Made by a program: the position numbers and the translations under genes. Below are positions 1 to 64,000 of a stretch of DNA of 64,000 nt, piece by piece (the stretch's first letter is position 1; each line of letters starts with the position of its first letter). The notes under the pieces are model-generated. The model was not told the DNA's origin. It made no database searches and saw only the letters and a program-made list of their open reading frames with translations. Origin of the DNA: Halobacillus ihumii (GTDB taxonomy: Bacteria > Bacillota > Bacilli > Bacillales > Halobacillaceae); NCBI RefSeq assembly GCF_902726645.1, contig NZ_CACVAO010000001.1, forward strand, positions 2,518,501 through 2,582,500. The letters are read 5' to 3'.

Positions 1-1
1 T

Positions 2-772
2 ACGGGTTCTACAGAGGTGGGCAGCCATATCGGAGAGCTCGCCGGAAAGCATCTAAAGGATACGGCCCTTGAATTAGGCGGTAATAACGCAATGCTCGTC
101 CTTGATGACGCTGATATTGACAGGGCTGTCGAAGCTGCTTCCTTCGGTAAGTTTTTACACCAAGGACAAATTTGCATCGCACTCAACCGAATCATTGTTC
201 ATGAGTCAGTTCATGATGAATTTGTATCAGCTCTTCAGCAAAAAATCCAAAAGCTGCAGGTTGGCGACCCTGCTGAAAAAGAAACGATCGTGGGTCCGCT
301 CATTAATCAAGAAGCCGCTGAGCGTATTCAAAAGAATATGAACGACAGCCTTGAACAGGGAGCTGAAAAACTTGCTGGCGGAGAGGTAACGGGAAACTTG
401 ATACAACCGACTTTATTAACAAATGTAACGAATGACATGCCAATTGCGAACAACGAAATCTTCGGTCCGGTAGCTGCTGTTATTCAAGTGGCTAATGAAG
501 AGGAAGCGATTAAACTGGCTAATGACTCACCATATGGCTTAAGTGGTTCGGTGTTCACGACTGATATTCATCGTGGTGTTGAAGTAGCTAAACAAATAGA
601 CACGGGTATGATTCATGTGAACGACCAATCTGTCAACGATGAAGGACATGTTGCCTTCGGTGGTGAAAAACAATCTGGACTAGGACGTTTTGGCGGTTCT
701 TGGGCAATTGATAAATTTACAACAGTCAAAACGATTGGGGTCATGAGCGGGTATCGAGAATTTCCATTTTAA
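2..772 (+). CDS. Aldehyde dehydrogenase, C-terminal part (5' end outside window)
   Basis: The reading frame is open from base 2, so the gene begins upstream of the window. The visible part starts at the conserved TGSTEVG segment of NAD(P)-dependent aldehyde dehydrogenases. It then shows the general-base glutamate in ELGGNN, the catalytic cysteine in GQIC (codon 173-175) and the NEIFGPV motif near the cofactor pocket. It oxidises an aldehyde to a carboxylic acid in the cytoplasm. The wording around the active cysteine resembles the benzaldehyde/vanillin dehydrogenase group (YfmT type), but the substrate cannot be set from half a protein. A strong terminator follows the stop codon. Confidence 0.93.
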   Translation, partial: TGSTEVGSHIGELAGKHLKDTALELGGNNAMLVLDDADIDRAVEAASFGKFLHQGQICIALNRIIVHESVHDEFVSALQQKIQKLQVGDPAEKETIVGPLINQEAAERIQKNMNDSLEQGAEKLAGGEVTGNLIQPTLLTNVTNDMPIANNEIFGPVAAVIQVANEEEAIKLANDSPYGLSGSVFTTDIHRGVEVAKQIDTGMIHVNDQSVNDEGHVAFGGEKQSGLGRFGGSWAIDKFTTVKTIGVMSGYREFPF

Positions 773-782
773 TAAATAAAGA

Positions 783-818
783 CGGAGTCAGAGTGCTATT
801 GCTCTGACTCCGCTTTTT
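783..818 (+). terminator. Intrinsic terminator after the aldehyde dehydrogenase gene
   Basis: A perfect 11-bp stem (783-793 with 802-812) with an 8-base loop is followed by CTTTTT. It lies between convergent genes and overlaps the 3' end of the minus-strand aminotransferase gene. Confidence 0.9.
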
Positions 819-1983
819 GGAATTTTTTAAAGCGACGGATTGATTCTTCAAGGTCTTCTTTCGAGTTATTCAGTCCAATTCTAACGTATCCTTCCCCATA
901 GGTTCCAAAGCCAATACCTGGAGCCACAAACAATCCAACTTGATCCAGCAAAGCATCAGCAAAAGATTGTGATGAATAGCCTTCAGGTACCTTCAACCAT
1001 ACGAAAAAGGATCCTTTACATGGCTGGAGGTCCCAGCCTAACTCTTCAAACCCTTCTGCCAGAATATCTCTTCTTTCCTCATACGTTTGCCGTAATTCTC
1101 TAACAGAATCCTGAGGCTCAAGTAAAGCTGTAGCTGTAGCTTCCTGAAGGGCACCGAACAGACTCACATGATAGTGATCCTGAATTAGTTCGATCGCTTC
1201 GACCACACTAGGGTTTCCAACAGCAAAGGCAACACGCCACCCAGCCATGTTATAAGTTTTAGACATCGTATAGATTTCAATTCCCACTTCTTTTGATCCA
1301 GGCATTTGCAGAAAACTCAGCGGTTTTTTATGTTCATCAAATCCGATAGCTCCATACGCGAAATCATGAACCACACAAATATCATGCATATCAGCAAAGT
1401 CAATGGTTTCCTGGAAAAATTCCTCTGAAGCGACAGCTCCTGTAGGGTTATTTGGATAGTTGAGGAACATTAATTTAGCTTTTTCCAAAATGTTGTTGTC
1501 CAATTGTGCATAGTCTGGTAGAAAGTCATTCTCGCGCAGAAGCGGCATCGACTTCATGACAGCATCGGCTATGGAGACACCAGACCAGTAATCTGGGTAA
1601 CCAGGATCAGGCACGAGTGCGACATCTCCCGGATTAAGAAGGCACTGACTTAGCTCTACAAGCCCGGCTTTACTGCCGGACATGATTGCAACTTCTGAGG
1701 AGGGGTCTACTTCAACGTCATATTCACGTTTATAGAACTCAGCGACCGACTCCTTTAGAAAATCAAATCCCTTAAAGGGCGGGTATTTATGATAAACCGG
1801 GTTTTCAGAGGCCTTTTGCAATGATTGAACAACGTGGGGAGGGGTAGGTTGATCGGGATTACCCTGTCCCAAGTTCAGAACATCGTGGCCTTGGTTCTGA
1901 TATGTATTTAACTTTTTAACGAGTGTTGCAAAAAATTGATCGGGCAGTCTTTTCAGCGTTTCCGATTGGGGGAATGTTTTCAT
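796..1983 (-). CDS. mtnE: PLP-dependent aminotransferase, MtnE type
   Basis: Fold-type I aminotransferase of 395 residues. GQGNPDQPTPPH lies near the N-terminus, NYPNNPTG near residue 175, and the PLP lysine is K242 in SKTYNMAGWR. The wording is close to B. subtilis MtnE (YkrV), which transaminates 2-keto-4-methylthiobutyrate to methionine at the end of methionine salvage, using glutamine among its donors. The reading frame extends upstream to 2001, but AAGGTG seven bases before the ATG at 1983 identifies the start. No other salvage genes are next to it, but an MtnU-type amidase lies 2.8 kb away on the same strand. A different amino acid substrate remains possible. Confidence 0.82.
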   Translation of the reverse strand: MKTFPQSETLKRLPDQFFATLVKKLNTYQNQGHDVLNLGQGNPDQPTPPHVVQSLQKASENPVYHKYPPFKGFDFLKESVAEFYKREYDVEVDPSSEVAIMSGSKAGLVELSQCLLNPGDVALVPDPGYPDYWSGVSIADAVMKSMPLLRENDFLPDYAQLDNNILEKAKLMFLNYPNNPTGAVASEEFFQETIDFADMHDICVVHDFAYGAIGFDEHKKPLSFLQMPGSKEVGIEIYTMSKTYNMAGWRVAFAVGNPSVVEAIELIQDHYHVSLFGALQEATATALLEPQDSVRELRQTYEERRDILAEGFEELGWDLQPCKGSFFVWLKVPEGYSSQSFADALLDQVGLFVAPGIGFGTYGEGYVRIGLNNSKEDLEESIRRFKKFQKAESEQ

Positions 1984-2125
1984 AGTATCGCACCTTTTCA
2001 TAAAATTTTTGAAAAGTCTAATAAGTTATCATAACGTGTGAACGGTAATTTGTAAAGCAGCTCTGTTTTTGCTGAACTGCAAATTGGGGTATAAATAAGA
2101 TAGATGATGAGAAGGAGTGGTCGGA

Positions 2126-3457
2126 ATGAAGTTTGTGATTATTGGCGGAGATGCAGCCGGCATGAGTGCGGCGATGCAAATTGTTCGTAATAGTGAAGGA
2201 AATGAAATTGTTACGTTGGAACGTGGTGAAATCTATTCGTACGGCCAGTGTGGTCTGCCATATGTATTTGGAGGAGAGGTGGAATCATTTGATGATTTAG
2301 TTGCCAGAACGCCGGAGCAGTTTCGCAATAAGTATGGAATTGATGCGAGGCAGCTTCATGAAGTTACCAAAGTGGACTGTGACCACAAAGTCGTTTACGG
2401 AATCGATCATAACAGCGGGGAAAAGTTTAAAGAATCCTATGATCGTTTACTTATCGCTACGGGTGCAGATCCCGTCATGCCGCCATGGGAAGGAAAGGAT
2501 CTGTCTGGTATTTACTCATTAAAAACGATCCCTGATGCAAAGGATATTATGGCCGGGTTAGGAGATAAAGCAGATCAAGTGACGATTATCGGTGGAGGTT
2601 ATATTGGCCTGGAGATGGCTGAGAATTTGGCTGCCATTGGGAAGAAAATAAATATTATTGATCGTGGCGATCGTTTAGGCAAAATTTTTGACGAAGATAT
2701 GAGTGAATTCATTCATAAGGAAGCTGAGAAGCAAGGTGTTGAGTTGTTACTTGGTGAATCTGTAGAAGGGTTCAATGGAACGAAAAAGGTAAACAGTGTG
2801 ATCACCGATAAAGGAGAATATGAAACTGATCTTGTTCTGGCAGCTGTCGGTGTAGCTCCTAACACTTCTTTTTTAAACGGAACAGGCATTTATACGAGTT
2901 ATCATCAGGCGATTGAAGTAAATGCTTTTATGGAAACGAGCATTATGGATATTTATGCAGCGGGAGATTGTGCTACACAGTTTAACCGTGTTAAGCAGCG
3001 GCCGGATTATGTGCCGCTTGGAACCCATGCAAATAAACAAGGTCGAATTGCAGGGTTAAATATGGTAGATCACCCTCGAACTTTTCAGGGGATTGTCGGT
3101 ACTTCCATTCTGAAGTTCTTCGATTTGACGCTTGGCAGGACAGGAATTTCCTCCCAGGAGGCAAAGGAAGCACATATCCCTTACAAAACAGTGAAAATTG
3201 ACTCTACACACGCAGCCGGATATTATTCAAAAGAAGATCCGATGACACTGAAACTGATTTACGATGAACAATCAAGACAGTTACTTGGAGGCCAGGTTAT
3301 CGGAGGTCAGGGTGTTGATAAACGAATCGATGTGCTGGCAACAGCGATTTACCATGGTATGAAGGTTGATGAGCTTGTTGATTTGGATCTCTCTTACTCT
3401 CCGCCTTATAACAGTGTGTGGGATCCGATTCAGCAAGCGGCGCGCCGTGCTAAGTGA
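2126..3457 (+). CDS. cdr: CoA-disulfide reductase / NADH oxidase family flavoprotein
   Basis: FAD- and NAD(P)H-dependent pyridine nucleotide-disulfide oxidoreductase of 443 residues. It has an N-terminal [10 protein letters not shown] dinucleotide fold, the single active-site cysteine C42 in YGQCGLPY, a second nucleotide fold at [13 protein letters not shown], and the FAD-contacting segment YAAGDCA. One cysteine rather than a CxxxxC pair is the hallmark of CoA-disulfide reductases and water-forming NADH oxidases. There is no C-terminal rhodanese domain. GAAGGAG at 2111-2117 sits 8 bases before the ATG at 2126; the GTG at 2117 lies inside that site and is rejected. It likely maintains reduced CoA, but an NADH oxidase or polysulfide reductase role cannot be excluded. 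Confidence 0.85.
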
Positions 3458-3550
3458 AACATTTTTCCCTGGTCGGAGCGGATGTGTGAAATGCGGCAGT
3501 AGTGCAGACGCCTCTAAAAGCAGTAATATTTTTGATTTATTTTTTGGATA

Positions 3551-3588
3551 AAGGTAAAGCATCCACAAGGCTGGGTGCTTTTCCTTTT
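3551..3588 (+). terminator. Terminator after cdr
   Basis: A 14-bp stem with two imperfect pairs (3551-3564 with 3573-3586) ends in a T run. Confidence 0.7.
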
Positions 3589-3681
3589 GGAAATTATATC
3601 CTTAAAAAGACAATGTTGTGATAAAATAAATAAAAGCAGAAACAGGGGAGCAACAAACAGCAGAACGAAAGGGGAAAGCAC

Positions 3682-4413
3682 ATGGAGTATAAAGGTCCAT
3701 CAGTCTATGATGAGGATGATTTTTTCCAACGTTTTTTATCAAGAAGAAATAGGGTGGATAGTCCAAATAATACAATGGAATACCCGGCTTTTATGAAGTT
3801 GCTCGGAGAAGTGGATCAGACAAAGATTCTTGACCTTGGGTGTGGAGATGCTCAGTTTGGTGTGAAGTTGCTCAATCAAGGGTGCTCATCATACGAAGGA
3901 GTGGAAGGTTCGCGTAACATGGCAGCGCAAGCAGCAAAAAATCTTAACGGATTACAAGGACACGTGTCTCATTCCTATTTAGAGGAATGGAACTACCCTT
4001 TGAACCACTATGATTTTGTCATTTCACGGATGTCCTTCCATTACATAGAAAAACTTGAGCACATTTTTAAGCAAATTAATCGAGCGCTTCATGAAAATGG
4101 CAGGTTTATTTTTAGTGTCCAACATCCAGTGTTAACAGCTTCACAAGTGAGTGCTGTGCAATCATCGAGAAAGACTAATTGGGTGGTCGATGACTATTTT
4201 CAAGGGAGAAAACGAGTTGAACCGTGGATCGATGAACAAGTCGTTAAATATCATCGCACGATTGAAGACTATGTTAAAATCATCAAAGCATCTGGTTTTA
4301 AAATGGACGATATAAGTGAATGTACGCCTAAGAGGGAAATGTTTACTAGTGAGGAAGAGTATCGGCGAAGATTGCGGATTCCGCTGTTCCTAATATTTGC
4401 TTGCCATAAATAG
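3682..4413 (+). CDS. Class I SAM-dependent methyltransferase
   Basis: A soluble 243-residue protein with the SAM-binding motif ILDLGCGDAQFG near residue 50, an acidic VEGS segment after the second strand, and the SFHYIE / LHENGRFIFSVQHP pattern typical of Methyltransf_11/25 domains. AAAGGGGAAAG precedes the ATG. The substrate is unknown. It stands alone between cdr and the amidase gene, with a weak hairpin after its stop. A second unrelated class I methyltransferase occurs at 31028-31786. Confidence 0.85.
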   Translation: MEYKGPSVYDEDDFFQRFLSRRNRVDSPNNTMEYPAFMKLLGEVDQTKILDLGCGDAQFGVKLLNQGCSSYEGVEGSRNMAAQAAKNLNGLQGHVSHSYLEEWNYPLNHYDFVISRMSFHYIEKLEHIFKQINRALHENGRFIFSVQHPVLTASQVSAVQSSRKTNWVVDDYFQGRKRVEPWIDEQVVKYHRTIEDYVKIIKASGFKMDDISECTPKREMFTSEEEYRRRLRIPLFLIFACHK

Positions 4414-4799
4414 AAGAGAATTGGGATAAAACTGAATAAAGCATAAAGTAATCCGAACTAGTCAAATCAGCTCGGATTATTTGTGTTCCAAGGGAGAGGT
4501 TTTACCATCGCTCCGTCGGCCCCACAGGACGTGCCGAACTTAGTCGAACTTCCTCTGTCTCGTGTATAGTAGAACCTTTCTCTAAACGAGCTTCCTCAGA
4601 AAACAAAGAACGCTTTTCAGCGGGGCCTTCGACTCGCGCTGTTCCCACATGAGATTTCTGTGGGATTTAGAATAGGGGTTCTTCCATGAAAAAAGCCCTC
4701 CGTTATGATGCATTTGTACAACCAAATACAAACATCAAAAGGAGGACTTTCCCTTGAATCATAAAAAAGATTCACGTAAAGGTATAAGATTACGCTGAA
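4414..4799. repeat. Gene-free stretch with terminator hairpin, dispersed GC-rich repeats and a possible insertion-sequence remnant
   Basis: No gene is visible. A hairpin (about 4446-4456 with 4472-4482) probably terminates the methyltransferase transcript. From about 4510 to 4680 there are GC-rich inverted segments, including a CCCCACAGGACGTG motif that recurs in altered form near 5665, 44016 and 49636. Bases 4690-4798 look like the 5' end of a lost insertion sequence: imperfect inverted AGCCCTCC/GGAGGACT arms, a strong AAAGGAGGA ribosome site and a TTG-started frame of 14 codons that runs into TGA. Confidence 0.45.
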
Positions 4800-5582
4800 T
4801 TACTTATAAAGATCGGGTCTGCGGTCCTGAAATATCGGAATCTGTTCGCGAATAGCCTCTACTCTGGAAAAATCAACTTCTACAATCAATATCTCTTCCT
4901 CTTCACTGGCCTCACCAACGACCGTCCCCCATGGGTCAATCACAAGTGAATGACCGCCAAATTCGTTATTAGGATCGGCTCCAACTCGGTTACAAGCAAT
5001 GACGAAACATTGGTTTTCGATAGCGCGGCTGATTAATATATTCCGCCAATGCTCAGTCCTCGGCTTTGGCCATTCAGCCGTGACGAACAATCCACGGGCA
5101 CCTTCAAGCATGTGCGTTCGAATCCATTCAGGGAAGCGAATATCATAACAGATCACACCAGCTACAGGTGTATTTCCTAATTGAAATACACCCTGTTGAT
5201 CCCCTGATTTCAAAAATTTCTCTTCATCCATCAAGCGGAATAAGTGGGCTTTTCGATACTTCAGACGACGCTGACCAGACTCATCATAGACAACAAACGT
5301 ATTGTAAAAATCCTCTCCATCACGTTCGGCTACAGAACCTGCGACCGTAACCTTATGTTGTTGTGCCAATTCCATCATTAATTGGTGGGTAGGACCGTCT
5401 ATTTCTTCTGCGATTTCATCAAAACGACCTAAATCGTAACCTGTCGTCCACATTTCAGGAAGAAGAATAACTTCCCCGCCATGTTCAACAGCTTCTTTTA
5501 TGTGTGTCCGTGCATGATTTCGGTTCACTTCGGGATCACCAAAAGCTATATCCATTTGAATAATTGCCAAATTTGTTGTCAT
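4800..5582 (-). CDS. mtnU: Nitrilase-superfamily omega-amidase, MtnU type
   Basis: Carbon-nitrogen hydrolase of 260 residues with the full nitrilase triad: E43 in LLPEMW, K111 in YRKAHLF and C145 in ICYDIRFPEW. The wording is very close to B. subtilis MtnU (YkrU), which sits beside mtnE and acts as an omega-amidase on the alpha-ketoglutaramate made when MtnE uses glutamine as donor. The ribosome site AGAGGTGAG places the start at 5582, not at the upstream ATG at 5600. The same-strand mtnE copy in this window supports a shared pathway even though two plus-strand genes separate them. Confidence 0.88.
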   Translation of the reverse strand: MTTNLAIIQMDIAFGDPEVNRNHARTHIKEAVEHGGEVILLPEMWTTGYDLGRFDEIAEEIDGPTHQLMMELAQQHKVTVAGSVAERDGEDFYNTFVVYDESGQRRLKYRKAHLFRLMDEEKFLKSGDQQGVFQLGNTPVAGVICYDIRFPEWIRTHMLEGARGLFVTAEWPKPRTEHWRNILISRAIENQCFVIACNRVGADPNNEFGGHSLVIDPWGTVVGEASEEEEILIVEVDFSRVEAIREQIPIFQDRRPDLYK

Positions 5583-5758
5583 TGTCTCACCTCTTTCCAT
5601 TCAGTGTACCAGAAATTGCTGTCCGTTTGTGGCCGTACAGGAATTTATAAAGTAGTTGCCAGGCGAACTACCCCGCGTCCTGTGGAGCACTTTGTATGAA
5701 AAGCTTATAACCATGCTACAATATTAGCATAATCATAAAAGGAGAGGACGTAGGGTCT

Positions 5759-7501
5759 ATGTTTGAGCTGCTTTTGCCGATGCTAGAGCGTTTGGGCATT
5801 ATAGTAACTGTTGCTTTTATTATTACTCGTTTTCGTTTTTTTCGTGAATTGATCGATCAGAAGACACTTGACCGGCCTCAGCAATATATGGCGATCGTGT
5901 TTTTTGGATTGTTTGGAATTATAGGTACGTACACAGGCATTACATATGATGTGCATTCATTTGAATATAGCAGCTGGGCCATCAATCTCGGTGAGTCCGA
6001 GGCACTTGCCAATTCTCGTGTAATCGGGATAGTTGCTGCTGGGTTGTTTGGCGGCTACCGGATTGGCGTGGGGGCAGGGTTAATAGCCGGAATCCACCGA
6101 TTTTCCCTTGGGGGATTCACAGGATTTGCGTGTGGAATCTCAGCGGTGATAGCGGGGCTGATAGCCGGTTTGTTTCACAAAAAGGAGCAACCCCTAAAGT
6201 TAAAGACGGCATTAGTAGTCGGGGCGCTTGCAGAGACAGTACAGATGGGTATTATCCTTACCATTTCAGCGCCATTTGCTCGTGCTTGGGAGCTGGTACA
6301 GGAGATTGGCCTGCCGATGATCGTGGCCAACGGGGTCGGGTCGGCTTTGTTCTTACTCATTATACGTAATGTATTAAATGAGGAAGAGAAGGCAGGAGCG
6401 ATCCAGGCACAAAGAGCGCTTAAACTGGCGGAATCTACAATTTCATATTTGCGTAGAGGTTTGACGATGGACTCCGCGCAAAAGGCCTGCCAGATTATTT
6501 ATAATGAAGTAGGGGTTCGGGCAATTTCAATGACGGATAATCAGAGAATATTGGCTCATGTTGGACAGGCAGACGACCACCATCAGCCGGGGGGAATGAT
6601 TCTGACACAAGCTACAAAAGAGGTCATTCGAACAGGCGAACTCGTTGTCGCTCGTCATGAGGATATCAACTGCAGTGATCCGGACTGTCCTCTCGGAGCT
6701 GCTGTTATCGCTCCGCTCAACAGGAAACAGGAAGTCGTCGGGACGTTGAAGTTTTATGTTCAATCTGAAAAAGAAGTGTCGAACGTACTACTTGAATTGA
6801 TTCAGGGTTTAAGTGCCTTGCTTGGTCAGCAGCTTGAAATTGCAGAAGCTGAGAAAGCTCAGGAACTGGCGAGGGCAGCCGAAGTAAAGGCACTGCAAGC
6901 CCAGGTAAATCCTCATTTTCTTTTTAACTCATTGAATGTGATTGTTTCCCTTACACGCTCAGAACCTGATCAGGCCAGAGCATTATTGATTGCTCTTTCT
7001 AAATTTTTCAGACAAAATCTCGAATCAACGACAAGAACATGGACCTCATTGAAGGAAGAGCTTCAGCATGTGAAGTCTTACCTAACCATCGAGGAGACTC
7101 GATTCGTTGATAAATTACATGTGCGCTATGAGGTGGAGGATCGGGCGCTGGGAGTAAAAATTGCCCCTTTAACTCTTCAGCCTTTAGTAGAAAATTGTAT
7201 CAAACACGGAATTAAAGATCAGGAAGAAGATTGCGAAATTACGATACAGATTAAACACGTGACCGAAGGCGTACACATATCTGTCATAGACAATGGAAGC
7301 GGTATTCTTCCAGAGCGATTGAAGGCGCTGGGAGGTGAGGAAGTAGAGTCTGAAGAAGGAACAGGGTTAGGGTTATACAATGTGAATAAACGTCTTAAGC
7401 ATATGCACGGGAGTCAATCGGCACTACATATTAGCAGTGAACCGGGCAAAGGAACAGAGATTTCCTTTTTCATTGGAATAAGAGAGGAGGAATCTGTATG
7501 A
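5759..7501 (+). CDS. lytS: LytS-family sensor histidine kinase
   Basis: A 580-residue membrane kinase. About six hydrophobic segments in residues 1-200 form a 5TM-5TMR_LYT sensor. A GAF-like region (about 220-360) contains CSDPDCPLGAAVIAPL. The His_kinase domain has phospho-acceptor H386 in NPHFLFNSLN, followed by a HATPase_c domain with ENCIKHG and GTGLGLYNV. Family members sense extracellular pyruvate (B. subtilis LytS, E. coli BtsS) or cell-envelope state. It overlaps the response-regulator gene by 4 bases, and a CstA-family transporter gene follows, which points to pyruvate or a related carboxylate as the signal. Confidence 0.93.
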   Translation: MFELLLPMLERLGIIVTVAFIITRFRFFRELIDQKTLDRPQQYMAIVFFGLFGIIGTYTGITYDVHSFEYSSWAINLGESEALANSRVIGIVAAGLFGGYRIGVGAGLIAGIHRFSLGGFTGFACGISAVIAGLIAGLFHKKEQPLKLKTALVVGALAETVQMGIILTISAPFARAWELVQEIGLPMIVANGVGSALFLLIIRNVLNEEEKAGAIQAQRALKLAESTISYLRRGLTMDSAQKACQIIYNEVGVRAISMTDNQRILAHVGQADDHHQPGGMILTQATKEVIRTGELVVARHEDINCSDPDCPLGAAVIAPLNRKQEVVGTLKFYVQSEKEVSNVLLELIQGLSALLGQQLEIAEAEKAQELARAAEVKALQAQVNPHFLFNSLNVIVSLTRSEPDQARALLIALSKFFRQNLESTTRTWTSLKEELQHVKSYLTIEETRFVDKLHVRYEVEDRALGVKIAPLTLQPLVENCIKHGIKDQEEDCEITIQIKHVTEGVHISVIDNGSGILPERLKALGGEEVESEEGTGLGLYNVNKRLKHMHGSQSALHISSEPGKGTEISFFIGIREEESV

Positions 7502-8226
7502 GAATGACAGTGGTGGTGGTTGATGATGAACGATTTAGCCGGGAGGAGCTCATTTTCTTGTTAGAAAAGCATCCTTCTATAGAAGTAATCGGGGAAGCTG
7601 ATTCAGGTGAGGCAGCGTTAATGAAAACGATACAGTTGCAGCCTGATGTTCTGTTTCTTGATGTGGAAATGCCAAAAATGGATGGGATGGAAGTAGCTCA
7701 ATCTGTCCAAGAATTAAAAAAAGTGCCTGTAATTGTTTTTGCAACAGCTTATTCCCATTTTGCCGCTGAAGCGTTTCGCCATGAAGCCGTGGACTACCTG
7801 CTTAAACCATTTGATGAAGATCAGTTCTCCGAGACTATCGAACGGCTGAAGAAAAGGCTATTTGGAAGCAGTGGTCCAGCAGCTCAAGCTCAGTTACCTG
7901 CGAAACTAGCTGTAGAAGAAGAAGGTGAAATCAGTTACCTTGACCCTGCAGACATTTTATATGTGTACCGAGAAGGACGGGTAACGAAGATCGTAGGAAA
8001 AAACAAAACACATGATACAAAATGGCCGTTAAAGGATATAGAAGAACGATTGGAACCTTTTTCTTTTTTCAGAATTCACAAGAGCTATCTCGTTAATCTC
8101 GATTACGTTGATCGGCTTACACCCTGGTTTAACGGTGCTTATCAACTGGAATTAAAAGGCCATAAGGAAAGACTCTCGGTTAGCCGTAACTATATTAAGG
8201 CCTTAAGAAAACAATTAGAGTTATGA
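7498..8226 (+). CDS. lytT: LytTR-family response regulator
   Basis: A 242-residue regulator: receiver domain (residues 3-115) with D9/D10, phospho-acceptor D55 in LFLDVEMP, and K in YLLKPF. It is followed by a LytTR DNA-binding domain (about 138-240). Its ATG overlaps the lytS stop as ATGA, and GAGGAGG lies 7 bases before it, so the pair is translationally coupled. LytTR proteins bind pairs of about 9-bp direct repeats about 21 bp apart. Exactly such a pair (TAACATGTT twice) lies upstream of the next gene, which is its likely target. Confidence 0.95.
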   Translation: MRMTVVVVDDERFSREELIFLLEKHPSIEVIGEADSGEAALMKTIQLQPDVLFLDVEMPKMDGMEVAQSVQELKKVPVIVFATAYSHFAAEAFRHEAVDYLLKPFDEDQFSETIERLKKRLFGSSGPAAQAQLPAKLAVEEEGEISYLDPADILYVYREGRVTKIVGKNKTHDTKWPLKDIEERLEPFSFFRIHKSYLVNLDYVDRLTPWFNGAYQLELKGHKERLSVSRNYIKALRKQLEL

Positions 8227-8254
8227 ATTTCAAGTGTATGACAGTCAAGCTTTT

Positions 8255-8284
8255 TAACATGTTATACAACATATTTAACATGTT
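8255..8284 (+). promoter_or_regulatory. Candidate LytT operator: two TAACATGTT copies 21 bp apart
   Basis: TAACATGTT occurs at 8255-8263 and 8276-8284, giving a 12-base spacer. LytTR-type regulators such as AgrA use 9-bp direct repeats with 12-13-base spacers. The pair ends about 13 bases before the expected -35 region of the cstA promoter, the normal position for activation. Confidence 0.65.
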
Positions 8285-8319
8285 GAACACAAATAGCACT
8301 CATGAAAGCGGTTCCTTGC

Positions 8320-8325
8320 TATGAT
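8320..8325 (+). promoter_or_regulatory. cstA promoter -10 box (TATGAT), no recognisable -35
   Basis: TATGAT lies 13-18 bases downstream of a poor -35 (CACTCA-like), as expected for an activator-dependent sigma-A promoter. Transcription would start near 8332, inside the cre site. Confidence 0.5.
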
Positions 8326-8327
8326 AG

Positions 8328-8341
8328 TGAAAACGATTACA
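8328..8341 (+). promoter_or_regulatory. Catabolite-responsive element (cre) for CcpA
   Basis: TGAAAACGATTACA matches every fixed position of the cre consensus TGWAANCGNTNWCA. It overlaps the predicted start of cstA transcription, a repressing position. A weaker cre-like sequence (TGAAAGCGGTTCCT) lies at 8303-8316. Confidence 0.8.
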
Positions 8342-8367
8342 AAACATAGTGAGGGAGGAAAATAGAC

Positions 8368-9807
8368 GTGATTACATTTATCGTAAGTATTGCACTTTTA
8401 ATTATAGGATATTTTACGTATGGAAAATATGTTGAGAAGGTTTTTGGCTTAAACACAGAGCGGGAAACGCCTGCATACACGCATAGTGATGGTGTAGATT
8501 ATTTGCCGATGTCTGATAAAAAGAACTCATTAATCCAGCTGTTGAACATAGCTGGAGTTGGTCCGATCTTTGGTCCGATTTTGGGAGCCTTATACGGACC
8601 TGTAGCTTTTATTTGGATCGTCTTTGGAGCGATATTTGCCGGGGCCGTTCACGATTATTTGACTGGAATGATCTCCATTCGGAACAGAGGGGCGCATTTG
8701 CCTGAACTTGCTGGGAAGTTTCTCGGCAAAGTGATGAAGCATGTTGTTAATGCTTTCTCCATTCTTTTACTCGTGTTGGTAGGTACTGTGTTTGTAACAG
8801 CGCCGGCTGACCTTCTCCATAGTATGACAAGCAGCTGGTTGGCAATGCCTGTTATTTTGTTTGCTATTTTTGCTTATTATCTGCTGGCAACCTTACTGCC
8901 GATTGATAAAATTATCGGAAAACTATATCCGATTTTTGGGGCGCTATTATTGATCAGCGCCATTGGAGTAGGAGGAGCGTTAATATTTACTGGAGCACCG
9001 ATTCCTGAGCTATCTTTTGCAAACATGCATCCAGATAACGCACCGATCTTCCCACTGTTATTCCTAACCATTTCTTGTGGGGCATTATCCGGATTTCATG
9101 CTACGCAGACACCAATTATTTCCCGTACCACTCAGAAGGAAAAACAAGGACGTAAGATTTTTTACGGAATGATGATTACTGAGGGAATTATTGCCATGAT
9201 TTGGGCTGCAGCAGCAATGAGTCTGTTTAATGGTCCAACTGGATTGAGTGAAGTGCTGGCTAATGGCGGCCCAGCTGCTGTGGTCAGTGAGGTATCTGTC
9301 GCGATGCTCGGGGCTATTGGTGGTACACTTGCTATCCTTGGTGTCATTGTACTGCCAATCACGTCTGGTGATACAGCGTTCCGCAGTGCCCGTATGATCA
9401 TTGCTGACTACATTAAGGTTTCGCAAAAGAAAGTGTTGAGTCGTGTCTGGATCGCCGTGCCAATGTTCGTGATTTCCTTTGCACTGACAAAAGTTGATTT
9501 TACGTTGCTATGGAGATATTTCTCTTGGGCCAACCAGTCCACTGCTATGATCGCCTTATGGGTTGGAGCTATGTATTTATTCTTGGCACGAAAAAATTAC
9601 TGGATTGCAGCTATTCCGGCAACTTTTATAACGATGGCAACGTTTACGTATATCCTAAACGCACCAATAGGATTTGGTTTATCGCTAAATATTTCCTATG
9701 TGGTTGCAGCAGTGATTACCGTTATCATTGTTACAGCTTTCTTTGTAGCTGCAAAACGTAATTTGACGCAGGATATACCACTTGAGGAAGAATTAAAATC
9801 GGCTTAA
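8368..9807 (+). CDS. cstA: CstA-family carbon starvation / pyruvate transporter
   Basis: A polytopic membrane protein of 479 residues with more than ten hydrophobic segments. It has CstA family signatures such as NIAGVGPIFGPILGALYGP near residue 60 and a GFHATQTPIISRT segment near residue 245. It is shorter than E. coli CstA or BtsT (about 700 residues) and belongs to the short CstA group. Family members import pyruvate or peptides under carbon limitation. GAGGGAGGA precedes the GTG start. The cre site, the LytTR-type operator and the adjacent lytST genes indicate induction by LytT and repression by CcpA when sugar is abundant. Substrate is inferred. Confidence 0.92.
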   Translation: MITFIVSIALLIIGYFTYGKYVEKVFGLNTERETPAYTHSDGVDYLPMSDKKNSLIQLLNIAGVGPIFGPILGALYGPVAFIWIVFGAIFAGAVHDYLTGMISIRNRGAHLPELAGKFLGKVMKHVVNAFSILLLVLVGTVFVTAPADLLHSMTSSWLAMPVILFAIFAYYLLATLLPIDKIIGKLYPIFGALLLISAIGVGGALIFTGAPIPELSFANMHPDNAPIFPLLFLTISCGALSGFHATQTPIISRTTQKEKQGRKIFYGMMITEGIIAMIWAAAAMSLFNGPTGLSEVLANGGPAAVVSEVSVAMLGAIGGTLAILGVIVLPITSGDTAFRSARMIIADYIKVSQKKVLSRVWIAVPMFVISFALTKVDFTLLWRYFSWANQSTAMIALWVGAMYLFLARKNYWIAAIPATFITMATFTYILNAPIGFGLSLNISYVVAAVITVIIVTAFFVAAKRNLTQDIPLEEELKSA

Positions 9808-9822
9808 TTTACCACTATCTCT

Positions 9823-9853
9823 ACCACCAGGCTTACATACCTGGTGGTTTTTA
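9823..9853 (+). terminator. Terminator after cstA
   Basis: A 9-bp stem (9823-9831 with 9840-9848) is followed by TTTTTATT. Confidence 0.9.
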
Positions 9854-9930
9854 TTATAACTGTGAGAATATCATTGGATGCAATGGGGTATTAAATGGAT
9901 AGATAGAGAATGGGGGAGGAGGAGAGCGAG

Positions 9931-10809
9931 ATGAAAGCTATGTTAATTGTTAATCCTTCTTCAGGCAAAGAAGAGGCCCTGAATTATGTGAACCAAATCG
10001 AAGAGCTTTTGAACAAAAAAGGTTATGAAGTAAAGACGGTTCAAACTGAGAAAGAACTTGATGCCATGAAGTTTTGCCAAAATGCATGCAGGGATGAATT
10101 TGAGATGGTTGTTTCACTCGGAGGGGATGGGACACTTAATGAAACGATTAACGGGATGGTCGACCAGCATCATCGTCCGAAACTAGGTGTGGTCCCGCTA
10201 GGTACTGTAAATGATTTTGCCCGCGCGTTAAATATTCCGCTGGATGCTGAGGAAGCCGTGAATATCTTAAGTTCTGATCGCACAAAAAAGGTAGATATAG
10301 GGCGTATGAATGATCACTATTTCGTAAATATTGTAGCAATCGGTGCTATAGCTGAGGCAAGTTATGAAGTTACACCAGAACAAAAAACAAAATTCGGATC
10401 CTTGGCTTATATCATGGAGGGGCTAAAAACTCTAGCTTCAACCCCTGATTACCCGCTTTATATCGAACACGATGAACAGGTGTGGGAAGGAAATGCCTTT
10501 CTGTTCCTTGCTGCCTTAACAAATTCGACCGCTGGATTTGAACAGCTCGCACCGCAAGCTAAAGTCAACGACGGTCTCATGCATTGTTATATTGTGAAAA
10601 AATCGAATGTGCTCCAATTAGCTTCGCTGACTTCATCAATGTTAAAAGGTGAACTAAGGCATCAGAAAGGGGTAGAGTATTTTACTGCCCGCAGTTTGAA
10701 GGTTTCCTCGTCGAAGGCTCTTGTAACGAACGTAGATGGAGAAGAAGGAGACCCATTACCTGCAGTCTTTTCGGTTAAACCTCAGCATATAGAGGTTATT
10801 GTTGAATAG
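9931..10809 (+). CDS. Diacylglycerol/lipid kinase family protein (YegS/BmrU type)
   Basis: A 292-residue DAGK_cat protein. NPSSGK near the N-terminus and SLGGDGTLNETING near residue 70 form the nucleotide site, and PLGTVNDFAR follows as in all YegS/DgkB kinases. The C-terminal lobe ends with VDGEEGD, a metal and substrate contact region. It phosphorylates a diacylglycerol-like lipid at the inner membrane face. The run GGAGGAGGAG lies 7 bases before the ATG at 9931; an earlier ATG at 9910 is upstream of that site. A paralogue lies at 39881-40801. The true lipid is not known. Confidence 0.9.
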   Translation: MKAMLIVNPSSGKEEALNYVNQIEELLNKKGYEVKTVQTEKELDAMKFCQNACRDEFEMVVSLGGDGTLNETINGMVDQHHRPKLGVVPLGTVNDFARALNIPLDAEEAVNILSSDRTKKVDIGRMNDHYFVNIVAIGAIAEASYEVTPEQKTKFGSLAYIMEGLKTLASTPDYPLYIEHDEQVWEGNAFLFLAALTNSTAGFEQLAPQAKVNDGLMHCYIVKKSNVLQLASLTSSMLKGELRHQKGVEYFTARSLKVSSSKALVTNVDGEEGDPLPAVFSVKPQHIEVIVE

Positions 10810-10895
10810 TGATTGTGAGGGGACATTCAAAGATGATATTGTCAGTTCATCTCTATTCTTGTAAAATTAAGTTAATCAAATCTATGAGGTGAATC

Positions 10896-11552
10896 ATGGA
10901 ATTTAATCAAATTCGGTTTATGATGCAAATGCAGGCAATGTCAACTTTAAGTGGAGGTTCTCCTTCATCATTTAATCGTTCAGTTCCTGACATGGCTTTT
11001 CAGAGTATCCTACAGTCTATGATGTCTGAGCATCAGCCATATGGTAATGGCGGCGCGGCTCAGAATAACCAAGCGGCCACGTTAACTAATTTTAACGCAT
11101 TCAGACCTCAGCCTATACATATCCAGTATCAAACGCCTGTTTCTCAGGTTCCGGCGCAAGATCCTGTCTTGGAGGTAGAGAACAAAAATATTGAAACACT
11201 CATCAAAGAGGCTTCCGAGAAGTATAGAGTTGAGGAAAGTTTAATTCGTTCTGTCGTTAAGGCGGAGTCAAATTTTGACCCTGATGTCGTAAGTCATGCG
11301 GGAGCGCAGGGATTGATGCAATTAATGCCGGCTACAGCAAGAGGCCTTGGGGTAACAGACCCATTTGATCCGAGGCAGAACCTTATGGGTGGAACGAAGT
11401 ATTTAAAGCAAATGCTTGATCGTTATAATGGGGATACTACTCTGGCTCTTGCAGCGTATAATGCGGGTCCTGGAAACGTTGATAAGTATGGAGGTGTCCC
11501 ACCTTTTGAAGAGACACAGAATTATGTAGATAAAGTATTAGGGTATGCCTGA
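10896..11552 (+). CDS. Soluble lytic transglycosylase domain protein (CwlQ/YjbJ type)
   Basis: A 218-residue protein. The first 100 residues are low-complexity and Q/N-rich. A lysozyme-like SLT domain (about 105-218) follows, with the catalytic glutamate in KAESNFDP and then [13 protein letters not shown] and [12 protein letters not shown]. It cleaves peptidoglycan between MurNAc and GlcNAc. There is no signal peptide, as in B. subtilis CwlQ, so the export route is unclear. AGGTG five bases before the ATG supports the start. Confidence 0.92.
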
Positions 11553-11556
11553 GTAA

Positions 11557-11599
11557 AAAACCGCCCCGTCGCTAATAAGCGTAAGGGGCGGTTTTGTTT
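11557..11599. terminator. Bidirectional terminator
   Basis: An 11-bp perfect GC-rich stem (11557-11567 with 11585-11595) has an A run on the left and a T run on the right, between the convergent transglycosylase and FMN reductase genes. Confidence 0.92.
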
Positions 11600-11644
11600 G
11601 AATATCGATTTTTGAGTAAAGGCTGTAGAAAGGACTTTTCTTTT

Positions 11645-12184
11645 TTAGATTTCTTTACTCATTTGAATGTATTGGTCGAATACCTTAGTCATTTCTTCTA
11701 GTCGGTGATGTACATCTTCGTCGATAAGTTCTCCTTCAGCCGAGAAATGGTTGGTATGGGTATAGACATAATTAGGTGTAACAAGACAGCGGAAGTAGTC
11801 AAGAATAGGTTTTAGTTGACTTTCGATAACTAAGTGGTGCTGTAGCGTCCCGCCGTTCGCTACTATGGAAACAGGTTTATATCGCATCGCCAGTGGTGAA
11901 ATGGCATCCAAAAGGTTTTTTAAAGTTCCAGGAATGGACCCTTGGAAAATAGGTGTAGCAATGACGTAAGCATCAGCATCTTCCATTTCGAGTATCAGCT
12001 TTTGCATATCATCATTATATTGATCTACTGGCCGGCCATCGATGAACTGCATATCGAAATCTTTAAGATCAATGAAAGTTGTGTCATACTCTTTATCAAG
12101 CTTGCTTATATAGGTTTGGATTTCATCCAGTAAAGACTTTGTTTTAGTTCCAACAATGGTTCCGTTAAGTAAAAGAATCTTCAT
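11645..12184 (-). CDS. NADPH-dependent FMN reductase family protein
   Basis: A 179-residue flavodoxin-like protein. It starts with LLLNGTIVGTKTK, the FMN phosphate loop seen in the SsuE/azoreductase family, and has ATPIFQGSIPGTLKNLLDAI near residue 80, another FMN contact. It would reduce FMN or quinone/azo substrates with NAD(P)H in the cytoplasm. AGGGGAG precedes the ATG. It is monocistronic, and the natural substrate is unknown. Confidence 0.85.
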   Translation of the reverse strand: MKILLLNGTIVGTKTKSLLDEIQTYISKLDKEYDTTFIDLKDFDMQFIDGRPVDQYNDDMQKLILEMEDADAYVIATPIFQGSIPGTLKNLLDAISPLAMRYKPVSIVANGGTLQHHLVIESQLKPILDYFRCLVTPNYVYTHTNHFSAEGELIDEDVHHRLEEMTKVFDQYIQMSKEI

Positions 12185-12285
12185 GATCTGCTTCTCCCCT
12201 TTAATCTTCCATGAATGGGCACGATTTCAGTACTGTTTCAACCATTATGTTAAATCATACGCTTTAAATAAGCAATTGTGAATGA

Positions 12286-12312
12286 GTGTAGGGGTTCTAG
12301 GGAGAAGGGTAT
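12286..12312 (+). promoter_or_regulatory. Weak sigma-B-like promoter for the DUF1232 gene
   Basis: GTGTAG (4 of 6 to GTTTAA), a 15-base spacer and a perfect GGGTAT lie 36 bases before the start codon. Confidence 0.35.
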
Positions 12313-12347
12313 AGAGTCATAAACCCATAAATAAGAGGTGCAGTCAA

Positions 12348-12626
12348 ATGAGAAAGATATGGAGGAGAATACGATTCTTATTTAATATAAAAAGGTCGAT
12401 CCCATTTTTAATAGGATTTTTTCGATCCCCAGAAATTGCTAATGGGAATAAAGTAATCGCCATTTTGCTAATGCTTGGTTATCTCCTATTTCCATGGGAT
12501 GTGATTCCTGATTTCTTAGTAGTCTTCGGTTTGGTCGATGACTTAGCCGTTCTAACCTTTATTTTACAACAAATTGTTAAGATGGCTCCCGATTCATTGA
12601 AAAAAGAATATCGAATAGAAGAATAA
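12348..12626 (+). CDS. DUF1232 (YkvA-like) small membrane protein
   Basis: A 92-residue protein. The DUF1232 core covers roughly residues 25-80, with GYLLFPWDVIPDF followed by GLVDDLAVL. There is one clear membrane segment around the LLMLGYLLFPW region, and the N-terminus is strongly basic. Family function is not established. GAGGTG precedes the ATG. A possible sigma-B promoter upstream would make it a stress gene, but the -35 match is weak. Confidence 0.85.
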   Translation: MRKIWRRIRFLFNIKRSIPFLIGFFRSPEIANGNKVIAILLMLGYLLFPWDVIPDFLVVFGLVDDLAVLTFILQQIVKMAPDSLKKEYRIEE

Positions 12627-12631
12627 CAGAG

Positions 12632-12657
12632 GTTTAAAAGATAAGTTTTTGAGGAAT
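12632..12657 (+). promoter_or_regulatory. Candidate sigma-B promoter of ohr
   Basis: GTTTAA at 12632-12637, a 14-base spacer, then AGGAAT at 12652-12657 (5 of 6 to GGGWAW). B. subtilis OhrB is controlled by sigma-B, which fits. Confidence 0.5.
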
Positions 12658-12699
12658 ATATAGATTGTGTGAGCATTAATTATCGAGGAGTGATTGATA

Positions 12700-13116
12700 G
12701 TGAGTAACGTAATGTTTACGGCACATGCAACAGCCAAAGGCGGACGTGAAGGTCACGTTAAGTCCGATGATGGTTTAATTGATTTAAATCTTGTACAGCC
12801 AGGCAGCGGAGATGAGAAAGGCTCTAACCCTGAGCAGCTATTTGCGGCAGGATATTCAGCTTGCTTCGATGGCGCTCTTAACCTGGTTGCGAGTAAGAAA
12901 AAGAAAGATATTGATTCTGAAATCACCGCTGATGTCAGCTTGTTAAAAGATGAATCAGATGGTGGCTTTAAGGTAGGAGTTGTATTGAACGTTAGTCTTA
13001 AGGGAGTTTCTCAGGAAGAAGCTGAAGAACTTGTAGAAGAAGCCCACCAGGTTTGCCCTTATTCTAAAGCAACCCGAGGAAATATTGATGTAGAACTTAA
13101 CGCTAAAGCTGTTTAA
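12700..13116 (+). CDS. ohr: Organic hydroperoxide resistance protein, Ohr/OsmC family
   Basis: A 138-residue thiol peroxidase. Both catalytic cysteines are present: C55 in YSACFDGAL and C119 in VCPYSKATR, with R16 in the FTAHATAKGGREGH start region. It reduces organic hydroperoxides to alcohols using lipoyl or other dithiols. The reading frame opens at a TTG at 12694, but GAGGAG at 12685-12690 is nine bases from the GTG at 12700, giving the standard MSNVMFTA start. A sigma-B-like promoter and the absence of a neighbouring ohrR suggest it is the OhrB (general stress) type. Confidence 0.94.
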   Translation: MSNVMFTAHATAKGGREGHVKSDDGLIDLNLVQPGSGDEKGSNPEQLFAAGYSACFDGALNLVASKKKKDIDSEITADVSLLKDESDGGFKVGVVLNVSLKGVSQEEAEELVEEAHQVCPYSKATRGNIDVELNAKAV

Positions 13117-13130
13117 TTTTGAAAGATCTA

Positions 13131-13164
13131 AGGCTACAGGATGAGCATCCTGTAGCCTATTTTT
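13131..13164 (+). terminator. Terminator after ohr
   Basis: A 12-bp perfect stem (13131-13142 with 13147-13158), GAGC loop, then ATTTTTG. Confidence 0.92.
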
Positions 13165-13261
13165 GTTGAAATTAATCTTATTTTTGAGAGGTTTAGAGTA
13201 ATATGATTTCCTAAAGCGAGAGTAACTATGGTAGGTTATATGTGAAAGTGAGGGCGATTTT

Positions 13262-13546
13262 ATGAGGATAACCGATCAGGCGCGTAAACTTCTTGACCAG
13301 TTGCTTGAAGACGAAGAAGCCAGTTGCTTGCGTTTGTTCTTCGCTGGATTCGGGTGTGGAGAACCAGATATAGGCATGACGTTAGCCGAACCTGAAGCCG
13401 ACGATGAACTTCATCATATTAATTCGATCCCGGTTGCCATAGATCAACGGATTATTCACCTAACAAAAGAGCTTACCATTGATGGGAAACAGACTATGGA
13501 GGGACCTAAGTTTCAGATGTTCGGGTTGCCTGAAAAAGATTGTTAA
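13262..13546 (+). CDS. HesB/IscA-like iron-sulfur domain protein
   Basis: A 94-residue protein beginning MRITDQARKLLDQLL, typical of the Fe-S biosynthesis (HesB) fold, with LRLFFAGFGCGEP holding one conserved-looking cysteine and a C-terminal cysteine at the very end. The canonical A-type carrier CxnCGC arrangement is incomplete, so it belongs to the YneR-like subgroup of unknown role rather than a proven iron-sulfur carrier. It stands alone and is followed by a weak terminator. Confidence 0.75.
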   Translation: MRITDQARKLLDQLLEDEEASCLRLFFAGFGCGEPDIGMTLAEPEADDELHHINSIPVAIDQRIIHLTKELTIDGKQTMEGPKFQMFGLPEKDC

Positions 13547-13548
13547 CG

Positions 13549-13577
13549 AAGCTGCTGTGCACACACAGTAGCTTTTG
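13549..13577 (+). terminator. Terminator after the HesB-like gene
   Basis: An 11-bp stem with one wobble pair (13549-13559 with 13564-13574) is followed by TTTTG. Confidence 0.65.
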
Positions 13578-13601
13578 TTAATTTGGCATGCTTGTTGAGG
13601 G

Positions 13602-13749
13602 TTCGTCCCTGGGTGGAGAGTAATTCGGCCATACATCTTGAGGACTTGGCCCAAACTGGATGTTGTTCGACCGTAACTCAGGAAAACTCGACCCTTACAG
13701 ACTCAGATTCTACCCTAAATCAGAGTTATTCTACCCTACGAGGATTCTT
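13602..13749 (+). repeat. Left array: seven units of a 21-bp-period degenerate repeat
   Basis: Units start at 13602, 13624, 13645, 13666, 13687, 13708 and 13729. All steps are 21 bases except the first (22). The conserved head of each unit is TTCGnCC or a close variant (CTTGGCC, TTCTACC), usually followed by nTAA; the other bases vary. Translated in one frame it gives seven-residue repeats such as DSTLNQS, but no ribosome site or known protein goes with it. A sister array lies at 14848-14995, in the same orientation, on the other side of the NERD gene. Confidence 0.8.
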
Positions 13750-13793
13750 CCTAAATGAAAGGGAAGTTTGTCTAGATTTAGCGGTTCTCTTGT

Positions 13794-14753
13794 TTAAATT
13801 AGGTTGAGCACATATTTCCGATCATTCGTAACACCGGTGTGGTGATCACAAATTTTCAATAGGAGTAATCGAGCTGCTTTTTTAGAGGGTAGCATAGCGA
13901 AATGTCGAAAATTCTTATTAGAAATGGAGGTATCAATCAGAAGCTGATAGTCTCTTAATGTTTTAATGTGCGCATTCCTGGAACGCGCCGCGCATTTTGA
14001 GCAATACCAATATCCACGCTTTCGTTGCATCGGGAAAGAATTACAATGCTCACACTGGACTCCTTTAATGAGGTCATTTAACGAAAGAGAATAACGCTCC
14101 ATAATAGAGGTTTGGTAGGGGAGATTTCCCGTGTTAAGTAATTGGGTCAGAGAATGAACTTGCTCTGGGGAGCAGGAACTTAAACTGAACTGCTCTCTGA
14201 GTGCTTCAATTCTTGGCAGCAGGCTTTTGGCTCGTACTATTTTTCTCCTTAAATGATCGTCGTCTGAGCCCTTTACAGAAATGATTGTATGAGGATTTGA
14301 AATGACAATAAAGGAGTGTAGAGGTATCGGAGGAAAATGAACACGTTCAAGCCAGCGATGAAGTTGGCGTTTCTGATGTTCTACTTGTAGAAAAGGATCA
14401 GGGAAAATATCCTTTTGTTCATTATGAGTTCGAAAAAGCTGATTCCATTCTAAATCGAAACACAATTCCCCTTTGAAATTTTTCACTTCAAGTATCAGGA
14501 TGAATTCTGGACATAGAACTATGGCATCCAATTGGCAGTAATGAATCCCGTCAAATAATCGGATATCTTGGATGACTTGATAATGGTCGGGAAGATATTG
14601 AAGATAGAAATCTAGTGTGGTTTCACCGAAGTATCCTGCTGATTGCTTTAAGAATGTTTCATGGATTTCGGTATAACGGGGGTGGTCGGAAGGTATACGG
14701 TTTAATCCTGCTTCAAGCTGAAGGTGTTGTAAAGTTTTTTCTCTTTTATTCAT
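13794..14753 (-). CDS. NERD-domain putative nuclease with C-terminal zinc ribbon
   Basis: A 319-residue protein. A NERD domain (about residues 38-150) shows the restriction-nuclease-like core D76 in QLDAIVL and E89-V-K91 in ILEVKNFKG. A CxxC...CxxC zinc ribbon follows (CEHC and CSKC, near residues 235-255), then a basic tail with a short helix-rich end. NERD proteins are predicted DNA-processing enzymes, often in mobile or defence settings, with no fixed role. The gene is flanked by the two 21-bp-period arrays and stands alone. No transposase or restriction partner is nearby. Function is inference from the fold only. Confidence 0.82.
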   Translation of the reverse strand: MNKREKTLQHLQLEAGLNRIPSDHPRYTEIHETFLKQSAGYFGETTLDFYLQYLPDHYQVIQDIRLFDGIHYCQLDAIVLCPEFILILEVKNFKGELCFDLEWNQLFRTHNEQKDIFPDPFLQVEHQKRQLHRWLERVHFPPIPLHSFIVISNPHTIISVKGSDDDHLRRKIVRAKSLLPRIEALREQFSLSSCSPEQVHSLTQLLNTGNLPYQTSIMERYSLSLNDLIKGVQCEHCNSFPMQRKRGYWYCSKCAARSRNAHIKTLRDYQLLIDTSISNKNFRHFAMLPSKKAARLLLLKICDHHTGVTNDRKYVLNLI

Positions 14754-15108
14754 CTAATAAATCACTCTCCTTGTCAATACAACTGCAACAATAACTATTC
14801 GCTACAAATGGCTTATTTCCTCTTTTTTTGCAAAATTTTTAAAGTGATTCGTCCCTGCCGGAGCGCTGCTTGGCCATAAATCATGAGAGATCGTCCCTGC
14901 CGGAGCGCTAGCTTGGCCGTAGATCATGAGAGTTCGTCCCTAACGGAGTACTATTCGGCCGTAAACCATAAAGATTCTTCCCTACCACATTATAAAAGCT
15001 ATTCCGCTTTTACTAGTTTACGGTAGACCGTTTTTAGGATAATATAAAAAGCGTCTTGATTCTAACTGAATCAGGCTTATTTTTTGAAAGTTAGAGGGTT
15101 TTAACAAC
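14754..15108. other. Gene-free stretch between the NERD gene and the YdjM-like gene
   Basis: Apart from the repeat array at 14848-14995 it contains AT-rich sequence and, near 15050-15085, an imperfect hairpin (TTGATTC/GAATCAGG) followed by a T run that could terminate read-through toward 15109. No short gene with a ribosome site was found. Confidence 0.5.
14848..14995 (+). repeat. Right array: seven units of the 21-bp-period repeat
   Basis: Units start at 14848, 14869, 14890, 14912, 14933, 14954 and 14975 (steps 21,21,22,21,21,21). TTCGTCC-type and TTGGCC/TTCGGCC-type heads alternate, so the copies also look like a 42-43-bp tandem repeat three and a half times over. Same orientation and unit number as the array at 13602-13749. 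Confidence 0.85.
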
Positions 15109-15720
15109 ATGATGGCATCAGGGCACCAAGTCGTTGGCTTTACTTGCGGAGTAGCTGCACTAACATTTTTACCTGAACTAGATCGTTTACCTGCTACGTC
15201 CTATGAGACTACATTATATTTTTTATGCGTTTTGTTCGGGTCTCTTCTTCCCGATATAGATACACCGAGATCAACTCTTGGAAAATGGTTTTGGAAAATC
15301 CTTCTCATGTTCCTTCTAGTAGCGGTCATTGCTTATTTGTTTGCTCCGTCAATTATAGAAATGTACAGAGATGAATTAAGTGTTTTGACAATGCTTATTT
15401 TACCTATTCTCGTTATGGTTCGCAGTCATAGAAAAATGACACATTCCGTTTTATTTATTTTTCTGATAGGTGGATACTGTTATTTGATTGACTCCTTTCT
15501 TGCTGTTCCGTTGAATTACTTCATCGGACTGCTGGTCGGTGTCTGCTCACATTTGCTTGGGGATTTTATTACGAAAAAAGGAATTCCATTATTGTATCCT
15601 TTTTCTAAGAAACATTTTCGGTTTATTGTAACGTTCACAACAGGTTCTTCTGCTGAAAAAATGATTGTAATGGCTTTAGTAGTAGCGAATATCTGTTTTC
15701 TTGTAGATTTTGTTATTTAG
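15109..15720 (+). CDS. YdjM-type membrane-bound metal-dependent hydrolase (DUF457)
   Basis: A 203-residue protein with about five membrane segments and the family's metal-ligand pattern: H6 in SGHQVVGF, the SLLPDIDTPRSTLG segment near residue 47, RSHRKMTHSVL near 105, and SHLLGDFITKKG near 145. The family includes the LexA-controlled E. coli YdjM, and the activity is not established. Two ATGs occur in tandem; a weak AGAGGG lies about 12 bases before the first. Monocistronic. Confidence 0.85.
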   Translation: MMASGHQVVGFTCGVAALTFLPELDRLPATSYETTLYFLCVLFGSLLPDIDTPRSTLGKWFWKILLMFLLVAVIAYLFAPSIIEMYRDELSVLTMLILPILVMVRSHRKMTHSVLFIFLIGGYCYLIDSFLAVPLNYFIGLLVGVCSHLLGDFITKKGIPLLYPFSKKHFRFIVTFTTGSSAEKMIVMALVVANICFLVDFVI

Positions 15721-15800
15721 TAGGTAGTACATATGCGATTACGAGATGTTCCTTTTTACGTATAGGGAATGCACATCACTTCAGGGCATAATAACAAAAA

Positions 15801-15837
15801 CAAAGAAGAGGGCCTAAAGTGCAGGCCCTCTTCTTTG
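15801..15837 (-). terminator. Intact terminator at the 3' end of the BCCT remnant
   Basis: A 15-bp perfect stem (15801-15815 with 15823-15837). On the minus strand a T-rich tract follows it. Confidence 0.9.
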
Positions 15838-16323
15838 TATATTATTGTTGCTTTTTTGGCGTCTGACTTTCCTTTGTGGGATCGGCTCATGCCGGATCAT
15901 TTTCAAGAAAGCATACATGAAAATAAAGAGAATCACGGCAAAAGGTAAAGATGATACAAGCGAAGCGGTTTGCAATGCATCAAGTCCGCCTGCTATTAAA
16001 AGGACAGCAGAAATCGCTGACATGAGGAAACCCCATACGATTTTAGTTAGTAATGGAGGGAACAGTGTTCTGTCAGCTGTCATACTTGCCAGGATATAAG
16101 TAGCAGAGTCGGCAGACGTGATCAAGAACGTAGCAATTAATGCAATGGAAAGAATGGACAGTATATCTGTCATCGGCAGGTAATTGTACGTTTCAAATAA
16201 AGCCAGTGTTATGTCATTGTTGACGACCTCAGCGATATTCGTTCCATCCATTAAGTCACTATTTAAGGCTGTGCCTCCGAAAGTTCCATACTTGATTTTA
16301 CTAATTGTTTCGTAAAGCGGCAT
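15814..16323 (-). pseudogene. BCCT-family betaine/choline transporter, C-terminal remnant
   Basis: Only about 169 residues remain of a roughly 500-residue transporter. The fragment starts in front of the FGGTA motif that lies about two thirds into OpuD/BetP-type proteins, and continues through ITSADSATYILASM and three more membrane segments to a basic tail. There is no upstream coding sequence for the earlier helices: bases 16324-16635 are non-coding. The intact terminator shows the 3' end is original. It cannot be a working carrier without the aromatic betaine site in the missing helices. Confidence 0.85.
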
Positions 16324-16635
16324 GTATCAATCAGTCCTATTAAGGGTATAGAAAATGAGTGAAGGATAATGGTATTTTTTACCCATATTCTTGCTGTAAA
16401 TTATTTTAACAAAAATATGCGTTTTCGTCAGAATATTTCTAAATCTTTCAATTAGTGAAGAATGTAATAGAGGGCACATTGAATCACTTGCATTGTGTAG
16501 TTATTCTCCTTATCTGGTAAAAAGATTCGGTGTGAAGCGATATAGAGCAGTGCAGGGGGGAATTCTGTTGATATGTGATAGGTCTATCTTTTTAGGGAAT
16601 CATATATTGGATAGGTTAAAAGGAGTGTTTTTCTA
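16324..16635. other. Gene-free stretch upstream of the BCCT remnant and the nucleotidyltransferase gene
   Basis: No reading frame, strong hairpin or repeat was found. No trace of the missing BCCT N-terminal helices was recognised in any frame by eye. Confidence 0.5.
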
Positions 16636-17205
16636 ATGTTTGAACGTTGTTTACAAGTAAAGGAGTTCATGGCTTCCTATGAAGGGAAATGGATGATTGC
16701 AGGAGGGTGGGCCATCGATTTACATATCGGAGAAGAAACACGAGATCATGAGGATATTGAGGTGGCTGTATTTCGTGATGAACAAAATAGTTTAGCTTCA
16801 TTGCTTGCGGATTGGGATATCTATATCGCAAACGAAGGGAAAAAGGAAAAGTGGCATTTAGATGCTCCATTGGAACTTCCGATTCATGAGATTCATGCCT
16901 CTCATCAGGATGGAAAGCAATTAGAGGTTTTACTTAATGAAAGAAATAAAGGAAGGTGGAAATTTAGAAGAGATCCAGAACTGTCTTTTCCTTTATCCAT
17001 GATGAATCTTCAATCAGAGCAAGGAGTGCCCTATTTAAATCCTGAGATCGTTCTTCTGTATAAAGCAGCCAACACGAAGGAAAAAGATCATGATGACTTC
17101 AATTACGTTTTTCCTCATTTAAATGAGCACCAAAAAGAATGGTTGAAGCAAGCCTTAATTCAGCATGCACCTAATCACCCCTGGCTTGAGGCACTATTAT
17201 ATTAG
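16636..17205 (+). CDS. Nucleotidyltransferase-fold protein, aminoglycoside adenylyltransferase-like
   Basis: A 189-residue protein with IAGGWAIDLHIGEETRDHEDIEV near residue 22, the GG(W)xxD...DxD pattern of the polymerase-beta-like nucleotidyltransferases in the ANT(2'')/LinA-type group. EVLLNE (about residue 96) may give the third acidic ligand. Such proteins adenylylate antibiotics, but many chromosomal members have no tested substrate. AAAGGAG lies ten bases before the ATG. The DUF2254 gene starts 15 bases after its stop, so they form a likely operon. Confidence 0.75.
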   Translation: MFERCLQVKEFMASYEGKWMIAGGWAIDLHIGEETRDHEDIEVAVFRDEQNSLASLLADWDIYIANEGKKEKWHLDAPLELPIHEIHASHQDGKQLEVLLNERNKGRWKFRRDPELSFPLSMMNLQSEQGVPYLNPEIVLLYKAANTKEKDHDDFNYVFPHLNEHQKEWLKQALIQHAPNHPWLEALLY

Positions 17206-17220
17206 ATCAGGAGGAAAACG

Positions 17221-18534
17221 ATGTATAAGGAAAAAGCCTGGGTCCACATTCGCGATAGTTTTTGGTTTCTGCCCACGATATATAGTATGGTATCCATCAT
17301 ATGTGTAACGTTAGTAACGATGATTGATTTATGGATCATCCCTAAGGTGAAAGAAGGCGTGCCCAGTATTCTGCTCATGAATACAAGTACAGCCCAGACT
17401 TTGTATGGCTCGCTGATTACATCGATTTTGACTATGACGACGATTAGTTTTTCTACGATCATGGTGGTCTTAACAACTTATTCAACCCAGTTCTCCCCGC
17501 GTACCTTGCAGGATTTTATGAAAAGCAGAGTGACCCAGCATGTACTTGGTGTCTTCTCATTCGGGTTTATTTTTGTGATCATCAATTTACTTCTCATGGG
17601 CGGAGAACAGAGCAAAGCGCTGATAAGCCCATTTCTAACCGTTGTCGTATCAATTGTTTGTCTTGGTTTTTTTATAGTATTTATTCATCATTCTTCAAGG
17701 TTTGTTCAGGTTAATAACCTAATAGGCAAGATCCGGTTAAGCACCTCTAAAGTAATAAAGAAAACATTCCAGGACAAAGATATTCATGAAGCTAGTGAAT
17801 GGAACGAACAAAAAATTGCAGAGAGAAAGGAAACTGAGAAAAAAACGATATATGCCAGAGAATCAGGCTATGCACAAGCTGTGCAAATCTCGTCCTTAGT
17901 TGAATGGGCTAGTAAAAGAGATGCTCTTCTTGAAGCAAATTTTTATATAGGGAGTTATATTCAGAAGGGGATGCCTGTATATTCATGTTGGGGTAATATA
18001 GAAGATCAAGAAGAATTAGATAGCTGTAACGAGTTTTTGCTTATCGGAAATGAGAGAACAGACCTTCAGGATATAGAGTTTTCCATACAAAAACTGGTTG
18101 AAATTGCGGTCAAGGCCATATCACCTGCCGTCAATGACCCACATACCGCTGTGAACTGTATCAATCGTATAGGTTCGTTGTTAGCTGAACTAGGTACCGT
18201 GTACAAGCCAATTCGTTATTATGGAGACGAAGAACAGGTGTTACGATTAATAATGGAGCCTCTTTCGTTTGAACAATATCTTTATAAAAGCTTTTATCAA
18301 CTACGTATTTATGGCAGCAAAGATATTTCCGTCATGAACGGGGTATTGGAAGCATTATTTAAAGTGGCGACGGTTAATGGGGAAACTGTTAAAAGGGATG
18401 TCTGGAAATTTGGGTTATACATTATAAGAGCGGTGGATGTAAAAGAACTTGATGAGCTGGATTATGAGCAATTCGCCTATTTTGCAGAAAGGCTGGCTGC
18501 CTCCTGTAATATGTCTTCCCCCCTCGAAAGGTAA
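17221..18534 (+). CDS. DUF2254 membrane protein
   Basis: A 437-residue protein with four membrane segments in the first 160 residues (around 20-40, 60-85, 105-125, 135-160). A long cytoplasmic part follows, containing the DUF2254 signature AISPAVNDPHTAVNCI near residue 300. Function is not established. AGGAGG sits six bases before the ATG. It is coupled to the nucleotidyltransferase gene, with no obvious promoter between them. Confidence 0.85.
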   Translation: MYKEKAWVHIRDSFWFLPTIYSMVSIICVTLVTMIDLWIIPKVKEGVPSILLMNTSTAQTLYGSLITSILTMTTISFSTIMVVLTTYSTQFSPRTLQDFMKSRVTQHVLGVFSFGFIFVIINLLLMGGEQSKALISPFLTVVVSIVCLGFFIVFIHHSSRFVQVNNLIGKIRLSTSKVIKKTFQDKDIHEASEWNEQKIAERKETEKKTIYARESGYAQAVQISSLVEWASKRDALLEANFYIGSYIQKGMPVYSCWGNIEDQEELDSCNEFLLIGNERTDLQDIEFSIQKLVEIAVKAISPAVNDPHTAVNCINRIGSLLAELGTVYKPIRYYGDEEQVLRLIMEPLSFEQYLYKSFYQLRIYGSKDISVMNGVLEALFKVATVNGETVKRDVWKFGLYIIRAVDVKELDELDYEQFAYFAERLAASCNMSSPLER

Positions 18535-18690
18535 GGGGGTATATAGCTTGTTATAGTTATTCAGGAGAAACAAATATCAGGGCTGTCCACGGCATCTAAT
18601 CGAGTTGAGTAAGAATGAGCGAATAACAGGACATGGGAAGTTAAATCACGTATGATGTAGTTAGATTTTTAAATAAAGGGGAAATATCAC

Positions 18691-19008
18691 ATGGAGTCTA
18701 TTCAAACTAAGGAAAATTTTCAAAACTTAATTGAAAGGGAACAGCCTGTTATCGTTAAGTTTCAAGCAGATTGGTGTCCAGATTGCCGTCGGATGGACCT
18801 TTTTATTAATGATATTGTAAACGAATTTAATGACTATAAGTGGTATGATGTGAATAGAGACGAACTACCGGAGATTGCTGAAAAATATGAAGTCATGGGC
18901 ATTCCTAGTCTTCTAATTTTTCAGGATGGTAAGAAAACAGCTCATTTACACAGTGCAGATGCAAAGACTCCTGAAGAAGTTGAGGAGTTCTTACAGCGCA
19001 GCTTGTAG
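18691..19008 (+). CDS. Thioredoxin-like protein
   Basis: A 105-residue protein with the redox motif WCPDC (C29, C32) in FQADWCPDCRRMD and the cis-proline region GIPSLLIFQDG. WCPDC rather than WCGPC places it with the YtpP-like atypical thioredoxins. Cytoplasmic, with no signal peptide. AAAGGGG precedes the ATG. A terminator separates it from the FAD oxidoreductase gene. Confidence 0.9.
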   Translation: MESIQTKENFQNLIEREQPVIVKFQADWCPDCRRMDLFINDIVNEFNDYKWYDVNRDELPEIAEKYEVMGIPSLLIFQDGKKTAHLHSADAKTPEEVEEFLQRSL

Positions 19009-19017
19009 GTAGAGTCT

Positions 19018-19046
19018 CCACATGGTAATTCCATGTGGGTTTCTTT
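19018..19046 (+). terminator. Terminator after the thioredoxin-like gene
   Basis: An 8-bp perfect stem (19018-19025 with 19031-19038), then GTTTCTTTT. Confidence 0.8.
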
Positions 19047-19130
19047 TATATGAGATTGGGATTCCTGGATTCTTATAGTCAGGGCACTGTTCTGCCGTGA
19101 GCTTGTTTGCTGAATGAAGGGGGAATTGGT

Positions 19131-20219
19131 ATGACAAGACGATTATTACTGGTGGGGGCTGGCCACGCTCATATAGAGGTGCTTCGTTCTATGAAAGAAC
19201 AGCCGATCCAACATGTAGACGTATGTCTGATTTCGCCTTCTGAGCATTTTTATTATTCGGGTATGATCTCGGGTTATGTTGAGGGGATCTACTCCCTTGA
19301 AGAGGTTCGGGTTGATGTGAAGAGATTAGCCCATGAGGCAGGGGTCCATTTTATCAGAAAAAGAGCTTCACGTGTCTATCCGAATTTTAAAAAGCTTTTT
19401 TGTCAAGGAGGCGCGGTTTATCCGTTTGATTTGATCAGCTTTGACATTGGCGCTAAAAGCCAGCCAGGTCAATTAGTCCCTTCCCCTGAGTATAGTCATA
19501 TGAACGATCCGAATAAAAAAATGGTCGAGCAAATAGAAGAACTTAGGCAAACGAGTCAACCGCTTATAGTAGGCGGAGGCGCTGCAGGGTGCGAAGTTGC
19601 TCTTGCCTTGCAGGCGTATAAGGCAAGAAACGAAATTCCTGGCCAAGTTCGTTTAGTCAGCTCATCCTCCGTTCTTAATTCGATATCAAAGCGAACTGCA
19701 AAGAAATTAAGGTCTATTATGGAATCAAAAGGAATACAAGTGTGGGAGCAGGAAAGAGCTGAGGTCATGTATGATGATTATATTATGACTAGTGCAAATA
19801 ATAAAATCAGGCATACTGGTGTTCTTTGGCTTGGCGGCCCGCTTGCTGATCCGCTATTTGAAGCTTCGGGAATCAAAGTTGATGAAAAGGGGTTCCCGTT
19901 CGTTACTGATACCCTGCAATTTACAGACTATGAATTTATATTTGGGGCTGGTGACTGTGTAACGTTAGAGACCTATCCCAATATAGACAAAAGTGGAGTA
20001 CACGCTGTCAAACAAGCTCCAATTCTTTATGAGAACTTACGTCGCTTTTCCTATGCAAAGGAATTGACCGTATATGAACCTCAGAAAGTTGCCCTGTATA
20101 TTTTATCTACGGGCATGAAGAAAGCTTTGCTAGTATACGGTCCTGTGACGGCGCATAATAAGCGAGCATGGAAACTGAAAAATAAAATTGATCGTGAATA
20201 CATGGATAAGTATAAATAA
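19131..20219 (+). CDS. FAD-dependent pyridine nucleotide oxidoreductase, NDH-2/SelD-associated type
   Basis: A 362-residue flavoprotein. LLLVGAGHAHIEVL at the N-terminus, GGGAAGCEVALAL near residue 145 and FGAGDCVTLE near residue 278 are the FAD, NAD(P) and second FAD contacts. The GAGHAH start matches the group of oxidoreductases found alone or fused to selenide water dikinase. There is no redox cysteine pair. AAGGGGG before the ATG at 19131 decides the start over the TTG at 19107. It is convergent with the YnjBCD/TVP38 operon. The electron acceptor is unknown. Confidence 0.85.
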   Translation: MTRRLLLVGAGHAHIEVLRSMKEQPIQHVDVCLISPSEHFYYSGMISGYVEGIYSLEEVRVDVKRLAHEAGVHFIRKRASRVYPNFKKLFCQGGAVYPFDLISFDIGAKSQPGQLVPSPEYSHMNDPNKKMVEQIEELRQTSQPLIVGGGAAGCEVALALQAYKARNEIPGQVRLVSSSSVLNSISKRTAKKLRSIMESKGIQVWEQERAEVMYDDYIMTSANNKIRHTGVLWLGGPLADPLFEASGIKVDEKGFPFVTDTLQFTDYEFIFGAGDCVTLETYPNIDKSGVHAVKQAPILYENLRRFSYAKELTVYEPQKVALYILSTGMKKALLVYGPVTAHNKRAWKLKNKIDREYMDKYK

Positions 20220-20221
20220 GA

Positions 20222-20256
20222 CGTTCATTCCAACTTGACGGAATGAGCGCCTTTTT
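20222..20256. terminator. Terminator between convergent FAD oxidoreductase and TVP38 genes
   Basis: A 10-bp stem with one wobble (20222-20231 with 20240-20249) is followed by CCTTTTTA. Confidence 0.85.
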
Positions 20257-20258
20257 AT

Positions 20259-20903
20259 TTATCGATCAAGCCATCGTCGAACTTTTTTTCTAAACATAAA
20301 TGTCAGGAGGATTAGTCCGAGAAACATGCCGACGGCTCCAATAATAAAACTGCTGTCCCCACTGGCTAAGCTAGTACCAAGCAGGCTGTAGGCAAAAGTC
20401 CCCGGAATCATTCCTACGACTGTAGCGGGGAGAAATGATCGAAATCGCACCCTCGTCATTCCGGCTAAATAACTTAAGATATCAAAGCCTACAAGAGGGA
20501 TTAACCGAAGAACAAGAACGTAAAGAAATCCGTTTTCCTCCATTCGTTTGTAGATAGGCCGTGCCCATTTGGAGTCTTGAAATTTAACAACTGAATTGCC
20601 GAAGAACTTACCGATTACATAACCGGTAACGGCAGCTCCTGTCGCACCGATAATAATAAAGAGCATGCCTGGCCAAACTCCGTACGCGAAAGCAGCAGCG
20701 AGCGAAAGAATCGACGTAGGGAAAGCGATGATTGGGCCGATGGCATATACCCCCATAAATAAAAGAGGCCCCCATAAACCGAACGATAAAATATAATGGC
20801 GAATTTCTTCCGGGTTCATATTTAATTCTCGCCTGGCGGCCCAGGCTAGAATGACGAAAAGTACAATAAAAAGAGATCCTCTAATAAGCTTGGTTTTATT
20901 CAT
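20259..20903 (-). CDS. TVP38/TMEM64 (DedA-superfamily) membrane protein
   Basis: A 214-residue protein with five to six membrane segments and the family core around FPTSILSLAAAFAYG and LRLIPLVGFDILSYLAG (SNARE-associated PF09335). Family members are implicated in lipid scrambling or export. It starts three bases after the stop of the ABC ATPase gene and has only a weak own ribosome site, so it is the last gene of the YnjBCD-like operon. The E. coli ydjXYZ-ynjABCD cluster holds the same combination. Confidence 0.88.
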   Translation of the reverse strand: MNKTKLIRGSLFIVLFVILAWAARRELNMNPEEIRHYILSFGLWGPLLFMGVYAIGPIIAFPTSILSLAAAFAYGVWPGMLFIIIGATGAAVTGYVIGKFFGNSVVKFQDSKWARPIYKRMEENGFLYVLVLRLIPLVGFDILSYLAGMTRVRFRSFLPATVVGMIPGTFAYSLLGTSLASGDSSFIIGAVGMFLGLILLTFMFRKKVRRWLDR

Positions 20904-20906
20904 TTT

Positions 20907-21863
20907 CTATTTCCAGCCTTCTTGGAAAAATTGAATCTTTTCTAGTGGAAGATAAATAGAAAAATTCTCTTTCAGATCGCTGGTCCCCATTGGCATTGTG
21001 ATTATTTCATGCAGCTCATCAATGTAAAGGCGACAAGCCTTTTGACCCAGGTTATACGTCCAATTTAAAAGCTTCGCTGTATAGGAATGATGCTCTCCTT
21101 CAGGCTTACTGCTCCTTATAGATTGAATAGGGATGTATTGGTGCTCATCTATAACGAGATGACTTTTTAAAAAACGTGCGACAAAGGGATTACCTGGGTG
21201 TTTGTGAATTTCATCTGCTTCATCAAGCTGCTGGAAAATACCTTCATGGAATATAGCAATGCGATCGCCCATCAAGATCGCTTCCTCTAGATCGTGTGTA
21301 ACAAAAATCGTCGTAGTCTGTTGCTTAGAAAGAAAATCCTTGACCCAATATCGCAGCTCTTCACGAAGTTGAACATCAAGGCTGCTGAAGGGTTCGTCCA
21401 ACAGTAATACTTCAGGTTCTGAGGCGATTGCACGCGCTAAGGCTACCCGTTGCTGTTGACCCCCTGATATCTCTGCAGGGAAACGATCAGAATAATCATC
21501 CAGGTTTATGGCGCGTAACAAATACGCTGTCTTTGATTTAGAAGCTTGACCAGCCATTTTGGCTCCGTAATCAATATTTTCTTTAACCGTCATATGTGGA
21601 AATAAGAGAGGCTGTTGAAACACAAGACCGACGTTTCTTGTGTTTGGCTTATGATGCGTTACGTTCTTGCCGTTAAGCATGATCGTACCATGGGTTGGAG
21701 ATTCTAAGCCCGCCAAAATCCGGAGTAACGTAGTTTTTCCACTTCCAGACGGTCCGACGATACTAAGAGACTCTCCTTGTCCTAGTTGAAATTGAAGATT
21801 TTGTAAAATCTTTTTCTCTCCAAATTGTTTATAGAGATTGATGACATCCAATGAGTAACTCAC
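20907..21863 (-). CDS. ABC importer ATPase, YnjD-like
   Basis: A 318-residue ATPase. Walker A is GPSGSGKTT, the signature SGGQQQR, Walker B LLLDEP, the switch histidine is in VTHDLEEA, and a TOBE-like C-terminal tail (about 240-318) follows. The open frame extends to 22280 but its upstream part is the permease gene in another frame. GGAGG eight bases before a GTG at 21863 sets the start, and GTGA overlaps the permease stop. It energises the importer formed by the two permeases and the lipoprotein of the same operon. Confidence 0.93.
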   Translation of the reverse strand: MSYSLDVINLYKQFGEKKILQNLQFQLGQGESLSIVGPSGSGKTTLLRILAGLESPTHGTIMLNGKNVTHHKPNTRNVGLVFQQPLLFPHMTVKENIDYGAKMAGQASKSKTAYLLRAINLDDYSDRFPAEISGGQQQRVALARAIASEPEVLLLDEPFSSLDVQLREELRYWVKDFLSKQQTTTIFVTHDLEEAILMGDRIAIFHEGIFQQLDEADEIHKHPGNPFVARFLKSHLVIDEHQYIPIQSIRSSKPEGEHHSYTAKLLNWTYNLGQKACRLYIDELHEIITMPMGTSDLKENFSIYLPLEKIQFFQEGWK

Positions 21864-22663
21864 CGTAAATTCCTCCAAGGTTTTCTCGTATAAGGAAGCA
21901 ACAGCAATAACAGTTCTACGACCAGGTACATGAAAAAAGGAAGTAGAGCGAACCAGACTGAGAATGCTGCCATTAGTGAGGTATTTGCCGTCTGCAAAAA
22001 TGGAAAAAATACTAGCGGCAGTGTAATGATTCGTCCTCCGCCTATGATCGCTGTAATTGCATATTGACTCAAGCTGATAACAATGGTTAAAAAAGTGACA
22101 CTTCGAATAGCAGGCTTCAAGAGTGGCAGCTCTATAGTATGCAGTTGACGAAAGCCTGTTGCTCCTAGAGTCTCCGCTTGCTCCAACAAATGATTTCCGA
22201 ATTGATGATAGGCATTGTGGAAAATTTTTATGCTGTAGGGGAGCGTTGGAACAAGGTGGATTAAGACAACGCCTGTCCATGTATCAGCCAGACCGATGCG
22301 AATCATGAATAAGTGAAGCCCCATCGCAACTGCCAGTACAGGAATCAAGATCGGAGCAAGGAACAGGGCTTCTAACAATGATTTTCCTTTAAAAGAAGAC
22401 GAAGATAATGCTTTGCCGCTAAGAAGCCCGATCACTAGATTAATAACTAGCACACATGCGCCAATTACCAGGGACCAGAAGGTAGCTTCCATTATATTGG
22501 GGTCAGAAACTAAGGTGCGATAACTATCCAACTGAAATGTTAAAGATTGTCCTGCTGAGAATCGCCATACCTCGGTGAAACTTTGTAAAACCAGCAGGAA
22601 AACAGGCCCGATAAACAGAAGGATAGCCAGTGAATAAAATATGATTTTCATAGGTTTTATCAT
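21860..22663 (-). CDS. ABC importer permease 2 (YnjC C-terminal half-like)
   Basis: A 267-residue inner-membrane permease with six hydrophobic segments and the BPD_transp_1 EAA loop (EQAETLGATGFRQLHTIELPLL, near residue 160) that docks the ATPase. In E. coli the two permease halves are fused in YnjC; here they are separate genes. Its start overlaps the end of permease 1 by 4 bases. Confidence 0.92.
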   Translation of the reverse strand: MIKPMKIIFYSLAILLFIGPVFLLVLQSFTEVWRFSAGQSLTFQLDSYRTLVSDPNIMEATFWSLVIGACVLVINLVIGLLSGKALSSSSFKGKSLLEALFLAPILIPVLAVAMGLHLFMIRIGLADTWTGVVLIHLVPTLPYSIKIFHNAYHQFGNHLLEQAETLGATGFRQLHTIELPLLKPAIRSVTFLTIVISLSQYAITAIIGGGRIITLPLVFFPFLQTANTSLMAAFSVWFALLPFFMYLVVELLLLLLPYTRKPWRNLR

Positions 22664-23517
22664 AGACGCCCCCTCATAGCTCTCATACGGCGCCGGTTCA
22701 AATACAAGTAGCTGGTCAGGGCAATCATAAAGATGACAATACTGACACAGACCATTACCGCGAATGCAAGGGGACGTTCATCCCAGCTTCCCCCGTAAAA
22801 CCATTGGTAGCTGAGCACGGAAACCATTTCAGGGTAGGTAGTCCCAATCAAGGCCGGCACTTCATAAGCTGTTAAGGTAAAAGAAAAAATAATTAAGCAG
22901 GTTTCAATAAGTGTTGGCTGAATATGTGGCCATTCAACCGTTTTAAATTGATCCCATCTATTTCCGCCTAGCGTTTTTACTACATCGTAGGAAGTAGTCG
23001 GTATCGCAGCATAAACAGGCAATAGCATAAGAATAGCAAATGGAACCTCTTTCCAAACATACGTAATGATAATGCCGAAACCATAAGGGTCACGGGTGAG
23101 GATAGGAAAGTGATTTGTCCCATCAATCCAGCCGATAGCTGAGAGAACCTGTGCGAACAGCCCCGATTCTGCCAGCAGGAGAATAACAAGGTAGCCCCAG
23201 ACAAAATGGGGGAATAACATAGGAAGCCAAACCGATATTCGGGGTGAAAGTTTAGCTAAATAAGGATGGAACAGCCTTACTAGTATTAGTCCGATCATAA
23301 TGGCCAGCGCCGTGGCAATAAATGAAGTGCGAATACTAAAGGCCATGGATGAAAAAAATCGATCAGACTGAAATACCTTCTGATAGAAATCTAATGTAAA
23401 GCCCCCATCGGCGAAAATACTATGGCGGACAGCTGTAATGATCCCGAAAAAGGGCAGAATTAAAAAAAGAAGGGCAGGGATCAGATGTATCCACAATTTA
23501 CTGCTGTACGACTTCAT
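22660..23517 (-). CDS. ABC importer permease 1 (YnjC N-terminal half-like)
   Basis: A 285-residue permease with six hydrophobic segments and an EAA-like loop (VVKTLGGNRWDQFKTVEWPHI, near residue 185). Its ATG lies 20 bases inside the 3' end of the binding-protein gene, so translation is coupled. It forms the channel with permease 2. Confidence 0.92.
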   Translation of the reverse strand: MKSYSSKLWIHLIPALLFLILPFFGIITAVRHSIFADGGFTLDFYQKVFQSDRFFSSMAFSIRTSFIATALAIMIGLILVRLFHPYLAKLSPRISVWLPMLFPHFVWGYLVILLLAESGLFAQVLSAIGWIDGTNHFPILTRDPYGFGIIITYVWKEVPFAILMLLPVYAAIPTTSYDVVKTLGGNRWDQFKTVEWPHIQPTLIETCLIIFSFTLTAYEVPALIGTTYPEMVSVLSYQWFYGGSWDERPLAFAVMVCVSIVIFMIALTSYLYLNRRRMRAMRGRL

Positions 23518-24736
23518 TAAACCACTGCTCTTCCAGCCACTCTACATAAGCAGCTTCTGACTCAGGAAGGAAGTTTTCTTCTAGTTTCTCCTGGCTTAAT
23601 ACGCTATCCCCACGGTCAACTGCTTTAAACTTCTTTCTCATTTCTTTAGACAGTTTATCTAAGCTGATCGGCGTGTTTTCTCCCCAGTACTTTGGCTTGT
23701 ATTTGGCCAGCTGTGCTTCTGGAGAAAGCATGAAATTGATAGTCGTGAGTGCACCCTCTATGTTTGAACTGTTAAATGGAATAGAAAGGAAATGAGTATT
23801 GCCAATTGACCCCGGCTCCATAATGAAAGATTTTGTGGTCTCTGGAAAAACACCTTGGGCGATCAGTGATTCAGCCCGCGCCTCATTGTACCCCATTGTC
23901 ATCCATACTTGTCCTTGACTGTATAGTTTGTCTAATTCGGTTAACGAATTAGGATAATGCTCCCCGGATCGCCATAAATAGGGTTCGATACTATTTAGAT
24001 ATTTCCACATTTTTGCAGCCGTATCTGAAATAGCATCTTCATCCAGTGGATTGTTATAGATATCAGATGGTTGATCAGCCTTCGCATAAAGAACATGTCT
24101 TAAGAAGGCGTTACCCGTAAAGTCAGCAGCCGCAGGGTAAGTAAACTTTCCTGGGTGTTTTTTTATCCATCCCTTTAATTCACTAAAAGAAGAGGGGGGA
24201 TCTTCGATTTTTGCCGAATTATAATGAAAGACAAACTGTACCTTCCCCCAGGGTGCCTCCATCCCTTCAACGGGTGTCCCGAAATCGATTGTAAAAGCAG
24301 GGTCATCCGTGTCATAAAACTTTTTAAAATTAGGCAGTTGATCGGTGAAGGACCCGGCCAGTAAACCACTCTCTTTTGCATTTTTAAAGTTTTCGCCGTT
24401 GATCCAGATGAGATCAATTGTCCCGTCCTGTTTGTTTGCTTTCTTCTCGGTTTGAAGCTTTTGTAAAATTTGTGCCGTATCCATCGGCACGCGTTCAAGG
24501 GTGATATTGTATTTTTCTTTTAAATGTGGAATCGCCCATTTATCAATGTATTGATTAATTCCTTCATCACCGCCCCACATATACAAACGAACAGTGGTAC
24601 CGGCGGCTGATTTTTCTATATCTGACCAAGATTGTTTTGTGACTTCCTTCAAAATGCTTGATGGTTGTTCTTCATTATTCCCGCATCCAGTTAACAAGAA
24701 GAGGAGAACCAACAGCAAATAGATAAAATATTTCAT
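23498..24736 (-). CDS. ABC importer substrate-binding lipoprotein, YnjB-like
   Basis: A 412-residue lipoprotein with an N-terminal signal and lipobox LLTGC (C18). The mature part has the features of the COG4134/YnjB family: LYMWGGDEGINQYIDKW, then DLIWINGENFKNAKESGLL near residue 115 and APWGKVQFVFHYN near residue 165. It is related to the Fe/thiamine/spermidine binding-protein class, but the YnjB ligand is not established. First gene of the operon. GGGGGT precedes the ATG. ATACCCC-like half-sites and a weak sigma-B-like promoter lie upstream. Confidence 0.9.
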   Translation of the reverse strand: MKYFIYLLLVLLFLLTGCGNNEEQPSSILKEVTKQSWSDIEKSAAGTTVRLYMWGGDEGINQYIDKWAIPHLKEKYNITLERVPMDTAQILQKLQTEKKANKQDGTIDLIWINGENFKNAKESGLLAGSFTDQLPNFKKFYDTDDPAFTIDFGTPVEGMEAPWGKVQFVFHYNSAKIEDPPSSFSELKGWIKKHPGKFTYPAAADFTGNAFLRHVLYAKADQPSDIYNNPLDEDAISDTAAKMWKYLNSIEPYLWRSGEHYPNSLTELDKLYSQGQVWMTMGYNEARAESLIAQGVFPETTKSFIMEPGSIGNTHFLSIPFNSSNIEGALTTINFMLSPEAQLAKYKPKYWGENTPISLDKLSKEMRKKFKAVDRGDSVLSQEKLEENFLPESEAAYVEWLEEQWFNEVVQQ

Positions 24737-24906
24737 AATATACCCCCGTGTCTATGTATACGCCTAAATTACTATACCCCTAAGTGATGCCTTGTAATCT
24801 ATCATACAAAAACTATAGAAGCTATTGGAAAAAGTTTAAGAAACTCCTTTAGACAGGATGTTTCAGTAAAATGAGCTGAACCTTCACAAAGGAATGTTGT
24901 GCTGGC

Positions 24907-25536
24907 TCAATAAAGGCGTGTTTGATAGCTCTCCTTCAAAGAAGCTTGAACTTTTTCTTGACCATGGCCGTCCAATTTAGCATGAGCTGCCATCATCTTT
25001 GAGGCAGAAGGAAGTGCGGTCAAGTCAGGCCACTGTTCTGAGTCCCAAAGCTTGGAGCGCTTAAAAGCTTTCGCACAATGGATAAAGCATTCATTTACTT
25101 CAACTACAATGCCGACCTTTGGGATTTGTTCTTTCACTTTATGATTTTGAAGAAGTTCCTCATCTTTAATGATGGTTGCTTTCCCGTTGATTCGTAAGGT
25201 TTCTTCTAATCCTGGAATGATAAAAAGAAGACCAATATGTGGGTTTTCTAATATGTTTCTCATAGAATCGGCACGTTTATTGCCCATACGCTCTGGAATC
25301 AAAAGATGATGTTCATCAAGTACCTGCGCAAACCCTGGAGTATCTCCTCGTGGTGAACTATCACATGCCCCTGCAGCATTAGATGTACTCACTACGACAA
25401 AAGGTGAAAAACTTAAGAATTGTCTGCATAATTCATCGATATAGTGAATGACCTTATGTTCCGCAATCTTACCAGGTTTTCCTTGTAAGGAGTATAATTC
25501 ATCTTTCGAATGAACAGGTTTTCGATAGGGTTTCAT
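24907..25536 (-). CDS. Pyridoxamine 5'-phosphate oxidase family flavin-binding protein
   Basis: A 209-residue protein with a split-barrel flavin fold. FVVVSTSNAAGACDSSPRGD (near residue 45) and RADSMRNILENPHIGLLFIIPG (near 90) are characteristic of the MSMEG_1061-type subgroup. It probably binds FMN or F420-like cofactors and reduces small molecules; true PNPOx activity is unlikely. GGAGG eight bases before the ATG at 25536 sets the start. Monocistronic. Confidence 0.82.
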   Translation of the reverse strand: MKPYRKPVHSKDELYSLQGKPGKIAEHKVIHYIDELCRQFLSFSPFVVVSTSNAAGACDSSPRGDTPGFAQVLDEHHLLIPERMGNKRADSMRNILENPHIGLLFIIPGLEETLRINGKATIIKDEELLQNHKVKEQIPKVGIVVEVNECFIHCAKAFKRSKLWDSEQWPDLTALPSASKMMAAHAKLDGHGQEKVQASLKESYQTRLY

Positions 25537-25607
25537 TAAACATTCCTCCAAGTGTTATAGTATGTGCTACGATAATAAATAAACGAATGAAAAGGGAGTG
25601 TCGTTTC

Positions 25608-25865
25608 ATGATTAAATCTTTAAATCAAGAACAAAAAGAGTATGTAATTGAACGAATCAAAGAGTACTTTGAACTTGAGCGCGGGGAGGAGCTTGGAGAT
25701 TTAGCTGCTGATCAATTCCTGCATTTTATGATACAAGAAATAGGACCATTTTTATATAATCAAGGGGTGAAAGATTCAAGGCAGATGGTAGATCAGAAAG
25801 TGATGAACTTAGATGAGGATATACGTTCACTGGAACGTCCAGCTGGTAGAAACACTCGTACTTAA
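25608..25865 (+). CDS. DUF2164 family protein
   Basis: An 85-residue acidic protein matching DUF2164: IKEYFELERGEELGDLAADQFLHFM and IGPFLYNQGVKDS. Function is unknown. AAAGGGAG lies nine bases before the ATG at 25608; the upstream ATG at 25587 precedes that site and is rejected. Divergent from the PNPOx-like gene. Confidence 0.85.
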   Translation: MIKSLNQEQKEYVIERIKEYFELERGEELGDLAADQFLHFMIQEIGPFLYNQGVKDSRQMVDQKVMNLDEDIRSLERPAGRNTRT

Positions 25866-25880
25866 TAGAGGGCAGGAGAC

Positions 25881-25916
25881 TGGGGCATAATTTGTCCCAA
25901 CCTCTTACCTTCTTTT
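25881..25916. terminator. Bidirectional terminator between DUF2164 and EamA genes
   Basis: A short stem TGGGGCA/TGTCCCA (25881-25887 with 25893-25899) with flanking pairs, then a pyrimidine-rich tract ending in TTTTT. Confidence 0.6.
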
Positions 25917-25925
25917 TACAATGCA

Positions 25926-26819
25926 TCACTTACTAGACACAGTACGGTTGGGTATCCTTTTACGTTGATAAGTTGATAGTAGGACTCCTCCCACAATAAA
26001 TAGCGAACCTATGAGTTCTGAACTCGTTATCGATTTAGATAACAGGATTAATCCCATAATCATCGCCACAAAGGGTTCTAAATTAGATAAAATCGATGCT
26101 TTTGATGCATCAACATAACGAATGTTTGTATTCCAAATTAGTGTAGCCATTCCATGTACTACAATAGCTGTCCCGGCCAGGAATGCCCAATCTGGGAACT
26201 CAAAACTTACTCGAATAGGGTGATCCAATGTAAATGCAAACGGAATCGAAACAATGAACCCTACTATATTTGAATACAAGGTAATCGTAAGAGAATCTAA
26301 TCGTTTGGACATCCCTCTTGTCATAATAATCATAATCGCGAAGGTGACCATCGTTACCACTATCCATAAGAGCCCTCGTTCAACTTGTAAGGAAGATAAA
26401 TTACCTTTTGTTACAACAAAATAAATACCGATTATGGCTACAATAGATCCTATTAACATGCGTCTGGTTATCTTTTCTTTTAGAAAAATAGATGCTAGAA
26501 AACCAGTCAGAATAGGGGTCGTTGCCAAGATTAATGCTGATGTAGTTGGGTCTGCTGTTTGCAAGCCTTCAAAAAATGACCATTGATTGATGAAGACACC
26601 GATAACTCCTAGGCAAAGGATCGATAGGATATCGGTTTTACTCATTTTGTTCAAATGTCTTTTGTAAGCAGCTATTCCTAGTAACAACAATACAATAAAC
26701 AAAAGTCTCAGCATGGTTAACATGGCTGGAGAGAATTCCTGAACTAATATCTTTCCAAATACGAAATTGCTTCCCCATACTACTACGCAGAAAGTCAGCG
26801 AACCATATGCTTTCAACAT
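25926..26819 (-). CDS. EamA/DMT-family permease
   Basis: A 297-residue protein with ten hydrophobic segments arranged as two EamA repeats. The first half has the WGSNFVFGKILV start and the AD(P)TTSALILATTPILT segment, the second ASKASILSNLEPFVAMIMG. Family members export amino acids or other metabolites; substrate unknown. AAGGTG precedes the ATG. A second EamA permease is at 46679-47593. Confidence 0.88.
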   Translation of the reverse strand: MLKAYGSLTFCVVVWGSNFVFGKILVQEFSPAMLTMLRLLFIVLLLLGIAAYKRHLNKMSKTDILSILCLGVIGVFINQWSFFEGLQTADPTTSALILATTPILTGFLASIFLKEKITRRMLIGSIVAIIGIYFVVTKGNLSSLQVERGLLWIVVTMVTFAIMIIMTRGMSKRLDSLTITLYSNIVGFIVSIPFAFTLDHPIRVSFEFPDWAFLAGTAIVVHGMATLIWNTNIRYVDASKASILSNLEPFVAMIMGLILLSKSITSSELIGSLFIVGGVLLSTYQRKRIPNRTVSSK

Positions 26820-26982
26820 ATTAACACCTTCTAATAAAAAAAATCCAATTGTTTTATTTTATACTTGTCCGTTTAGTTAGTCGAATATTTTTGCTCCAAA
26901 ATAGTTTCAATATCTTGCTTTCATATTCGGAACACCTTTCTTATCAACTTGTTTGGGGTACAATTCTCTTAGGGGTGATTTT

Positions 26983-28092
26983 ATGGAAACATCACACGTG
27001 CCAAACGAGTATTGGAAGGCAATTGTTACTGATAATCTTGCATATGATGACGTGTTCTTTTATGGTGTTCAAACAACCGGGATTTTCTGTCGGCCGTCCT
27101 GCAAATCTAAACCTCCCAACAGGGAGAATATCCGTATTTTTGAGAACGCAAAGAAAGCTCAAGGAGAAGGATTTCGCCCTTGTAAACGATGCAAACCTGA
27201 TGGTCTGAGTCTGCCAGATCATGAGTGGGTAGAGCAGATCGCAGAATGGATTGGTCAACACTACTTTGAACCGATAAAGTTAGAAAGGCTGGCGGAAATC
27301 AGCCATGGCAGTCCCAGCCATTTGCAGCGTACATTTAAACGTGTTAAAGGGATGAGTCCGCTTGAGTATATTCAAGAAACCCGCATAGAACAAGCGATTC
27401 ATCAGCTTGAGTTGACGGATAAATCGATAACAGATATAGGGATAGCTGTGGGGCTTCCTAACATCGCCTATTTTGTTACGCTGTTTAAGAAAAAGAGAGG
27501 TGTGCCCCCTGCTAAATACAGGAAAAATCATCAACCCAATGACAGTGTTGTAAAAAGTGAAATGTTATACTGGTCTATCTTTAAATATAATCAATGGGAA
27601 TGTTACTTGGCAGCCACATCAAAGGGACTCTGTTTTGTTGGGGAACCGAATTGTTCCATTCAAAAGATGGAGGACTGGGTTTATCACCGTTTCCAGAAAG
27701 CGCAGTTTATCAAGGACGATCACAAATTACAACCCGTGAAAGAGGAGTTGCTGGAGTATTTACAAGGCAAACGTGAGCGATTCACATTTTCGACAGATAT
27801 CAAAGGGACAGCATTCCAACATAGAGTGTGGGAAGTATTAAAACAGATCCCTTATGGTGAAACGTGTACGTATTCGCAAATTGCACATATGATCGGAAAG
27901 CCGTCAGCTGTGCGGGCAGTGGGGACCGCAATTGGGGCCAACCCCGTGCTTGTATTCATTCCTTGCCACCGTGTAGTAGGTAAGAATGGATCGTTAACAG
28001 GTTACCGTGGAGGATTGGAAATGAAGAAGAATTTGTTACAAATCGAGAAACAAGTAAAGGTGAATCATATTGAGAAGTCATTTACTATATAA
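26983..28092 (+). CDS. ada: Ada: methylphosphotriester repair, AraC-type activator and O6-alkylguanine methyltransferase fusion
   Basis: A 369-residue three-part protein. The N-terminal Ada zinc domain has C36, C40, C67 and C70; C36 is the methylphosphotriester acceptor, matching E. coli C38. An AraC-type helix-turn-helix (about 90-180) follows, then a methyltransferase domain with acceptor C328 in FIPCHRVVG. B. subtilis splits these functions into AdaA and AdaB; here they are fused as in E. coli. AGGGGTGA precedes the ATG at 26983. It should activate its own operon after DNA methylation. A radical-SAM gene overlaps its 3' end. Confidence 0.95.
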   Translation: METSHVPNEYWKAIVTDNLAYDDVFFYGVQTTGIFCRPSCKSKPPNRENIRIFENAKKAQGEGFRPCKRCKPDGLSLPDHEWVEQIAEWIGQHYFEPIKLERLAEISHGSPSHLQRTFKRVKGMSPLEYIQETRIEQAIHQLELTDKSITDIGIAVGLPNIAYFVTLFKKKRGVPPAKYRKNHQPNDSVVKSEMLYWSIFKYNQWECYLAATSKGLCFVGEPNCSIQKMEDWVYHRFQKAQFIKDDHKLQPVKEELLEYLQGKRERFTFSTDIKGTAFQHRVWEVLKQIPYGETCTYSQIAHMIGKPSAVRAVGTAIGANPVLVFIPCHRVVGKNGSLTGYRGGLEMKKNLLQIEKQVKVNHIEKSFTI

Positions 28093-28888
28093 AAATCCAA
28101 AGACTATCCTTAATAAGGGATCAGGATATTTATCCGGGTACAGTCATTCATTGAATCCCTATACAGGCTGTGCCTTTGGCTGTTCCTTTTGTTATGTAAG
28201 AAAGATGCCTGTCTCAACCTTCAGAAAGGAAGAGTGGGGATCATGGGTGGATATCAAACAGGGAGCGGCTGAATTATTGGAAAAAGAACTAACTCGTGCC
28301 AAAGCAAAAGGAAACGTGACGATTTTTATGTCGTCAAGCACTGATCCCTATCAACCTGTTGAGTATAAAGAGGAAATTACCAGGTCGCTCCTGGAAGTCA
28401 TGGCAGAGAACCAGCCTGACTTTTTATTCGTTCAAACAAGAAGCCCGTTAGTGCGAAGGGATATCGATTTATTTCTACAGCTTAAAGATAAAGTGCGGGT
28501 GAGCCTGACGGTAGAAACTGACCGTGAAGATATTCGACAACATTTTACGCCGCATGCTCCACCTATTCGAGGACGATTGAAAACTCTTCAGCTGCTGAAA
28601 GAAGCAGGTATTCCAACCCAGGCAACCATCGCTCCCTTATTACCAAGCAGTCATGAGTTTTCGAATACATTATCAGACATTGTCAATCGAGTCTGTCTTG
28701 ATGATTATTTCATGGGTGATGGCAGTGGAGGAAGGAGAACAAAAAACCTGGGTATATCTTCTCTATATGAAGAGTTGGGGTTAGAGGAGTGGTATAGTCC
28801 ATCAGCTTGCCAATTGATGTATGATCGATTAAAAAAATCATTCTCCAAAGACCAAATTCATGTGAGTCAAGAAGGATTTCTTCCTTAA
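28070..28888 (+). CDS. Radical SAM protein, SplB/Rv2578c-like
   Basis: A 272-residue protein with the radical SAM cluster motif CxxxCxxC (C34, C38, C41) in NPYTGCAFGCSFCYVRK, then SSSTDPYQPVE and TIAPLLP strands of the partial barrel. It belongs to COG1533, which also contains spore photoproduct lyase, but lacks proof of DNA repair function. The start is TTG at 28070, preceded by AAAGGTGA, and overlaps ada by 23 bases. Coupling to ada suggests a role in alkylation damage or a radical-based modification. Confidence 0.85.
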   Translation: MRSHLLYKNPKTILNKGSGYLSGYSHSLNPYTGCAFGCSFCYVRKMPVSTFRKEEWGSWVDIKQGAAELLEKELTRAKAKGNVTIFMSSSTDPYQPVEYKEEITRSLLEVMAENQPDFLFVQTRSPLVRRDIDLFLQLKDKVRVSLTVETDREDIRQHFTPHAPPIRGRLKTLQLLKEAGIPTQATIAPLLPSSHEFSNTLSDIVNRVCLDDYFMGDGSGGRRTKNLGISSLYEELGLEEWYSPSACQLMYDRLKKSFSKDQIHVSQEGFLP

Positions 28889-28902
28889 TAGTAATATTGA
28901 AA

Positions 28903-28936
28903 AAGAGACAAAGGCTCAATATCTTTGTCTCTTCAT
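28903..28936. terminator. Bidirectional terminator between radical SAM and cfa genes
   Basis: An 11-bp perfect stem (28903-28913 with 28923-28933) built on GAGACAAAG/CTTTGTCTC. Confidence 0.8.
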
Positions 28937-28955
28937 TATTTCTAGAATCTTCCTT

Positions 28956-30128
28956 TTATTGATACATGTAATCCCTCGTCCAAGGTATCGAATTGTTCGT
29001 CCCCTTCGTAAATATAAATTGGCTCAAGTCGATGTTACCCGTCTCGAAGGACGCAGAACAGGAGTTGAGATAAAGTCTCCACATTCTAATGAATCGCTCA
29101 TCTTTTGATTTCCGTACTTCATCTAGCACGTTCTCAAAGTTTTCAGCCCATTTTTCCAGTGTTTTCGCGTAATGTCTGCGCAGGCTTTCCAAATCCGTTA
29201 AAAGGAAGTCGTGCTCTGTTATATGATGGACAAGCTCACTTACAGCCGGGATGTATCCGCCGGGAAAAATATATTTATCGATCCATGAGTTTGTCCCGCC
29301 GTCCCTGGGTGAAGTAATACAGTGGAGGACGGATACCCCGCCATCTATCAGCAATTCATTTACTTTTTGAAAGTATTCCTCTAAGTGATCTTGACCTACA
29401 TGTTCAATCATACCCACACTGACGACACGATCAAATTGCTGATGCTTTATATCCCGATAATCCATTAAATGAACGTCTACGAAATTTTCTTGCTGCTCCT
29501 CGGTAATACGTTCTTTTACACGCTCATATTGTTCTTCTGATAATGTTACGCCAGTAGCTTTAACCCCATACTGTTTGGCCGCCGTAAGAATTAATTCGCC
29601 CCAGCCGCATCCGATGTCCAATAATGTATCACCTTCCCTAAGGTTCAACTTCTTCAGAATATGGGCCACTTTGTTTTGTTGGGCAGTCGTAAGGGAATCG
29701 TCAGCAGTTCTGAAATAACCGCATGAATAGGTCATCGTCTTATCAAGCCATAATTTATAAAAATCATTACCGATATCATAGTGAAACGTAGCATTTTCTT
29801 TGCTGCGTTTTTTGGTATTAGAAAGCTTTTCTATAAGTTTTGCATAGACTTGATTATTACCAAGAAAGCTTTCCTGGCTGCGGTACATAGAGGTTACGAG
29901 TTCTTTGAGGTCTCCTTCTACTTCTATTTTTCCATCCATAAAAGCTTCACCAAAGGCAATGGATGGGTCGTGAAGCAGATCCCCCTTTGGAATACTATCA
30001 TGAAAAGTGAGCTTAAAATCCGGCGCACCTTCTCCATACTGCACTGTTTCTCCATCCCAAAATGTTATGTGGATTGGATTTGAGAACGTCTTTTTAAGTA
30101 AAGTCTTGTAAAACATTTTATCAATCAT
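28956..30128 (-). CDS. cfa: Cyclopropane-fatty-acyl-phospholipid synthase
   Basis: A 390-residue CMAS-family enzyme. An N-terminal lipid-binding region is followed by a SAM domain with LLDIGCGWGELILTAAKQYG near residue 165, then SVGMIEHVGQDHLEEYF and WIDKYIFPGGYIP. It transfers a methylene group from SAM to unsaturated acyl chains in membrane phospholipids, a stationary-phase and stress adaptation. GAGGTG lies five bases before the ATG. Monocistronic; no sigma-B promoter was recognised upstream. Confidence 0.95.
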   Translation of the reverse strand: MIDKMFYKTLLKKTFSNPIHITFWDGETVQYGEGAPDFKLTFHDSIPKGDLLHDPSIAFGEAFMDGKIEVEGDLKELVTSMYRSQESFLGNNQVYAKLIEKLSNTKKRSKENATFHYDIGNDFYKLWLDKTMTYSCGYFRTADDSLTTAQQNKVAHILKKLNLREGDTLLDIGCGWGELILTAAKQYGVKATGVTLSEEQYERVKERITEEQQENFVDVHLMDYRDIKHQQFDRVVSVGMIEHVGQDHLEEYFQKVNELLIDGGVSVLHCITSPRDGGTNSWIDKYIFPGGYIPAVSELVHHITEHDFLLTDLESLRRHYAKTLEKWAENFENVLDEVRKSKDERFIRMWRLYLNSCSASFETGNIDLSQFIFTKGTNNSIPWTRDYMYQ

Positions 30129-30344
30129 TATAACACCTCGAAAAATAGTATAGATTTTGAAGATAAATAGCTTATGAATAGGCTTTGCAAATGATATATA
30201 TCAGTGCTCTATGATATCAACCTTATTCTTTATTAGGATTCCCATAATCGTAGATAATAGAACAAGATTATCAAAAACTGCTCTAGAACAATTTACTCAT
30301 ATAAGAGAACAGACGTAAAACTATCTGCATTTTTATTCTTTAGG
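30129..30344. other. Gene-free stretch upstream of cfa
   Basis: AT-rich with no ribosome site plus frame. The last 40 bases continue in frame with the ATP synthase beta remnant but are no longer recognisable as that protein. Confidence 0.5.
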
Positions 30345-30506
30345 GAGGCCTACCTTACGCAGCCTTTCTATGTAGCGGAAGCATTCACAGGTCAAAAAGG
30401 AGAGTCAGTAAGTCTTCTAGATACATTAACAGACGTCCGAAAAATTTTGGATGGAAGCACAGACTCAATAAAGACAGAAGAGTTGGTGAATATCGGAAAG
30501 CTTTAA
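30345..30506 (+). pseudogene. Fossil of an ATP synthase beta subunit C-terminus
   Basis: Read in frame from 30345 to the TAA at 30504-30506, the DNA encodes EAYLTQPFYVAEAFTGQKG and then SLLDTLTDVRKILDG. That is the conserved end of F-type ATP synthase beta (LSQxFxVAExFTGQKG ... ILxG). No start codon, no upstream nucleotide-binding domain and no alpha, gamma or epsilon genes are present. The final helix is replaced by a premature stop. YLTQPF and VAEAFTGQKG are closer in wording to the alternative Na+-type (N-ATPase) beta subunits than to the housekeeping Bacillus one, but that is only an impression. Confidence 0.75.
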
Positions 30507-30523
30507 TTATCATGTTCCTTAAG

Positions 30524-30555
30524 GAGACAAAGATGGAAGAATCTTTGTCTCTTTG
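30524..30555 (+). terminator. Terminator downstream of the ATP synthase beta fossil
   Basis: An 11-bp perfect stem (30524-30534 with 30541-30551) on GAGACAAAGAT/ATCTTTGTCTC, then TTTG. It is nearly the same hairpin as the one at 28903-28933. Confidence 0.8.
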
Positions 30556-30662
30556 TTGCGGTGAGAGAGTAATCTTCTAAAGGAAATTATAAGTGATTCG
30601 TTGAAGTAATTATTAGGTAATGAAATATCATGATTGTTTACCTTTAGAAGGGAGGTAAAGGA

Positions 30663-30959
30663 ATGAATGTCATTATTTTATTAGTTACGTTTGGTTCAAT
30701 ATTGTTGGGTTTTAACTGGATAATGGGTTATAAGAAGGACCACATCGTTATTGACTTCGATGAAAGGTATAGAGACTATAAAAAGCATGTAAGAGCTATT
30801 CATAGTGAACTCCTCCAGCAAGGAAGAGTGGTCAGTTATAAAGGTGATCGCAAATTTATCATAGACGGGAGGCCTTATATTTTTGTTGAAAAAAACGTAT
30901 CCATGGGAGGAGCCCCGTTGCAAAGGACGATTCTAAAACCTAATAAGGATCTGCGGTAG
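30663..30959 (+). CDS. Small membrane-anchored protein of unknown function
   Basis: A 98-residue protein with one N-terminal membrane segment (residues 2-20) and a soluble basic tail containing DFDERYRDYKKHV and RKFIIDGRPYIFVEKNVS. No family was recognised. GGGAGGTAAAGG directly before the ATG is a strong ribosome site, so it is likely expressed. It precedes a methyltransferase gene by 68 bases. Confidence 0.65.
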   Translation: MNVIILLVTFGSILLGFNWIMGYKKDHIVIDFDERYRDYKKHVRAIHSELLQQGRVVSYKGDRKFIIDGRPYIFVEKNVSMGGAPLQRTILKPNKDLR

Positions 30960-31027
30960 TTAGAATGCGGAAATGGTGGGGAATGCAGTTATTTTCATAA
31001 AAGATTAACATAGAAGGGAATGTTGTT

Positions 31028-31786
31028 ATGAAGGCGACAGATTTCTCAAAAGTGGCAGAAGTCTACGACAACAATTCATTTAGATTTGATGAATTAGCGT
31101 TTGACATCCATCTGGAAGGTTATATTCATGGTCAACCTCAGCAGCATTATAATGTTATGGATTTAGCCTGCGGGACAGGAATTTATTTAGATCACCAAAT
31201 GGGGCACTTTGATGCTCATTCAATAGAATGGCACGGAGTGGATGCTTCAGAAGCTATGCTTGGCAAAGCCAGAGAGAAGCTTAAGAGGGGTAATTTAGTA
31301 CAAGGATTAGCAGAAGATCTCCCTTATGTATCCAATTCGTTTGATTTCATTATAAATAATTATGCGTTTCATCATTTTACTAGGAAGTCACAGGTGCTGG
31401 ACGAGGTTTATCGAGTTTTAAAAGATGGCGGAATCTTTAAAACCCATAATATAAATGTCCATGACATGGAGAATTGGTGGATCTATCAATACTTTCCTTC
31501 TGCATATACAGAAGATTTAGAGAGATTCTGGCAAAAGCAAAGGATTTTTCGAGAACTCGAAGACAGAGGGTTTAAGGTACGATTGGAAACTAATTATCAA
31601 ATGGAAAAGTTGAAGGTAACGGACTACCTGCAACTCGCAGAGAACAGAGATATTTCTGTGCTTACGATTATTAGTGATGATGACTACTATGCAGGATTAA
31701 GCAAAATGAAAAATGATTTAGAACATAATCCTGCCAAAACAATGATGAATGATTTTTCAGAGCTTGTGTGTATTGCTGAAAAGTAG
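31028..31786 (+). CDS. Class I SAM-dependent methyltransferase
   Basis: A 252-residue protein. The SAM site is VMDLACGTGIYLDHQ near residue 45, followed by GVDASEAMLGKAREKL and NNYAFHHF / RVLKDGGIFKTHN, the Methyltransf_11 pattern. The substrate is unknown. AGAAGGGAA precedes the ATG. It could be co-transcribed with the 98-residue membrane protein gene. Confidence 0.85.
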   Translation: MKATDFSKVAEVYDNNSFRFDELAFDIHLEGYIHGQPQQHYNVMDLACGTGIYLDHQMGHFDAHSIEWHGVDASEAMLGKAREKLKRGNLVQGLAEDLPYVSNSFDFIINNYAFHHFTRKSQVLDEVYRVLKDGGIFKTHNINVHDMENWWIYQYFPSAYTEDLERFWQKQRIFRELEDRGFKVRLETNYQMEKLKVTDYLQLAENRDISVLTIISDDDYYAGLSKMKNDLEHNPAKTMMNDFSELVCIAEK

Positions 31787-31891
31787 AATTACATAAAAAA
31801 GTTTTCTTCATTACGTATTAACCTGGATGACCCTTCTAGTCCGAACTGTTATTCCGAAATTTGGATTCCAGTAAAATAACAAAGGATGTAA

Positions 31892-31920
31892 CAAAGGAGC
31901 ACCCATTGGATGCTCCTTTG
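31892..31920 (-). terminator. Terminator of the chemoreceptor operon
   Basis: A 10-bp perfect stem (31892-31901 with 31911-31920). The T tract on the minus strand is short. Confidence 0.65.
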
Positions 31921-31925
31921 ATTAG

Positions 31926-33578
31926 TTACCATTTAAAATGTTCCAGTTCTTTATTCATTTGATTGACCATGTTTCCTAGTTTACTAGCTTCTTCCGTCAT
32001 TTGCTGGAAGGCATGCTGCTGTTCACCGGCTGAGGCGGATATTTCTTCCGTTCCTGCAGCTGTTTCTTCCGTTACGGCACTTACATTTTCAACTGAAGTT
32101 GTAATTTGCAGGCTTTGTTCTTTGGATCGAACCATCCCTTCAACAACCTCATGTAATTGTTCATTGATTGTGTCTACTTGAGTTTTTATCAATGTAAAAG
32201 CTTGTTCAGACAAGTCGACGGCTTCAGTTTGCTTCACAGTCAGCGAAACAGTTTCCGTCATTTCCTGTTCAATCACATTTACACCGGATTTAATCTGTTG
32301 AACCATAGTTGAGATTTTACTGGTAGCATCAGTTGATTGGTCAGCTAGCTTTCTCACTTCTTCCGCAACGACCGCAAATCCTTTACCATGTTCACCGGCA
32401 CGGGCTGCTTCAATAGCTGCATTTAAAGCAAGCAAATTAGTTTGCTCTGCTATATCATTTACGAGCTTAACTGTCACTTCAATTTGGTCGGTATATCCGA
32501 TGAAGTCTTGAACGGAAGCTTCCACTTTCGTAATCGAGCCTTTATTTTTCTCCATAACTTTGCGTTGTTCTTTAATAGCTGTCTGTCCTTCGTAAACTTT
32601 AGAGAGAGCAGCTGTGCTTGATTCTGAGGCTTTTTGACTTTCTTGCGTATTTGCTTCAAAAGCCTGATGCATTTGTTCCATCAGGGAGGCTACATCTTGA
32701 ATATCGTTTGAAATGGATTGACTTCCTTGAGCTAACTCATCTGTCGAGCTTGTTACTTGCTGTGTGACTTCAGAGAGTCCTGACATTTCGTGATTCAATT
32801 TGGAACTAAATCGTTCCACATTTCCTCCAATTTGATGTACTGATTTAACCGTCGACGTCAGGTTGTCCACCATCACTTGGAACGAGCGCTTAAGTTGACC
32901 AATCTCATCCTTTTCTTTTTCAGAGACATGAATGGTTGTTGTCAAGTCACCTTCCGCCACTTTGGAAGCCTGAACAGCTAAATCCTTTATGGGTTTCGCT
33001 ATATGTTTATTTAGACGGAAGGTAGAAAAAGTGGACAACACTACCAAGGCTATCCCCGCAATAATAGCAAAAAGGATTAGTTGACTTACTGTTTTTGCTT
33101 GATCAGCTAAGTTGTTGTCATACCAGACGCGAGACTCTTGCTGTAACATGTACATATCATTTAATATTCCAGAGGTACGAGCAGACTGACGCTGGATCTC
33201 GTTAACATCTTCTGCCTCGAGCGCTTCTGTTACGGTTTGGTGCCAGTTCTCATACTTGGCGACAGCTTGAGTGTACCAGCGTTCCTGTTCGCTGGTAACC
33301 ATCAATTGACCAAGTTCTTCAAGTGCTGTTTCTGTTATTTTCATTTGACTTAAAGCTTCATTTTTCGTGGCTGTTGAAGGGTTATACCCGTATGTATTCA
33401 GCGTTTGCTCAAGCGTGACAAGTTGACCATTTACCTCTTTAGACTCTAACAGCACAGCAACATCCGAATTGGAGGAGCTTTCAAGACTAGTCATTTGATA
33501 AACAATAAAAGAGATAAGTATCAAGCTAAGCAGCAGGGGGAGTAAGGTCAAGGTATATAATCGTCGTTTGATTGTCAT
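31926..33578 (-). CDS. Methyl-accepting chemotaxis protein
   Basis: A 550-residue chemoreceptor. TM1 lies at about residues 8-30, a helical extracytoplasmic domain (about 31-165) follows, then TM2 (about 166-187), a HAMP domain and a long signalling coiled coil. Its hairpin tip contains [24 protein letters not shown] with flanking glutamine/glutamate methylation sites. The ATG overlaps the stop of the BMP lipoprotein gene (ATGA). That coupling suggests that the lipoprotein delivers the ligand to this receptor. Confidence 0.95.
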
Positions 33579-34522
33579 TGTCCCATCTCCTTATCCAGTA
33601 CGGCTTGTTGTTCGTCGGTTAGATTAATCAATCGAATGGGTGCAAGTCCTACACCTTGTTCCTTCACTCCGAGTGTAATCTGACCGCCTTCCAGCCGTTC
33701 TCCATTAACAAGCTGCTCCATCACATCATAAAGGGCTACATCCAAGTTCTTCAACATCGATGTAACAACGGCTTTTTCTGCAACAAAAAATTGATCACTA
33801 TCGACACCAAAAGCATAAATTCCTTGATTTTGAGCTTCCTTTAACGCCCCAATCCCCGTAAATCCTGCAGCAGGGAATACAAAATCGGCGCCTTTTTCAA
33901 CCATAGATTTGGTAATATTAGACCCTTTAGTATCATCATCAAAAGTTCCTGCATACTCAATAAGTATTTCTGCATCAGGATTTACTTTTTTAACACCTTC
34001 TGTAAATCCAGTCTCAAATCGTTCTACTACAGGAATTCTTTCGCCTCCAATGAAGCCAACGACGCCGGATTTTGTCCTCATCCCGGCAATCAGTCCGATC
34101 AAGTAACTGCCCTCATCCTCTTTGAAGGTAATGGATGTTACATTATCAAATTCAGAAACGGCATCAATTAACACAAACTGCTGCTTCGGGTATTCCTGTG
34201 CCAATTCATCAATGGCGGCTTGCGAATTATAGCCGAGTCCAATAATTACGTCATGATCCTGCTCAATTAAGTCCTTCATATGTTCCTTATATTTTTTATC
34301 AAAAGGTTCACGATAATCGAAGGTAATTCCTAGTTCGTCCCTAGCTTGTTCTAATCCTTTGAAGGCTGAATCGCTAAACGAATCATCACCAAGTCCGCTC
34401 TCGGTTACAAGCAGACCGGCACTAATTTCATCTTTTGTATCTTCGGATTTTGCTTCATGATCAGCACAGCCAGCCAGTAATAGTCCTGTTAGTAAAAATA
34501 GACTGAACCAATATTTCTTCAT
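33575..34522 (-). CDS. BMP-family substrate-binding lipoprotein (Med/BmpA type)
   Basis: A 315-residue lipoprotein with a signal peptide and lipobox LLAGC (C19). The BMP domain has [22 protein letters not shown] near residue 35 and [17 protein letters not shown] near residue 205. BMP proteins bind purine nucleosides for BmpA/NupA-type ABC importers, or act as regulators (Med). No ABC permease or ATPase is adjacent; the partner is a chemoreceptor instead. TAGGAGTGG before the ATG at 34522 sets the start; the frame extends upstream to 34576 through a palindrome. Confidence 0.9.
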
Positions 34523-34533
34523 GTTTCCACTCC

Positions 34534-34562
34534 TATCATATGATGTCTGACAACATATGATA
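34534..34562 (-). promoter_or_regulatory. 29-bp near-perfect palindrome, candidate operator of the BMP-chemoreceptor operon
   Basis: TATCATATG / CATATGATA arms (34534-34542 and 34554-34562) enclose TGTC-T-GACA, with a single A/A mismatch pair and the centre at 34548. It lies just upstream of the ribosome site. TGTCnGACA centres are typical of FCD/GntR regulators, but no such regulator gene is adjacent. Confidence 0.65.
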
Positions 34563-34634
34563 TCGGCGCTTTTCAAAGAAAATGAAGTGGAAATTTCTAT
34601 AAAATGAAACTTTTAACAGAAGAGGGCACAAAAA

Positions 34635-34658
34635 ACACTATGACCGAAGTCATAGTGT
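34635..34658 (-). terminator. Terminator of the luciferase-like monooxygenase gene
   Basis: A 10-bp perfect stem with CGAA loop (34635-34644 with 34649-34658). On the minus strand it is followed by TTTTTTGTG. Confidence 0.9.
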
Positions 34659-34671
34659 AGAGGAGATTCTA

Positions 34672-35682
34672 TCACAATGTAGGTTCACGGTTACGGAGTT
34701 GAAAAGCCTCAGCTAATAGTTCATAGGATTTCATGCGCTCGTCAAACGGGGAAGCAATGGTATTTACAATAACCTCGTCCACTTGATAATAATTTGCTAG
34801 ACTTTCTATCTCCCCTTTAACTTTTTCCACTGAGCCAACGATCATACGGTTACGGTTTTCCTGGATACGCTGCTCATCAGCCATCGTATATGGATAGCTG
34901 AATGCCTCTTCGGGTGTAGGGAAATGATAGCGAATCCCGCCTTGTTCAATTTTTAACAGAGCTAGGTCTAAACTAGCAGCCAAGAATTCAGCTTGTTGGT
35001 CAGACTCAGCACAAACGACGAATATGGAGACGTTTCCTTGCGGGCTTTGCTGCTGCAGAGAAGGCTGGAAGGCATCTTTATAACGGTCCATGGCTCGTGC
35101 TCCGCCATACCCGCTAATAAAATGCGCAAATGAATAGGAGACACCAAGGTCCGCTGCCACTCTTGCACTTGTTCCGCTTGAACCGAGCATCCAAACCGGC
35201 GGTGCTGTACTCCCTTGCGGAGAGGCAAACACACCCATACCGTGCGGATCTTCTCCGTGTAGATAGGCGATTAGTTCTTCGACTTGTGCAGGATAACCTT
35301 CTATATTTGGAATTTCTCCTCTATTTAAGGCTAAATTGACATTTGGAATACCGCCAGGGGCGCGTCCCACTCCTAAATCTATTCGATTAGGATGCAATGT
35401 TTCCAGGACACGGAAAGTCTCAGACACTTTATAGGCACTATAGTGTGGAAGAAGTATTCCTCCTGTTCCTATCCGGATCTTCTCCGTTTGTGAAGCTAGA
35501 TGGGCTGCTAGCACTTCAGGAGAAGAACCTGCTAAACTATGAGTACTATGATGTTCGGCTACCCAGAACCGGTGATAGCCAAGCTGGTCAGTCCATTTCG
35601 CTAACTCTGTTGTCTGTTGTAAAGCATCACGTGGATTTATCCCTGATAGCACAGGAGATTGATCCAATACACTTAATTTCAT
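34672..35682 (-). CDS. Luciferase-like flavin-dependent monooxygenase (LLM class)
   Basis: A 336-residue TIM-barrel protein. The start LSVLDQSPV, then RFWVAEHHSTHSLAGSSPEVL near residue 40 and RIDLGVGRAPGG near 105, are typical of the bacterial-luciferase-like group with B. subtilis YvbT/YceB. It uses FMNH2 and O2, but the substrate is unknown. Monocistronic, with a terminator directly after it. Confidence 0.9.
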   Translation of the reverse strand: MKLSVLDQSPVLSGINPRDALQQTTELAKWTDQLGYHRFWVAEHHSTHSLAGSSPEVLAAHLASQTEKIRIGTGGILLPHYSAYKVSETFRVLETLHPNRIDLGVGRAPGGIPNVNLALNRGEIPNIEGYPAQVEELIAYLHGEDPHGMGVFASPQGSTAPPVWMLGSSGTSARVAADLGVSYSFAHFISGYGGARAMDRYKDAFQPSLQQQSPQGNVSIFVVCAESDQQAEFLAASLDLALLKIEQGGIRYHFPTPEEAFSYPYTMADEQRIQENRNRMIVGSVEKVKGEIESLANYYQVDEVIVNTIASPFDERMKSYELLAEAFQLRNREPTL

Positions 35683-35800
35683 TTTGTTTTCCCCTTAGTA
35701 ATCATCTCTTGCTATTTATCATCCCATGTGAAAAAACAGAAGGCAAAAGAAAGGATTATAGAATAGGAGCTCTTGCATCAGGTCAGAATTGTGGAAAGTA

Positions 35801-37078
35801 TTATCTGTTCATCAGCCCTAATAGTCCGTAATCAAGCATAAGGGAAGGGGCAACGTCAAAGAGATTCTGAACCTCGAACTGATCCAGTTTCAATGGTGTA
35901 AGAAACACAGCCCCATTACGAAACTCTTCCTTAGGATGATCCGCTAAAAGCTCTCCTTTCGCTAATCCTTCCGTTACTTCTACTATTCTATCTTCTATGA
36001 TCCCTGTTTCGATTTCTCTTTTTTCCAAGCGTCCACGATCGTTCATGACCCACGCTGAGGAGTTTTCTCCATTCTTTAACACGTCATCATAAGCAGCTAC
36101 GGCATCGATGGCCTCAGCCGTTATAATTTCAACGTTTGCATGATAGCCAGGTTTTACTTTTTCCTTGTCTTCTTCGATGACGATTTCAAATGGGTAATGA
36201 CTGGGATGCTGAACATCAACCGACTGAGGGAATGGTTTAATGCTTTCAACTAAACCCTTAACTTCTAACTCTAAGTTCGGTATTCTTACATAAGAATTCA
36301 TCCCTTCTTTTACCTGTTTTCTATGTTCCTCCGAGAGTTCTCCACTGACAATCAAATTACTGGAAGACAGGGTAAGCAAAGGGGGATGGAGGTTTTCAGA
36401 CAAATTCGTTACGACTCCTGAAAATTCACTAGTTACTGTAATCGATTGCCCCGTATCTTCCAGCTGACTCAGCTGATTCTCTACCATAGAAAGGTGAGCC
36501 TGTTTTTGTGAGAGCTGAAGTTCTTTCTCCGCAATGGCTTTCTGTTTCATAAATTCCGTTTCGATGTTTTGAGATTCGCTGTTTTCCTGTTGTGGTTCCG
36601 GGTCTTGTGAGAAGGAATCACCAGGTGAAGATTCAGAGAAAAAAGAAGGCTGGGATGCCGAACCTGTTTCAGGAATTGTAAAGCTTTCGAGCTCATTAAT
36701 GTAGTCTGTGAGGGAGGTGATTTCTCCTTGTAAGCGTGCAGCTTTTGTCTCCAATTGATTCAATTGGTCTTGATAATCCGTGACTTGATATGTATAGAGA
36801 TCATCACCTTCAGAAATCTCATCACCTTCTTCCACTAAGAATTCCTGGAAAACTCCGGATTGTTTATCAAAATAAACAGGGGTGGTTTCATTAGAAGTAA
36901 AAACACCACTTGTATGAATCGATTCAAAGAGGTCCTCCGTAAAGGCAGCCGACCATTCATTAATATAGGATTTTTGTTCTACTTGCTGATCTTTATCGAA
37001 GTAGATGAGGCTGGCATTAAGGGTTAAAAAAGCAATGACTACTAAACCGCAAATTCTTACTTTATAGCGTGTTCTCAT
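35801..37078 (-). CDS. HlyD/RND-type membrane fusion protein, YknX-like
   Basis: A 425-residue protein. One N-terminal membrane anchor is followed by a biotinyl-lipoyl-like half with a GDEISEGDDLYTY turn, a coiled-coil hairpin (about 90-210) interrupted by an S/Q/P-rich insert, and a beta-barrel region around KPGYHANVEI. GGGAGG six bases before the ATG at 37078 sets the start. It is paired with a Yip1 membrane protein as in yknWX, but the ATPase and permease (yknYZ) are absent. The partner exporter may be encoded elsewhere. Confidence 0.85.
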   Translation of the reverse strand: MRTRYKVRICGLVVIAFLTLNASLIYFDKDQQVEQKSYINEWSAAFTEDLFESIHTSGVFTSNETTPVYFDKQSGVFQEFLVEEGDEISEGDDLYTYQVTDYQDQLNQLETKAARLQGEITSLTDYINELESFTIPETGSASQPSFFSESSPGDSFSQDPEPQQENSESQNIETEFMKQKAIAEKELQLSQKQAHLSMVENQLSQLEDTGQSITVTSEFSGVVTNLSENLHPPLLTLSSSNLIVSGELSEEHRKQVKEGMNSYVRIPNLELEVKGLVESIKPFPQSVDVQHPSHYPFEIVIEEDKEKVKPGYHANVEIITAEAIDAVAAYDDVLKNGENSSAWVMNDRGRLEKREIETGIIEDRIVEVTEGLAKGELLADHPKEEFRNGAVFLTPLKLDQFEVQNLFDVAPSLMLDYGLLGLMNR

Positions 37079-37094
37079 CGTCTTCCTCCCTGCG

Positions 37095-37769
37095 TTAGGA
37101 TGTAAGTAGGTGCACGAGATATGTATCATAATGAGTCAGAGCTGCTGTGCCTGCCCATAAGGTCAGGTGCCAAAGAATCACACCTATAATAATTCGGCCT
37201 TTTCTGGATGTGGATAGATAGGAAAGACATTTGATTTGAAACCAAATGATAAAGATCTGAAAAAGGGAGATCGCTCCAAAGAAATAGATCACCCATTCAA
37301 TATTTGTTATGTAAGAAGCTATTACACCAAACGAGAAAGGCGATACATACCAATCTAGTCCGGTATACACCATAAGTGGAATCCATGTAATACGCTCTAG
37401 CAGCATAATTAGTAAAACGCTCATTTGGATGACCATAGTTTTTTGATAGGACAGGCCGAACATAATCCAAAATAACAAGGGTGCAAAGAGCAGGACTCCA
37501 AGAAACAGGAGCAGTCCATATGCTATACGCCCAATTATGAACCAGGCCTTGTACAGTTCATATTCAGTTCCGCTTAGCTCGGTCATATTCATGGACAAAG
37601 GATCAGTGCCCAGGCCAATCCACGCTGTCCAAATGTATGTAAGCACCGTTAACAACATGATGGTGAAAAAAACTTTCCAAAATCGACTTATCGTTTCAGC
37701 TTCCCTTAGCTTAAATAACTGGTCGTCTCGTCGTGTAAACCACTTTATAATTCGGATCGAATAATTCAT
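37095..37769 (-). CDS. Yip1-family membrane protein, YknW-like
   Basis: A 224-residue protein with five membrane segments and a short polar N-terminus. The layout matches the YIP1 family. In B. subtilis YknW helps assemble the YknXYZ exporter that gives resistance to the SdpC toxin. AAAGGA precedes the ATG at 37769; the earlier ATG at 37778 touches that site. It is followed 16 bases later by the membrane fusion protein gene, so the two form an operon. Confidence 0.8.
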   Translation of the reverse strand: MNYSIRIIKWFTRRDDQLFKLREAETISRFWKVFFTIMLLTVLTYIWTAWIGLGTDPLSMNMTELSGTEYELYKAWFIIGRIAYGLLLFLGVLLFAPLLFWIMFGLSYQKTMVIQMSVLLIMLLERITWIPLMVYTGLDWYVSPFSFGVIASYITNIEWVIYFFGAISLFQIFIIWFQIKCLSYLSTSRKGRIIIGVILWHLTLWAGTAALTHYDTYLVHLLTS

Positions 37770-37860
37770 ATGCGTCATCCTTTGAAATCTGTCTACTCCC
37801 TTCTAAGTTTAACTTAATTTGTCAAAGCTTGCTATATCAATCTATCAATTAATGGAAAAA

Positions 37861-37883
37861 CGCCGTCTCTTCATGAGACGGCG
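37861..37883 (-). terminator. Terminator of the marR-MATE operon
   Basis: A 9-bp GC-rich perfect stem (37861-37869 with 37875-37883), TTCAT loop, T run on the minus strand. Confidence 0.92.
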
Positions 37884-37894
37884 CTGAATCGTTC

Positions 37895-39274
37895 TTAATT
37901 CGGGTGGATGGATGCATAGGGAGGAGGGTCCTCCGCTTTTTTAAAAAATAGCTTCCGATCCTTATATAAAAACAAAATAGATAAGGTAAAAGCCAGAATA
38001 TCTGCCAACGGAAAGGCTAACCAAACCCCGGTTACACCAAAGAAGTTTGGAAGAAGTAAGACCAGGGGAATAAGGAATAAAACTTGCCGCGCCATCGAAA
38101 GGATCAGAGCAGGCTTAGCCATGCCAAGTGCCTGATAAAGTCCGCCGCTTACGACCTGTACTCCAATTAGAAACGACATTGCAAACATGATTCTCATAGC
38201 ATGGGCACCCGAGTTAATGACGGTGGGATCCCCCGTAAAGATATGCATAAGAATTTCAGGTAGTGCCATCATCACGATAAAGATAAAAGCAGAAATGATC
38301 GTGACGACTTTCATGCCAAGCATGATGGTCTCTTTTAATCTCGTGAACTGTTTAGCTCCATAGTTATATCCGATAATGGGCTGCATGCCCTGAAGGACTC
38401 CGATCATCGGCATGATGGTAAACATGGTTAACTTATGGACAATCCCGAAAACGCCTACTTCAAAGTCGCCGCCATACTTAATTAACATGAAGTTAATAGA
38501 AATAATCATGACACTTCCGGCAACTTGACGGACGAAAGCAGGCATCCCGATCGTTAGTGTTTCTTTTATGACTGACATTTTTGGTTTTATCTCAGACAAT
38601 CTTAACTCAAGACTCGATTTGCCTGTAAGGAAGTAATGTAAGACCACTATGCTGGTGGAAGCCTGAGAAATGACTGTCGCAATGGAAGCTCCTTGAACAC
38701 CCAAATCTAAAACAAAAATAAAAATGGGATCCAGGATGATATTTAAAACAGCAGGAATAATCATCGTGATCATAGCGAAGCGGGAGTTTCCCTCTGAGCG
38801 AATGATGCTGTTGGTCGTAAAAGAAAACGAAAAAAACACAGATCCAATCATAATGGGGAAAAGGTAATCGACCGCGTAGGGAAGAATGTCAGGGGTAGCA
38901 CCGAACAAAACTAGCAGCGGCTCCATAAAAGTGAAGGCACCTACTATTCCGACTACGCTTACGAGTAAAATAATAAAGATAATATTGCCGAACACTTTAT
39001 TTGCGGCTTCCGGTTTACTCTCGCCAAGCCGTCTTGATATGACTGATGCACCCCCGATTCCAACAGCCGCTGAGATGGCCATCATAATCATCATGACTGG
39101 GAAGCCGATGCTAACACCAGCCACACCGAGGATTCCAACTCCTCTTGCAATAAATAATGTATCAACAACATTATAAAGCGCCATAACAAACATGCCGATC
39201 ATGGCAGGAATAGATAAATTCCATAATAACTTCGGAATCGGCTGGGTTCCTAGACGCTGACTTTGATCTTTCAT
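37895..39274 (-). CDS. MATE-family multidrug efflux transporter
   Basis: A 459-residue protein with twelve membrane segments in two MatE halves. Markers include LSIPAMIGMFVMALYNVVDTLF, GVAGVSIGFP, and EGNSRFAMITMIIPAVLNIILDPIFI near residue 165. It expels cationic drugs using a Na+ or H+ gradient. It starts two bases after the marR stop; the pair is a likely autoregulated operon. The closest functional class is the DinF/NorM-like Firmicute MATE group. Confidence 0.94.
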   Translation of the reverse strand: MKDQSQRLGTQPIPKLLWNLSIPAMIGMFVMALYNVVDTLFIARGVGILGVAGVSIGFPVMMIMMAISAAVGIGGASVISRRLGESKPEAANKVFGNIIFIILLVSVVGIVGAFTFMEPLLVLFGATPDILPYAVDYLFPIMIGSVFFSFSFTTNSIIRSEGNSRFAMITMIIPAVLNIILDPIFIFVLDLGVQGASIATVISQASTSIVVLHYFLTGKSSLELRLSEIKPKMSVIKETLTIGMPAFVRQVAGSVMIISINFMLIKYGGDFEVGVFGIVHKLTMFTIMPMIGVLQGMQPIIGYNYGAKQFTRLKETIMLGMKVVTIISAFIFIVMMALPEILMHIFTGDPTVINSGAHAMRIMFAMSFLIGVQVVSGGLYQALGMAKPALILSMARQVLFLIPLVLLLPNFFGVTGVWLAFPLADILAFTLSILFLYKDRKLFFKKAEDPPPYASIHPN

Positions 39275-39276
39275 AG

Positions 39277-39720
39277 TCAGGACCTCTCTTTTAAATGTTT
39301 TAAGTTTTTTTGAATGACTTCAAGCCATGAGAGCATCATTTGCTGCTCTTCATCAGAAAGTCCGACGCCGATTTCCTTTTCTAAATTCTGAGCAATAGTC
39401 CAAATGGTTTTATCCAGTTGAACTCCCCTGTCGGTCAGCTTAATGAGCTTAGAACGTTTGTCGTTGGGACAGTTATGTTTCGTTATACATTCGTTTTTTA
39501 AAAGGGATTCGATAATCCCGTTCATTGAAGAAGCTTTAATGTACAATCTTTTTTGCAAATCAGTTTGGCTTTGTTCTCCATGATTCGCCAGAAAATATAT
39601 GACTTTCGCTTGTGAATGAGTTAATCCATACTCACTTAGTTTCTCGTTAAATAAATTTTGAATAAAATGGGAGATCACATTGATGTTGTAACCAAGCAAA
39701 GGGTATATGTCACGATTCAT
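39277..39720 (-). CDS. MarR-family transcriptional regulator
   Basis: A 147-residue winged-helix protein. The recognition region (QTDLQKRLYIKASSMNGII, near residue 55) and the wing with CPNDKRSKLIKLTDRG (near 85) are typical MarR features. It probably represses the MATE operon and is released by a drug-like ligand. First gene of the operon. Confidence 0.92.
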   Translation of the reverse strand: MNRDIYPLLGYNINVISHFIQNLFNEKLSEYGLTHSQAKVIYFLANHGEQSQTDLQKRLYIKASSMNGIIESLLKNECITKHNCPNDKRSKLIKLTDRGVQLDKTIWTIAQNLEKEIGVGLSDEEQQMMLSWLEVIQKNLKHLKERS

Positions 39721-39832
39721 AAATTAATTAGCCTCCTAAACAAATTTATTATAAGACAACGAGTGATGAAGGTAAATGATTTTGTACTCCGCCTTTCTAT
39801 TGGTATTCTCTTTTGGTAAAGTTTCAGTAACT

Positions 39833-39857
39833 GATAAAATAGATGCCCATCGGGTAT
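39833..39857 (+). promoter_or_regulatory. Weak sigma-B-like promoter upstream of lipid kinase 2
   Basis: GATAAA (4 of 6), a 13-base spacer and a perfect GGGTAT lie 24 bases before the start codon. Confidence 0.3.
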
Positions 39858-39880
39858 AAGAGTCAGAGGGGGGATACGTT

Positions 39881-40801
39881 ATGCCTCGTTATCAACGTGG
39901 AGTTTTTATATATAATGGGACTGCCCAAAGTGAAGGTCTCAACCAAAGTTTAACCGTTACACTGCCGGTGCTGGCTCAGGCAATTAAAGAGTTAACAGTC
40001 GTGCAGACACATTCACTAGAGGAATTAAGGAAGGTTTGTTATGAGTATGGACCTATCGTGGATGTATTTGTGATTTTAGGCGGAGATGGAACATTGCACG
40101 AATGTATCAACCAATTAGCTCATTTAAAATCCAGACCCGTTATCGCTCTTCTTCCAGGGGGAACGTGTAACGACTTCAGCCGTGTATTAGGCACACCTCA
40201 AAATTTACAGCTCGCCGCAACACAGCTTCTTCAAGGGGAAGAAGTGAAGGTGGACATAGGAAAGGCTGGTAACCGCTATTTTACAAACTTCTGGGGAATA
40301 GGGCTCGTGACAGAAGCTTCTTTTAACATTGACGCAGAACAAAAGAATCGTATTGGTGTATTGAGTTATTTTATAAGCGCCATCAAGACGATGAATCAAA
40401 CAGAGCCATTCTCTTTCACCTTAGGAATTGATGGCGAAACGGTCAGCGAGGAAGCGGTAATGGTATTAGTCATGAACGGGCGGTTTATTGGGACAAAAGA
40501 AGTTCCTCTTCCTGATTCCAAGCTTCAGGATGGCCAGCTGGATGTATTAATTGTGAAGAATTCCAACCTTACTACATTTAAAGAACTCCTCACAATGAAC
40601 AAGCCTGGGGCAGATCCTAGTAAATTCCAGGAGTTATCACATATGCAGGGACAGCAGATCAGTGTAGAGGTGGAAGAGGAAAAAGAGGTAGATATGGATG
40701 GGGAAATTATGGGGAGCACTCCTGCACGGATAGAAGTTCTACCCAATCATTTTACCTTTTTATGTGCAGACCCTGCTGTATTTCATAATGTGCAAGGCTG
40801 A
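39881..40801 (+). CDS. Diacylglycerol/lipid kinase family protein (second copy)
   Basis: A 306-residue DAGK_cat protein with VILGGDGTLHECINQL near residue 67, PGGTCNDFSRVLG near 95, and a VDMDGEIMG C-terminal metal region. It is only distantly similar to the copy at 9931, so it is probably an ancient paralogue with another lipid substrate. AGAGGGGGGA precedes the ATG. A terminator follows, so it is monocistronic. Confidence 0.9.
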   Translation: MPRYQRGVFIYNGTAQSEGLNQSLTVTLPVLAQAIKELTVVQTHSLEELRKVCYEYGPIVDVFVILGGDGTLHECINQLAHLKSRPVIALLPGGTCNDFSRVLGTPQNLQLAATQLLQGEEVKVDIGKAGNRYFTNFWGIGLVTEASFNIDAEQKNRIGVLSYFISAIKTMNQTEPFSFTLGIDGETVSEEAVMVLVMNGRFIGTKEVPLPDSKLQDGQLDVLIVKNSNLTTFKELLTMNKPGADPSKFQELSHMQGQQISVEVEEEKEVDMDGEIMGSTPARIEVLPNHFTFLCADPAVFHNVQG

Positions 40802-40822
40802 ATAAGTAAATAAACATAGATG

Positions 40823-40853
40823 AAATCCACTCTGAAAACGAGTGGGTTTTTTT
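40823..40853 (+). terminator. Terminator after lipid kinase 2
   Basis: A 10-bp stem (40823-40832 with 40840-40849), then a run of T. Confidence 0.88.
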
Positions 40854-40913
40854 AGCTGGAAACAAGGTTTATAGAGCCAGAGATCGAATACTTACTTTAG
40901 AGGAGTGATGAAG

Positions 40914-41303
40914 ATGACAAAAAACTTGCGCCCAGAAGTTCATGCAGTTTTTATACACACTAAAAATCTAAAGAGATCTGCCAGGTGGTACAGTGAATTG
41001 CTGGATCTTCCGTTTTCCGAAGAAAATGTTGAGTCACCGGTTTATAATCTCCCTTTGGAAGGGGAGGTATTTCTGACCATTGATGATCATAAGTTTGATC
41101 CTCATTATAAGTTTGGACGGATAACTAACCCTGTGTTTAATTTTTGTGCTCAGAATTTAGAAAATAGCTTTCGGAACGTAAAAGAGAAAGGGTTCCGCAT
41201 AACAAAAGAAATAGAGAGTTACGGCGACTTTGGCTGGTTCCAAATTCAAGACCCGGATCAGCATGAGGTCATGATTTGCGGTGCAATTGTGGCCCGTTCA
41301 TAG
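40914..41303 (+). CDS. VOC/glyoxalase-superfamily protein
   Basis: A 129-residue protein with the vicinal-oxygen-chelate fold: VHAVFIHTKNLKRSARWYSELLDLPF at the start and WFQIQDPDQHEVMICG at the end, with potential metal ligands H and E. GAGGAG eight bases before the ATG at 40914 sets the start. The next gene encodes an MhqR-type regulator. MhqR controls glyoxalase and dioxygenase genes for quinone detoxification in B. subtilis, so a thiol or quinone stress role is plausible. Confidence 0.82.
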   Translation: MTKNLRPEVHAVFIHTKNLKRSARWYSELLDLPFSEENVESPVYNLPLEGEVFLTIDDHKFDPHYKFGRITNPVFNFCAQNLENSFRNVKEKGFRITKEIESYGDFGWFQIQDPDQHEVMICGAIVARS

Positions 41304-41434
41304 TTTGAACATGGTGTTCTTCTCTTCGGTTATTCTGTTTCAAAGGTTCAGTTCAGTACCTTTGTTTGACAGTGTAATTTTGTTATCTATATACTGTCTT
41401 TAAGTAGAGGACAGATGAGAGGGCGAGGATTATT

Positions 41435-41896
41435 ATGGATGAACAAGAACTATATCGCAAAAAGAAACAAGACCCTTCTTTGAAGCTGTTTGTTGTTCTG
41501 GCAAAGGCTCAGCGTGCAATTGCTGATTTAGTGAAAGATGATATTCAAAGCTATGGTTTGAACACAACAGAATTTGGCGTGTTAGAACTTTTATATCATG
41601 AAGGCGATCAGCCATTACAGAAAATTGGGGAAAAAATTCTATTAGCAAGCGGAAGTATAACTTATGTTGTAGATAAACTGGAGAAGAAAGAATATTTAAA
41701 GCGTGTTCCATGTCCTAATGACCGGCGTATTACGTACGCGGCTATAACGAGTAAAGGGAAAGAATTACTTCATGGAATATTTCCTGATCACTGGAAACAA
41801 ATTGAGATGATCACCGGGGGCTTGTCTGAAGATGAGAAACTGCAAGCCATAGACTTACTGAAAAAATTAGGGAAGTATGCGGACCAGCAAAAATAG
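41435..41896 (+). CDS. mhqR: MarR-family regulator, MhqR-like
   Basis: A 153-residue winged-helix protein. LNTTEFGVLELLYHEGDQPLQKIGEKILLASGSITYVVDKLE is nearly the wording of B. subtilis MhqR, followed by CPNDRRITYAAITSKG. MhqR represses quinone- and aldehyde-detoxifying enzymes. AGAGGGCGAGG precedes the ATG. The VOC gene just upstream is a likely target. Confidence 0.85.
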   Translation: MDEQELYRKKKQDPSLKLFVVLAKAQRAIADLVKDDIQSYGLNTTEFGVLELLYHEGDQPLQKIGEKILLASGSITYVVDKLEKKEYLKRVPCPNDRRITYAAITSKGKELLHGIFPDHWKQIEMITGGLSEDEKLQAIDLLKKLGKYADQQK

Positions 41897-41919
41897 TAGA
41901 ACTATTTCAAAAAATAAGC

Positions 41920-41925
41920 TATAAT
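41920..41925 (+). promoter_or_regulatory. -10 box (TATAAT) for the ABC-F leader transcript
   Basis: A perfect TATAAT with a poor -35 (TAGAAC) lies 35 bases before the leader ORF. Transcription would start near 41932. Confidence 0.45.
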
Positions 41926-41959
41926 GGTTCTATGACTGAAGACAAAGGAGGGAATGATG

Positions 41960-42067
41960 ATGTTATCAAAGCACGTAATAGATCGCGAATTGCTCTATAT
42001 TAACCGTGCGCTTTTTCATGATTTAACTGTACAAGGGATTCGTATGTCCAATTTTACAGTTAAATAA
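41960..42067 (+). CDS. 35-residue leader peptide (uORF) upstream of the ABC-F gene
   Basis: A short frame MLSKHVIDRELLYINRAL... of 35 codons, ending TAA at 42065. AAAGGAGGG at 41944-41952 lies seven bases before the ATG at 41960 (two extra in-frame ATGs at 41954 and 41957), a stronger ribosome site than most genes here. It is followed after 45 bases by an intrinsic terminator and then the ABC-F gene. This is the layout of ribosome-stalling leaders that control antibiotic-resistance ABC-F genes. It lacks membrane or signal features. Function as regulator is inference. Confidence 0.65.
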   Translation: MLSKHVIDRELLYINRALFHDLTVQGIRMSNFTVK

Positions 42068-42111
42068 TGGGGAAAGATAACGTCTCATACCTGAATCTAT
42101 TTTAATGAAAG

Positions 42112-42146
42112 AAAGTCAGAGGTGCCGAGGCCTCTGGCTTTTTTTG
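42112..42146 (+). terminator. Intrinsic terminator/attenuator between the leader ORF and the ABC-F gene
   Basis: An 11-bp stem with one wobble (42112-42122 with 42131-42141), loop TGCCGAGG, then seven T. It lies inside the transcript that starts at the 41920 promoter and ends 20 bases before the ABC-F start codon. Confidence 0.85.
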
Positions 42147-42165
42147 TCTTTAGGAGGAAACGGAA

Positions 42166-44007
42166 ATGATTATAGTGAAAGATGTGTACAAAATTATAGG
42201 CGGCAAAGTGTTGTTTGAATCACTTACCTTTGAAATAAATGAAGGACAGAAGATAGGTTTAGTAGGTAGAAATGGGAGCGGCAAGTCCACGCTGTTTCGA
42301 TTAATTACAAAGGAAGAGACACTTGATGGGGGAGACCTCTTTATTAAAAAAGGCTTGTCAATCGGTTATTTAAAGCAAATTCCAGATCGGTTTAAAGGTA
42401 CGGCTAAAGAATATTTAGAAACTGCTTTTTCAGAGCTTCACCATTTATTAATTGATATGCAGCGTCTTGAAAGAGAAATGCTGGATCCAGATAAAATGGA
42501 AAAGGCACTTCAACATTATGGAGAAGTCCAGGATCAGTTTACAGAACGAGGCGGCTATGAAATGGAAGCTATGATTAGCCAGGTAGCTAATGGCCTTCAT
42601 ATCGAAGAGCTGCTTGATTTACCTTATGATGATTTGAGCGGAGGGGAGAAAACTAAGCTTTCACTTGCCAAAATTTTATTAGAAAAGCCTGATGTCTTGT
42701 TGCTGGATGAACCGACTAACCATCTGGATATTGTAGCGATCGAATGGCTCGAACAATACTTGATTCAGTATAAGGGCGCTGTCTGTATTATTTCCCATGA
42801 CCGTTCATTCCTGGATCATACTGTTTCAAACATTGTCGATCTCGAGTCTGGTGAGGCCCAGCATTATAAAGGAAATTACTCTTCTTTTGAACATCAGAAA
42901 GAGGAGCAATTGCTGGCAGAATTCCATCAGTATCAAGAACAGCAGAAGAAAATAAAGAAAATGAAGGAAGCCATTAGACGGCTGAGACAATGGGCTAACG
43001 AAGCTAATCCTCCCAACCCTAAGTTGTTTAAAAAAGCTAAGAGTATGGAGCGAGCCTTAGAAAAAATGGAAAAAATCAACCGTCCGATTATCGACCCTAA
43101 GAAAATGGGCTTAACGCTTCAAGCGGAAGGCCGCAGCGGTAATGACGTTCTAACGGCTGAAGAGGTTACAAAAGGGTATCAAGGACGTCTGATCTTGGAT
43201 GAAATCAATTTAAATCTTCGCTATAAAGAGCGGCTTGCAATTGTAGGAGCAAATGGAAGTGGTAAATCAACTCTTCTTAAACTGCTGCTTCAGCAGGAAG
43301 TGCCGGATGCAGGTACTATAAAGCAGGGAAGTTCTATTCAAATTGGGTACTTGCCTCAAAATCCATTAGATGGGGTTAATGAGCAACAGCGAATGATCGA
43401 TTATTTCAGAGAGCATATTAGGGTAACAGAAGGACAGGCGAGACATTTGCTGGCAGCGTTTATGTTTTATGGGTATGATGTATTTCAGAAAATCGCTAAT
43501 TTAAGCGGCGGGGAACGGATGCGTCTCAAGCTGGCCATCTTTATGCATGAAGGAGTTAATTTGTTAGTGCTTGATGAGCCAACCAACCATCTGGATGTTG
43601 AATCACAAGAAGTCTTAGAAGAAGCCCTTGAGCATTTTGAAGGGACAGTTGTTGGCGTTTCACATGATCGTTATTTTTTAAACAGATGCTTTAAGGAAAC
43701 AGCTTATCTCGTCGGGGGAATGCTCTATCGATATTTAGGATCCTATAATGAAACGAAGGAAAAGTGGAATAAATTAACAGACAAACCTGTTAAAAGGGCA
43801 TCATCATCATCTAAGATGGAGACTTCCAAATCAACGAAAAAAGATACAACTGTAGAAGAGAAGATTATAAAGCTTGAACAGGATCTGAATGATATAGATG
43901 AGGTGATGAAACGGAAAACGGATGTGGATGAATTGATGACATTGCAGGAAAAGAAAGATGTTTTGACTGAACATATAGACCTGCTGTATGAAACTTGGTT
44001 AAATTAG
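42166..44007 (+). CDS. ABC-F family ATPase (ribosome-associated)
   Basis: A 613-residue protein with two ABC domains and no membrane segments. Walker A motifs are GRNGSGKST (near residue 35) and GANGSGKST (near 365), and the signatures LSGGEKTKLSLA and LSGGERMRLKLA. The interdomain linker (about 240-310) is rich in basic helices and contains EANPPNPKLFKKAKSMERALEKME. A C-terminal coiled coil (about 560-613) follows. ABC-F proteins bind the ribosomal E site and act in translation or antibiotic protection. The upstream uORF and terminator favour an antibiotic-inducible resistance factor. AGGAGG lies eight bases before the ATG. Confidence 0.9.
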   Translation: MIIVKDVYKIIGGKVLFESLTFEINEGQKIGLVGRNGSGKSTLFRLITKEETLDGGDLFIKKGLSIGYLKQIPDRFKGTAKEYLETAFSELHHLLIDMQRLEREMLDPDKMEKALQHYGEVQDQFTERGGYEMEAMISQVANGLHIEELLDLPYDDLSGGEKTKLSLAKILLEKPDVLLLDEPTNHLDIVAIEWLEQYLIQYKGAVCIISHDRSFLDHTVSNIVDLESGEAQHYKGNYSSFEHQKEEQLLAEFHQYQEQQKKIKKMKEAIRRLRQWANEANPPNPKLFKKAKSMERALEKMEKINRPIIDPKKMGLTLQAEGRSGNDVLTAEEVTKGYQGRLILDEINLNLRYKERLAIVGANGSGKSTLLKLLLQQEVPDAGTIKQGSSIQIGYLPQNPLDGVNEQQRMIDYFREHIRVTEGQARHLLAAFMFYGYDVFQKIANLSGGERMRLKLAIFMHEGVNLLVLDEPTNHLDVESQEVLEEALEHFEGTVVGVSHDRYFLNRCFKETAYLVGGMLYRYLGSYNETKEKWNKLTDKPVKRASSSSKMETSKSTKKDTTVEEKIIKLEQDLNDIDEVMKRKTDVDELMTLQEKKDVLTEHIDLLYETWLN

Positions 44008-44015
44008 CCCCTCTG

Positions 44016-44040
44016 GCCATAGGACGTGACGTTCTATGGC
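44016..44040 (+). repeat. Inverted repeat of the dispersed ACGTCCTATGGC type
   Basis: A 12-bp inverted repeat (44016-44027 with 44029-44040) with a single-base loop, related to GC-rich motifs at about 4518, 5665 and 49636. Too tight to be a normal terminator; no T run. Confidence 0.55.
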
Positions 44041-44118
44041 GAACCTTCTTTGGCTGGCTTGTGGACTGAGGCGAACTTCTTCTTTGATAAACTTTTGCCT
44101 TTCGGTTATTAAATAATC

Positions 44119-44144
44119 GTTTAAACCTGTTAGCACCAGGGTAG
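44119..44144 (+). promoter_or_regulatory. Candidate sigma-B promoter of the yhfK-like gene
   Basis: GTTTAA at 44119-44124, a 14-base spacer and GGGTAG at 44139-44144 (perfect -35; -10 differs from GGGTAT only in the last base), about 37 bases before the start codon. Confidence 0.65.
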
Positions 44145-44180
44145 ATTATCGAATAGCCATATATTGAAGGAGGAGTACTC

Positions 44181-44813
44181 GTGCGTGTTTTAGTAATAGG
44201 GGCAAATGGTAAAGTAGGAAAACATATTGTTGATAAGTTACGAGATTATGGGCATGAACCAGTACCCATGGTCAGGGACACTGATCAAATCCCACAGTTT
44301 GAGGAGAAGGGGCTTAAACCAGTTCTTGGCGATCTGGAAAAAGACTTTGAATCTGCATTTTACAATATAGAAGCGGTTATTTTCGCAGCTGGATCTGGTC
44401 CGCATACGGGCGCTGATAAGACGATTCTGATTGACCAGGAGGGGGCTATCAAAGCCGTTGACCGTTCCAAGTATTTCGGCATTAAGAAATTCGTGATGTT
44501 AAGTTCTATAGCTGCCGATCGACCAGAACCTACCCCAGATACGATCAGGCATTACATGTACGCCAAACATAGGGCTGATGAACACTTGAAACAGTCGGGC
44601 TTGAATTATACGATTGTTCGCCCAGGTATACTAACGAACGATGCAGGCACAGGTAAAGTTAAACTTCAAAACCATGTGAACGGCTTTGAAGAAATTCCTC
44701 GTGAGGATGTAGCCGAAACACTTTCTTTTTTACTGTCTGAGCCTAAAGCATTAAATGAGAGTTTTGACTTAGTCAGTGGGGAACAGCGCATTCAAGAAAC
44801 TTTAACAAATTAA
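44181..44813 (+). CDS. yhfK: NAD(P)-binding SDR-family protein, YhfK-like
   Basis: A 210-residue atypical short-chain dehydrogenase/NmrA-type protein. VLVIGANGKVGKHIVDKL binds the dinucleotide, FAAGSGPHTGADKTILID is the YhfK-like middle motif, and YTIVRPGILTND and GEEQRIQETL close the fold. Activity is not established. The GTG start is supported by GAAGGAGGAG. It has a candidate sigma-B promoter. Confidence 0.82.
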   Translation: MRVLVIGANGKVGKHIVDKLRDYGHEPVPMVRDTDQIPQFEEKGLKPVLGDLEKDFESAFYNIEAVIFAAGSGPHTGADKTILIDQEGAIKAVDRSKYFGIKKFVMLSSIAADRPEPTPDTIRHYMYAKHRADEHLKQSGLNYTIVRPGILTNDAGTGKVKLQNHVNGFEEIPREDVAETLSFLLSEPKALNESFDLVSGEQRIQETLTN

Positions 44814-44822
44814 TCAAGCATG

Positions 44823-44853
44823 CAAGGGGGACCGCCCCTTGTGTGTATTTTTT
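44823..44853 (+). terminator. Terminator after the yhfK-like gene
   Basis: A 7-bp GC-rich stem (44823-44829 with 44835-44841) is followed by TGTGTATTTTTTT. Confidence 0.7.
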
Positions 44854-44942
44854 TAATGTGAAAGTTTAATTGTCGGTGAACTGGGTATTTATAGTATAAA
44901 CATTACAAAAGAACTAGAAAAAAGAGATTAGGAGGGGTGTTT

Positions 44943-45221
44943 ATGATTGATCACGAGGTTGTAGTTTACACCAGTAATGATTGTGTGCAATGTGAAAAGG
45001 TTATATCAAAATTGAGAGAATGGGATGTAGCATTTGAAGAACGAAACATTTCTAGCGACAAGACGCATTTTAAAGATTTACAAGCGCAACGTATCTATGC
45101 TACTCCTGCTACCTTTATTAACAGTATGAAGATTTTGGGTTATCAGGAACGCAAGTTGAGACGAACACTCGGTATCCCTTACGATGAGCACTTTCAAAAA
45201 TCAACAAATATATCATCATAA
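44943..45221 (+). CDS. Glutaredoxin-family protein
   Basis: A 92-residue protein with a redox pair CVQC (C14, C17) in VVYTSNDCVQCEKV, the cis-proline region ATPATFINS, and an extended C-terminal helix. It probably acts with bacillithiol or as a NrdH-like redoxin. GGAGGGG lies five bases before the ATG at 44943. Monocistronic. Confidence 0.85.
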   Translation: MIDHEVVVYTSNDCVQCEKVISKLREWDVAFEERNISSDKTHFKDLQAQRIYATPATFINSMKILGYQERKLRRTLGIPYDEHFQKSTNISS

Positions 45222-45313
45222 CTTCAAGCGATTCATTTTCACTTGCTTTTTTTTACACTTTTTCACCTTAGCAACATAGGCTGTAGTAAATGAATGAAAA
45301 GGTGGAACTAATT

Positions 45314-45679
45314 GTGTACACGTATCCTTATAATTCTTATTACCCTTATTGCCAATTAGATAGCCGTGCAAATACACCCCCTCTCTACTATAATCATTAC
45401 AACCCTTACGGTAATTTCGCCTCGCCACCTAATCCCATGTGGAATCAGGGGATGTACACCTACAACTATCCTTACACATATGGTTACGGACATCAGGGAT
45501 ATAATGAAGGTGAACCTGCAGCAGCCACCAAGGGCAGTGTTGTTTCCTATTTTCAAGATGAAGAGGGACAGCTGGATTTTGATAAGATGATGTCTACAAC
45601 AGGTCAGGTCATGCAAACCATTCAGCAAGTTTCCCCAATTGTTAAAGGAATAGGGTCTTTCGTAAAAGGGATGAAATGA
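45314..45679 (+). CDS. YppG-family protein
   Basis: A protein of about 121 residues. The first 70 residues are rich in tyrosine, proline and asparagine (MYTYPYNSYYPYC...), and the C-terminal part has SYFQDEEGQLDFDKMMSTTGQVMQTIQQVSPIVKG, the YppG signature. Y/P-rich YppG proteins are spore-associated in Bacillus, with no known activity. The frame begins at an ATG at 45290, but AAAGGTGG at 45297-45304 fits the GTG at 45314 better. Confidence 0.75.
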   Translation: MYTYPYNSYYPYCQLDSRANTPPLYYNHYNPYGNFASPPNPMWNQGMYTYNYPYTYGYGHQGYNEGEPAAATKGSVVSYFQDEEGQLDFDKMMSTTGQVMQTIQQVSPIVKGIGSFVKGMK

Positions 45680-45733
45680 TGCGCGCTGCTTTGCTCTGGC
45701 GCGTTCCCTTCTACATAATATTCTGGAAAAAAT

Positions 45734-45762
45734 AAAGTCAGAGGAGACGGTCCTCTGACTTT
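45734..45762 (-). terminator. Terminator of the degV gene
   Basis: A 12-bp perfect stem (45734-45745 with 45751-45762) with T-rich sequence on the minus strand. Confidence 0.9.
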
Positions 45763-45763
45763 C

Positions 45764-46618
45764 CTAATCTTTAAAAAATGCTATGACGATTCCGCCTTCT
45801 CCTGCATGGGTCGAAATAATTGGTCCCATTTCTGTAAAAATGGAGTCTTTAAAGTTATAACGGTCTCTGATACTTTTAAGAACTGATTTGCCGCGCTCTT
45901 CATCATTACTATGAGAAATTGCAATCACTTTGTCTTCAAATTGGTGGGAATATTCCCCGATTTGTTCGATGAAGCGGCGGAGTGATTTCTTGTTCCCCCG
46001 TACCTTTTCGGCCACTTCAATTGTGCCTTCTTCAGTAGCTTTCATAAGAAGTTTAATGTTAAGGGTTTTTGCAATGGCCCCCTTAACTTTATCAAGACGT
46101 CCGCCCTTGATTACATTTTCAAGCGTTTTTAAGATGAAGAGAGTCGTGGTCTGCTCGATTTTCTTCTCCATATGAGTGACGAGCTCCTCAAACTTAATGC
46201 CGCTTGCTGCCTTCGTAGAGGCTTCATGGACCAGAAGGGCGATTCCACAGGAAGCTGTTTTCGTATTAAGTATAGCTATAGAACGGTCAGGCTCTTCTTC
46301 AAGCAGCATCTTTTTTCCGATGACGGCACTCTCGTAAGTACTGCTTAAACCCTGTGTGAGCGCTAGAACAATAATAGGTGTATCCATGTCTACTTCTTTA
46401 TACTTGTCGTAAAAATCATTAGGACTAGGAGAAGAGGTAGCAGGAAGCGTAGTGGCTTCTTTTAGCTTTTTGTAAAATATTGGTAAATCTATCGTCAATC
46501 CCGTTTTATAGTGTTCTTCATCAAAATGAAGGTTTAGCGGGACTATTTTTAAGTTATGATGTTCAACCATAGCTTGAGGTAAATCGGCCCCTCCATCAAT
46601 AATAAGTTGAATTGACAT
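45764..46618 (-). CDS. DegV-family fatty-acid-binding protein
   Basis: A 284-residue protein with a two-domain DegV fold: LIIDGGADLP at the N-terminus, TSSPSPNDF and LTQGLSSTYESA loops, and THAGEGGIVIAFF at the C-terminus. DegV proteins bind a fatty acid and can present it to the FakA kinase. AGGTG lies six bases before the ATG at 46618; the GTG at 46627 is part of the ribosome site. No fakA gene is adjacent. Confidence 0.93.
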   Translation of the reverse strand: MSIQLIIDGGADLPQAMVEHHNLKIVPLNLHFDEEHYKTGLTIDLPIFYKKLKEATTLPATSSPSPNDFYDKYKEVDMDTPIIVLALTQGLSSTYESAVIGKKMLLEEEPDRSIAILNTKTASCGIALLVHEASTKAASGIKFEELVTHMEKKIEQTTTLFILKTLENVIKGGRLDKVKGAIAKTLNIKLLMKATEEGTIEVAEKVRGNKKSLRRFIEQIGEYSHQFEDKVIAISHSNDEERGKSVLKSIRDRYNFKDSIFTEMGPIISTHAGEGGIVIAFFKD

Positions 46619-46678
46619 TCTTTTCACCTGCTTTCATATAGTAAGTTTCCGCCTTACTCCAGTATTTTGCAATACTTA

Positions 46679-47593
46679 TTAGGGGTTATTGGACAAATGT
46701 GTAATTTTGGGTTTTCCCAATTTTTTGGTGCTAATAATAAAGAGCACTAGCCCGAACAGAACGATCGACCCCCCAAGCCATTGGTACCAGGTAATTAGCT
46801 CGCCAAGCACTATGAAAGCGAGGATGGAGGCACCGACAGGCTCTAAAAGTATGCCCATGGAGATGGTAGATGTGCTCATCCATTTTAATGACCAATTAAA
46901 TAGCGTATGCCCAAGAAAAGTCGGAACGATGGCCAGAGTTAAAAATATCAGCCATTGATCGCTGGAATAACCGGTAAAGGAGTAATTCAGTGCCAGGTTA
47001 TAAATCAATAAACTAAGGGTAGCGACCCCGTATACAATAAAGGTATAAAACAGCAGAGAAAGCTGTCTTCGTAAATTTTGCCCTATTAGGAAATAGGCCG
47101 TCACCATTACTGCTCCAAGGAGGGCGAGAATATCTCCGAACAGCGCCATTCCATTGATTCGGAAATCCCCCGAACTAATAATAACACTGCCTGTCACAGC
47201 AATGACCATGCTTAGTAAAGCCCCTAAAGTGAAACGCTCTTTAAAAAACAGAAATGTTCCAAGAAATGCGAAGAGGGGCTGCATAGATACGAGGATTACG
47301 GAGCTTGCGACTGACGTATAATTTAGGGACTCAAACCATAAGATAAAGTGGGAAGCCAGGAAGACACCTGCAAAGGCAGCTAACACCCATTCTTTTGAAG
47401 AAATTTCTTTGAACTCATGAGTGTGTTTCCACATAACGAAGGGAAGCATAATAAATACAGCAAGCGCCAACCGATAGAAAGCGATCATGGAAGCTGGAGC
47501 ATCACTAGCTAGTTTCACCAATATAGCCGAAGTTGAAATAGATAGTACACCGATTGCTAACATGAAATATGGATGAAAGGGAGGCTTATCCAA
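46679..47593 (-). CDS. EamA/DMT-family permease
   Basis: A 304-residue protein with ten membrane segments in two EamA repeats. ISTSAILVKLASDAPASMIAFYRL lies near residue 15 and STISMGILLEPVGASILAFIVLGE near 245. It exports an unknown metabolite. GGAGG seven bases before a TTG at 47593 sets an unusual start; the longer frame from 47626 has no better site. Confidence 0.86.
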   Translation of the reverse strand: MDKPPFHPYFMLAIGVLSISTSAILVKLASDAPASMIAFYRLALAVFIMLPFVMWKHTHEFKEISSKEWVLAAFAGVFLASHFILWFESLNYTSVASSVILVSMQPLFAFLGTFLFFKERFTLGALLSMVIAVTGSVIISSGDFRINGMALFGDILALLGAVMVTAYFLIGQNLRRQLSLLFYTFIVYGVATLSLLIYNLALNYSFTGYSSDQWLIFLTLAIVPTFLGHTLFNWSLKWMSTSTISMGILLEPVGASILAFIVLGELITWYQWLGGSIVLFGLVLFIISTKKLGKPKITHLSNNP

Positions 47594-47709
47594 ACCTAAC
47601 CCTCCTTCTGTTATGATCACTAGCATTTACGCAGACAATAAAGTATATATGGGTTACCAAGCTTCTTTTAGTTTTTTAAACGCTTTACATTATTTTATCA
47701 TTGATACGT

Positions 47710-47738
47710 TTGAAAAGCATAATAAAAATGTGTAGAAT
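47710..47738 (+). promoter_or_regulatory. Promoter of cshA
   Basis: TTGAAA (47710-47715), a 17-base spacer and TAGAAT (47733-47738), giving a start near 47745 and a 140-base leader. Confidence 0.6.
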
Positions 47739-47790
47739 ATATACTGTTATGTGTGTTATGATGGATGAATCTATCAGGCAGGTGCTTCAA

Positions 47791-47827
47791 AGCCTCTCCC
47801 GTATAGCATTGGCAGGAGGCTTTTTTT
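47791..47827 (+). terminator. Terminator-like hairpin in the cshA leader
   Basis: AGCCTC (47791-47796) pairs with GAGGCT (47816-47821) around a 19-base loop with further possible inner pairs, then seven T. It lies between the promoter and the cshA start, so it would act as an attenuator. Confidence 0.65.
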
Positions 47828-47886
47828 ACATGTTTTAATCACTGGTAAGGTAGAAGATTTTTTTAATAAAGGAGTATGAAAGTATA

Positions 47887-49368
47887 GTGACAACATTCAA
47901 TTCATTAGGATTATCCAATCCGGTGTTGAAGGCTTTAAACAACATGGGGTTTGAAGAAACAACACCAATTCAAGAGCAAACCATTCCTCTTGGGTTACAG
48001 GGGAAAGATGTCATCGGCCAAGCGCAAACGGGAACAGGTAAAACAGCTGCATTCGGAATACCGATGATCGAGAAAATTAACAAAGACATCAAGTCTGTTC
48101 AGGGACTGGTGATCGCGCCGACTCGTGAATTAGCCATTCAAGTAGCTGAAGAAGTGAATCGGCTTGGTAAATATAAAGGGATACGCACACTTCCGATTTA
48201 TGGTGGTTCGAATATGGAACGCCAAATTCGTGCACTTCGAGACAACCAAATCGTTGTGGCAACTCCAGGTCGTTTACTCGACCATATCCGTCGTAAAACG
48301 ATTAAACTTGAGAACGTTCATACAGCTGTTTTAGACGAAGCAGACGAAATGCTGAATATGGGTTTCATTGATGATATCCGTGATATCCTTAAGGCTCTTC
48401 CTGAGCACCGTCAGACGTTACTTTTCTCAGCGACTATGCCTAAGGAAATCCGTAATATCGCCACAACGCTCATGAAGAAACCTGAAGAAGTTAAAGTGAA
48501 ATCAAAAGAAATGACCGTTGAAAATATCGATCAATATTACGTGGAAATCCCGGAAAAGCACAAATTTGACACGTTAACACGCCTTCTGGATATTCATGCA
48601 CCAGCTCTAGCGATTGTGTTTGGACGTACAAAACGACGTGTAGATGAAGTTTCAGATGGTTTACAAGCGCGTGGGTTCCGTGCTGAAGGTATTCACGGTG
48701 ATCTCACTCAGGGCAAACGCATGTCCGTATTGAATAAATTCAAAAAAGGCCGGATCGAGATCCTTGTAGCAACAGATGTTGCAGCACGCGGACTCGATAT
48801 TTCTGAAGTATCACATGTTTACAATTTTGACATTCCTCAGGATCCTGAAAGCTATGTCCACCGTATTGGCCGTACTGGCCGCGCCGGACGTAAAGGGGAG
48901 TCTGTTTCTTTTGTAACGTCACGTGAAAAAGCACAGCTCAACTTAATTGAGAAGCTTACGAAGAAGAAGGTTGAGCGTATGAGTGTGCCTTCCTCTGATG
49001 AAGCACGTCGAGGGCAACAGCAAGTAGCTGTAGAAAAACTGACTGATGCTGTTGGAAATAAAAATCTTGATAAGTATAGACAATCAGCAAGTGAATTGCT
49101 TGAGCAGCATGATGCTTCTGACCTTGTTGCAGCAGCTTTAAAAATGCTTACAAAAGAGCGCAGTGAAGTGCCGGTTCGTTTGTCCTCAGTCCAGCCCATT
49201 AGTGTAAAAGGGTCACGCGGAGGCGGCGGAAAAGGAAGAGGCGGTAAGAAACCTTACCGTAAAGATGGCAAACGTAATTTTAAAAAGCATAGTAATAATT
49301 CCCGTAATTTTAAAGGAAAAGGAAATCGCGGTTTCCAAAATAAAGGACGTAACTCGAACGCTAAATAA
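47887..49368 (+). CDS. cshA: DEAD-box RNA helicase CshA
   Basis: A 493-residue helicase with the full motif set: Q motif with [18 protein letters not shown] (I), PTRELA (Ia), DEAD (II), SAT (III), ARGLDI (V) and [10 protein letters not shown] (VI). A dimerisation/RNA-binding region and an R/G/K-rich tail (about 440-493) follow. CshA unwinds RNA in the degradosome and in ribosome assembly, mainly in the cold. The GTG start has an AAAGGAG at a long 12-base spacing, suggesting modest initiation. Matches ydbR in B. subtilis gene order. Confidence 0.96.
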
Positions 49369-49376
49369 ACTACCAT

Positions 49377-49411
49377 GCTGTCAACCCTTCAAGGGCTGAC
49401 AGCTTTTTTTA
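49377..49411 (+). terminator. Terminator after cshA
   Basis: A 7-bp stem (49377-49383 with 49397-49403) with an inner CCCT/AGGG stem, then seven T. Confidence 0.92.
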
Positions 49412-49519
49412 TGCATCGGATACTTATAGAGGCTATTGTCCTATAATGCGAGTTGTACTTTGGAAAATGATTTTTTTCACAGAAGGGATTGGAAGTTGGA
49501 CATACTAAAGAGGGAACAA

Positions 49520-49700
49520 TGTGCTGTTTAAGTGGAGAAAATATACGCAGACTCCTGCGGGAGGGAAGGCCTAGGTGAGACCCCGAAGTGCGCCAGCACA
49601 AGAAGGCTGTAAAAATAAGGAAGTTAGGTTAAAACCGGCACGTCCTGTGCCAACACCCGAACGACCCCACATCCTGTGGGGCCGCGGAAAGATAAGTATA
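49520..49700. repeat. Gene-free stretch with two adjoining dispersed Bacillaceae-type repeats
   Basis: Bases 49530-49610 carry ACGCAGACTCCTGCGGGAGG and GCCTAGGTGAGACCCCG, wording common to a repeat family scattered through Bacillaceae genomes. Directly after it, 49633-49685 carry two hairpins (GGCAC/GTGCC and CCCCACA/TGTGGGG) of the dispersed ACGTCCTGTGG type. No gene with a ribosome site is seen from 49412 to 49790. Confidence 0.7.
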
Positions 49701-49790
49701 TTTTCGTAGCGGGTTATATGCACCAAATTATAGTTTCTGTTTAGTTAAGGTTTTCATTTGATAAAAACCTTTTCCCCAATAGCAAGGTGT

Positions 49791-50561
49791 TTATAAAATA
49801 TTATTGGCAAGGGCCAGCAGGACAAGAAAGATAATAACTCCCCAAAGTATGTTTTTTCCGTATCCCCTTCCTCTTACACTTCGCCGATTCCAACGATTTG
49901 GGTTAAATCCTGTGCTGCCATGACTATTGCTTTCGTGTTTCGCCCGGTTGACCCAAATGGAAAAAGGTTTCGCTTTTCTTAGAAAAGGAGGAGCCAGGGC
50001 AAAGCCGCCGATTAGACCGAAGACGTGGGCTATGACGTTAATGTTCGGCCGTGTAAAGGTCATGAATAATCCAAGGATAAAAATCACCATAATGATTTGT
50101 GAATTGGCTGAACCAATTAAATGTTTGCGAAATAAGACCATAAATACATAGATGCCAAAAATGCCAAATATAGCACCTGAAGCTCCGAGATGCTGGTAAA
50201 AAGCATTTGGTGCAACAATATAAGTTCCAATATTTCCAGCTATCCCGGCAAGAAGATAAACACTGATGAACTTCACTCTGCCCAACATCTGTTCGAGGGC
50301 TGGTCCGAATAAGACGAGTGAAAAAGAATTGAATAGGGCATGGGCAAATCCACCATGCAGAAGTATTGGAGTTACGAGCCGCCAATATTCTCCCTGGGAG
50401 ACAAGATAATTGTTCCCCACCCCGGCACGCAGCAAGTCAAGCGCAAATGAAAACTGGAAAACATAAATTAACAGCCATAATAAAAGGTTAATGGCAACAA
50501 GCCCTGATACAATTGGATAAAATCTTAGAAATTCTTTAAAACTTTCTGTTCTAACAAACAT
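49791..50561 (-). CDS. Rhomboid-family intramembrane serine protease
   Basis: A 256-residue protein with six membrane segments. The catalytic serine is S128 in HLGASGAIFG and the histidine H179 in VIAHVFGLIGGF. HGGFAHALFNSFSL (near residue 70) is the conserved L1/TM2 segment. It cleaves membrane proteins within the bilayer. It occupies the ydcA position in the B. subtilis order, but on the opposite strand to its neighbours. AAAGGAG precedes the ATG. Confidence 0.93.
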   Translation of the reverse strand: MFVRTESFKEFLRFYPIVSGLVAINLLLWLLIYVFQFSFALDLLRAGVGNNYLVSQGEYWRLVTPILLHGGFAHALFNSFSLVLFGPALEQMLGRVKFISVYLLAGIAGNIGTYIVAPNAFYQHLGASGAIFGIFGIYVFMVLFRKHLIGSANSQIIMVIFILGLFMTFTRPNINVIAHVFGLIGGFALAPPFLRKAKPFSIWVNRAKHESNSHGSTGFNPNRWNRRSVRGRGYGKNILWGVIIFLVLLALANNIL

Positions 50562-50626
50562 GTTATTGGTCTCCTTTAGAAGAGTATCTCATTTCCAATA
50601 TAAGCAATGACATAGGCTAGTATTCT

Positions 50627-50655
50627 TTTTAACAAAAGAAAATATCGGGTATACT
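50627..50655 (+). promoter_or_regulatory. acpS promoter, sigma-B-like overlapping a sigma-A -10
   Basis: TTTTAA (5 of 6 to GTTTAA), a 14-base spacer and a perfect GGGTAT at 50647-50652. TATACT at 50650-50655 could serve as a sigma-A -10. Confidence 0.5.
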
Positions 50656-50702
50656 AAATTATAGTCCACCCATCAGACGGCAAAGTATAAAGGAAGATGA
50701 AA

Positions 50703-51077
50703 ATGATTAAGGGGATTGGCATTGATATTGTTGAAATTGATCGTATTAAACAAATTATAAAGCGAAATACTCGCTTTGTTCAAAGGATATTAACCAAGAA
50801 TGAACAAAAGCGGTATGATCAGTTAACCAAACACCGAGGAGTTGAATTTTTGGCGGGACGTTTTGCGGCGAAGGAAGCATTCTCTAAGGCTGTGGGAACG
50901 GGTCTCGGAAAGCTCAGCTTTCAGGATATTGAAGTGGATACAAATAAAGATGGAGCTCCAGTCATGAATGTGAAGGGCTATGAACACTTCATCATATGGA
51001 TAGCCATATCGCATAGTAAGAGACAAGCTGTAGCGCAAATTGTGCTGGAAGATAGAGCAAATGACATAATTACATAG
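50703..51077 (+). CDS. acpS: Holo-[acyl-carrier-protein] synthase
   Basis: A 124-residue phosphopantetheinyl transferase. D8 in GIGIDIVEIDRI and E58 in GRFAAKEAFSKA are the Mg2+ ligands. It attaches 4'-phosphopantetheine from CoA to acyl carrier protein. AAGGA eight bases before the ATG at 50703 favours this start over the in-frame ATG at 50697. Its place between the rhomboid gene and the LolA-like gene matches B. subtilis. Confidence 0.96.
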   Translation: MIKGIGIDIVEIDRIKQIIKRNTRFVQRILTKNEQKRYDQLTKHRGVEFLAGRFAAKEAFSKAVGTGLGKLSFQDIEVDTNKDGAPVMNVKGYEHFIIWIAISHSKRQAVAQIVLEDRANDIIT

Positions 51078-51116
51078 GTTGTCTCATAACATGTAATGCG
51101 GGTAGGAGGGAACGAA

Positions 51117-52634
51117 ATGGATGTTGTGACCGCGCAGGAGATGTACGAATGGGACCATGTGGCAATAGAGTCCACTGGATTAGAAGGTAAACTATTAATG
51201 GAGAATGCGGGCCGTGCTGTTTGTTTTGATTTAGAAAAAAAACTCTCAAGGCATCAAAATGTTGTCATTCTGATTGGTGGTGGAAATAACGGGGGGGACG
51301 GGTTCGTAATCGCCCGAACATTATTAAACCATGGATACTCCGTAGAAGCCTGGCAGGTGGTTCCTGATTCCAAGGTGGAAGGGGATGCACACTTCCATAA
51401 AAAGCTTTTTGAGAATTCAGGGTATCCTTTACATCATTTAGAGGAGATAACTGAAATAAGGGAATCTCTAGGAAGTGCTGATGTCATTATTGACGCAATG
51501 CTCGGAATTGGTATGAAAGGGCAGTTACGCGGTCTGATTCGACAAGTTGTATTGCTTGCCAATGAGCAGAAGGCATTCCGAATAGCGGTGGATCTTCCGG
51601 CCGGAGTTCCAGCTGACGAAGGCATTGATATTGACGAAGCTTATCAGGCGGATTATACGTGTATCATAGCAGCCCTGAAGATGAGTGCTCTAGTAGAGAA
51701 TACTCGGGTGTATTATGGTGAATGGAGTGTTGTAGAAATCGGTTTGCCGGTGAAAAAGCTTCCTCCACCAGATCGAAAAGTATGGCAGCGCGAAGATGCT
51801 AAACGAACATTCCCGAAGCGAAATGCAAATTCCCATAAAGGCAGCCATGGAAAAGGGCTGATCGTTGGGGGAGCAGCTAATATGCCTGGTTCGATTGCGA
51901 TGTCAGCGAGGGCCGCACTTAGAAGTGGAATTGGTCTTTTGACAATAGCCGCTCCTAGGAGCGCTATTGATAACATCGCACCCTACGTACAGGAGGCAAC
52001 ATTTCTCCTGTTGCAGGAAGAGTCGGGTATGGTTAACGGGCAAATTGACACAGATGTGTCTAACTATGATGGATTGGCCTTAGGTATGGGGATGGGGCGC
52101 AGTTTGAAATCTCGCAAACTAGTTGAAGATCTTGTAACTGCAGTCGAATCACCACTGTTGATCGATGCAGATGGTCTTTATCATTTGAAAGATATCCTTC
52201 ACCTAGTGAAGGAGAGGACAAACCCTACCGTTCTCACCCCGCACCCGGGAGAGTTCGCACATTTAGTTGATCAACCGATTTCTTCAATTGTCAATGCACC
52301 TTTTTACTATAGCCGTAAGTTCTCAGAAACTTATGGGGTTTATACTGTTCTCAAAGGACCTGCCACCATTATTACTGCCCCGGACGGTAGTCAGTCTGTA
52401 GATTTAACGGGGAACGCTGGGTTGGCAAAAGGGGGAAGCGGTGATGTGTTGTCAGGAATTTTACTTGCTATGATGCTTCAGTCCAAATCAATTATGGATG
52501 GATTAAATATCGGGTGTATGATGCATGGGCTGACAGCTGAAACGTTAACAGAATCGAAACATTCCATGGTAGACTTACTTGCTACCGATTTAATAGAAGG
52601 TTTATCCCAGACCTTTCGTACATTCTCTTCTTGA
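51117..52634 (+). CDS. nnr: Bifunctional NAD(P)HX epimerase/dehydratase
   Basis: A 505-residue repair enzyme. The YjeF_N epimerase domain (about 1-215) has GGGNNGGDGFVIAR near residue 55. The C-terminal ADP/ATP-dependent dehydratase domain (about 225-500) has HKGSHGKGLIVGG, TPHPGEFAHL and GNAGLAKGGSGDVLSG. It restores hydrated NADH/NADPH. AGGAGGG six bases before the ATG at 51117 sets the start. It is inserted between acpS and the LolA-like gene, which are adjacent in B. subtilis. Confidence 0.95.
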   Translation: MDVVTAQEMYEWDHVAIESTGLEGKLLMENAGRAVCFDLEKKLSRHQNVVILIGGGNNGGDGFVIARTLLNHGYSVEAWQVVPDSKVEGDAHFHKKLFENSGYPLHHLEEITEIRESLGSADVIIDAMLGIGMKGQLRGLIRQVVLLANEQKAFRIAVDLPAGVPADEGIDIDEAYQADYTCIIAALKMSALVENTRVYYGEWSVVEIGLPVKKLPPPDRKVWQREDAKRTFPKRNANSHKGSHGKGLIVGGAANMPGSIAMSARAALRSGIGLLTIAAPRSAIDNIAPYVQEATFLLLQEESGMVNGQIDTDVSNYDGLALGMGMGRSLKSRKLVEDLVTAVESPLLIDADGLYHLKDILHLVKERTNPTVLTPHPGEFAHLVDQPISSIVNAPFYYSRKFSETYGVYTVLKGPATIITAPDGSQSVDLTGNAGLAKGGSGDVLSGILLAMMLQSKSIMDGLNIGCMMHGLTAETLTESKHSMVDLLATDLIEGLSQTFRTFSS

Positions 52635-52652
52635 TCCACAAATAAAACGTTC

Positions 52653-52678
52653 CCTTTGTCCTTCAGAAGAGACAAAGG
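52653..52678 (+). promoter_or_regulatory. Hairpin covering the ribosome-binding site of the LolA-like gene
   Basis: CCTTTGTC (52653-52660) pairs perfectly with GACAAAGG (52671-52678). The right arm includes the AAAGGAG ribosome site (52675-52680), so the hairpin would hide it. Confidence 0.5.
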
Positions 52679-52688
52679 AGTTGAGTGC

Positions 52689-53714
52689 ATGCCGAAACGT
52701 TTTCCGATCCTTTTGTTCGTCTTAGTGGCAGTAATGGTCGTCATGAGTGCCTGTGGTGAGAAATCTAAAGAAGACGTCGTTGAGAAACTGTCGCAACAAG
52801 CTGAAGAAATGCCTGGTTATAAAACGGATGTAACGATGACCATGCGAACCGGCAAAGAAGAACAAAAGTACCAAATTCAAATTTGGCATAAAGAAGATAA
52901 CTTCTATAAGGTGAAACTTCACAATCAAGAAGATGAAAAAGGAAACCAAGTCATCCTTAAAAACAAGAGCGGGGTTTATGTCTTAACACCTGCTTTGAAT
53001 AAAAGTTTTAAGTTTCAGAGCGATTGGCCGGATAACACCAGTCAACCATATCTGTATGCTTCTTTAGTGAAAGACATTAAAAAGGATACAGACGCAGAGT
53101 TCAGCGTGACAGAGAACCACTATGTATTTAAAACAAAGACAAACTATCAAAATAATCAAACTCTTCCGATGCAGGAGATTTATTTTGATAAGAAAACATT
53201 TAAGCCTGTTATGGTAAAAGTATTTAATCAAGATGCACAGGCATTAGTAGAGGTGCAGTTTGATAATTTCAAAAAGGCAGAAGGTCTTAAGAAGGAAGAC
53301 TTCGATGTAGACCAAAACATGGCAATGGCTTCTGCGGAAGTTCCTGTCTCAAATATGGAAGAAGAGGGAAACAGTGCTAATGAAGTACTTTATCCAAATG
53401 TCACTCACGGAGCTGAGCTGGTAGATAAACGAGAGGTACAGACAGATGAAGGTACGCGAGTGATTATGACTTACCAGGGAGATAAGAGCTTTACCCTCAT
53501 CCAGGAGTCAGCAGAAGTACAGCCGACGAGTGCCGGTCAGGCCGTCACAGTTAATGCAGACCCTGCGCTTGCTGGAGGTACAGTCGCAGCAATGTCGAAG
53601 CAACGAATGCAATGGACTGAATCAGGTACAACCTTTAACCTGGCAAGTGAGGACCTGACTCGGGAGGAAATGGTTTCAGTTGCAAGTTCCATCAATAATC
53701 ATTCAACCAAATAA
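52689..53714 (+). CDS. ydcC: LolA-like outer-surface lipoprotein (YdcC family)
   Basis: A 341-residue lipoprotein with a signal peptide and lipobox VMSAC (C22). The mature protein has the LolA/LppX beta-barrel wording of the sporulation-linked YdcC group: GYKTDVTMTMRTGKEEQKYQIQIWHK near residue 45 and QEIYFDKKTFKPVMVKV near 165, with a C-terminal extension similar to the TseB/MucB-like end. AAAGGAG nine bases before the ATG at 52689 sets the start. Occupies the ydcC position between acpS/nnr and alr. Confidence 0.88.
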   Translation: MPKRFPILLFVLVAVMVVMSACGEKSKEDVVEKLSQQAEEMPGYKTDVTMTMRTGKEEQKYQIQIWHKEDNFYKVKLHNQEDEKGNQVILKNKSGVYVLTPALNKSFKFQSDWPDNTSQPYLYASLVKDIKKDTDAEFSVTENHYVFKTKTNYQNNQTLPMQEIYFDKKTFKPVMVKVFNQDAQALVEVQFDNFKKAEGLKKEDFDVDQNMAMASAEVPVSNMEEEGNSANEVLYPNVTHGAELVDKREVQTDEGTRVIMTYQGDKSFTLIQESAEVQPTSAGQAVTVNADPALAGGTVAAMSKQRMQWTESGTTFNLASEDLTREEMVSVASSINNHSTK

Positions 53715-53822
53715 CTTTCTTGCAAGCAGGCTTAACGGTCTGCTTTTATTTTTACTAGATACAGTTGTTTCTATTGCTTGAACCTCACTTACTATTTCTT
53801 CTTAGTGGTCGTTTATCCATTG

Positions 53823-53851
53823 TTGACAGCCTGTTCTTCACGTTCAATAAT
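53823..53851 (+). promoter_or_regulatory. Sigma-A promoter of alr
   Basis: A perfect TTGACA (53823-53828), a 17-base spacer and AATAAT (53846-53851). Confidence 0.8.
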
Positions 53852-53884
53852 AGAAAGATATTGAATTGGAGAGGAGATTTGGCC

Positions 53885-55057
53885 TTGTCATTCGAATCAT
53901 TTTATAGAGATACGTGGGCAGAAATTGACCTGTCAGCTATAAAATATAATGTAGAACAAATGTATAAACGACTTTCCCCACATACGGGAATCTATGCTGT
54001 TGTGAAAGCCAATGCATATGGTCACGGGGATATACAAGTAGCAAAGCAAGCTCTCGAAGCTGGAGCGGAGCGGCTGGCTGTCTCACTTCTGGATGAAGCG
54101 ATCAAGCTTAGACGAGCAGGGATTACTGTCCCGATCTTAGTTATGGGCTGGATAAGGCCTGAAGATGCACCTGTTGCCGCCGACCATGACATTGCTGTTC
54201 CTGTGTTTCAGAAAGAGTGGCTGGATCAATTACAACAAAATGCCTTCAAAAACAAAAAAACACTTAAACTTCATATGAAGTGGGATACAGGCATGGGGCG
54301 AGTAGGAATACGCAACACAGAAGAGCTGGATGCAATTCTTTCTGGTATTAAGGATAACCCATGGATTGAATTAGAAGCTATATTTACTCACTTTGCCACA
54401 GCAGATGAAGAGAAGCTGGATTATTACAATGAACAAATAGCTCGTTTTGATACCCTGTACGATCATTTAAAGAAGGTCTGGCCACAACCAGTTGAAATTC
54501 ATACAGGGAATAGTGCAGCGAGCATGCGGTTTCCAGAAGATATGCATCACCATGTCCGTTTTGGTATCAGCATGTATGGACTTTATCCCTCTCCTGTTGT
54601 GAAAGGTGAGCAGCCGATCGATCTTAAGCCTGCATTTACACTGAACTCCCGGTTGATTCATGTGAAAAAGGTACAACCAAATGAAGCCATCAGTTATGGG
54701 GCCACCTATCAGTCTGAAAATGAGGAATGGATTGGGACAGTTCCTATGGGTTACGCAGATGGGTGGATTCGCAAACTGCAAGGGTTTGAGGTGTTAGTAG
54801 ATGGAAAACGCCACCCTATCGTCGGAAGAATATGCATGGATCAGTTTATGATTAAGCTAGATCGAGAATATTCTATAGGAACTAAGGTTACATTAATTGG
54901 CAAGCAGAATAATGAAGACATTCATACAGATGAACTGGCCGAATATTTGGAGACCATTAACTATGAGATTCCCTGTATGATAAGTTACCGTGTACCGCGC
55001 ATGTATTTGAAAAATGGGCATATGGTAGAAGTAGACAACACTCTTACAAAGGTTTGA
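53885..55057 (+). CDS. alr: Alanine racemase
   Basis: A 390-residue PLP enzyme of fold type III. PLP lysine K41 in AVVKANAYGHG, the catalytic tyrosine region ISYGATYQ near residue 268, and GRICMDQFMIKL near 310. It makes D-alanine for peptidoglycan. The open frame extends 40 codons upstream, but the promoter lies inside that extension, and GAGGAG at 53871-53876 points to the TTG at 53885, which matches the family's usual start and length. Confidence 0.96.
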   Translation: MSFESFYRDTWAEIDLSAIKYNVEQMYKRLSPHTGIYAVVKANAYGHGDIQVAKQALEAGAERLAVSLLDEAIKLRRAGITVPILVMGWIRPEDAPVAADHDIAVPVFQKEWLDQLQQNAFKNKKTLKLHMKWDTGMGRVGIRNTEELDAILSGIKDNPWIELEAIFTHFATADEEKLDYYNEQIARFDTLYDHLKKVWPQPVEIHTGNSAASMRFPEDMHHHVRFGISMYGLYPSPVVKGEQPIDLKPAFTLNSRLIHVKKVQPNEAISYGATYQSENEEWIGTVPMGYADGWIRKLQGFEVLVDGKRHPIVGRICMDQFMIKLDREYSIGTKVTLIGKQNNEDIHTDELAEYLETINYEIPCMISYRVPRMYLKNGHMVEVDNTLTKV

Positions 55058-55219
55058 TGAAGTACACGTAAGACAATACTCCTTACATTCAATCACCATG
55101 CAACATTTTTCACGAAAAAAATCCAAGACTCCTTTGCAATAGACACCTTCGAATGATAAGATTAAATTGGACTTATTTGACTGGTTTCTATTGAGAGAAG
55201 ATGGTGGAGGTGTATGGTT

Positions 55220-55495
55220 TTGTCCGACAGTATGCAGGAGATTGTCATTCGTATTCCAGATAGCCTACTAAGTGAATTAGATGGTCATGTTCAACTCGAA
55301 AACAGTGATCGGAGCGATTTCATGTGTAAAGCAACAAAAATGTATTTGAGGGAAGAAAAGCAGCGCCATATTAGGGAGTCCATGCGCCGTGGATATATGG
55401 AAATGGCTAAAATTAATTTAACTATCGCTTCAGAAGCGTTTCAGGCCGAAGAGGAGGCAGATCACACCCTGGAGCAACTAGTGAGCGGGGTGTGA
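55220..55495 (+). CDS. ndoAI: Antitoxin EndoAI (MazE-like ribbon-helix-helix)
   Basis: A protein of about 91 residues with an N-terminal ribbon-helix-helix ([28 protein letters not shown]) and a C-terminal acidic segment ([17 protein letters not shown]) that binds the toxin. It neutralises EndoA. GGAGG at 55206-55210 is nine bases from a TTG at 55220 but only three from the in-frame ATG at 55214; the TTG gives the better spacing, though the ATG cannot be excluded. The toxin gene follows. Confidence 0.93.
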
Positions 55496-55500
55496 AGCCT

Positions 55501-55851
55501 GTGATAGTCAAACGAGGAGACGTTTATTTCGCTGATTTGTCCCCGGTTGTAGGATCAGAACAAGGCGGGGTGCGCCCTGTTCTCATCTTGCAAAATGATA
55601 TTGGGAATCGTTTCAGCCCTACAGTTATTATCGCGGCGATTACCGCGCAGATTCAAAAAGCTAAACTTCCTACACATGTTGAAATTGATGCTGAGAAATA
55701 TGGTTTCGAACGCAATTCCGTTATTCTGCTGGAACAAATCAGAACGATTGATAAACAACGTTTGACCGATAAAATCACACATCTAGATGGGCCGATGATG
55801 CAACAGGTAAACGAATCCTTGCAAATCAGCCTTGGACTTATTGATTTTTAA
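55501..55851 (+). CDS. ndoA: Endoribonuclease toxin EndoA (MazF)
   Basis: A 116-residue MazF toxin: [29 protein letters not shown] at the start and [16 protein letters not shown] near residue 80 hold the catalytic arginine and threonine. It cuts mRNA at UACAU in B. subtilis. The GTG at 55501 matches the B. subtilis protein length; the frame has an in-frame GTG three codons earlier. Last gene before a strong terminator and the sigB operon. Confidence 0.95.
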
Positions 55852-55890
55852 AATAAAGCTGTCTAAAATCAGACAGCTTTATTTTTTTAT
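55852..55890 (+). terminator. Terminator after ndoA
   Basis: A 13-bp perfect stem (55852-55864 with 55871-55883) and a seven-T run. Confidence 0.95.
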
Positions 55891-56068
55891 GCTCTTTTTT
55901 TCTTGAATGTTAGAATACTAATAAATATGGTTGGCGTATCTTTGGTCCAAGGTTAAAATAGACTTAATTAGTGTATTATCTTCAAGATGTCTGATAAAAT
56001 TATTCACAGGTAGTTGTGACGTGTCGAAGCATTGAATAAAAATGTAGAATATAGTCGGGGGTCTAACG

Positions 56069-56938
56069 ATGGATGAAAAGCTAAAAAGTATTGTTTTAGA
56101 ACATAGTAACGACATTATACAAATGTGGTTAGAAGAAGTTAATAACCATAAAAAAGACGATTATACAGCAACGATATCGGACGAGCTGTTTGAAAATACG
56201 AACCGAGAGTTCGTTAATGTGATCTTTTCCAGTATTGAGAGACAAGGGTTATCCTCTGACATGGATGACTTCTCAGAACGGTTGATTAATTTAGGATGGC
56301 CGCTTAGTTATTTGACTGATGGAATGCAGGTCTTCCGCAGGGTGCTTACAGAGTACATTTTAAGCCAATCGGATCAAATCGACTCGAATTACTTTTCTAA
56401 AGTGTTACGAGAAGTTGATGATTGGGTTGATCCGGTAATCAATCGTTTGGTGAATGAATTCTCTGGGAGCTGGGAAAACATTGTTTCCTTGCAGCGTGTT
56501 GCTTTGCAAGAACTATCTGCACCATTGATTCCGGTGATGGATAATATTACGATAATGCCTCTGATTGGCACCATAGATACGGAACGAGCTAAGTTCATTA
56601 TGGAAAACCTTTTAGATGGAGTCATTAAACACAATGCAGAAGTTGTGCTCATTGATATTACAGGGGTTCCTGTCGTGGATACGATGGTGGCACATCATAT
56701 TATACAGGCTGCTGAAGCTGTACGTTTGATTGGTTCTCGTTGTATTTTAGTAGGCATCAGACCTGAAATTGCTCAAACTATCGTCAACCTTGGAATCGAT
56801 TTAGGGAAATTCCCTACAAAAAGCTCGCTGCGTAAAGGATTCCAAACTGCGCTGGAGCTGACGAATCGTACCATTGAAGAAGCTCAAACGAATGATAAGG
56901 ATATCGAGAAATTAATCGATTCTCTAGACAAGGAGTGA
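56069..56938 (+). CDS. rsbR: Stressosome sensor RsbR
   Basis: A 289-residue protein with an N-terminal non-haem-globin sensor domain (about 1-150) and a C-terminal STAS domain with [31 protein letters not shown] and [13 protein letters not shown]. The threonines in VVDT and PTKSS correspond to the T171/T205 phosphorylation sites of B. subtilis RsbRA. It forms the stressosome with RsbS and holds RsbT. First gene of the eight-gene operon. GGGGGT precedes the ATG. Confidence 0.96.
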
Positions 56939-56943
56939 ACACA

Positions 56944-57300
56944 ATGAGGATTCCAATTTTAAAGCTTCATAATTATTTGCTCATTTCCATACAAATTGAC
57001 TTAGATGATCAGACAGCCATTCAATTTCAAGAGGATCTATTGAGTAAGATCCATGAAAGTGGAGCAACAGGAGTTGTTATTGATTTAACATCGGTTGAAA
57101 TTATTGACTCATTCATCGCAAAAGTACTCGGAGATGTGGTGACAATGTCAGATCTCATGGGTGCGAAGGTTGTGCTTACGGGTATTCAGCCTGCGGTTGC
57201 TATGACACTGATTGATCTAGGGATTCATTTGAAGGATGTCCCGACTGCTCTAGATTTAGAACAAGGGTTGATCAAACTTCGTCAGGAATTGGAGGAGTAG
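56944..57300 (+). CDS. rsbS: Stressosome scaffold RsbS
   Basis: A 118-residue single STAS-domain protein. The phospho-acceptor S56 in [12 protein letters not shown] corresponds to B. subtilis S59. AAGGAG eight bases before the ATG at 56944 sets the start; the frame opens at a GTG at 56935 that overlaps the rsbR stop. It binds RsbT until RsbT phosphorylates it. Confidence 0.96.
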
Positions 57301-57302
57301 AT

Positions 57303-57704
57303 ATGGACTTCCAATCCTGTGTCAATATTAAAAAGGAGTGGGACATTGTCGGGGCTCGACAGCTTGGACGGGATATAGCTGGGAAAGTAGGCTTCGGTAC
57401 AGTAGACCAAGCACGAATTGCCACCGCAATCTCCGAACTAGCAAGAAATATCTATTTATACGCTGGGACAGGGAAGGTTTGCTTTGAAACCATCGAAGAG
57501 ATAAATCAAAAAGGATTAATTATAATTGCAATGGATGACGGACCAGGAATAAGAGAATTGAATCAAGTGATGGAAGATGGTTTTTCCACATCAGGGGGTC
57601 TTGGAGCAGGTCTGCCTGGGGTCAAGAGACTGATGGATGACTTTGATATTCAATCTGAGCATGGTAAAGGAACAGAGATTAAGGTGGTCAAGTGGCTCCG
57701 TTAG
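57303..57704 (+). CDS. rsbT: Serine/threonine kinase and switch protein RsbT
   Basis: A 133-residue GHKL-fold kinase with SELARNIYLYAG (N box), MDDGPGI (G1) and GGLGAGLPGVKRLMD (G2). It phosphorylates RsbS/RsbR in the stressosome and, once free, activates the phosphatase RsbU. It starts two bases after rsbS. Confidence 0.96.
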   Translation: MDFQSCVNIKKEWDIVGARQLGRDIAGKVGFGTVDQARIATAISELARNIYLYAGTGKVCFETIEEINQKGLIIIAMDDGPGIRELNQVMEDGFSTSGGLGAGLPGVKRLMDDFDIQSEHGKGTEIKVVKWLR

Positions 57705-57717
57705 AGGAGGTTGAGAA

Positions 57718-58728
57718 ATGGATACTCTGAAGGTTGAATTGAAAAATTATAAAGAATTAATGCAAGAGTATATTAAAACGAAAGATGAACAGTCTCTTTA
57801 TCAAGCCGAGCAATTCAGTAAACAGTCTATGCAGCAGAATATCTCACCTGAAGAGATCATTAATGTGCATATTGAAGCGTTACAAGATCTATACCCTAAT
57901 ATGCCTGAATATATTCAATCTTCTTTAAGTTTTTTATTAGAAACAATGATTTCTTATGGGATGGCTTACCAGGAATATCAATCGTTAAGGGAAAGACAGT
58001 TAGAGCTGAAATCAGAGATTTCAGTCGCGGCTAATATGCAAAAAACGTTATTGTCCACTGTAAAACCTGAACGCAAGGATTTAGATATCGGTGCCATTAG
58101 TATCCCTGCTAAACAAATGAACGGGGACTACCATCATTTTGTTGAGGATGTTGATGGGACGCTTGGGATAGCTATTGCTGATGTGATCGGGAAGGGTGTC
58201 CCTGCTGCATTATGCATGTCGATGATCAAGTATTCGATGGACAGTTTTCCAGAAATGCGAATGGATCCGGATGTCATTCTGGGAAGTCTAAATCGTGTGG
58301 TAGAAAGAAACGTTGATTCAAGTATGTTCATTACGATGTTTTATGGGTTGTATGATCCCGATAATCACACGTTCAATTATTCATCTGCAGGTCATGAGCC
58401 AGGCTATTACTACAGCAAGGAGAAAGATGAATTTGAAGAAATCAATCCTTCCGGCCTGGTGTTAGGCGTATCTTCTGAAACGACCTACCATAAGTTCACT
58501 AGAGAAATCGCTATTGGGGATATGATCATCCTGCTTACAGATGGAGTGACGGAATGCCGGCAAGGTGACCGTTTCATTGAACAAGAAGAAATACTAGAAG
58601 TGATTAGAGAATACGCTCACCTTCCTGCTCAACAAACAGTAGAACATGTTTACAAACATTTTGAGCGATTACAGGATTTCCAACTAAGGGACGATTTCAC
58701 ATTAGTTATTTTGCGAAGAAATGTTTAA
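57718..58728 (+). CDS. rsbU: PP2C-type phosphatase RsbU
   Basis: A 336-residue protein with an N-terminal RsbT-binding helical domain (about 1-110), then a PPM phosphatase domain with NGDYHHF, IADVIGKGVPAALCMSMIKY and DGVTECR, holding the aspartate metal ligands. It dephosphorylates RsbV-P after environmental stress. GAGGAGG precedes the ATG. A sigma-B promoter overlaps its 3' end. Confidence 0.96.
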   Translation: MDTLKVELKNYKELMQEYIKTKDEQSLYQAEQFSKQSMQQNISPEEIINVHIEALQDLYPNMPEYIQSSLSFLLETMISYGMAYQEYQSLRERQLELKSEISVAANMQKTLLSTVKPERKDLDIGAISIPAKQMNGDYHHFVEDVDGTLGIAIADVIGKGVPAALCMSMIKYSMDSFPEMRMDPDVILGSLNRVVERNVDSSMFITMFYGLYDPDNHTFNYSSAGHEPGYYYSKEKDEFEEINPSGLVLGVSSETTYHKFTREIAIGDMIILLTDGVTECRQGDRFIEQEEILEVIREYAHLPAQQTVEHVYKHFERLQDFQLRDDFTLVILRRNV

Positions 58729-58748
58729 TATAAGTTTGGGAAGGGTAT
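58723..58748 (+). promoter_or_regulatory. Internal sigma-B promoter before rsbV
   Basis: A perfect GTTTAA (58723-58728), a 14-base spacer and a perfect GGGTAT (58743-58748). Placement between rsbU and rsbV is the same as in B. subtilis, where it lets sigma-B amplify rsbVW-sigB-rsbX. Confidence 0.92.
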
Positions 58749-58792
58749 TCCTTCTTCGATGAGTTTTTTAGGATTACTGGGAGGAGATCAAA

Positions 58793-59122
58793 ATGAATTT
58801 GACCATAGATGTAACAAAGCAAGATCGCGTTACGCATGTAACTTTAGTTGGGGAAGTAGATGCATTTACGGCTCCTAAACTGAAAGAATCCTTACTGCCT
58901 GAGACGGAAGAAGAAGGCCAGACGGTAGAAGTGAATCTTCAAGATGTCAACTACATGGATTCGACAGGGTTAGGAGTATTTATCAGCGCTTTAAAATCAA
59001 CGAAGGAACATAATTCGGAGTTGAAGCTTGTCCAGATGCAGGACCGTGTATATCGTTTATTCAAGATTACAGGTTTAACGGATATTATGGACATCGACAA
59101 TACAGTTCGGGGTGGAATGTAA
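58793..59122 (+). CDS. rsbV: Anti-anti-sigma factor RsbV
   Basis: A 109-residue STAS protein. The phosphorylatable serine lies in VNYMDSTGLGVFISALK. Unphosphorylated RsbV binds RsbW and frees sigma-B. GGAGGAG precedes the ATG. Confidence 0.97.
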   Translation: MNLTIDVTKQDRVTHVTLVGEVDAFTAPKLKESLLPETEEEGQTVEVNLQDVNYMDSTGLGVFISALKSTKEHNSELKLVQMQDRVYRLFKITGLTDIMDIDNTVRGGM

Positions 59123-59124
59123 TA

Positions 59125-59601
59125 ATGGAACAATTTGATTTTGTCGAAGTTAAAGTCCCTGCCAAGGCTGAATATGTTGGTGTAGTTCGTTTAAGTACTT
59201 CAGGTATTGCTAACCGTATGGGATTTTCATATGAAGATATCGAAGACCTGAAAGTAGCTATTTCTGAAGCGATCACGAATGCCGTGAAGCATGCATACAA
59301 GGAAACAGGCGAAGGTGAGATTACCATTGGCTTTGGAGTTTACGAAAACCGTTTGGAGGTCATGGTTGCCGACCATGGAGGCAGTTTTGATCTAGGAGAA
59401 ATTAAAGAAGATATTGGACCTTACCAGCACAGTGACGATATTAGTGAGTTACGGGAAGGTGGGTTTGGTCTATTCTTAATTGATGCCTTAATGGATAAAG
59501 TAGAAATCAACAGCAAATATGGAGTTATTGTCCTAATGACAAAATACCTTCATGAGAATGAGGTGGGTCAAGATGGCGACCAAATCTCGACAACACAATG
59601 A
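59125..59601 (+). CDS. rsbW: Anti-sigma-B factor and kinase RsbW
   Basis: A 158-residue GHKL kinase with SEAITNAVKHAY (N box), ADHGGSFD (G1) and EGGFGLFLIDALMD (G2). It binds sigma-B and phosphorylates RsbV. It starts two bases after rsbV and its end overlaps sigB by 29 bases. Confidence 0.97.
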   Translation: MEQFDFVEVKVPAKAEYVGVVRLSTSGIANRMGFSYEDIEDLKVAISEAITNAVKHAYKETGEGEITIGFGVYENRLEVMVADHGGSFDLGEIKEDIGPYQHSDDISELREGGFGLFLIDALMDKVEINSKYGVIVLMTKYLHENEVGQDGDQISTTQ

Positions 59602-60352
59602 TGAGGTTTATAATTGGATAACAATTCTACAAGAAAATCCGCAAGATGAAGAAATTCAGGAAAAGATCGTGCTAGCTTATCGAGACCTAGTGGAATCGAT
59701 TGCTCGTAAATATTCTAAGAATAGTACCATCCATGAAGATTTAGTTCAAGTAGGGATGCTGGGGCTTCTTGCAGCCATTCGCAGGTATGATCCTGAGTTC
59801 GGCAAATCGTTTGAGTCGTTTGCGATTCCAACCATTATCGGTGAAATTAAGCGTTTCATTCGGGATAAAACCTGGAGTGTTCATGTTCCCCGCAGAATTA
59901 AGGAGCTTGGCCCGAAAATAAAGAAAGCCGCTGAAGAATTAACAAGTGTTTTACAGCGTTCTCCTTCCGTTATTGAAATTGCTGACTACCTCGAAGTCTC
60001 TGAAGAAGATGTTCTTGAGACAATGGAGATGGGGAAAAGCTATAAAGCTTTATCTGTAGACCGGAAGATTGAGGCAGATTCAGACGGCAGCACAGTCACC
60101 ATTCTGGATTTGATTGGTAATCAGGAAGATGGATATAACCAGATTGACCAAAAGATGCTTCTCCAAAAGGTCTTACCGACCCTGAATGAGCGTGAGCAGG
60201 AAATATTGCAATGCACCTACTTTGAAAATATGAGTCAAAAGGATACAGGAGAAAGACTCGGTATTTCGCAAATGCATGTTTCCCGACTGCAGCGAAGAGC
60301 ATTGAGAAAGCTGAGAGAGGCATTACAAGCCGAATCTGTTGAGGCGTTCTAA
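59573..60352 (+). CDS. sigB: RNA polymerase sigma factor SigB
   Basis: A 259-residue sigma factor with region 2 (HEDLVQVGMLGLLAAIRRYDP and SFESFAIPTIIGEIKRFIRDK), region 3 and a region 4 helix-turn-helix (MSQKDTGERLGISQMHVSRLQRRALRKL). AGGTGGG six bases before the ATG at 59573 sets the start inside rsbW. It directs the general stress regulon; the sigma-B-like promoters noted elsewhere in this window are candidate targets. Confidence 0.97.
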   Translation: MATKSRQHNDEVYNWITILQENPQDEEIQEKIVLAYRDLVESIARKYSKNSTIHEDLVQVGMLGLLAAIRRYDPEFGKSFESFAIPTIIGEIKRFIRDKTWSVHVPRRIKELGPKIKKAAEELTSVLQRSPSVIEIADYLEVSEEDVLETMEMGKSYKALSVDRKIEADSDGSTVTILDLIGNQEDGYNQIDQKMLLQKVLPTLNEREQEILQCTYFENMSQKDTGERLGISQMHVSRLQRRALRKLREALQAESVEAF

Positions 60353-60948
60353 TGACCATAAGTGACAACCAGGTAGCTGTCTCTGTCTATCAAAAGGCAA
60401 AAAAGGGGAACTACTATTGTGGGGATAGCTATTTTCATATGGAAACTGATGATGCATTTATTTGTGCATTGGCAGATGGTTTGGGAAGTGGAGAATTAGC
60501 CAAAGATTCATCTCAGGCTGTTATGGAAGTAATTGAAGAGTTTCCTAATCAGGAGATCGAATATATTATTAAGAAATGTAATGAGGTTTTACTTGGGAAA
60601 CGAGGTGTCGTGTTAGGCATCCTCCGAATTGACCTTAAACAACAAACCTATTCCTATTCCTCAATAGGTAATATAGGGATTATCACGCTCGCGAAAGATG
60701 GTAAACGAAACAGGAATATTCCGTTATCCGGATATTTAGCTGGCTATCCTAAGAGACTCAAGGTAACACGTGGTCAGGTTGAGTCTGGAATGATCTTTCT
60801 GTTGTTTTCTGACGGAGTGACTGATCGGCGTCTATCTGTTAAGAATACGAACACACATGATATTCATTTCATCATTGAACAATATAAGGAGCTCTATGGT
60901 CAATTTCGTGATGATGATACAACACTAATTGCAATGGAGTATAAATAA
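60352..60948 (+). CDS. rsbX: Feedback phosphatase RsbX
   Basis: A 198-residue PP2C-like phosphatase with GDSYFHMETDDAFICALADGLGSGELAKDSS near the start and FSDGVTDRR near residue 150. It dephosphorylates RsbS/RsbR and resets the stressosome. Its ATG overlaps the last base of the sigB stop. Confidence 0.96.
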   Translation: MTISDNQVAVSVYQKAKKGNYYCGDSYFHMETDDAFICALADGLGSGELAKDSSQAVMEVIEEFPNQEIEYIIKKCNEVLLGKRGVVLGILRIDLKQQTYSYSSIGNIGIITLAKDGKRNRNIPLSGYLAGYPKRLKVTRGQVESGMIFLLFSDGVTDRRLSVKNTNTHDIHFIIEQYKELYGQFRDDDTTLIAMEYK

Positions 60949-60984
60949 AGGGCCTTATTCTGATCCAGGAATGAGGTCCTTTTA
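60948..60984 (+). terminator. Terminator of the sigB operon
   Basis: A 13-bp stem with wobble pairs (60948-60960 with 60969-60981), then TTTAC. Confidence 0.75.
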
Positions 60985-61053
60985 CGTCTAGAGGAAATCA
61001 ATGGTTTAATTTGATACAATACAATGAGGAAGGTAATTGAAGGAGGCTTATTT

Positions 61054-63222
61054 TTGACTGATTTAATGGAGAAAACAGATATAGTAAGCATTGTAGCCAA
61101 ACAAACAGGTTTGGCTGCGAAACCCATTAACCAAGTTATTGAGTTATTAAATGAAGGGAATACAGTGCCATTTATCGCTCGTTATCGAAAAGAGTTAACT
61201 GGCGGACTCGATGAAGTGCAAATTAAAACCATCGAAGATCAATGGGCTTATGTTCAGAACTTAACACAGAGGAAAGAGGAAGTTATTCGACTCATCGATG
61301 AGCAAGGAAAGCTGACCGATGATTTAAGAAATGAAATAGAAAAAGCCGTGCAGTTACAAAAAGTAGAAGATCTATACCGCCCCTATAAACAGAAAAGAAG
61401 AACACGGGCTACTGTTGCGAAGGAAAAAGGATTAGAGCCGCTTGCCCTGCTTGTATGGGAGCAAAATGACTTCGATTATGAAAAGGAAGCCGAAAGTTAT
61501 TTCTCTGAAGAGCATGAGTTACATACCGTAGAAGAGGTTACACTCGGGGTCAACGATATTTTGGCAGAGTGGATTTCAGATGACCCTGAGTTTAGAGAGA
61601 GAATTCGTAAGCAAACTCACCAAAGCGGCACAATCGAATCATCTGTTAAGAATGCAGAAAAAGATGAAAAGTCTATTTTTGAAATGTATTACGAATACCA
61701 GGAACCTGTGCGATCAGTCGTTTCCCACCGTGTTCTAGCTCTAAACCGTGGCGAAAAAGAGGACGTTATAAAAGTCTCGATTCACCCTCCAGAGGAAGCT
61801 ATAATTGATTTGTTGAAAAAGAATATTGTGAAGCCATCCACTTCCCAAACGTTACGCGGTATCTTAGAAGAAGCTATTCTGGATAGTTATAAGCGATTGA
61901 TACAGCCATCGGTTGAAAGAGAAATTCGGAACACTTTATCAGAAACTGCTGAAGAGCAAGCGATTGAAGTGTTTTCCAGTAATTTAAGAAGCCTGTTACT
62001 TCAGCCTCCCCTTAAAGGGAAGGTAGTCTTGGGGGTAGACCCTGCTTATCGAACAGGGTGTAAGCTTGCTGTAATTGATGAGACTGGGAAGAAACTTGAG
62101 GTAGCTGTAATATATCCCACACCTCCAAAGAGTGATGTGGAAGGTTCGGAGCGGAAAATACGCGCCATTTTTGACAAATATTCGATCGAACTCATTGCGA
62201 TTGGCAATGGTACAGCCTCAAGAGAAACAGAGCAATTTATTGCCGACATGATCCAGAAGTATTCACTACCGGCTTCATATATGATTGTTAATGAAGCAGG
62301 AGCAAGTGTGTACTCTGCATCAAAACTTGCAAGAGAAGAATTCCCTGATTTACAGGTAGAAGAGAGAAGTGCGGTTTCCATAGCAAGAAGAGTTCAGGAC
62401 CCGTTGGCCGAATTAGTTAAAATTGACCCTAAATCCATTGGAGTAGGCCAATACCAACATGATGTAAGTCAGAAGAAATTAAATCAATCCCTTACTTTTG
62501 TTGTTGAAACAGCTGTAAACCAGGTAGGGGTTAACGTCAATACGGCCTCTTCATCATTACTTCAATATGTATCAGGTCTAAGTAAAAGTGTCGCAAACAA
62601 TATTGTGAAGAGGCGTGAAGAGATTGGAAAGTTTGCAACCAGGAAGGAACTAAAAGATATTCCGCGCCTAGGTGCCAAAACTTTTGAACAAAGTATAGGT
62701 TTCTTAAGAGTTCTCGAAGGCAAGGAACCATTAGATAAAACGTCCATTCACCCTGAAAGTTACAAAGCTGCTCAATCATTGCTTCAGCAAATTGAATGTA
62801 CACCTGAGAATTTAGGTGATGAAGAAATTAGAGATAAGCTAAATGATGTAAACCTACCCACAACAGCAGAGCAATTAGGAATAGGCGAGCCTACACTGAA
62901 GGATATAATCAAGTCATTGACTGAACCAGGGCGAGACCCGAGGGATGACTTGCCGAAACCATTGTTAAAGACAAATGTTCTGTCGATGGAAGACCTTGAA
63001 CAAGGGATGGAGCTTGAAGGCACTGTCCGTAATGTAGTGGACTTCGGAGTGTTTGTGGATATAGGAGTTAAGCAAGATGGGCTTGTTCACATATCTAAAT
63101 TATCGAACAAATTTGTAAAACACCCTATGGACATCGTTTCCGTAGGTGATGTAGTTACGGTTTGGGTAGAAAACGTAGATATACAAAAACAGCGAATTGC
63201 ACTTACTATGCTGAAAAAATAA
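61054..63222 (+). CDS. tex: RNA-binding transcription accessory protein Tex
   Basis: A 722-residue protein. A Tex N-terminal helical region, a YqgF-like domain (VVLGVDPAYRTGCKLAVIDETG, near 330), helix-hairpin-helix repeats (SGLSKSVANNIVKRREEIG and RLGAKTFEQSIGFLR) and a C-terminal S1 domain (VRNVVDFGVFVDIGVKQDGLVHISKL). It binds RNA and associates with elongating RNA polymerase and ribosomes. AAGGAGG seven bases before a TTG at 61054 sets the start over the ATG at 61024. Matches ydcI in B. subtilis. Confidence 0.95.
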   Translation: MTDLMEKTDIVSIVAKQTGLAAKPINQVIELLNEGNTVPFIARYRKELTGGLDEVQIKTIEDQWAYVQNLTQRKEEVIRLIDEQGKLTDDLRNEIEKAVQLQKVEDLYRPYKQKRRTRATVAKEKGLEPLALLVWEQNDFDYEKEAESYFSEEHELHTVEEVTLGVNDILAEWISDDPEFRERIRKQTHQSGTIESSVKNAEKDEKSIFEMYYEYQEPVRSVVSHRVLALNRGEKEDVIKVSIHPPEEAIIDLLKKNIVKPSTSQTLRGILEEAILDSYKRLIQPSVEREIRNTLSETAEEQAIEVFSSNLRSLLLQPPLKGKVVLGVDPAYRTGCKLAVIDETGKKLEVAVIYPTPPKSDVEGSERKIRAIFDKYSIELIAIGNGTASRETEQFIADMIQKYSLPASYMIVNEAGASVYSASKLAREEFPDLQVEERSAVSIARRVQDPLAELVKIDPKSIGVGQYQHDVSQKKLNQSLTFVVETAVNQVGVNVNTASSSLLQYVSGLSKSVANNIVKRREEIGKFATRKELKDIPRLGAKTFEQSIGFLRVLEGKEPLDKTSIHPESYKAAQSLLQQIECTPENLGDEEIRDKLNDVNLPTTAEQLGIGEPTLKDIIKSLTEPGRDPRDDLPKPLLKTNVLSMEDLEQGMELEGTVRNVVDFGVFVDIGVKQDGLVHISKLSNKFVKHPMDIVSVGDVVTVWVENVDIQKQRIALTMLKK

Positions 63223-63230
63223 CAAAGCTA

Positions 63231-63262
63231 ACCTGGGAGATCTTATTCTTCCGGGTTTTTTA
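63231..63262 (+). terminator. Terminator of tex
   Basis: A 10-bp stem with wobble pairs (63231-63240 with 63247-63256), then TTTTTTATTT. It abuts the 3' end of cmpA on the other strand. Confidence 0.85.
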
Positions 63263-63370
63263 TTTGTATCGATGGCGATAAAAGTACCAGCATTGATTTA
63301 ACATCTTGATTTGGTATTTATCTTTATTTAAAAAGGCATTGGACATTTGTTTACGCAGCCAGCGCGGCAA
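63260..63370 (-). CDS. cmpA: Cortex morphogenetic protein CmpA
   Basis: A 36-residue protein read from TTG at 63370: LPRWLRKQMSNAFLNKDKYQ, then IKMLNQCWYFYR. This matches B. subtilis CmpA (37 residues, same WL-x-QM ... YQI-x-LLNQCW pattern), which works with ClpXP to degrade SpoIVA in mother cells with defective coats. AAAAGGAGGAG lies six bases before the TTG. It sits between tex and ydcK, the same place as in B. subtilis, antisense to both. Its presence marks the organism as an endospore former. Confidence 0.9.
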   Translation of the reverse strand: MPRWLRKQMSNAFLNKDKYQIKMLNQCWYFYRHRYK

Positions 63371-63385
63371 TCGAATCTCCTCCTT

Positions 63386-63414
63386 TTGTATTTGGAGACA
63401 TTCCCATTTATAAT
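63386..63414 (+). promoter_or_regulatory. Promoter of ydcK, overlapping the cmpA upstream region
   Basis: TTGTAT (63386-63391), a 17-base spacer and a perfect TATAAT (63409-63414). Confidence 0.6.
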
Positions 63415-63448
63415 AGACTATGCAAAAAGGGCGAGGGGTGTTCCGTAA

Positions 63449-63898
63449 ATGTGGATTGAACAACGACAACTGCAAGAGTGGACAAACAACATATCACTCG
63501 AGTTTTTTGGTAAACCATTTGTAGATCATGTATCCCTTAACTCTCGATTAAGAACTACAGGCGGAAGATATATCCCTTCGGATAGAAAGATCGAGCTAAA
63601 CCCTAAGTATTTAGAGGAGATGGATAAGGAAGAGTTTGTCGGTATTATCAAACATGAACTATGTCATTATCATTTACATATTGAAGGGAAAGGATTCGCA
63701 CACCGCGATCAAGATTTTAAGGATCTTTTAAAGAAAACTGGCTCCCCCAGGCATTGCCAACCATTACCTTCTGAACGTGAAAAGCAGAAACACATCTATT
63801 TTTGTACGCGTTGTTCACACGAATACATCCGAAAAAGAAGAATTAACACGACCAAGTATCGTTGTGGGAAATGCAGAGGGCAATTAAAAAAGAAATAG
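63449..63898 (+). CDS. ydcK: SprT-like metalloprotein (YdcK)
   Basis: A 149-residue protein with the zinc-protease-type motif HELCH (H69, E70, H73) in IIKHELCHYHLHIEGKG and a C-terminal zinc ribbon with CTRC and CGKC (near 118-145). Residues around ELNPKYL are typical for bacterial SprT. The activity is unproven; metazoan relatives cut DNA-protein crosslinks. AGGGGTG precedes the ATG. Ends the conserved block. Confidence 0.94.
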   Translation: MWIEQRQLQEWTNNISLEFFGKPFVDHVSLNSRLRTTGGRYIPSDRKIELNPKYLEEMDKEEFVGIIKHELCHYHLHIEGKGFAHRDQDFKDLLKKTGSPRHCQPLPSEREKQKHIYFCTRCSHEYIRKRRINTTKYRCGKCRGQLKKK

Positions 63899-63906
63899 AA
63901 AAAGCA

Positions 63907-63935
63907 TTGACGAATTTTGTAGTGCGTGTTAAATT
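63907..63935 (+). promoter_or_regulatory. Sigma-A-like promoter pointing out of the window
   Basis: TTGACG, a 17-base spacer and TAAATT. In B. subtilis a tRNA cluster lies just after ydcK, so a tRNA or rRNA operon may follow outside the window. Confidence 0.5.
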
Positions 63936-64000
63936 AAATAAGCCTTATAAATAAGGCAGGTCAGTTCTTTTATAACCGCAAAAATTTTAGCCGGAAATTG

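Follow-up and report, generated by a model that had tools for sequence, protein, structure and literature searches.

What is the connection between a gene and two rows of short repeats that stand on either side of it? In the window (the whole 64,000-nucleotide stretch of Halobacillus ihumii DNA analyzed here), two arrays flank a lone gene encoding a NERD-domain protein. An earlier note on this DNA had proposed that the protein recognizes or maintains the arrays, or that a direct duplication carried the gene with it. We consider it fairly probable that the locus belongs to a family of array-bound nuclease elements with a REP/RAYT-like logic. The arrangement resembles a hitherto undescribed partnership between a nuclease and repeats and is probably a selfish genetic element.

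Two arrays and a NERD gene in one block

Each array has seven unit heads on the same strand at 21-bp steps, with one 22-base step (left heads start at 13602, 13624, 13645, 13666, 13687, 13708, and 13729; right heads at 14848, 14869, 14890, 14912, 14933, 14954, and 14975), and these positions confirm the number, orientation, and spacing given by the earlier note. The features of the locus are as follows.

13549..13576, + strand: terminator-like hairpin with T run, belonging to the upstream gene; the block with the arrays starts just past the hairpin
13585..15006, no strand: block of left array, NERD gene, and right array; missing at the orthologous site of genome G008, which has 100 bp of other sequence instead
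13602..13750, + strand: left array, seven 21/22-bp units; head TTC(G/T)NCC(C)
13794..14753, − strand: NERD gene, 319 aa plus stop (PF08378, E 1.5e-18)
14848..14996, + strand: right array, seven 21/22-bp units; a 42/43-bp unit pair is dominant

Self-match at lags 5 to 69 was tested against 500 dinucleotide shuffles per array. The left array peaks at lag 42 (0.468; z 6.1), and the right array gives 0.438 at lag 43 and 0.426 at lag 42; in both cases none of the 500 shuffles reached such values at any lag from 5 to 69. Lag 21 was equaled by 1 of 500 shuffles for the left array and by 84 of 500 for the right. A 21-bp rhythm is therefore evident in the left array but faint in the right one, in which the 42/43-bp pair is the main signal (a tandem repeat finder gave period 43, 2.3 copies, and score 158). 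The earlier note had predicted an autocorrelation peak at 21 for positions 13550 to 15000. Over that entire region lag 42 does stand above the shuffles (2/500), but lag 21 does not (199/500), because the gene sits between the arrays; the 21-bp rhythm shows in the left array taken by itself. The window heads are degenerate: a TTCGNCC scan allowing at most one mismatch finds all seven left heads (three exact) and just the last three on the right (two exact). No further 18- to 23-bp arrays were found within the window, an Rfam search (E up to 1) found no RNA family near its arrays, and a plasmid search gave no match. Besides the NERD gene, no ORF of at least 60 aa lies wholly within 13585 to 15006.

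In the nearest genome, G001, the NERD gene is 97% identical and both arrays are present. At the G008 site, query positions 1 to 1085 and 2507 to 3495 were matched and the same hairpin is present, with no array after it. In G006, about 20 bp lie between the flanks, with arrays and NERD gene absent as one block; the site is also short in G005 and G002, and in G007 it holds a NERD gene of its own (64%). Since the two arrays belong to a single block that orthologous sites lack, a plain direct duplication carrying the gene is unneeded, and we set that proposal aside. The neighbors of the NERD gene are ordinary genes (YdjM-like and Fe-S-like). Farther along, at 15814 to 16323 on the − strand, lies a 169-aa frame that is perhaps a gene remnant; we take it to resemble the C-terminal part of a BCCT-type transporter.

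Domain composition of the NERD protein

Three parts of the protein can be placed on the window.

14301..14642, − strand: NERD nuclease domain, residues 38 to 151 (Pfam match and alignment of 50 relatives)
13992..14054, − strand: zinc ribbon, Cys 234, 237, 251, and 254, all four invariant in 50 sequences
13797..13973, − strand: winged-helix-like C-terminal domain, residues 261 to 319, likely the putative reader of the head

The PF08378 match (67.7 bits against a cutoff of 22.1) covers residues 38 to 151, and NERD is the sole family that the protein matches in Pfam at E up to 1. Among the 50 aligned relatives used for residue analysis (the protein alignment omitted 8 of the 62 family loci described below, which were short or had internal stops, and 7 distant loci), G40, G43, E44, D76, K91, and Q123 are invariant, and E89 is kept in at least 90%. 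By this alignment, the residues of the PD-(D/E)XK core are kept. The protein is modeled as a PD-(D/E)XK nuclease joined to a Cys4 zinc ribbon and a winged helix. In the structure search the closest matches include the defense nucleases Can2, Cdn1, McrBC, and NucC; Foldseek with the C-terminus gave no match at E ≤ 0.001. The NCBIfam MAD6 model matched the NERD part only, at 25 bits against a cutoff of 460. Annotated relatives are nuclease-related/NERD proteins in Halobacillus, Thalassobacillus, Fictibacillus, Cytobacillus, Metabacillus, Virgibacillus, and Bacillus.

Arrays beside NERD relatives in other genomes

A first scan of the collection, with a pattern of 16 fixed bases, returned 85 stretches, about the number expected by chance. 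Searching 31 genomes for NERD relatives gave 96 rows in 25 of them and no match in 6. With fragments and weak matches omitted, the analysis covered 62 family loci from 22 genomes (at four loci, two fragment rows from the same place were joined) and 7 distant loci. Both 450-bp sides were scored in a head-blind manner (four units, best ten columns; threshold ≥15 at period 20 or 21), and 154 genes of 700 to 1400 bp, from 20-kb stretches of 19 of the 22 family genomes, served as controls. We found a 20/21-bp array within 450 bp of 43 of the 62 family loci, compared with 5 of 154 control genes (p = 9e-25) and none of the 7 distant NERD genes. Counted by side, 53 of 124 NERD sides bear an array, against 5 of 308 control sides and 11 of 880 random 450-bp windows. 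When 16 periods were tried, the peak was at 20 or 21 in 53 of the 55 NERD sides scoring ≥15; 13 of the 880 random windows passed at any period, 11 of them at 20/21, which argues that the background hits, too, are mostly dispersed arrays. Among the 19 loci below threshold, several have near-threshold 20/21-bp scores, and L194 has a 22-bp array. The co-occurrence of arrays and NERD genes raised by the earlier note therefore holds for 43 of 62 family loci, but with heads that mostly differ from locus to locus.

Close relatives may share a consensus head (L115/L172; L101/L102 in part); otherwise heads are mostly unlike between loci, and a single genome may hold up to about ten NERD relatives, several unrelated heads, and many broken genes. 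Where arrays occur on both sides (13 loci), the two carry the same head in direct orientation at 8 (similarity 0.79 to 0.99), the same head inverted at 3, and unlike heads at 2. Heads are non-palindromic: self-complementarity over 80 NERD-side arrays is 0.369, compared with 0.416 in shuffled columns. At L196 (G001:C2:777026-779485), the NERD gene is in two pieces about 1.5 kb apart, and the adjoining array has the head GATTGTCCTCTAAC.

We looked for co-variation of head and protein. Head similarity is weakly correlated with whole-protein identity (rho 0.078; 51 of 999 permutations), so co-variation across the whole protein was rejected as an account of the head. By region, the values are 0.116 for the C-terminus (14/999), 0.090 for residues 152 to 228 (12/999), 0.035 for the NERD domain (240/999), 0.011 for the zinc ribbon (400/999), and −0.066 for residues 1 to 36 (912/999). 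The proteins encoded at L175 and L183 share about 70% identity over most parts, yet the heads of these loci differ; thus, no single region accounts for the head. The frequency of change between the window and G001 is alike for heads (10/154) and tails (11/148), and no constraint on heads is therefore visible in that comparison.

Dispersed arrays and the heads of their own genome

A head-blind scan at periods 17 to 25, covering 41 20-kb stretches of G007 and 21 of G028, identified 13 arrays of 20/21 bp in G007 (one of which is itself a NERD locus) and 16 in G028. For 22 of the 28 dispersed arrays, the best match among NERD-side heads comes from the same genome, beating every other genome's, and in all 22 the period equals that of the matched head, 20-bp families included. 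The other six comprise one array in G007, whose closest head is from G018 yet which scores 0.88 to its own genome, and five in G028; the latter include heads TTCGGACAA and TTGACCGAA, which occur at NERD loci elsewhere in the genome set, as well as a repeat that is probably coding. The TTCGGACAA arrays are an orphan family in G028 (for example, L261:3010-3094, and also on C1, C2, C5, C10, and C15): no NERD-side array with such a head was found in that genome, and the G018 NERD locus L181 has it.

Array density, counted in stretches without regions of unknown bases, is 36 in 1.6 Mb for 19 family-bearing genomes (G007, 13 in 0.82 Mb; G028, 16 in 0.42 Mb; the rest, 7 in 0.36 Mb), against 1 in 0.4 Mb for two family-free genomes; the array lacking the family is in G027. 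When 38 arrays were located on a simple map of ORFs, 22 fell between two mapped genes and 13 in open frames (several of which run through the array or masked sequence), while 3 lacked one neighbor. The 22 intergenic arrays occupy 10 convergent gaps (one of them the NERD locus), 12 tandem gaps, and no divergent gap, whereas gaps overall number 135, 556, and 185, respectively.

With 20/21-bp arrays beside the family in many genera and heads recurring within their own genome, recognition or maintenance of the arrays by the NERD protein is the best reading; of the earlier proposal, the association stands (arrays beside the gene, the same head dispersed in the same genome), and recognition is putative. 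Arrays do lie scattered beside unrelated genes, a pattern that the earlier note took to count against a link, yet head, period, and presence all link them to NERD genes.

Some arrays lie in open frames. The ORF at 13583 to 13807 (+), which has no Pfam match, traverses the left array, and similar frames run through the 21-bp arrays at L248, L249, L255, and L203 of G007; all could be annotated as small repeat proteins. An array at L262 (16271 to 16460) lies inside a longer frame and may be coding. The earlier note had suspected that the heptapeptides readable in the left array are a by-product of the period, and this is borne out: periods keep close to two turns of DNA (20, 21, rarely 22 bp) and 20-bp families exist. 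As a general explanation, a protein-coding repeat is ruled out, since a reading frame is not preserved by 20-bp families or 22-bp steps. Annotators should be warned that frames through 21-bp arrays resemble repeat proteins. The arrays at L203, L248, L249, and L255 of G007 belong to the GCGCCGATAAA family, with 9 to 24 near-identical units per array and site-specific variants, a sign of recent local growth.

Gain, loss, and possible copying of array sites

Array L099 of G001 sits after a terminator that G007, G008, and G009 have without an array. G001, G007, and G009 have arrays at the L092 and L096 sites, where those of G008 are decayed; at L096, the same flanks enclose seven units in G007 and three in G009. 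Another NERD site is common across the genus, with genes whole, split, or lost. Such sharing, with gains and losses between species, indicates that the system is old and mostly resident, and the many array and NERD sites common between species indicate that movement is rare.

Similar dispersed copies occur in the family with head ATTCTNAAAT. Two loci of G007 (L329 and L330) and two of G009 (L332 and L333) share about 0.2 kb (84 to 93% identity in the main matches), and the likeness covers the array, unit tails, and both flanks; the remainder of these 2.8- to 2.9-kb loci shows no match except one 52-bp piece. The array end of the four copies and the sequence that follows match the end of the NERD-side array at L104 (83 bp, 83%), and their array end also matches that at L165. 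In G028, the same variant unit opens the NERD-side array of L190 and three dispersed ones, those of L264, L265, and L268. For the head family of the window, tails in G001 are in register for 2 of 91 array pairs at p ≤ 0.01, which is about chance; wholesale copying was not seen there. Tails sharing at least 7 of 10 bases make up 16 of 84 adjacent unit pairs but only about 134 of 4,666 between-locus pairs, and this sharing by neighboring units points to local duplication. No target-site duplication was recognized by eye at absent-block and copy sites, where flanks are highly diverged.

Head families among related genomes

The ATTCTNAAAT head was derived from NERD-side arrays of G005, G006, G009, and G018, and 31 genomes were scanned for three such heads at 21-bp steps with up to three mismatches. 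Triplets occur in seven (G001, 13; G005, 8; G006, 12; G007, 4; G008, 9; G009, 5; G018, 5) and in none of the other 24; the reversed control gave 0 throughout. Six of the seven positive genomes have a NERD gene or remnant adjoining that head, the genes being broken in G007 and G008. In G001, which has the arrays, no NERD gene with a ATTCTNAAAT head was found.

TTCGNCC triplets, corresponding to the head named by the earlier note, number 47 in G001, 1 in G007, and 0 in G008 and G009, while TTCTNCC (ATTCTNCC) triplets number 47 in G001, 95 in G007, 45 in G009, and 12 in G008 (0 to 2 in seven other genomes of the genus). In two orthologous arrays, the varying position is G in 7 of 15 G001 heads, compared with 1 of 20 in G007 and G009 together. 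Heads thus seem to change in concert, as a trans-acting reader would leave them; the alternative is shared drift by copying. On the idea that arrays decay once NERD is lost, G008 points both ways: it retains NERD fragments only and has 12 ATTCTNCC triplets versus 45 to 95 in three relatives, but its 9 ATTCTNAAAT triplets are as many as in others. In G020, the reversed control pattern of the scan that counted TTCGNCC triplets matched 15 times, far above other genomes; this is perhaps an array family of its own, matched by chance.

A proposed mechanism and its alternatives

We propose that the winged helix would read a short non-palindromic head and that protomers would align on one DNA face, as expected where heads recur every 20 to 21 bp. 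Two-turn spacing would seat protomers side by side, so period and head would travel together. Arrays stand beside the gene and, without it, at further sites, mostly in intergenic DNA at gene ends, and several families with unlike heads and periods coexist in a genome. Each family would then comprise a resident, often single-copy nuclease gene and a population of short dispersed elements that the nuclease recognizes. The nuclease, by working on arrays or close to them while DNA is replicated or repaired, could duplicate units locally and, rarely, give rise to copies elsewhere. What the results show is the association, the agreement of head and period, the pattern of occupied and empty orthologous sites, similar dispersed copies in one family, and intact catalytic residues. 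Weighing against this reading are chance-level tail sharing in the window's head family, the rarity of movement, target duplications looked for by eye and not recognized, the equal change of heads and tails between the window and G001, the weak head-protein correlation, the 19 loci below threshold, the six dispersed arrays that no own-genome head fits better, the ATTCTNAAAT arrays of G001, and the G027 array.

That the protein instead serves the host as a DNA organizer is unlikely in our judgment. It would bind arrays at the ends of genes and so organize the chromosome, stop read-through, or protect replication, with selection keeping the arrays for that purpose. The orientation of intergenic arrays (10 convergent, 12 tandem, and 0 divergent against 135, 556, and 185 gaps) agrees with such a role, but gene-end placement is equally expected of tolerated insertions. 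Sites common between species, heads that drift together, and a period of about two turns would also fit. Arguing otherwise are the intact catalytic residues, the numbers per genome (NERD relatives reaching about ten, with several unrelated heads), the many broken genes, and the absence of any match in 6 of the 31 genomes.

The same intact residues and nuclease fold, the structural matches to Can2, Cdn1, McrBC, and NucC, and the several different systems per genome would suit an immune or addiction system, in which arrays mark self or restrain the nuclease and DNA without arrays, or array loss, permits cutting. We regard this as improbable, considering that PADLOC models gave no match better than E 0.017, the neighbors in the window are ordinary genes, and no relative was confirmed among the viral contigs searched.

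It is very improbable that the arrays are operators controlling the NERD gene alone: 44 of 80 NERD-side arrays are upstream of the gene, but 36 are downstream, several loci have downstream arrays only, and other arrays lie far from any NERD gene. We give equally little credence to arrays and NERD genes being bystanders that gather in tolerant gaps or are co-inherited without recognition, since, for all that both are intergenic and the head-protein correlation is weak, dispersed arrays match the NERD genes of their own genome in head and period and are absent beside distant NERDs and rare beside control genes and in family-free genomes.

The array-bound nuclease reading also invites a wider proposal, possible but tentative: a multi-family class of "array nucleases," each a NERD-zinc ribbon-winged helix protein addressed by the letters and helical spacing of its own array, maintaining the array population, changing heads in concert, and spreading arrays independently of HUH, DDE, or serine/tyrosine recombinase chemistry. 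Such proteins would give a maker to a large and mostly unexplained set of intergenic repeats in genomes of the Bacillaceae type, and a target to an uncharacterized nuclease family. Dozens of natural protein-head pairs with unlike letters and periods offer material on how winged helices change targets and read spacing. If the nuclease does spread arrays, it would be an extra enzyme class populating bacterial chromosomes with short elements.

Comparison with known systems

In open-license literature (subscription journals being outside the scope of the search), no paper was found by title or abstract on NERD proteins with repeat arrays. As in CRISPR, a row of conserved heads with variable tails lies beside a nuclease gene; unlike CRISPR, the unit is only 20 to 21 bp, neighboring tails are often shared (the 16 of 84 adjacent pairs above), and Pfam identified no cas gene among the NERD protein, its two neighbors, and the left-array frame. 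Iteron, parS, and centromere arrays are bound by winged-helix or ParB-type proteins (e.g., AspA, PDB 5k5q), whereas the arrays described here are chromosomal, occur at many sites per genome, and have a presumed binder with a nuclease domain.

In Tn7, TnsA joins a winged helix, at its C-terminus, to a nuclease fold of the restriction type, and TnsB sites of about 22 bp stand in rows at the element ends. The NERD system shares with Tn7-like elements a predicted nuclease fold and winged helix and rows of units of similar length. It differs in that the window NERD gene has no adjoining DDE transposase or other transposition gene, NERD-type arrays stand alone at many sites, and the head varies by paralog.

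The closest parallel in logic is REP/RAYT, which is described as a resident nuclease-type gene adjoined by its own group of repeats, with those repeats dispersed mostly outside genes and different genes having different repeat groups in one genome (PMC3116915). A NERD gene likewise adjoins its own repeat group, and the same repeats are dispersed in the genome. The enzymes differ, being PD-(D/E)XK in the NERD system and Y1/HUH in REP/RAYT, as do the repeats: non-palindromic, phased units of 20/21 bp rather than pairs of palindromic hairpins. The system thus works like REP/RAYT yet fails two of its defining features, the palindromes and the Y1/HUH enzyme.
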